A stretch of DNA of 23,902 nt from a virus. The DNA lies in IMG/VR virus record IMGVR_UViG_3300025769_010750, positions 1 to 23,902 of that record, one strand, 5' to 3'. A model generated the notes under the pieces. That model made no database searches, was not told where the DNA came from, and was given only the letters and a program-made list of their open reading frames with translations. Of the stretch, positions 1 to 23,902 are shown one piece after another. Both the position numbers and the translations under genes were made by a program. How positions within the stretch are numbered: the first letter of the stretch is position 1; each line of letters opens with the position of its first letter.

Positions 1-2
1 GA

Positions 3-2234
3 GAATTTACTTTGGTAATGGTGGATGTCACTAAACCATTGTCAAGAGTAGGGAATACAGTCCTATTGAAGGACCGCATTGATATAAATACCTTAGGAAA
101 TACATTAGCCGTTCGAGGATACTCAGATAGAATAAGATATGAACTAACAGCGTTCGGAGGACAAGTGTATGGTGACGGGGACGGAAAATACTTCCCCATA
201 GACTATCACTTGCTTATTGTGGATATGCTTATTGATTATGTTAGAAAAGCTTCTGGGGGAGCAAATGTAATTTGTTTACTTCCTGATTTAAATACTTTAT
301 TGGAGGACTACGTTAGAGGAGTAGACGAAGCCTACGCAGGGAATAAATCAAGCGGTCAAAACATCACTGCGCTAATAAAGTCTGTGGACGAAGTTCTAGC
401 TGGATTAAGCATTAATCATGTTCGGAGAGGAGATATTCGACTAGGTTTAGATCCGCCTGGAGACAGACCGTTACCTACAGGTCTTAGATCTTTTTATGAT
501 GCGGTACAAACAGAAAACCGCAGGACCGATAATAATAATTATTGGGTAAATGGAATGTGGTACGCTAAACTTGAAGCAGAGTCTACAGATGGCTTACCTA
601 ATTTTATGGCCCCTATTGTGGAAATGATTAAATCCATAAATGTTTATGCGTCCGCTCGCCCAGCGAACTACCCGATATCAATGGCGTATTTTACAGAATC
701 AAATACTAGTCTGTTGAACTTTTGGGGAAATGAAGACAACCGGAATAAATTTACTTTTAACGGGTTGAAGCCTTTTGATCCTACGGCTCCAACCATAGTC
801 ATGGGCCATGACGCTATGTTGTCTGTTTTATTATTTCCTAAAGAAGCAAAGAGCCCTATACCACTTCGATATATTCATCCAATTAACTCAAAGGATTTGG
901 ATGATACATACAAAAAAAATATATCATTAAATTACACTTTGAAGAAACAGACTCGAACCTTTGGAGCAAAAAATCAAGTTCCTGATATATTTGGCTATAA
1001 AGAAAATTTATCTCAAGAAGCTTTGGATATTATTGAGTCGGAACAAATCCCGGTATTTAGACATAACACAAGTAATCCTAATGTACTGAGTGTTGAAATA
1101 GACGATCAGAGCGCGGCATACGCTCAGGTATTAAGGTCCGGCTATCAGAAGCAAGTTTGGAGAACTGCCGTCAATTTAGGGGCTGCGGGCAAGGCAGGAG
1201 TTAGGGTTTCCGACTATCCCATATCAGACGTAAGCTCAATGAACGCAGCAATACAAACAAGTTTATACTCAGAGCATGGACCAGAGCTAAAAGATAAAGA
1301 TATTATTAATGATATTGTACAAAGAACAGATGCAAAGTTTAGATACGATAACAAAATAAAAACAAATGTACAGATAGCAAAAATAGTAAAAGATTATATA
1401 GAAAAACTAAGAAGTGACGAAGAGCTAACACTAAAAATCAGTCAAAGGGTAAACGCTAACCCAGGCGAACTTATAGTTAATATGGCAAATGAGCTTAGTA
1501 AGAAAACAGTTCGAGTTACGTTACAGTCGTTACCCATGTTTTTTATTAGTAGCAAAACAGAATATTTAAACTCTCCTATTGTTCTTTTTTCTCAAGACGC
1601 TCCGATGATGAATCAAGTTTATCCTAATAGGACTAGATTTAATAATTATCTAACTGGAGTATATTCTATCCTTGGTTACGCTCACACGATATCAGAAAAT
1701 GAAGCGTCTTCAAAGTTTGTTTTAGCAAAAAGAAACTTTGACCCTGTAGGTACAGGACAAGGAGGTGGGGATGAAGGCAGAGGAGAGGAAATTCCGGGGG
1801 GTGACGAAATGACATATGAGTATAAGATTCGTGAGTTCTTAGAAAGTTCACCTGAGACAGTAGAAGTGCTTACGGAAGATTTAGAACCTGTGGAGGATAA
1901 GTTGTTCGTTACCCCAGAAGAACCAAAGGAAGAAGCCCCTGAAGTAATTGAAGTGCCCATTACTTCAGAAATTCTTGACCCTCCTAAGCCTCCTGTGACT
2001 AATGAGAAAACACCAGAATATGAAGAGATTGTCACAGGACCAGCCGAGTTTAACGAGGCATTAGATCTTGGGTATGAAAATCCTTTATTGGTTAATCCGT
2101 TAGATTCGGGTGGTCCGAGGGTAAAAGAAATACTTGAAGCAGGGTGGTATGATTTTGGAGATGGGTTGGAGTGGTTTAATGGAGGCCCTACACCCCAAAA
2201 ATTTTATGATAACCAACAGGAGCGGGAGGAATAA
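3..2234 (+). CDS. Putative baseplate hub protein (gp27/gpD-like C-terminus), probably 5'-partial
   Basis: This is probably a central hub component of the baseplate, at the junction of tail tube and needle. The reading frame is open to the left edge. In-frame starts occur at 12 (TTG), 18 (ATG) and 24 (ATG), but none has a convincing ribosome binding site and the first residues do not look like a protein start, so the gene likely begins upstream. Around residues 500-580 (counting from base 12) lies a stretch with TLQSLPMFF, then FNNYLTGVYSILGYAH and a final FVLAKR. This resembles the 'tip of the hub' pattern (G-x-Y-x-I-x-x-x-x-H ... L-x-x-R) of gp27/gpD late-control proteins. Residues about 580-740 form an unusual tail: a Gly-rich linker, then Glu/Pro-rich acidic sequence, ending in an aromatic WYDFGDGLEWFNGG segment. 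The position directly before the needle gene supports a hub role. Hub assignment is inference from the C-terminal pattern and context; the rest is unrecognised. Confidence 0.55.
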   Translation, partial: EFTLVMVDVTKPLSRVGNTVLLKDRIDINTLGNTLAVRGYSDRIRYELTAFGGQVYGDGDGKYFPIDYHLLIVDMLIDYVRKASGGANVICLLPDLNTLLEDYVRGVDEAYAGNKSSGQNITALIKSVDEVLAGLSINHVRRGDIRLGLDPPGDRPLPTGLRSFYDAVQTENRRTDNNNYWVNGMWYAKLEAESTDGLPNFMAPIVEMIKSINVYASARPANYPISMAYFTESNTSLLNFWGNEDNRNKFTFNGLKPFDPTAPTIVMGHDAMLSVLLFPKEAKSPIPLRYIHPINSKDLDDTYKKNISLNYTLKKQTRTFGAKNQVPDIFGYKENLSQEALDIIESEQIPVFRHNTSNPNVLSVEIDDQSAAYAQVLRSGYQKQVWRTAVNLGAAGKAGVRVSDYPISDVSSMNAAIQTSLYSEHGPELKDKDIINDIVQRTDAKFRYDNKIKTNVQIAKIVKDYIEKLRSDEELTLKISQRVNANPGELIVNMANELSKKTVRVTLQSLPMFFISSKTEYLNSPIVLFSQDAPMMNQVYPNRTRFNNYLTGVYSILGYAHTISENEASSKFVLAKRNFDPVGTGQGGGDEGRGEEIPGGDEMTYEYKIREFLESSPETVEVLTEDLEPVEDKLFVTPEEPKEEAPEVIEVPITSEILDPPKPPVTNEKTPEYEEIVTGPAEFNEALDLGYENPLLVNPLDSGGPRVKEILEAGWYDFGDGLEWFNGGPTPQKFYDNQQEREE
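2224..2230 (+). promoter_or_regulatory. Strong ribosome binding site for the needle gene
   Basis: GGGAGGA ends six bases before the ATG at 2237. It overlaps the last codons of the upstream gene. It is the clearest Shine-Dalgarno sequence in the window and fixes the start of the needle gene. Confidence 0.7.
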
Positions 2235-2236
2235 CT

Positions 2237-3433
2237 ATGTTAGAACAAACGATAATAAAGTCAGCAGAGGTAAAGGATAGGACAGCTATAGGTAAAGATG
2301 GAACTTTTATAGCAAAGTTAGAGGACGGCCAAGAGGAAATGGTTCGTTACACAAGTCCTTATGGAAGTGGAGCTAAAGCGGGTATAATTGCTGTTCCTGA
2401 GGTGGGTACGCCTATACTGGTTTGTCAGCCTATGGGAACTCTGAAATGGTACTACATGGGCTCTACGTTTGAACCAGAGCTTCCTCCTAAGAATTCAGAA
2501 GTCGAAGGAGGGAAGTCTATCTTAGCCGATGAGGCTGCACAAAGCTCATCTCCTTTTGGAAGAGTTGATCCTAACATAGCTAAAACTTCTGGGGTAGTTA
2601 ATAAAATGCTATTCAAGGGTAATCATGGTCATGGCTTAGAGATTTCAGATGACAAAGATGGAGTTTCTATCATGGGAGTAAAAACTGAACTTACTTCTTC
2701 TAACGGAAAAAAAATTACAATGGCGGATAGCCCAGGAATAGATTCAATAAAACTAGATTCCGGCAACAACGCTTCAATAACTCTCACACAAAACCCTCAA
2801 GACAATCCTCAGAAGGGAGCAGCTTCTATTGAGATTGACTCCAACGGACCTCAGCTTCATGTTTGTAGGGAGTCAGATATGGAGGTTAGGGTTCTAGGTG
2901 GTGGAAGAGAGCTTAACATTATTAATTCTGCTAACGGCGTCCCTTGGGGAAAGATTGCAGGAATTCCTGAACCTAATCCAATAGCCACGGCAGGAAATGT
3001 TAACATACAAAGTGATCGAGGGGATATTAATTTATTCGCTAATTCACCGTATACGGGAAGAATTTTTATTGAGACTTTAGCTCCGGGTGGAGCTAGGCAG
3101 TTTATTAAGATCGGCACGGCGGGGCCTGACGGATCTATTGTTTTACAAGCAAACTCCATAGTTCTTGATGCTACTGGACCAGGAGGAACGATTGATATTA
3201 ATGCTACAGCAGGAGTTTTTATCAACGGAGGCGCGGGGCCAGTGTCTACGCAAGGGACTTCAATAGAGACTCTAGCTACTGGGCCTGGAGGAGTAAACAT
3301 TGAACCTGGGTCGGGCGTGGTTAATCTAGCAGGTGGAGCCGCTGCGGTCCCTAACTCGCCTAGATATGTTGAGAACACTAACCCTGCTGACATATATAAG
3401 GTAGACGACTATTTCGGTTTAGGAGTATTTTAG
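2237..3433 (+). CDS. Baseplate central spike/needle protein (gp5/gpV-like)
   Basis: This is the likely trimeric needle at the tip of the tail tube that punctures the cell envelope. Residues about 3-80 match the OB-fold of gp5/gpV/VgrG proteins: short beta-strands, RYTSPYGSG, then AVPEVGTPILV and LKWYYMGST, the usual end of the barrel. Residues about 115-215 are beta-rich and include NHGHGLEISD, as in the shaft start of gpV-type spikes. Residues about 250-370 are short Gly- and Asn-rich repeats (for example GDINLFANSP, GGTIDINATAGVFING) expected of a triple-stranded beta-helix. The 398 residues leave no room for a T4-type lysozyme domain and none is visible, so penetration would be mechanical or rely on a separate enzyme. 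The start has a strong GGGAGGA site. It lies two bases after the hub-like gene. Confidence 0.8.
   Translation: MLEQTIIKSAEVKDRTAIGKDGTFIAKLEDGQEEMVRYTSPYGSGAKAGIIAVPEVGTPILVCQPMGTLKWYYMGSTFEPELPPKNSEVEGGKSILADEAAQSSSPFGRVDPNIAKTSGVVNKMLFKGNHGHGLEISDDKDGVSIMGVKTELTSSNGKKITMADSPGIDSIKLDSGNNASITLTQNPQDNPQKGAASIEIDSNGPQLHVCRESDMEVRVLGGGRELNIINSANGVPWGKIAGIPEPNPIATAGNVNIQSDRGDINLFANSPYTGRIFIETLAPGGARQFIKIGTAGPDGSIVLQANSIVLDATGPGGTIDINATAGVFINGGAGPVSTQGTSIETLATGPGGVNIEPGSGVVNLAGGAAAVPNSPRYVENTNPADIYKVDDYFGLGVF
3421..3425 (+). promoter_or_regulatory. Ribosome binding site for the lectin-domain gene
   Basis: AGGAG lies nine bases upstream of the ATG at 3435, inside the last codons of the needle gene, and supports that start. 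Confidence 0.55.
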
Positions 3434-3434
3434 T

Positions 3435-6125
3435 ATGGCATCATTTGATTTAGATACATTTCTTACGGCACAGGGCCAAACGGGAGCTGGACCTGTACAG
3501 GCTTTAGGTATGGCGTATGGTGTTCCTAGCTGTATGCTTAACTTGGCTTCTGATGTTCTTAGCTTATTACCTTCTCCGGTGCTAATTTCTATGAACTTAG
3601 CAGCACAACAAGGAAAAGCTAAAGCAAATGAGATTATTCAAAAATTATTTAGAATCCTACAATTTGATTTAGGCATTATAACCTTTGATACTGAGACAGG
3701 AACCTTTCAATTTAAATTAGATGATGGGTGGCTGGGAGTTGATTTTACCGCTCTCGGTGAAATACTATCTTTGATCAATGGACTAACCGCTTTCGGAGCA
3801 CAAATCTACCAAAACCTTAATGCTGCTATAGATCAAGTCGAGGCAATTATTGATTGTGTAGGTAAGTTTGGCGACTACATGAGTGCCAAAGACCCCGGAT
3901 ATGCAGCCCGGACGGTTTCTCCGGAGGAGCGAAGAGCAGCAGTTGAAAACAAATATGCTGCGGGAATAGCTTCGGCTAATACAGCTAAGGACTTCGTAAA
4001 CCGAGTCGATGCTTTTGAAGCTAGAATAAATAGTATTATCAAGGCCAGAAGAGATGACCCTTCTCTAGAGCCTGTCTTCAAAGATGACTCAGAGTTCGGG
4101 TTGAGCGGTCTTAATACTTCTGCTTCTATTGATCCTGGACTTTCTGAGGAGGACACTTTTAGACTTACGTTTGGGCCTCCCGAAACAGTTACAGGTCAAT
4201 ACATATTAACTAAGGATGGATTATATTACGATTCGCAGACAGGGGGCTTAGACCCAATCATCACATCTATTTCTGGTATTGTCCCTGTTGGGGAAAGGTG
4301 GAAATACAATTATGATCCTAACCTAGGTGGAAAGGGAGATAAGATAGATATAAATTCTCTAAATAAGTTTGCTGATAATATATTTGATCCAAACATAATT
4401 GACGATAGCATAGGGCTCACAGTATATTACGATCAAGATCATTTTTTACAAGTTATAAAGCAGCAGAGGGATAAACTAGTATTTGATCTTTCTGGCGACC
4501 TCCAAGTATTTATTGAACAACATGGAGAGGACTCTTCCATTGTTTTAAATCAAAAACAACTTATTATATCAGAAATAGCTAATCACAACGACAAGCTAAA
4601 CAGAAGAAAGAAGCAGATTGAAGTTGCTGTAAAAGCTCCTCAAATTTATGGTGGAGAGACACAGCCTATATTCCCTCCGGGCGATGTTCCAATTAATGAT
4701 TTCTCCTTCCTAGCTGATTATAATTTGCAGGTTGATTTAGAAAAGCAGCGGGCTCTAGTTTTTGAACAGGCGGAAGTAAACGGAATAGTTCTTCCCCTGA
4801 ATCCCAAGTTCGTTAGGTCCACACCGAAACCAAGGTCTCTCAGCTATGAGCATTTAAATGTTCCGACCATAGGTAGAGGTAGTATTATTTACTCTCCCTC
4901 GTCTACTGACCAAACGAATGCGACGGTACTTTCTTTAACGGACAACATCGTTACAGATAAATTATTTGCTATTTATAATTTCTTAGACACTAACTTAGAG
5001 CTACCTTCATCTACGAACTTTACCTCGACCAATTGCGCTACGGATGATAACTATAACAACGCACAGTTGGTAGGCACTTCAAGACAGACCATATTTGCTT
5101 CTGGATTAGCTATTCCTTATCTAGGAGGGATTACTAAGAATAAGGGGACCGCAGGAAACACCGCAGCGGCATCCGCGCTAGGAAGCTTCTTAAAGCTCCC
5201 TGATACTAAAGAGTATCAAAATTTAACCTACTCACCTTCGGGCTTTAGTATGGAGTGCTGGGTTCATGTACCGGACATTTTAGATAGCGAGGCTGGCTGG
5301 TTAAGCACTGGGGCTTCTTCTTTAACTAAGGTGCTACTAGCTTCAGAAAATGTAGGAATCAAGGAAGGTTTCTCTAATCTAGACAGAATGGGCCAAGAAA
5401 GAGACCTAGATTACTTGCCGAATAACAAGGGGGATCAACTCGTTAGAGGTATGCTTTGCGGGTTCACCAGAGATAGAAGAATAACGCAATTATCTACGTC
5501 ATCGAACCCCATAGGCTTCAGTAACAGTAATGCTGATAATGATCCCGTGTCGTCTCTTAGCTTTTTCATTGCCCCAACGATATCAAAAGATGCATCCTCG
5601 GCATCTTTTGTTAACAGCGATGAGTGTGCAGACTACCCTATATTCCATAAGATGAAAGTAGATCTCTCGGCAACGGCTTTCGGGAATGTGTCTTCACAGT
5701 TTGTTCTTGTAGGGATAGCGTGCGATCCGAAGGAAAATACAGTAAAAATGTATGCAGATGGGGAGCTAGTGGCTACTTCTTCAATAAATGAAGTGTTTGG
5801 TGTACCTGAATATCAAACGCCCTCACTACCAAACTTTAAACAACCTAATAGCTTTGAGTATTCATCCACAACTGTGGATGGACCGCAGATACTTAAACAA
5901 GGTCCTCTACTGTATGATTTTTATACACCCTGGATCGTAGGAGGCGGATATACTGACGGAATGTTTTACCGGGGCAACTTCCTAGGAGGAGACCGTGGAG
6001 GCATAACGAGCGGTCTTCGCGGCCATGTGGGAAGCCTCAAATTTTACGGTAAAGCACTAGATAGTAGAGAAGTAAAAAAGAACTTTGACGCTCAAAAAGG
6101 CTTCTTCAAAAATATTAAAATCTAA
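3435..6125 (+). CDS. Large baseplate protein with C-terminal LamG/concanavalin-A-like lectin domain
   Basis: This is a virion protein of 896 residues, probably a baseplate-attached adhesin. Residues 1-160 are hydrophobic and helix-rich (LNLASDVLSLLPSPV, then LGEILSLINGLTAFGAQ), plausibly a packing region inside the baseplate, but I do not recognise the family. Residues about 160-450 are mixed charged helices, including a likely coiled-coil near residues 340-400 (NHNDKLNRRKKQIEVAVK). Residues about 590-890 have the LamG_3 pattern: FSMECWVHVPD opening, LVGIACDPKENTVKMYADGE in the middle, and GHVGSLKFYGKALDSREV close to the end. Such jelly-roll domains usually bind sugars or proteins. The gene sits between spike and gp25 genes, which are adjacent in P2-type clusters. 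It overlaps the next gene by one base (TAATG), implying translational coupling. The lectin fold is fairly secure; the ligand is unknown. Confidence 0.75.
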   Translation: MASFDLDTFLTAQGQTGAGPVQALGMAYGVPSCMLNLASDVLSLLPSPVLISMNLAAQQGKAKANEIIQKLFRILQFDLGIITFDTETGTFQFKLDDGWLGVDFTALGEILSLINGLTAFGAQIYQNLNAAIDQVEAIIDCVGKFGDYMSAKDPGYAARTVSPEERRAAVENKYAAGIASANTAKDFVNRVDAFEARINSIIKARRDDPSLEPVFKDDSEFGLSGLNTSASIDPGLSEEDTFRLTFGPPETVTGQYILTKDGLYYDSQTGGLDPIITSISGIVPVGERWKYNYDPNLGGKGDKIDINSLNKFADNIFDPNIIDDSIGLTVYYDQDHFLQVIKQQRDKLVFDLSGDLQVFIEQHGEDSSIVLNQKQLIISEIANHNDKLNRRKKQIEVAVKAPQIYGGETQPIFPPGDVPINDFSFLADYNLQVDLEKQRALVFEQAEVNGIVLPLNPKFVRSTPKPRSLSYEHLNVPTIGRGSIIYSPSSTDQTNATVLSLTDNIVTDKLFAIYNFLDTNLELPSSTNFTSTNCATDDNYNNAQLVGTSRQTIFASGLAIPYLGGITKNKGTAGNTAAASALGSFLKLPDTKEYQNLTYSPSGFSMECWVHVPDILDSEAGWLSTGASSLTKVLLASENVGIKEGFSNLDRMGQERDLDYLPNNKGDQLVRGMLCGFTRDRRITQLSTSSNPIGFSNSNADNDPVSSLSFFIAPTISKDASSASFVNSDECADYPIFHKMKVDLSATAFGNVSSQFVLVGIACDPKENTVKMYADGELVATSSINEVFGVPEYQTPSLPNFKQPNSFEYSSTTVDGPQILKQGPLLYDFYTPWIVGGGYTDGMFYRGNFLGGDRGGITSGLRGHVGSLKFYGKALDSREVKKNFDAQKGFFKNIKI
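5584..5610 (+). repeat. Perfect 10-bp inverted repeat inside the lectin-domain gene
   Basis: CAAAAGATGC and GCATCTTTTG flank a seven-base loop (ATCCTCG). As RNA this is a compact hairpin ending in a U-rich 3' arm, similar in shape to a weak intrinsic terminator, but it lies well inside an open coding sequence. It may be chance. Confidence 0.5.
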
Positions 6126-6592
6126 TGGCAGCTAATACTACAGTTACGAGATTTGGGGTTCGTCCTACAAAGTATGAAGAGCAAGCTCCTAGAGCGAAGC
6201 GTCAGGAGATTTATGGACTAACTTTTCCTATAGGAAAAGAAAGAGATTCCGGTGGGTTCTTAAAAAAGAACAGCGGAAGACAATTGATAACTCAAGCAGT
6301 AACTCAATTAATTAGAACAGAAAAAGGCGAGAGGCTGATGCTTCCTAATTTTGGATGCAACCTAAGAAAATTTCTTTTTCAGCCAATAACCCAGGAGCTA
6401 TTTGAAGAAATAAGGGATACTATTGCTTTTTCGTTTTCTAATTATATTGTGGGGGCTACTCTGCTAAAGGTAGGCGTATTTGAGACGGGTGAGTATGACG
6501 CGGCGGGGGGAAACCAGATAAGAGTAATATTAACTGTTCGATTATCTACAGACGACTTACAAGTATTTGACATAGAGGCAAAAATAGAATGA
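6125..6592 (+). CDS. 25: Baseplate wedge protein gp25/gpW-like
   Basis: Small wedge subunit (155 residues) of the GPW/gp25 family. It anchors the first sheath layer to the inner baseplate in contractile tails and injection machines. Residues about 54-90 carry the core of the family: LITQAVTQLIRTEKGERLM then LPNFGCNLRKFLFQP, followed by a helix (ELFEEIRDTIAFSFSNY) and a C-terminal beta-hairpin with RVILTVRLSTDDLQVFDIE. Family members are usually 110-160 residues, so this is full length; residues 1-45 are a basic N-terminal extension. The ATG shares its A with the upstream TAA (TAATG) and no clear ribosome binding site is present, so reinitiation by the upstream ribosomes is likely. The end overlaps the gp6 start by four bases (ATGA). 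gp25 and gp6 act together in the wedge core. Confidence 0.92.
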   Translation: MAANTTVTRFGVRPTKYEEQAPRAKRQEIYGLTFPIGKERDSGGFLKKNSGRQLITQAVTQLIRTEKGERLMLPNFGCNLRKFLFQPITQELFEEIRDTIAFSFSNYIVGATLLKVGVFETGEYDAAGGNQIRVILTVRLSTDDLQVFDIEAKIE

Positions 6593-8187
6593 ATTTTTCT
6601 GGTACAATAACTTCGGACTTTATGAAGTTGGCTCCTATAGCTCTTAACAGAAGAGTGGATTTAATAAACTTTGCGGCCACAGACTTCCTAACCTTAAGAG
6701 ATTCTCTTATTGATTATGTTAAGGCTGTCTATCCTGACGAGTATAAGTATTTTGTGGAATCAGATTTGGGTATGATGTTTATAGAGTTAGCAGCATACCA
6801 GGGAGCAGTTATGTCCATGAAGGCTGACATGTTGGCTAATGAAAACTTTTTAGCTACAGCAAAGCAGAGAAATAGTGTAAAAAAACTTTTAGAGTTGATT
6901 GGCATTAGAATGAGAGGTCCTTTATCCGCAGCAGCGGATGCTCAGGTAATATTTGAAAATGAAGACCTCACCTCGGCTGACTCTATAATTATCGCACCCG
7001 AACAAAGGGTGTTTGAGATCACTTCCCCAGAGGATGGGGCTCAGGTAGCATACACCTTATATAAAGTAGTTAACGGTGTAGTTGATCAGGCAACAAATAG
7101 AGCTTCTATTGTTTTGTCTCCCGTATCTGAAGGTTTGGGTACACAAAATAACGTATTTCAAAATTTAGTTATGCAAGAGGGTTCCTTGGTTGTTGAGACT
7201 GGGGAGTTTGCCGCTACTGAGGGGCAAAAAACAATCCCCCTCACCGATGGGCCTGTTGTCGAGGGAAGTATAGAGGTCTTTGTTACTTCCCCTAATGATG
7301 ACTCTGCTGGAGCTTACTCGGAAGTTGACAGCATTTATTTCGCTTCGGGAGCTAGTGATAGGGTTTTTGAGATGGTTTACGATGAATTTTATAACGCCAC
7401 GATTGTTTTTGGCACAGGCGTAGCGGGTATTTCTCCTCCAGATAATGCATCGTACATAGTAACGTATAGAGTCGGTGGCGGTACTAGAGGCAACTTAGAA
7501 AAGAGGGCTATAGCCACCTCTATTGTAGCGACAAGTGGAACCAATGTCTACGCAGGGACCATAACTAACACCTCCAAGGCTACGGGAGGAGCTAACGCAG
7601 AGACGATTGAGCACGCAAAAAAATATGCACCGCTAACCTTCAGAAGACAAGACAGGTTAGTAACCCTAAGTGACTATTCTTCTTTTGCCAACAGTTTCAT
7701 TAGCACCTTCGGAACTATAGGAAAAGCTACAGCGGCAACAAGAAACGCATACTCTTCTGCCAACACAATAGATATTTATGTTCTAGAAAAAGCAGGAGAC
7801 TTTCAATTACAAAGAGCCACTAGTAACTTTAAAACTCAATTAATAGAGGCCATGAACGAGAAAAAAATGATGACTGATGATATAGTTGTTGTTGATGGCT
7901 TAATTAGAACTCTTGATCTTATTTGTACCATTAGGATTGATCAAGAACAAAAAGAAAATGAAGACTCTATAAAAGCAAAAGTTAGAAATAGAATTTTAAA
8001 CTACATGAGCATAGATAATACTGAGTTTGGCGAGGATTTAATAGTAGCTGACTTAAATAGACAGATCTTTGAGGTAGATGAGGTTAGGTTCTCTACTTTG
8101 GATAATGTCGCCCAGGATATAAGAATTGATTTCAATGAGATTATCCAATTAAATAACTTAATAATAAATGTAGAATACTTAGCCTGA
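6589..8187 (+). CDS. 6: Baseplate wedge protein gp6 / Baseplate_J family
   Basis: Core wedge subunit that dimerises to form the inner ring of the baseplate around the hub. It has 532 residues, between P2 gpJ (about 300) and T4 gp6 (660). Residues about 40-110 show the N-terminal gp6-type helical region (ESDLGMMFIELAAYQGAVMS, NENFLATAKQRNSVKKLLEL). Residues 342-366 carry the characteristic Baseplate_J junction, AKKYAPLTFRRQDRLVTLSDYSSF, here split as APLTFRRQDR and LVTLSDYSSF, next to the C-terminal alpha/beta region that ends near IRIDFNEIIQLNNL. A central Gly-rich strand (YRVGGGTRGNLEK) is also typical. It starts within the gp25 stop codon region (ATGA) with AGAGG ten bases upstream, and its TGA overlaps the next ATG by one base. 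The assignment is secure at family level. Confidence 0.9.
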   Translation: MNFSGTITSDFMKLAPIALNRRVDLINFAATDFLTLRDSLIDYVKAVYPDEYKYFVESDLGMMFIELAAYQGAVMSMKADMLANENFLATAKQRNSVKKLLELIGIRMRGPLSAAADAQVIFENEDLTSADSIIIAPEQRVFEITSPEDGAQVAYTLYKVVNGVVDQATNRASIVLSPVSEGLGTQNNVFQNLVMQEGSLVVETGEFAATEGQKTIPLTDGPVVEGSIEVFVTSPNDDSAGAYSEVDSIYFASGASDRVFEMVYDEFYNATIVFGTGVAGISPPDNASYIVTYRVGGGTRGNLEKRAIATSIVATSGTNVYAGTITNTSKATGGANAETIEHAKKYAPLTFRRQDRLVTLSDYSSFANSFISTFGTIGKATAATRNAYSSANTIDIYVLEKAGDFQLQRATSNFKTQLIEAMNEKKMMTDDIVVVDGLIRTLDLICTIRIDQEQKENEDSIKAKVRNRILNYMSIDNTEFGEDLIVADLNRQIFEVDEVRFSTLDNVAQDIRIDFNEIIQLNNLIINVEYLA

Positions 8188-11100
8188 TGGTTGATAACAG
8201 CAAATATACTCCTAATCCAAGAAAATACTACAAGTCTAACTTCGTAGAGTTGTTGGAGCTATTAACTCCTAATGTGTATGTCCAAGAGGATTTATCTCTT
8301 AGTGGGACGGAGTTTAATCCTTTATCAAAAATTATAAACAGCCATCTGGATATAGCAAATAACTTTTCTGGAATTCTGCCTATTTCTTCTATCCCCGGCT
8401 CGCAAACTAGTCAGCTTAGTTCCATAGCTGGAATATCTCAGTATTTTGTAAAACAAAATAATTTAACAAAAGTTACTAGTCAAAGTTTTAGGGAGAAGAT
8501 TTTACTTCCTCTTTCCGTTAATTATTCTAACTTTGATACCAGCGCGGAGTTCCGAGATTATCTTTCCGACACACTCCTACCTAAATTAGTTCCTCCTGGA
8601 ATAACTACCCCAGGAACAATAGAAAGTAATGTGGCAGAGCTTTCCGCATTTACCGGGAGCCAGGACGCCAGCGGCATTCATAACTACCTTGTAGATGCAC
8701 TAGGTTGGTTCTACTTATTGAACACCTCTGGCTTAGGTAATCTTTCTTATTCCCCTTCCTCTTTTGTTGTTGATAGCTTCTCCACTCTTTACTTAGGCCA
8801 AAAGCTAGAAACTGTTGATGGCATAAAAGGATTTACAAAATATATTTGGAATAATGTGGAAACTTGTTCCTTTGGAGAATATATTCCAGCAGACTACTTG
8901 TCAGGCGCAGCAGACGCAATACTGGATTCTAGCTCTGGGGAGGTTGCAACATACACTAGCGGAACACAAAGGTTAGATAATCTGCTTACTTTACTAGATG
9001 TTATCTATTCCCCTTTATCTATTGACAATCAGGACTATACAGTAAAAGAAGCCTTTGATGATTTTATTGATGCTCAATTAACCTTAGAAGACAGAGTATC
9101 CAATGGACCGTACAGAAAAATATTAACCGCGTTGGGTTTTCATTTTGCTGATATTTCTGATCAAGTAGAAAAAATAAAATATATTTACGACATTGAGGAT
9201 GCAGATCAAGATAAGTTGGAATATATTGCGGACTTGATCGGTTATAAACTTAGAGGAAATCAGTCGGAGAAGTGGAGACATCAGCTTCGAGTGGCGGTTG
9301 ATATCTACAAAAAATCGGGAACAGAGGCTGCTCTTAGGGCAGCACTTAACGCTATTGTTGTCAATAGTTTATTAGATCTTGAAGGAAAGATAATTCCCTT
9401 GTGGGAGTCTTATGTTCCTTTTCTTATCTGGTATTCTCTGGGGACAGGCTCGCCCTTATTCAAAAGCCTTAAGACTTGGACGCCTGAGATAGCGAAAAAG
9501 GCTGGAGTTCCTACCTACAACGCAAGTAGCTTGGAAGAAAATATAAAGTTAGCTACGGATAGCATTCTATTAGATTTAGCTTCGGCTTTCCCGAAGAACT
9601 TTAAATTTTTTGGTAAAGAGTTCCCCCTACCTAGGTTCTATGTGCTGAATGAAGATGGGACCAAAGGTGATTTGTATACCGTGCTTGGCGATACTAAAAT
9701 GAAACCTTGGCACGCACACCCCGTGAATGGTGCGGGGTATCAAGCGTTACGAAGACAAGCGCAAGAATTTGGAGAAGTGGCTTTATGGGATCGAGCCATA
9801 GGCCCTGGGCCGTTTGGTGAGGGAGTATACATGACGGGTAAACGTCACCCCCTTGGTTTACAGAGACCAACTTACTTACTTTTTGAGGGTGATCCTGAGT
9901 TCCTTTTTAACTATAGAGGAAAACAAAATTATCCCATGCCTCCCTTTGAGGAAGTAAAGTATTATAGGGACTCTTCTGTAACTAAACCTTTGGCGGAACT
10001 ACTAGTAGACAGGCTTAAATGTTTTAAAGTCGAACCTTCTTTTGCTGATTCTGTAGGAGACTTTATAACTAGTGGCGCGGTGACAGACGATAGTAACATA
10101 GGATCTTTGAATGAGTTCTTGATGTTCTTCAGTTCTGTGCAGCACCCACCAAACTATGACGAGGTTATGTTCAGCATCTCTGATTATGAGAAGAATCTGC
10201 TTAGTCTTTGGAATGGAAAATCCTCTCATATATTCCTGGATTTTGATGAAGCAAGTTTCGATTTTAGAAAATCAACACTTGAGGCAGATTCTAAGTATGC
10301 ACTATACGAAACCGCTAGGGTAGCTCAGGAGTACAGCCCAGCACACACAATCCCTAGAGTCAACTTAAACGCTAGTGCTGAGGACGATTTTATTTCCTCT
10401 GCTACAAATTATACTTACCTTGGTTACGATAAGGACGATACCCGAGCGGGGTATTCTTCCGGGTCGGTTTTAAGTAATGCAGAAGTAAGTGGTGTAAAAA
10501 TCATTTCTGAGCCTGGAAGAGAAGGCTTTAGCACGTTTAAAAGGAGTCAGGTTGATGGAGTAGATACTGATTTAAGTTCAACCAATTCCATTGTCGGAAC
10601 AGGAAGGAGATCCTTGCGGAGAAGAAATTTTAGGTATACTCTACCTGAGCAAGGATACTATGATAGAACAGGCTTCAACGGCCCTGTGAGCTACGATCCT
10701 TCAGTTATTGAGAGGTCTATGGCCTCCTCTTTAGGAGAGCTTACGCTTGGGTATGTTGCTTCTGCGGGAAAGTTTTACCCTGTAGAGGACCACACGAATA
10801 TCTCTGGGGTATGGCACATTTGCGAAGGGCTGGGTTCTACTAATACTTTTTCGGGTGTAGACACTAGTAATACCTTCCCGTACAGAGGATTAAAGGTCAT
10901 AGGGTCTGACGCAAAGAACGAAGATATTCCTTCAACTACAGACCGCTATGTTGATAGGGGTCAGACACCTGCAATCATTAAGGCAATGCATTCCTTAATG
11001 CAAAAAAAAGCCAGGGTTCTTGCGGAGATTCAAGTAAGCGGAGACCCATCATCCTTTAGTGACGATTCTTACTGGAAAGATCAGGTCCAAAGCCTTACTA

Positions 11101-12545
11101 ACTCAGCTATTGCTAGTGGATTAGTTATAAACTCCTATGCAGATTATGAAAACTTTAGCTTTGGTAGAGGAATACATAACCTATATCGAGCTTATTGCCA
11201 AAGCTTCGGTCAGCATTCACTAGGACCTACGATACAAAAAAAGACAGGAGGAAATATTTTTGCTCATGTTTTTGGCAAAGCACTGTATAATTCCGATTTT
11301 GAAGTTGTCGGAGCTAATGGAAGTCCGTTTATTCAAACTTCTTTAAGACAAAACACCCCTATAAATAATACCACTGTTTGGGCAGATGGGAAAGTAGGTA
11401 CGTTCACAGCGAGCAGCTTAAACCAAGCAGTCGTTCCTCTGGTAGGCACTTATGTTTCAGGCGAAGCTTTTGATTTTAGAAATCCAACAATTCTTAGCGG
11501 TATTGAGTTTTGTGATATCTCTGGAGCACCTAGTAGAAATGAGTTTCGCGTAATTAATCTAGCTTCCAGTGGAGCTATTCCCGGAGAAGAAAATTACTTT
11601 ATAAATAATCCAGTAATTAAATGCAAGTCTGTTGGAGGATTACCTAGAGTAAGGTTTGACGTTTCCTCTTACGGGGACATGGACAATAAGCTAAACCCTG
11701 AGCATAAGTTCAAGTTAAATATTAAGTCGTTAGTGGCTGATGAAACTAAGTTAGACCTAGGAGGGGGCCAGCTAGGTGTGTGGATACACACGGAACCTGC
11801 TCAGGACTTGATGTGGTCTTGGACTCCCAAAGGTAGATGGGAGCCAACAAACGTAAGTAGTTTGAGTATTGATCAAGTGAAAAAGAAGTTGTCGCATATC
11901 TATACGTTCCCTACTATAATTCCAGAAAAAGCGGTGAGGCAGTATTGTCTAAATGCTCAGGAAGCTCCAGAGCAGTATGTCAATGATCTATCAATAACCA
12001 ATCTTAAGGAAGACTACTTCAAAGACTTTGAAGTGCAGTTTGATACTAGAAACTTCACCATATATAATAATTTTGAGTATAAGAAAATTATAGATAAGAA
12101 CGAGGAGCAGTTTAAGATAACGGATCAGGTACACAAAGACAGAAATTATATTATTGAAGTGTTCTTTATCCCCAACAACAATTACTCAAAATATCTTTTA
12201 ATTGATTCTATTGATTTGCAAGATCAAACATTGCGATACGAATCTGGGATATCTACTGGGCTTGGATTAGAGACTAGTGGCATACCACTAAGGCCGTTTA
12301 TTGAAGAATATAAGTATTACTTGGATAAAGAAGAGTTGGCTGATGTATTAAGCTTCTATAATGGTTTAACGGGAAAGGAGGCAGGAGAAAATACTACAGC
12401 CTTAGCTTCACGGGACGCGAGTATAACTTCTGGAACTCTAGAAGTAAGCGGCGGTAGTAGAATCTCTTACAGGGTTCAGCCTGAGTGGGTAAGCCACACG
12501 GATGGACCTAATGGTAGCTACAGCGTGGTGGAGTTTGATAACTGA
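8187..12545 (+). CDS. Giant baseplate wedge protein, gpI/gp7-like
   Basis: This 1452-residue protein occupies the gpI/gp7 position directly after gp6. Residues 309-393 match the phage tail protein I / TIGR02242-type domain: YRKILTALGFHFADISDQ, then DKLEYIADLIGYKL, WRHQLRVAVDIYKKSGTEAA and LRAALNAIV. That domain docks with gp6/gpJ in wedge assembly. The rest is far larger than P2 gpI (about 180 residues) or T4 gp7 (1032). Residues 1-300 and 400-1000 are not recognised. Residues about 1160-1260 look like a jelly-roll (FKLNIKSLVAD, LGVWIHTEPAQD, WSWTPKGRW), a possible carbohydrate-binding fold. The tail contains an extended beta-rich end rich in Tyr and Asp. The start is TGATG-coupled to gp6 with little Shine-Dalgarno sequence. 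The next gene overlaps it by one base. It probably forms a long peripheral arm of the wedge and may also contact receptors. Confidence 0.75.
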   Translation: MVDNSKYTPNPRKYYKSNFVELLELLTPNVYVQEDLSLSGTEFNPLSKIINSHLDIANNFSGILPISSIPGSQTSQLSSIAGISQYFVKQNNLTKVTSQSFREKILLPLSVNYSNFDTSAEFRDYLSDTLLPKLVPPGITTPGTIESNVAELSAFTGSQDASGIHNYLVDALGWFYLLNTSGLGNLSYSPSSFVVDSFSTLYLGQKLETVDGIKGFTKYIWNNVETCSFGEYIPADYLSGAADAILDSSSGEVATYTSGTQRLDNLLTLLDVIYSPLSIDNQDYTVKEAFDDFIDAQLTLEDRVSNGPYRKILTALGFHFADISDQVEKIKYIYDIEDADQDKLEYIADLIGYKLRGNQSEKWRHQLRVAVDIYKKSGTEAALRAALNAIVVNSLLDLEGKIIPLWESYVPFLIWYSLGTGSPLFKSLKTWTPEIAKKAGVPTYNASSLEENIKLATDSILLDLASAFPKNFKFFGKEFPLPRFYVLNEDGTKGDLYTVLGDTKMKPWHAHPVNGAGYQALRRQAQEFGEVALWDRAIGPGPFGEGVYMTGKRHPLGLQRPTYLLFEGDPEFLFNYRGKQNYPMPPFEEVKYYRDSSVTKPLAELLVDRLKCFKVEPSFADSVGDFITSGAVTDDSNIGSLNEFLMFFSSVQHPPNYDEVMFSISDYEKNLLSLWNGKSSHIFLDFDEASFDFRKSTLEADSKYALYETARVAQEYSPAHTIPRVNLNASAEDDFISSATNYTYLGYDKDDTRAGYSSGSVLSNAEVSGVKIISEPGREGFSTFKRSQVDGVDTDLSSTNSIVGTGRRSLRRRNFRYTLPEQGYYDRTGFNGPVSYDPSVIERSMASSLGELTLGYVASAGKFYPVEDHTNISGVWHICEGLGSTNTFSGVDTSNTFPYRGLKVIGSDAKNEDIPSTTDRYVDRGQTPAIIKAMHSLMQKKARVLAEIQVSGDPSSFSDDSYWKDQVQSLTNSAIASGLVINSYADYENFSFGRGIHNLYRAYCQSFGQHSLGPTIQKKTGGNIFAHVFGKALYNSDFEVVGANGSPFIQTSLRQNTPINNTTVWADGKVGTFTASSLNQAVVPLVGTYVSGEAFDFRNPTILSGIEFCDISGAPSRNEFRVINLASSGAIPGEENYFINNPVIKCKSVGGLPRVRFDVSSYGDMDNKLNPEHKFKLNIKSLVADETKLDLGGGQLGVWIHTEPAQDLMWSWTPKGRWEPTNVSSLSIDQVKKKLSHIYTFPTIIPEKAVRQYCLNAQEAPEQYVNDLSITNLKEDYFKDFEVQFDTRNFTIYNNFEYKKIIDKNEEQFKITDQVHKDRNYIIEVFFIPNNNYSKYLLIDSIDLQDQTLRYESGISTGLGLETSGIPLRPFIEEYKYYLDKEELADVLSFYNGLTGKEAGENTTALASRDASITSGTLEVSGGSRISYRVQPEWVSHTDGPNGSYSVVEFDN

Positions 12546-13603
12546 TGAGAGGAGAAGTAGAAGTTTGGAGTGGAGATGAATTAATCCTTAAGGAAGCAAA
12601 TATGCTAACTGATGGAGCGGGAGTTTTATTGGCAGATATTATGACTGTATCTCCCTCTTTATCTGGAATAGATGATCTGGCAACATCGTCTATAACTGAT
12701 GCTTCAAATTATACTATTCAAGCAATCTCTTTTGGCACAGGGTCGGATGCGTTTAGATCTAACGCACATTCTTGGAGTGGTAAGAAAAATAGTATTTATA
12801 GCGCCAGCGCCTTTGCGGGCATATTGGGGGGATCCACAGGAAACGTAGCCTTACTAAGAACTAATAGGGTAGATGGGGATATAGATTCAGTGTATCAGCC
12901 CGCTAACCCAGGGCTTCCTACGGCCCCAGATCCAAGAAAAGAAATATTAGAAGATAATACCGCCGTGTCTGCCTTGTTAGCATCGACGGATGTTAGTTCT
13001 GTTATTCCTCCAAACGGGCAACTTACAAACTTTTTTCCTTCTGCGTTGGCGTTAGCTTATACTTCTGAGTCACCGTTAAGCTCTACGTTTAATACTCTTA
13101 AGACGGCATCAATAATAGGCTGTTTCCCAGAAGGAAGTAGTGTACCCTACCCTGTAGCTAGAGATAAGGTCATTTACTTTAATCAAACTGTCTCAGGAAT
13201 AGAAGTTGAGGTAGAAGGTGGATACTTCAATGAAGTAAGCTCTATGGATGTATCAGGCTTTGTCAACGCCGTGTCTGGAACGGTGAGCACTAGTGGGCTT
13301 ACAACGTCCTCGAATATTGATTTTTCTTCTAATGGAACTGTTGAGTATGCAGTAACATTGTCTAAGGATGATGCTTTGTTTGCCCATGCTTATGGAGGAA
13401 TCTTTCACTTAGGTCTTTGGACCATAGACATGAAGCAATCTCTTCTGAACGGAAATACACCTCCTTTTAGGTTTAGTATACTAAATAATCCTAGAAAGTA
13501 CCGATTGTTTTGCAGAAAAGGAGTGTCAAAAGATCTGACTCACATAGAAGACATTACTTCTTATCAAGACTTAACAATAAAGTGGAGGCTTCACTTCCTA
13601 TGA
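12545..13603 (+). CDS. Virion protein, first of two tandem paralogues (possible baseplate/fibre adaptor)
   Basis: A 352-residue structural protein without a family I can name. It opens with a beta-strand pair and a short Asn/Gly motif (EVEVWSGDELILKEANML, then DGAGVLLADIM), continues to a conserved-looking AISFGTGSDAF, and ends with KYRLFCRKGVSKDL and DLTIKWRLHFL. The same order of elements occurs in the next gene, so the two appear to be diverged duplicates; this one carries a longer central insertion (residues about 80-290, Ser/Thr-rich). The layout (N-terminal strand hairpin, short Gly-rich core, C-terminal W-x-[IL]-x-F strand) recalls small baseplate or fibre-connector proteins, but this is inference. 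The ATG overlaps the upstream TGA (TGATG), with GGTGGAG eleven bases before it. Confidence 0.75.
   Translation: MRGEVEVWSGDELILKEANMLTDGAGVLLADIMTVSPSLSGIDDLATSSITDASNYTIQAISFGTGSDAFRSNAHSWSGKKNSIYSASAFAGILGGSTGNVALLRTNRVDGDIDSVYQPANPGLPTAPDPRKEILEDNTAVSALLASTDVSSVIPPNGQLTNFFPSALALAYTSESPLSSTFNTLKTASIIGCFPEGSSVPYPVARDKVIYFNQTVSGIEVEVEGGYFNEVSSMDVSGFVNAVSGTVSTSGLTTSSNIDFSSNGTVEYAVTLSKDDALFAHAYGGIFHLGLWTIDMKQSLLNGNTPPFRFSILNNPRKYRLFCRKGVSKDLTHIEDITSYQDLTIKWRLHFL
13584..13588 (+). promoter_or_regulatory. Ribosome binding site deciding the start at 13600
   Basis: GGAGG lies eleven bases before the ATG at 13600. Together with the four-base ATGA overlap with the upstream stop, it argues against the longer in-frame start at 13510, which would give 30 extra basic residues read through the end of the previous gene. 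Confidence 0.55.
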
Positions 13604-14205
13604 AAAACTTTACAGAAGAACTGGGCATTACTGGGCACCTTACGATCATTAAGAAAATGAACACAGGTGAAGAGGAAATTCTCCTAGATGACTCTAATAT
13701 TATTGTCTCTGGTATGGGAGTAGGTTTGTCTTACTTATTCGCAGCTTCGGGGTCGAACAACGTGCTTGACTATCAGATACAAAAATTTCAGGTAGGTGTT
13801 TCTGGTCCACCCGCTGGTGGGGTAACAAGCTCTATTAATGAGCTTTCCGGTGCTCTTACCTCGATAGATGAATACGGAACAGGTAGCAACTTAGCACTTT
13901 TTGAAGGCACTCAGATAGTAGGCAGCAATGAAGTTACAGGAAGAGTTTTTGCGGAGATACCTGCTAGTAAAATAACAAGAATAAACGAAAACTCGGTTCG
14001 GTATACTTTAGTTATTGATGAAGAAGCGGCTAACGGACTCCAACGGGACTCTTCAGATGCTTCAATAAACGAGATTGGGATGTTCATGAAGAACCCTACA
14101 GGGGCGGCAGACGACAAGCCTATTTTAGTCTGTTATAGAACATTTAGCGATATAATAAAAACTAACGATTTTAGTTTAATTTTCCGATGGACAATAAATT
14201 TCTGA
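13600..14205 (+). CDS. Virion protein, second tandem paralogue (short form)
   Basis: A 201-residue protein beginning MKNFTEELGITGHLTI. I chose the ATG at 13600 because it forms an ATGA overlap with the upstream stop, has GGAGG upstream, and the residues from here on align with the preceding protein, whereas those encoded from 13510 do not. Shared blocks in order: a strand ending in EEILLDDSNIIVSGMGVGL (compare ELILKEANMLTDGAGVLL), a YQIQKFQVGVSG block (compare YTIQAISFGTGS), and a C-terminal LVCYRTFSDIIK ... LIFRWTINF (compare RLFCRKGVSKDL ... TIKWRLHFL). The blocks INEIGMFM and FHLGLWTIDM also correspond. It lacks the long central insertion. Function is unknown; a pair of related subunits at a fibre-baseplate junction is a reasonable guess from its position before two large fibre-like genes. 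Confidence 0.78.
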   Translation: MKNFTEELGITGHLTIIKKMNTGEEEILLDDSNIIVSGMGVGLSYLFAASGSNNVLDYQIQKFQVGVSGPPAGGVTSSINELSGALTSIDEYGTGSNLALFEGTQIVGSNEVTGRVFAEIPASKITRINENSVRYTLVIDEEAANGLQRDSSDASINEIGMFMKNPTGAADDKPILVCYRTFSDIIKTNDFSLIFRWTINF

Positions 14206-14206
14206 T

Positions 14207-17200
14207 ATGGCATTCAACAAAGATGACGTTTATACAAGCAGCGGCAGCGTGGTGCTGTTTAATTCTTGGACACCTTATGTTTCCAAGTTTGATACCAGCA
14301 CGTTCTACAACTGGGAGCAGGACAATGTTCCCCTTTATGATTTAGAAGAGCGCACATATGAACTTTGGGAGCAAGGAGGATTCGCTACCTCTGCGGGTGT
14401 CCCAGGTATAGCTTTAACTGTGTCTGCGGACACTCCTGAGCTTACCCTCCAACAAAACACAAACATATTTGTTGACGTTAGTTCTGCCATTGCGGCTATC
14501 CCAAAGGTGGTACGTTTTCCTGTCCTCATTGAAGTAGGAAACTTTGGAGATTTAGGTCCACTAGAGTTACACAACTTTAGAATAGAAGAAGAGGGATCCA
14601 TTGAGATCATCAACAGAAACTTTGCTAGAACGTACAATGCTTCTTCCGACGTTAGAGCGGTAGCAACACCCTCGGTAGGAGAATACTTGCAAGCACCTAC
14701 TCAAATTAGTTCCCTAGACCTGAGCAACAGTTTAAGGGATACTTCTTGTGTTCATATATCGACATCTGTTTTATCAGGAACAGGGGACCCTAGATTTAAT
14801 CAGGTTAACTCGGTCTTTTTTCCTTCTCACTCATTACGATCCACCCCCTTAGCAGTTACCTTAGCGGATGGTAATTTTAGAACGGGAACAGTTAACGAAT
14901 TCAGCCCAAACGTATTTGAGAATTTCACCACAGATCAAACAATACCTACAACTGATTTAAGTTCTCTAGATTCTAACATCCTAGCAAACCTAAAAAGACC
15001 TCAGGTTTCTGTTTCAGATGCTTTAGGAGGAAATGTTTACGGTAACTCTTGTTCCAAGATTACTGTCAAGAATTGCGATGGACCCATATACATAAGAAAC
15101 TTTTTTGTTAACTCCGAGAATCTAGAAAAAACGGGCATAGAGGTAAATAATTCTAAAGTATTAATTGAGAACTGCGCGGCTGTTAGGGCTAAAGAAGCTG
15201 GATTTAAATTCGTTAATTCAGATGTTACGCTTTCTAGATCAGCGTTTTCGTATAGAAATTATACCTTAGGGGACCCTGCCACTACTAGAGAAGCTGATTT
15301 GGGGATTGGGTTTCACCTAATCAACAGTGAAGTTCTCGTTAGCTCTTTACCTCTTGATGTTGGGTCCACCAGTGTAGGCGATGTAGGGGCAGAGGGAAGA
15401 GACGCTACGGTTGTAGCTTCCAGAAACACAAAAGGATTTGTTTTAGAAAATTCAAAGCTTCGTGGTGGAGTAAAAAGAACATCCGGGTCAAACCCAGCAA
15501 CGGGGGGTGTCGTTTGCTCAGAGCTAAACACCAGTGCGGGCATCGTTCTTAACAATTCCTATATTGAGTTAAAAGGATTGATTGACATTTATGCCAATGA
15601 TGAGGGCATAGTCTCAGAAAATTCTTTTATTAAGTATGAAAATCTTACTGTTGACGGAAACCAGAAAAACGGATTAAAGAGTTTAACCTCTACAACAATA
15701 TTTGATTCAGACACAATACTTGATGATACAAATAGAAAACAACTTGAGTTCTCTGGAAACTCTGTCCATGTTGATCTTCGTGGAGGGAGCACGTTTGGGT
15801 TTGAGTTGAAAACAAGTGTCCCGCAGGTGTATGGAAATTCTTTCTTTAGAAATGCCTTCGGGGGTTCTCCTGCTGTCTACGCCTCAGATAATTCAAACGT
15901 AGACCTAGTAAAACCTTTTATTGACGTTACCGATGTTGACAATGGCACTGTAAATGCACAACAGGTTTATTACGGTAGAGCGATCAAAGCAACTAACGGT
16001 TCTGTAGCCAGCTTAAATGGAGCAAGCACTGGAGCTACACTACTGTTAGGTCCAGCCGCGTACCCTACTCAGAGAGTTATGGCAGGAGCCTGTGCAGAAA
16101 ATAACTCTACAATAAACTTTCATGGACCGACAGCGGTGGCTCAGTTTGGTGTAGATGTTTTAGCAAAAGATAATTCGGTTACCAATTTCGAGCCCAGAAG
16201 AATTAAAGGTTCCTATGCTCCAGATAGTTTATCTTTTGATCTAAGTGCCGCAGAAAATCATACAACAGTTGAACTTCATTCTACTCGCTCATGTATTGTT
16301 GCACAAAAAAATAGCACGATAAACATGCGAGACTTGGGAGCTTTCCCAGGAAACTGGGGATCGACACCTAGCGGGATTGCGATACTAGATAGGGTAAGCT
16401 ATTCGCTTCCTTTAAGTGGTGATGTATCAGGAGGGTCCATGCAGTTTTTCTCTAACCCTCAAGACGCTGCAAAGATAGCAGCAGAAACACTAAATTCTGT
16501 TGGTGCTTTAACAACGCCACTAATTCCTACTAAATCTGGAAGAACCAACACTTTACTTATTAATGATGGGGGGTATCAGAGTCCTAACTACACTACTCGA
16601 CAGGGAATCTCTTTTGGTGGTGTCTGCTTGAGAGCAGTCGAAGATAGTTTAGTTAATGTTCAAAATGTACACTTCCCTGTTCCTGTAAACGGAAGTCCGG
16701 CAGACGGGCTTTACTACGATACCAGCGGAGAGGAGTGTAATCAATTCAATATTTGGAATATTGCGGATAGCTCTAGGCTAAACGCCTCTTACGTTTCCCT
16801 AAGCGGTATGCACCCTATAGATTGTATACAGCATGGTCCAAGTGCAATATATACTTCATCTGTAGATTTAACTTCTACAGATGAAGTTGTAGCGCGAGGA
16901 GCACCGCCTAAAACACCTGATACAGGCTCGCTAAGTATTCTAGATGCTTTTGGGGCTGGAAGTGCTGTTTGGATTATTCCTTCAGGTGTGGATGTTAATT
17001 CAGAGTTCGACAGATTTTATCCTGTATCGGGGGATGTTAATTTCGAGACTGCTGAAGCATTATCCCAAGCAGGTATAAATTACAGCGGGACCGCCGCGTA
17101 TACCTTTGGGGTTAGCGGGGCCTTTAACAACAGAGGCTTCTTTAGATTATATTGGTCTCCAAAAGCTAGTGCTCGATTATTACAAAGTGATCTAAGTGGC

Positions 17201-17644
17201 GGAAGATATGGAGCTTTCCCCCACACAGGAGACTTCTCAGGAGTGCTTGGACCAGCATATCAGATCTTTTCTCAAGGGTACAACTGTTCTGCTCCATTGT
17301 CCGCGATAGTTCCTGATGGATATGCAAACGCAAGTTCCATAGCCCCCGACTTACTTAAACTTAGCCTTGATAGTAATGGTGATGGAGTTAACGATAGTCT
17401 TTGGACTTCTGGCTTTTATTACTGCTCTGAGATGCTGGAAGAGAATCCAACACAATGTATTTTGGAAGAATCAGCAGCAGATATGTTTGCAAATGCCAGA
17501 AACGCCAGCGTGGGATTAGGGGGAAGGCCCAGAAAAACTACAATTTACAGTGATAGCACGGATAGAGACGGGGAGTCCTATCCTGGCGATCAAATAGGAG
17601 GCTTTAAATCATCCTCTATCTTTGACCTTTCGAGGGATAACTAA
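14207..17644 (+). CDS. Parallel beta-helix tail fibre/spike-like protein
   Basis: A 1145-residue protein, likely a trimeric or monomeric fibre or tailspike. Residues 27-56 contain FYNWEQDNVPLYDLEE, a motif shared with the next gene and a candidate anchor. Residues about 280-710 consist of short recurring rungs such as GIEVNNSKVLIENCAA, GFKFVNSDVTLSRSAF, GFVLENSKLRGG and GIVLNNSYIELKG, with Asn-Ser turns typical of right-handed parallel beta-helices (pectate-lyase-like fold). No lyase or glycosidase catalytic set is evident to me, so enzymatic activity on host polysaccharide is possible but not shown. Residues 1055-1063 read DSNGDGVND, a DxNxDGxxD calcium-binding loop of the dockerin/thrombospondin-3 type. 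The start is one base after the previous stop, without a strong ribosome binding site, and the end overlaps the next ATG by one base (TAATG). A perfect 14-bp inverted repeat lies in its 3' third. Confidence 0.78.
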   Translation: MAFNKDDVYTSSGSVVLFNSWTPYVSKFDTSTFYNWEQDNVPLYDLEERTYELWEQGGFATSAGVPGIALTVSADTPELTLQQNTNIFVDVSSAIAAIPKVVRFPVLIEVGNFGDLGPLELHNFRIEEEGSIEIINRNFARTYNASSDVRAVATPSVGEYLQAPTQISSLDLSNSLRDTSCVHISTSVLSGTGDPRFNQVNSVFFPSHSLRSTPLAVTLADGNFRTGTVNEFSPNVFENFTTDQTIPTTDLSSLDSNILANLKRPQVSVSDALGGNVYGNSCSKITVKNCDGPIYIRNFFVNSENLEKTGIEVNNSKVLIENCAAVRAKEAGFKFVNSDVTLSRSAFSYRNYTLGDPATTREADLGIGFHLINSEVLVSSLPLDVGSTSVGDVGAEGRDATVVASRNTKGFVLENSKLRGGVKRTSGSNPATGGVVCSELNTSAGIVLNNSYIELKGLIDIYANDEGIVSENSFIKYENLTVDGNQKNGLKSLTSTTIFDSDTILDDTNRKQLEFSGNSVHVDLRGGSTFGFELKTSVPQVYGNSFFRNAFGGSPAVYASDNSNVDLVKPFIDVTDVDNGTVNAQQVYYGRAIKATNGSVASLNGASTGATLLLGPAAYPTQRVMAGACAENNSTINFHGPTAVAQFGVDVLAKDNSVTNFEPRRIKGSYAPDSLSFDLSAAENHTTVELHSTRSCIVAQKNSTINMRDLGAFPGNWGSTPSGIAILDRVSYSLPLSGDVSGGSMQFFSNPQDAAKIAAETLNSVGALTTPLIPTKSGRTNTLLINDGGYQSPNYTTRQGISFGGVCLRAVEDSLVNVQNVHFPVPVNGSPADGLYYDTSGEECNQFNIWNIADSSRLNASYVSLSGMHPIDCIQHGPSAIYTSSVDLTSTDEVVARGAPPKTPDTGSLSILDAFGAGSAVWIIPSGVDVNSEFDRFYPVSGDVNFETAEALSQAGINYSGTAAYTFGVSGAFNNRGFFRLYWSPKASARLLQSDLSGGRYGAFPHTGDFSGVLGPAYQIFSQGYNCSAPLSAIVPDGYANASSIAPDLLKLSLDSNGDGVNDSLWTSGFYYCSEMLEENPTQCILEESAADMFANARNASVGLGGRPRKTTIYSDSTDRDGESYPGDQIGGFKSSSIFDLSRDN
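16853..16887 (+). repeat. Perfect 14-bp inverted repeat inside the beta-helix gene
   Basis: ACTTCATCTGTAGA and TCTACAGATGAAGT are exact reverse complements separated by seven bases (TTTAACT). The left arm begins on a codon boundary and the element encodes residues 883-894 (TSSVDLTSTDEV). It would form a stable mRNA hairpin or a DNA cruciform. An exact match of this length so close together is unlikely by chance in 24 kb. Confidence 0.85.
17369..17395 (+). other. Calcium-binding loop (DxNxDGxxD) in the beta-helix protein
   Basis: The codons spell DSNGDGVND. Asp, Asn and Asp at alternating positions with a Gly and a final Asp fit the dockerin/EF-hand-like loop seen in extracellular calcium-binding repeats. 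Only one copy is visible, so it would be an isolated site near the C-terminal domain. Confidence 0.55.
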
Positions 17645-20280
17645 TGGCAGAGCAAATTTACGAAGAGAGTGTTTACAGTTTCACTGACCCTGTAAGATTA
17701 TTTAAAGCAAATGATCCTTACTATTTTGAGGTTGACAATATTCCTCTTAAGCAATTACAAGAGAACTGTCTTTGGTTAAAAGATCAGATCAGAAGAGATG
17801 TTCTAAAGATTAGCAATGTTAAAAGAGTAGACATTGAAGAACTAAGACCTTACGCTGGAGGTGGAGATAGAATTGTTAGAGTAAAGCCGGGCAGGTTTAC
17901 AGCTAGAATTAATGATGCTGCTACAAAAACACCTTTGGCTTACCTCAGAAAAATTTTGGGTTTGGAGATTGGTGAGGTTGATGTTTATGAAGCTGCTCTT
18001 CCAAACCCAGGGACGTTTAGTTCAGAAACAGAAAGTGCTGCCAATGCCCTTCTAGTAGATGCCTTGGACACATTTAAATCTAGACTAGCAGAAGACTCCT
18101 TAGCATTAAATGGTTTGGGTGAGAGGTCATTTACTTGGCCTATGATTACACCTGACCGACCAATAGATCAAAACGGAGTAACCGTGTCCACCCAAGCGGA
18201 CTCTGGGGCTTTAGGCTACGAGAGTCCTGGTGGTGGTCAAGCAGCAGAGCTTGTGCCAATGATTATTACTGAGGCTTTGGTTTGGGCGAAAGCTAGGAAC
18301 GCCGTATCAGATAGAATTACTCTAACGACTTACGATTACAACAACCCGTTCAACGGGTTTGCTACCCTGCCTAAGACCGATTCATTCTTCATTAGAGCTT
18401 GGAGAGGCGTAGCTAGAACTGCAATCGTAGACGTTCCTGAGGAATTAACAATTGAAGTCCCTAACTTCGATGATGACGATTTTAATTACATCGACGAGAA
18501 CGGAGACGAAGCCAGAGTTGATAATGTTTATAACAGGATCGACATGGTTTTCATTTACAGTAAGCCTATTGACGCTAGTTCTACCACTGTGCTTAAGGGT
18601 TCGGGTAAGGAGGTGATCACAGCCCCAACTCTAGGCATTGTAAGGGGTGCAGGAATCAAGGCCAACCTTGAAGGCACCACAAATTACAGGGAAGAGTATC
18701 TTCAAAGTACAGGCGATGATCACAAGATCATGGCTTCTCCAGGAGATACTGAGAATGAGAACATTGGGTTTACTGCTGCCTCAGCTAATGACATAGCTTT
18801 TGATGTCAGAGGTAGCTTCCCTGCTCCTGATGACCTTCTAAATATTGCTCCACTGCTCTCTGAGCAATTAGAGGCTAACGCCTTTGAGTTAGTAGGACAA
18901 TCCATTCTCCCCGTAGCGTATGTGTGGGTCACCAGGGGCTCTTCTGTAGTTTCTACAACTGATGTTATTGATATTCGACCTTTGTTTAGAACTGCGGAAC
19001 TAAGCTACAATGAGCGAGCGGGTATTGCCGCTGCTCTACCTCAACTATCCTTAGCTAATCCTGCCGTGGGTAAAGCTCAAATGGATTATGAGTTAAAGCG
19101 TCAGTACGATTCTATTAATGCTAGACTTCAAAACTTAGAAGTAGAATCGGAAGCAGGTCCCCCACAAGGAATGAGAACAATTGCCGCTGGGTATGTTTTC
19201 GGTGGATGGAACTTTGGCCCTGAGGGTGCCATGTATGATTTTTACAGAAAAGTATTCTCTCAGGATTTAAATCCAGACAACGATTCAGAAGCTGCTATTA
19301 AGGATTATATAAAACAAAAGTACGGATTGTCTAGAACAGGGTTCGAAGTTCCTGCTTATCCCGATTGGGATTTAGCAGAGTGGGCGCTGCTAAATACAGA
19401 CTTAACTGAAGTAGGTAGATTTCCTAACGACTATATAAACACTTTCTTTTCTCAATACGGAAACTTGGATAATACTAGTGTGGCAGATGGCAGCATTGTC
19501 GCAGGAGCGGCAAAAGAATTTGTTGGACCGGATGGATTAAACTCCTCAGAAGAACCCCCCGCCAGACAAATTCAATTCAATAACGCCACAATGGCTTCAC
19601 AAAGTTCAGATAGTAACTCCGGCTCGGCAGCAAATCGGCTCAACGGACAAAGAGTTCACTTTAGCTTTATTAAAAAACGAATAGAGTTTGATAGAGAAGC
19701 ATATCCGGGTATGATTGATTATACTATAGACATAGACTTTGTTAACAGTATTCCTCAAATTTCAGGTGCCCGTGGAGATGATGGGGGCCTTGGGTTTGGC
19801 GGCAGCCAAGGAACTAATTATAATAACCTAGCTCCTAATGCAACAGAAGAAGCAAGGTACATTGGAAACTGGGTAGAAAAAGGAGAGGATTATTTCATAA
19901 TTTATGTGGCGTTTGCAACGCACGATATAGCGACTGGAGGAGGCAGCACCTTTTTTGGAAGCAACTATGGACCCCTTGTACCTGCACCTCATACAATTTC
20001 TACGGGTAGTCAGTCAGTTAGCCTTAGTGAAAGAGGTGGAGAAAGGTTTAGTTCTTTCGTAGTTCCTGTGGAGGATATTCTAAGATCTAACCCCAACCCG
20101 CAGTCCTCAATATTTGGTTCGACTTCGAGAAGGTTTAGCGGTTACTTAGGAAACCCTAGATTGGGTAAGTGTACTTATCCTACCATTACATGGTCTATGA
20201 AGTCGGTCTCGCAGGAAGATGCTAACTTCTTCTACGGGAACCTAAACTCCAACAATGTAATTACTCTTAATCAAAGCTAA
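17644..20280 (+). CDS. Large virion protein sharing the DN-[VI]-PL N-terminal motif
   Basis: An 878-residue structural protein of unrecognised family. Residues 25-45 (PYYFEVDNIPLKQLQENCLW) parallel residues 32-54 of the beta-helix protein upstream; both have an aromatic pair, an acidic residue, then DN-[VI]-PL-x-x-L and a Leu/Trp helix. Residues about 65-300 contain a beta-rich domain that includes RIVRVKPGRFTARIND and a Pro-rich strand; residues about 395-450 end in VAYVWVTRGS then TTDVIDIRPLFR. Residues about 477-500 are a short charged helix (MDYELKRQYDSINARLQNLE), a likely coiled-coil, after which a separate C-terminal region (AAGYVFGGWNFGPEG onward) begins. No enzyme motif is seen. The ATG overlaps the upstream TAA by one base. 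It may be a fibre adaptor or a decoration protein of the baseplate rim; this is inference from the shared motif and position. Confidence 0.72.
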   Translation: MAEQIYEESVYSFTDPVRLFKANDPYYFEVDNIPLKQLQENCLWLKDQIRRDVLKISNVKRVDIEELRPYAGGGDRIVRVKPGRFTARINDAATKTPLAYLRKILGLEIGEVDVYEAALPNPGTFSSETESAANALLVDALDTFKSRLAEDSLALNGLGERSFTWPMITPDRPIDQNGVTVSTQADSGALGYESPGGGQAAELVPMIITEALVWAKARNAVSDRITLTTYDYNNPFNGFATLPKTDSFFIRAWRGVARTAIVDVPEELTIEVPNFDDDDFNYIDENGDEARVDNVYNRIDMVFIYSKPIDASSTTVLKGSGKEVITAPTLGIVRGAGIKANLEGTTNYREEYLQSTGDDHKIMASPGDTENENIGFTAASANDIAFDVRGSFPAPDDLLNIAPLLSEQLEANAFELVGQSILPVAYVWVTRGSSVVSTTDVIDIRPLFRTAELSYNERAGIAAALPQLSLANPAVGKAQMDYELKRQYDSINARLQNLEVESEAGPPQGMRTIAAGYVFGGWNFGPEGAMYDFYRKVFSQDLNPDNDSEAAIKDYIKQKYGLSRTGFEVPAYPDWDLAEWALLNTDLTEVGRFPNDYINTFFSQYGNLDNTSVADGSIVAGAAKEFVGPDGLNSSEEPPARQIQFNNATMASQSSDSNSGSAANRLNGQRVHFSFIKKRIEFDREAYPGMIDYTIDIDFVNSIPQISGARGDDGGLGFGGSQGTNYNNLAPNATEEARYIGNWVEKGEDYFIIYVAFATHDIATGGGSTFFGSNYGPLVPAPHTISTGSQSVSLSERGGERFSSFVVPVEDILRSNPNPQSSIFGSTSRRFSGYLGNPRLGKCTYPTITWSMKSVSQEDANFFYGNLNSNNVITLNQS

Positions 20281-20282
20281 GG

Positions 20283-23200
20283 ATGTCTGAGACTACGTTC
20301 GGTTGCGGAGACTTCCTACCAGGAAGAGGCCCATTTAACTTCCCTGATTTTATTGAGGGCGGTAATGTTAATGACCCTGATCCGCCCGATCCTGATCCTC
20401 CTGGAACTAAGACTGAAGCTGACCCAACTGATCCTCCTGTTGTTGTAGACCCAGGTGGGGGTGGTCCTGCCGCCCTTCCTGGAGGACCCACAACTATTCC
20501 TCCAGGGGGTGGAGGTGGAGGAGGTGGTCCAGGAACCCCTATAACGCCCGCTCCTGGCCCGGCAGGTCCTGTACGCCCAGGAGGTCCTACCTCTCCAGGC
20601 CCATCAATACCAGGGGCTCCAGCAGCACCCCCTAACCCGAAAGAATGCCGTTGTGTCATTAACGAGAATAGGATTAGTGTTAATTATAACGTAAGATTTG
20701 ATGGTACTAGGGTATGGAATATTACGTTTAATCAAAAATGCGTAAGACAGCCCATAGGAACACCTAACACTACGCAAACAGTCATAGATGATTTTATTGC
20801 CACCCTTCCACTTGGAGGCGAATTATCTATAGAAGGTACAGGTTTCGGCTATGAGAACTGTAATACAGGAACTACTACAGCCCCTAGATGTAACGGAGAA
20901 TGTCCAGCTATTAGTGCTAGATATACTATTCCGGCAATCCCCGATCCCCCGGCCCCAGGCCCCCCTGCAATTAACCCCGGCGAAGAGCCGCCGGGTCCTC
21001 GACCAATAAGTCCTCAGCCTAAGCCCACAGGAGGTGGCGGCGGTCCCTTTACGCCTATAGGTGGTGGACCATCTGCTCCAGCCCCAAGTAATCCTGGAGG
21101 GGGTGGTGGAGGAGGAGGTGTGGTTAGCGCAGGTCCTCAAAGCCCCGGCCCAGGCCCTGTGCGACCCGGTATTACTAATGCTGGACCACAGGACCCCATA
21201 GAACCTATATCTCCTGGAGGTGGAGGCAATGGGTATACTCCCTTAGACGATTTACCTTCCGCTCCTCCTCCTAGCGTTCCTGGCGGTGGTGGAGGTGGCG
21301 GTGGTAGTGGCCCAAGCAGTGCTGGCCCCCAAGGACCCGCTGCGCCCGCAGTTCCGGCTGATCCCGGCGGCAACACTGGGGGAGGTGGCGGTGGAGAGCC
21401 TATAGGCAATCTCCCTGAAAAAGATCCTACAGGTGGCTTTAATTTTGTTGGAGGAGGTGTTGTAGGTAGAAGCACAAGAGATACCCTTGATAATGCAATA
21501 AATTCTTTGGAATCAGTTAGCTCAATAAACTTAAGTGATCCAAAGATATCTAAAGAAATACTGGCTCGACGACCCTCTGGTTTTGAGGATGAAGAAATTT
21601 TCTTTGACGATACTCCTGAAAAATCAGTATTTGTTGAAAACACAAGTAAGGTTACTGACATCTTCGCCAGGGTCATAGACAATAATATTCTTTACCTTTT
21701 ACAAAACCAGTCTAACTTTGGTGACTGGGAAAGTAAGAGAGCTGGAGGAGTTACTCCTGATACTGTTTACAGAAGCCTTAACGAAGAGACAAAAGAAATA
21801 CTATCCACTATACTAAATTATGATCGTTCTCCTATAAATAAGACTCAAATATATAACATGATAGGAACCAGAATTCTTGATGGAACTATAGCTAAAATTA
21901 CTAAAGGGAGCTTGCGTGTATTAGCGGAAGGCAGCAAGAAGGAAACACCTTTAGAAATTACTAGAAGTAAATCAGATATTGTAAATGAGACTATAGCGTT
22001 GGCACTTGTTGAGAGAGGTTTTTATCCTCTAGAGCCAAATAAGTCTCTAGGCAAAGCAGCAGAGACGTTAAAAAATCAAAAAATTCTTTCTAGCGACATT
22101 GACAGATTTATCTCTGTTACATTGGGGGGAGAAGAGCAAAGATATTATGTTAATGATGACGATACTTTTATTGGCAGAAGCACCTTATCGCTACAGGACG
22201 GGGAATATTTTGACGTTACCATAGGTGGAGAAACAACCAGACTTTACGCTCAGTCAGAAAAAGATCATGCGTATTTTGTACCAGAAAAAACAAGGCAAAT
22301 TGCTATAAAAATTTTAGGGGGAGATCCAGGCAGAACCCTCTCTGTTAGTGGAGATCCGTCAGGTATTGAATTAGACTACTCTCTCAACACACCAAGGGAA
22401 AATATTTACTTCCTTAGTTGTGTGTTAAGTTCAATAACCACGAGCCCAGACCTGTCAAACAACAGACATTTAAAGCAGTCTAGGGCACAATATGATTTAG
22501 TCAGTCTTAGGAATATAAATGAGATAAATGAATATATTAAGTATAAAAATAATCATCAAACTTTTATTTTGGACGATGAAGATTTGATTTTAGATTATGT
22601 CGAGAGGGACGGTAAGTTATTTTTAAATCAAACGGATATCATTGTGGACTCCCCAAAAGAAAACAAAACTCTGCCCCTACTGACACGGCAGATCCCCTGG
22701 TATATTCTGCTTTATCCAACTAATAAGACGGAAAATAACCCCTTTAATGGTAAATCCCAAATAACAAACATAACTCCGTCATCCACGTCAACTTCGGGAA
22801 GTATAACTAGACAATTAAAAACAAAAACTAGTATTGTTCCTGCTTTTAGAAACTCATTCAACCAGTTTATTAGTACAGAATTAGTTGGAAGAGGAGCTAA
22901 AGATGTTTTAGAACAGCCTACGAACCAAGCTAGAATAAACAAGTTAAACCTAACTAATAAAATTATTAACTCTGGTTACGTTAATTCTAATAAGGAAGAG
23001 GTAGCGGCAGCAGACTACTCACCCAATAGAAGTAAAACTGGGTACAGATTATTATCAGAAATTATAAAGGAACTAGATACTAATTATCTTTTAGGGCTTA
23101 ATGGTATAGGTAAATCAGTCACTGAGTTTGATGTGCTATCTAGGCTTAAGTTTAGAGAATTTAATATTCTGTCTAGATTAGAAAGTTTTAATAATATTAA

Positions 23201-23444
23201 AAACGCTATATTTAATGGAAGCATCAACAAAGTTAAAGTTATCCCAGGCACAAAGTTTGCCGACTCTAAACTAGCTATCAGAAAGACACAATTAGTTCGT
23301 AGAAAGTCTTCGGCTCCTGCTGAAGATCAGTTTCCAGAAATCAAGTCAACTAATTTTAATAGATCTATTAGTCCACCCACTGTTGACAGCCCACCTGATT
23401 TTGCTCCATTCGAACCTCCCACGCCGCCCACAGCACTACCGTAA
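20283..23444 (+). CDS. Gly/Pro-rich modular virion-associated protein with cysteine insert
   Basis: A 1053-residue protein not recognised from any family. Residues 1-30 are a short conserved-looking head. Residues 31-120 and 219-383 are Gly/Pro-rich and disordered, with runs of seven or eight glycines and acidic-proline repeats (DPDPPDPDPP). Between them, residues 121-218 form a compact beta-rich insert with six cysteines (122, 124, 153, 193, 203, 207; another Cys at 8). Residues about 390-1015 are ordinary mixed alpha/beta sequence, starting with charged helices (for example TLDNAINSLESV) and including ISVTLGGEEQRYYVNDDD and DGEYFDVTIGGETTRLYA, which look like two copies of a small beta-hairpin. 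The last 25 residues are Pro-rich again. The gene is two bases after the previous stop, with only AGG directly against the ATG. It is the last gene before the only sizeable gap. A long, flexible virion protein is likely; its place in the particle is unknown. Confidence 0.75.
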   Translation: MSETTFGCGDFLPGRGPFNFPDFIEGGNVNDPDPPDPDPPGTKTEADPTDPPVVVDPGGGGPAALPGGPTTIPPGGGGGGGGPGTPITPAPGPAGPVRPGGPTSPGPSIPGAPAAPPNPKECRCVINENRISVNYNVRFDGTRVWNITFNQKCVRQPIGTPNTTQTVIDDFIATLPLGGELSIEGTGFGYENCNTGTTTAPRCNGECPAISARYTIPAIPDPPAPGPPAINPGEEPPGPRPISPQPKPTGGGGGPFTPIGGGPSAPAPSNPGGGGGGGGVVSAGPQSPGPGPVRPGITNAGPQDPIEPISPGGGGNGYTPLDDLPSAPPPSVPGGGGGGGGSGPSSAGPQGPAAPAVPADPGGNTGGGGGGEPIGNLPEKDPTGGFNFVGGGVVGRSTRDTLDNAINSLESVSSINLSDPKISKEILARRPSGFEDEEIFFDDTPEKSVFVENTSKVTDIFARVIDNNILYLLQNQSNFGDWESKRAGGVTPDTVYRSLNEETKEILSTILNYDRSPINKTQIYNMIGTRILDGTIAKITKGSLRVLAEGSKKETPLEITRSKSDIVNETIALALVERGFYPLEPNKSLGKAAETLKNQKILSSDIDRFISVTLGGEEQRYYVNDDDTFIGRSTLSLQDGEYFDVTIGGETTRLYAQSEKDHAYFVPEKTRQIAIKILGGDPGRTLSVSGDPSGIELDYSLNTPRENIYFLSCVLSSITTSPDLSNNRHLKQSRAQYDLVSLRNINEINEYIKYKNNHQTFILDDEDLILDYVERDGKLFLNQTDIIVDSPKENKTLPLLTRQIPWYILLYPTNKTENNPFNGKSQITNITPSSTSTSGSITRQLKTKTSIVPAFRNSFNQFISTELVGRGAKDVLEQPTNQARINKLNLTNKIINSGYVNSNKEEVAAADYSPNRSKTGYRLLSEIIKELDTNYLLGLNGIGKSVTEFDVLSRLKFREFNILSRLESFNNIKNAIFNGSINKVKVIPGTKFADSKLAIRKTQLVRRKSSAPAEDQFPEIKSTNFNRSISPPTVDSPPDFAPFEPPTPPTALP
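20643..20936 (+). other. Six-cysteine insert between Gly/Pro-rich segments
   Basis: Codons 121-218 encode a folded-looking segment opening ECRCVINENR, with beta-strands ISVNYNVRFDG and VWNITFNQKC and a closing C-x9-C-x3-C cluster. Even numbers of cysteines in an otherwise cysteine-poor protein suggest disulfides or a metal site. I recognise no domain family. Confidence 0.5.
21030..21332 (+). repeat. Two diverged Gly/Pro repeat cassettes in protein 20283-23444
   Basis: Residues 250-286 and 312-350 follow one plan: a Gly run, [FY]-T-P, PSAP, PS-x-P, eight glycines, then SAGPQ. A partial third copy (GGGGGGEPIGNLP) follows at residues 366-377. The plan suggests internal duplication of a roughly 60-residue unit. 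DNA identity is partial, so the duplication is not recent or has been shuffled by slippage. Confidence 0.65.
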
Positions 23445-23453
23445 CATTTTTTA

Positions 23454-23472
23454 AAACAAAAAACTTTTGTTT
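23454..23472 (+). terminator. Weak AT-only hairpin after the structural operon (possible terminator)
   Basis: AAACAAAA and TTTTGTTT flank a three-base loop, ten bases after the stop at 23444. The stem holds a single G-C pair and no strong U tract follows, so it would be a weak intrinsic terminator at best. Its position at the one real gene gap is the main support. Confidence 0.3.
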
Positions 23473-23483
23473 GGTTTGGCTCA

Positions 23484-23490
23484 CTAAATA
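23484..23490 (+). promoter_or_regulatory. Possible T4-type late promoter box (CTAAATA)
   Basis: CTAAATA resembles the T4 late -10 element TATAAATA and lies 41 bases before the ATG at 23532, in the only non-coding gap of the window. A transcript starting a few bases downstream would carry a leader of about 35 bases with an AGGA ribosome binding site. The motif is short and AT-rich, so it could be chance. Confidence 0.35.
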
Positions 23491-23520
23491 ACCTAGAGAT
23501 GAAAATCTTAACCTTTTTAT

Positions 23521-23524
23521 AGGA
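23521..23524 (+). promoter_or_regulatory. Ribosome binding site of the rightmost gene
   Basis: AGGA ends seven bases before the ATG at 23532, correct spacing for initiation. The adjoining TATAAT (23525-23530) sits too close to the ATG to serve as a -10 box for this gene unless the message were leaderless. Confidence 0.55.
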
Positions 23525-23531
23525 TATAATT

Positions 23532-23902
23532 ATGGATCACATTAAATTAACTGACGAACTACGTCAACAGCTTATGGAAGCTGCCGTTTGGAAGAACGAC
23601 GAGATTAGCTCTCGCCTTGACGAGTCCTCTGCCGTAGAGGAAGTTGAGGAGGCTGCTGATGGAACTCAAGAGGTAGTACACCCTTCTGGCAAAAAAACTA
23701 CAGTAACACATCAGCAGGCTGCGAACCGAGCTAAATACGCCAAGCTCGCCAAGGGTCAAATGCCAAAGAAACCAAGAGAAGTGGAGGACGACACCGAGTA
23801 CGAAGATGGTGATTACGCTGAGGAGCTTGAAGAAGCCGCTCACGTTTGCCCCCTTTGCGTCTCTCAGCTTGACGAGTCTATCGACGAGGAGCGCATCCTT
23901 GA
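23532..23902 (+). CDS. Acidic protein of unknown function, 3'-partial (possible head-morphogenesis protein)
   Basis: The frame is open from the ATG at 23532 to the window edge (123 full codons). It begins MDHIKLTDELRQQLMEAAVW, then an acidic stretch (LDESSAVEEVEEAAD), a basic Lys/Arg patch (residues about 65-85, RAKYAKLAKGQMPKKPRE), a second acidic stretch, and a HVCPLC element at residues 104-109 that could be half of a zinc site. LDES occurs twice (SRLDES, QLDESIDEE). The alternation of acidic and basic helices is common in phage scaffold or core proteins, but that is only a hint. Codon use differs from the left-hand genes: four of five arginines are CGN and GAG, GAC and GCC are frequent, as in highly expressed genes. 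It has its own ribosome binding site and possibly its own promoter. The end, and so the family, cannot be seen here. Confidence 0.82.
   Translation, partial: MDHIKLTDELRQQLMEAAVWKNDEISSRLDESSAVEEVEEAADGTQEVVHPSGKKTTVTHQQAANRAKYAKLAKGQMPKKPREVEDDTEYEDGDYAEELEEAAHVCPLCVSQLDESIDEERIL

Follow-up and report, generated by a model that had tools for sequence, protein, structure and literature searches.

In T2-type phages, the adhesin gp38 carries hypervariable segments set between Gly-rich motifs (PMC12892980, PMC6851490). A second described system, the fibritin (wac) of T4-like phages, is a variable locus with domain swapping (PMC3797505), and a third, Hoc, combines a conserved C-terminal domain with variable N-terminal domains whose number differs as well (PMC10385173). 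Disulfides in a virion have a precedent in the Agrobacterium phage Milano (PMC10811340). The lineage described here may belong to the “Far-T4” assemblage of phages known from aquatic viromes (PMC4360716).

Here, a gene termed F0 is described from a window of 23,902 nucleotides, the whole stretch of DNA that was analysed (positions 1 to 23,902 of IMG/VR record IMGVR_UViG_3300025769_010750). With a probability of roughly 60%, its product would be exposed on the virions of an uncultured lineage of T4-like phages and serve in display or adsorption. In its architecture, a variable Gly/Pro tether with zero to three cysteine modules lies between an N-terminal motif of 24 residues and a C-terminal domain (“C-domain”) of 645. 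The features of the locus are as follows.

17644-20280, plus strand: upstream gene F3, which ends 2 bases ahead of F0
19444-20133, plus strand: hypervariable C-terminal part of F3, about residues 601-830, varying like the N-terminal half of F0
20283-23444, plus strand: complete gene F0 (1053 residues), with homologues on 37 contigs
20283-20354, plus strand: N-terminal motif of F0, residues 1-24, T-F-x-C-G-x-x-L-P-G-x-G-P, present in every F0 with an intact N terminus
20355-20636, plus strand: linker 1, residues 25-118, Gly/Pro-rich and acidic-Pro by sequence composition
20637-20948, plus strand: six-Cys module, residues 119-222, identified from Cys spacing, profiles, and a model
20949-21449, plus strand: linker 2, residues 223-389, with poly-Gly runs and PGPQxP-like segments, holding recombination boundaries
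21507-23441, plus strand: conserved C-domain, residues 409-1053 (645 residues), with a confident AlphaFold model
23373-23441, plus strand: Pro-rich C-terminal tail, the last 23 residues, kept in close relatives by sequence comparison
23484-23509, plus strand: CTA[A/G]ATA and an AGAGAT..ATCTT inverted repeat between F0 and F5, recognized from 16 loci including the window and from its fold

Gene F0 and its setting in the tail cluster

The preliminary description of this DNA had reported, at 20283-21431, a Gly/Pro-rich tract split by a beta-rich insert with six cysteines. Composition, Cys positions, and a model of the insert confirm the tract and its insert, but the interval spans merely the first 383 of the 1053 residues of F0. 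With the module left out of the count, Gly and Pro make up 27.7 and 26.0% of residues 1-389; a composition count of the C-terminal part gives 5.6 and 5.3%. The linkers hold seven runs of 4-8 Gly, and because the poly-Gly codons are mixed synonyms, the bias lies at the level of the protein and not in a simple repeat of the DNA. Contig L081, which was recovered via the module, is 99-100% identical to the window along 4.86 kb and represents the same phage, so that the interval is, as far as checked, not a local assembly artefact.

The window F0 contains eight Cys in all, two of them outside the module at residues 8 and 713. A further claim, that the tail cluster is otherwise Cys-poor, is contradicted by the ORF at 14207-17644, which has 13 Cys in 1145 residues compared with 8 in 1053 for F0; the unusual point in F0 is that six Cys fall inside 86 residues. 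The repeats of this 1145-residue ORF look like a beta-helix, and the ORF has no match in Pfam, PHROG, or phages. Elsewhere in the window, the C-terminal third of the ORF at 3435-6125 resembles by eye a lectin-type (LamG/concanavalin-like) domain, with no Pfam support at E 0.1. The FGCG of the N-terminal motif could be read as a lipoprotein signal, but this reading was rejected as no hydrophobic segment precedes Cys8. The motif is absent from all other ORFs of the loci and is a possible anchor.

Relatives of F0 are encoded by 37 distinct IMG/VR contigs, all of them metagenomic, with C-domain identities of 33-75% when L081 is set aside. One contig, L038/L076 (IMGVR 3300045125_000023), carries many frameshifts across all conserved genes, which identifies an error-prone assembly and excludes the stop-codon recoding considered for L038. 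Wherever gene order is visible it is constant (F11, F4, F2, F1, F3, F0, F5, F7, F9, gp21 protease, F10, gp23, F13, and F12, which is gp13), placing F0 shortly ahead of the prohead protease (gp21) and gp23 genes. T4-like cluster genes were found both in the window, where gp25 and gp6 lie upstream and the run gp25-gp6-F11-F4-F2-F1-F3-F0 ends with F0, and in relatives (gp21, gp23, gp13, and, farther downstream in L021, gp15). By this gene content, the source is an uncultured T4-like (Straboviridae/Kyanoviridae-like) phage lineage, whose gp23 shares about 30% identity with its cyanophage homologues. The best gp6 match came from an uncultured phage of 595 kb, in which the 30 kb inspected hold no F0-F5 homologue. 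Judged from identities of 42-52% for the F0 C-domain versus 73-81% for gp23, F0 as a whole diverges much faster than gp23.

The element between F0 and F5 occurs once per locus (for example, at 7968 in L012, 9948 in L030, and 10825 in L034). On sequence grounds, CTA[A/G]ATA is probably a late promoter, with the inverted repeat as a 5' leader hairpin. The presence in sixteen loci of this promoter-like element and hairpin right after F0 suggests that F0 closes the tail operon.

F0 ends the tail cluster, a place taken in T4 by wac, and a variable locus with swapped domains is also a property of fibritin (PMC3797505). Identification of F0 as a neck whisker or collar fibre, the positional equivalent of T4 fibritin, is nevertheless quite improbable. 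Comparison with T4 wac gave an hhalign probability of 0.12 on a scale of 0-100, in a profile-to-single-sequence search of limited sensitivity. The F0 model lacks the long helices of a coiled-coil shaft, the longest, in the C-domain, having 15 residues, and the N-terminal half is Gly/Pro-rich. Moreover, gp13 of the F0 lineage sits beyond the head genes, and the variable part of F0 lies in its N-terminal half whereas that of fibritin lies at the C terminus.

The cysteine module and the C-terminal domain

In the window, the module Cys are residues 122, 124, 153, 193, 203, and 207 (codons starting at 20646, 20652, 20739, 20859, 20889, and 20901), an arrangement of the form C-x-C...C...C...C...C within about 100 residues. 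Copies per F0 protein range from none to three: one in the window and L010-L013, two in L004, L005, L007-L009, L026, L035, and L036, and three in L006. L028 has none, so that the module is dispensable there. Conservation of the cysteines among homologues, the lack of which would have told against the preliminary description, proved to be strong. Profiles were built without the distant copies they recover. One from near relatives recovered the modules of distant relatives at E values of 1e-14 to 6e-4, and a wider one those of further relatives at 3e-18 to 1e-8, degenerate copies included, with shuffled controls staying above 0.2. By these statistics, the homology of the modules goes beyond visual resemblance or chance; L054 and L068 are called module carriers by pattern only, with no confirmation from the profile.

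Other Cys-rich segments can occupy the same slot, as in L055, L066, and L075. The alternative segments (L055:9542-9700, L066:9140-9320, L075:2088-2270, and residues 315-335 of L026) consist of a W-x-C...C...C...C segment and C-x-x-P-E-A-T-N-F-like repeats, and the alternative L055 knob has no match in Pfam, PDB, or phages. In L066 and L075, a further insert, some 150-200 residues long and with no known relatives, follows the Cys repeats and separates the slot from the C-domain.

An even number of Cys is found in 34 of 35 modules (six in 19, eight in 8, two in 4, and four in 3), the exception being L060 with seven. Losses and gains also come in pairs. C1 and C5 are jointly missing from copy 2 of L018/L019; C1, C2, C5, and C6 are jointly gone in L032/L033, leaving C3 and C4 alone; and L026, L035, L037, and L073 share an extra pair, its members placed ahead of C3 and behind C6. 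In L032 and L033, both modules have C3 and C4 only, and poly-Pro replaces poly-Gly in the tether. This pairing favors intramolecular disulfides over metal binding or cross-links, and the simplest reading is apparently C1-C5, C2-C6, and C3-C4 with an optional fourth bond, a map behind which stand few independent events; Cys parity is not independent among related sequences. A metal site in the module is disfavored by the even counts and by the two-Cys modules. The earlier picture of a cross-linkable or metal-binding knob in an intermolecular net thus gives way to one of Cys that would act as intramolecular pairs. In Milano, sheath and baseplate subunits are joined to each other by disulfides (PMC10811340), whereas the Cys pairs of F0 appear confined to one small domain.

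Structures were modelled by AlphaFold2 with family alignments. The module is predicted to be beta-rich, with four strands and one helix (pLDDT 89, pTM 0.77), and the C-domain to be of alpha/beta type (pLDDT 88.5, pTM 0.87). Foldseek returned nothing significant for the module in PDB (best E 0.35) and no Ig-fold match, and Pfam likewise gave no Ig-like domain. For the C-domain, nothing significant appeared in PDB (best E 0.07) or in BFVD, which was searched with this domain only (best E 0.05). By sequence and fold, neither matched a family in Pfam, PHROGs, or PDB, weak single matches being at chance level. F0 has no relatives in 50,697 phage records or, by a pattern-based scan, in GTDB species genomes; F0, F1, and F3 are without relatives among cultured phages; and T4 gp6-gp14, wac, Hoc, and the S-SRM01 tail proteins show no homology to F0 in profile-to-single-sequence comparisons, whose sensitivity is limited. 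Thus, these searches gave F0 no homologue of known function and no structural match hinting at binding. The earlier statement that no described family has such an architecture holds in every library searched (Pfam, PHROGs, PDB, BFVD, cultured phages, and GTDB), and the profile search proposed for the C-terminal part matched no known non-virion protein, a match that would have told against the virion assignment then made.

F0 has the plan of Hoc (PMC10385173), with modules on linkers in variable number and a displayed part that evolves fast, and it adjoins the head genes. It could accordingly be pictured as a Hoc-like head fibre or decoration protein with its conserved C-domain bound to gp23, but this is very unlikely. 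The C-domain profile reached an hhalign probability of 0.16 (E 0.37) against T4 Hoc, a single target sequence with limited sensitivity, and the F0 domain is about seven times larger. The variable part comprises six-Cys domains without an Ig-fold match and not an Ig-like string, and F0 has a conserved N-terminal motif as well. F0 also follows the tail gene F3, with which it is coupled, and is parted from the head operon by the promoter-like element.

Chaperone genes often come right after fibre genes. F0 could therefore be a non-virion assembly factor or chaperone for an F3 fibre, its Cys module serving as a redox or metal-binding folding aid, and the large, conserved alpha/beta C-domain would suit such a role. 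Poly-Gly/Pro tethers and recombining optional domains would, however, be unusual for a chaperone, structural disulfides would suit the even numbers of Cys and their loss in pairs, and two-Cys modules cannot build a four-Cys metal site, so that the odds against this role are long.

A hypervariable block across F3 and F0

In all nine pairs compared, a valley of identity takes in the last 250-300 or so residues of F3 and about the first 400 of F0, flanked by the conserved N-terminal part of F3 on one side and the conserved C-domain of F0 on the other. F3 is presumed to be fibre-like, and its C-terminal part is a candidate receptor-binding tip on the basis of sequence. Past the hypervariable C-terminal third, the last 50 or so residues of F3 look conserved.

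L030 and L037 have 85-86% DNA identity in both flanks, which span 6.6 kb on the upstream and 2.7 kb on the downstream side, but barely align in between, from about the last 240 F3 codons through the N-terminal half of F0. Between the window and L015, the valley is limited to F3, and the N-terminal half of F0 is a shared island of 90-98% identity at about 20144-20844, with flanks at 57-80%; agreement at silent sites is 0.90 in the module but drops to 0.4-0.5 over most of the C-domain. Part of linker 2 is 87% identical in DNA between L020 and the window, although the protein identity of their C-domains is 61%; a segment of 465 bp is common to L003 and L018 at 91%; and L010 has a linker 1 resembling that of the window with a module just 28% identical. 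As read from identity profiles, the module and linkers of F0 are exchanged by recombination, leaving a mosaic, and their shuffling between phages resembles that of receptor-binding parts.

The coupling of F0 to F3 invites comparison with gp38, which caps gp37 in T2-type phages, and raises the prospect that F0 is a tip-associated adhesin on an F3 fibre that sets host range; genes for a fibre tip and its adhesin adjoin and can be swapped together. Like gp38 of S16 and PP01 (PMC12892980, PMC6851490), here compared by description only, F0 lies directly 3' of a gene, presumed to encode a fibre, with a hypervariable C terminus, in this case after 2 bases, and it has Gly runs, up to eight residues long as in S16 gp38, and modular hypervariable segments. 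The F3 C terminus and the N-terminal half of F0 are hypervariable in the same pairs and were replaced jointly in L030/L037. These two parts do not always move together, however, as the window and L015 have a common F0 N-terminal half and differing F3 tips. The polyglycine sandwich of gp38 exceeds 50% Gly, whereas F0 has seven runs of 4-8 Gly in a mixed composition of 28% Gly and 26% Pro with long spacers. In gp38, attachment is through an N-terminal three-helix domain with Trp; the N terminus of F0 shows no such domain but a Trp-free motif of 24 residues and then a Gly/Pro linker. F0 is also far larger, with Cys modules, and its conserved 645-residue C-domain has no counterpart in gp38. On balance, a gp38-like role is unlikely.

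F0 as a candidate display protein

Because F0 fails the sequence and fold tests for Hoc and fibritin and shows the features of gp38 only in part, it would represent a new family of modular virion surface proteins. Its position in the tail cluster, modularity, and hypervariability point to a protein present in the virion with its tethers and knobs exposed. The same properties fit the exposed appendage of the preliminary description; the net is unsupported and the knob is optional. As a virion-exposed display or adsorption protein, F0 would be fixed to the particle by its conserved ends, with the F3 fibre tip, the collar, or the head as candidate sites. The Gly/Pro tethers would hold the knobs off the particle, and disulfides forming after lysis in oxidising water would stiffen these knobs, which may make fast-evolving contacts with the host surface or with environmental glycans or proteins. 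The size and conservation of the C-domain do not resemble those of a simple adhesin stalk, and F0 may therefore have a role in assembly.

A tentative extension, held at clearly less than even odds, is that the tether of F0 is a recombinogenic display slot, which takes up, multiplies, and drops small disulfide-rich domains of several kinds between fixed ends and forms with the fibre tip one hypervariable receptor-interaction cassette. If this is true, the slot would be nature's own equivalent of phage display, on two folds new to science.

Host-recognition and display proteins of uncultured T4-like phages are mostly unannotated in metagenomes, and F0 provides a marker gene for one such lineage. 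Its defined hypervariable region can be compared with host data, it has two domains whose folds have no known relatives, and the gain and loss of Cys in pairs allows the disulfide map to be put to the test on a small domain in recombinant form.
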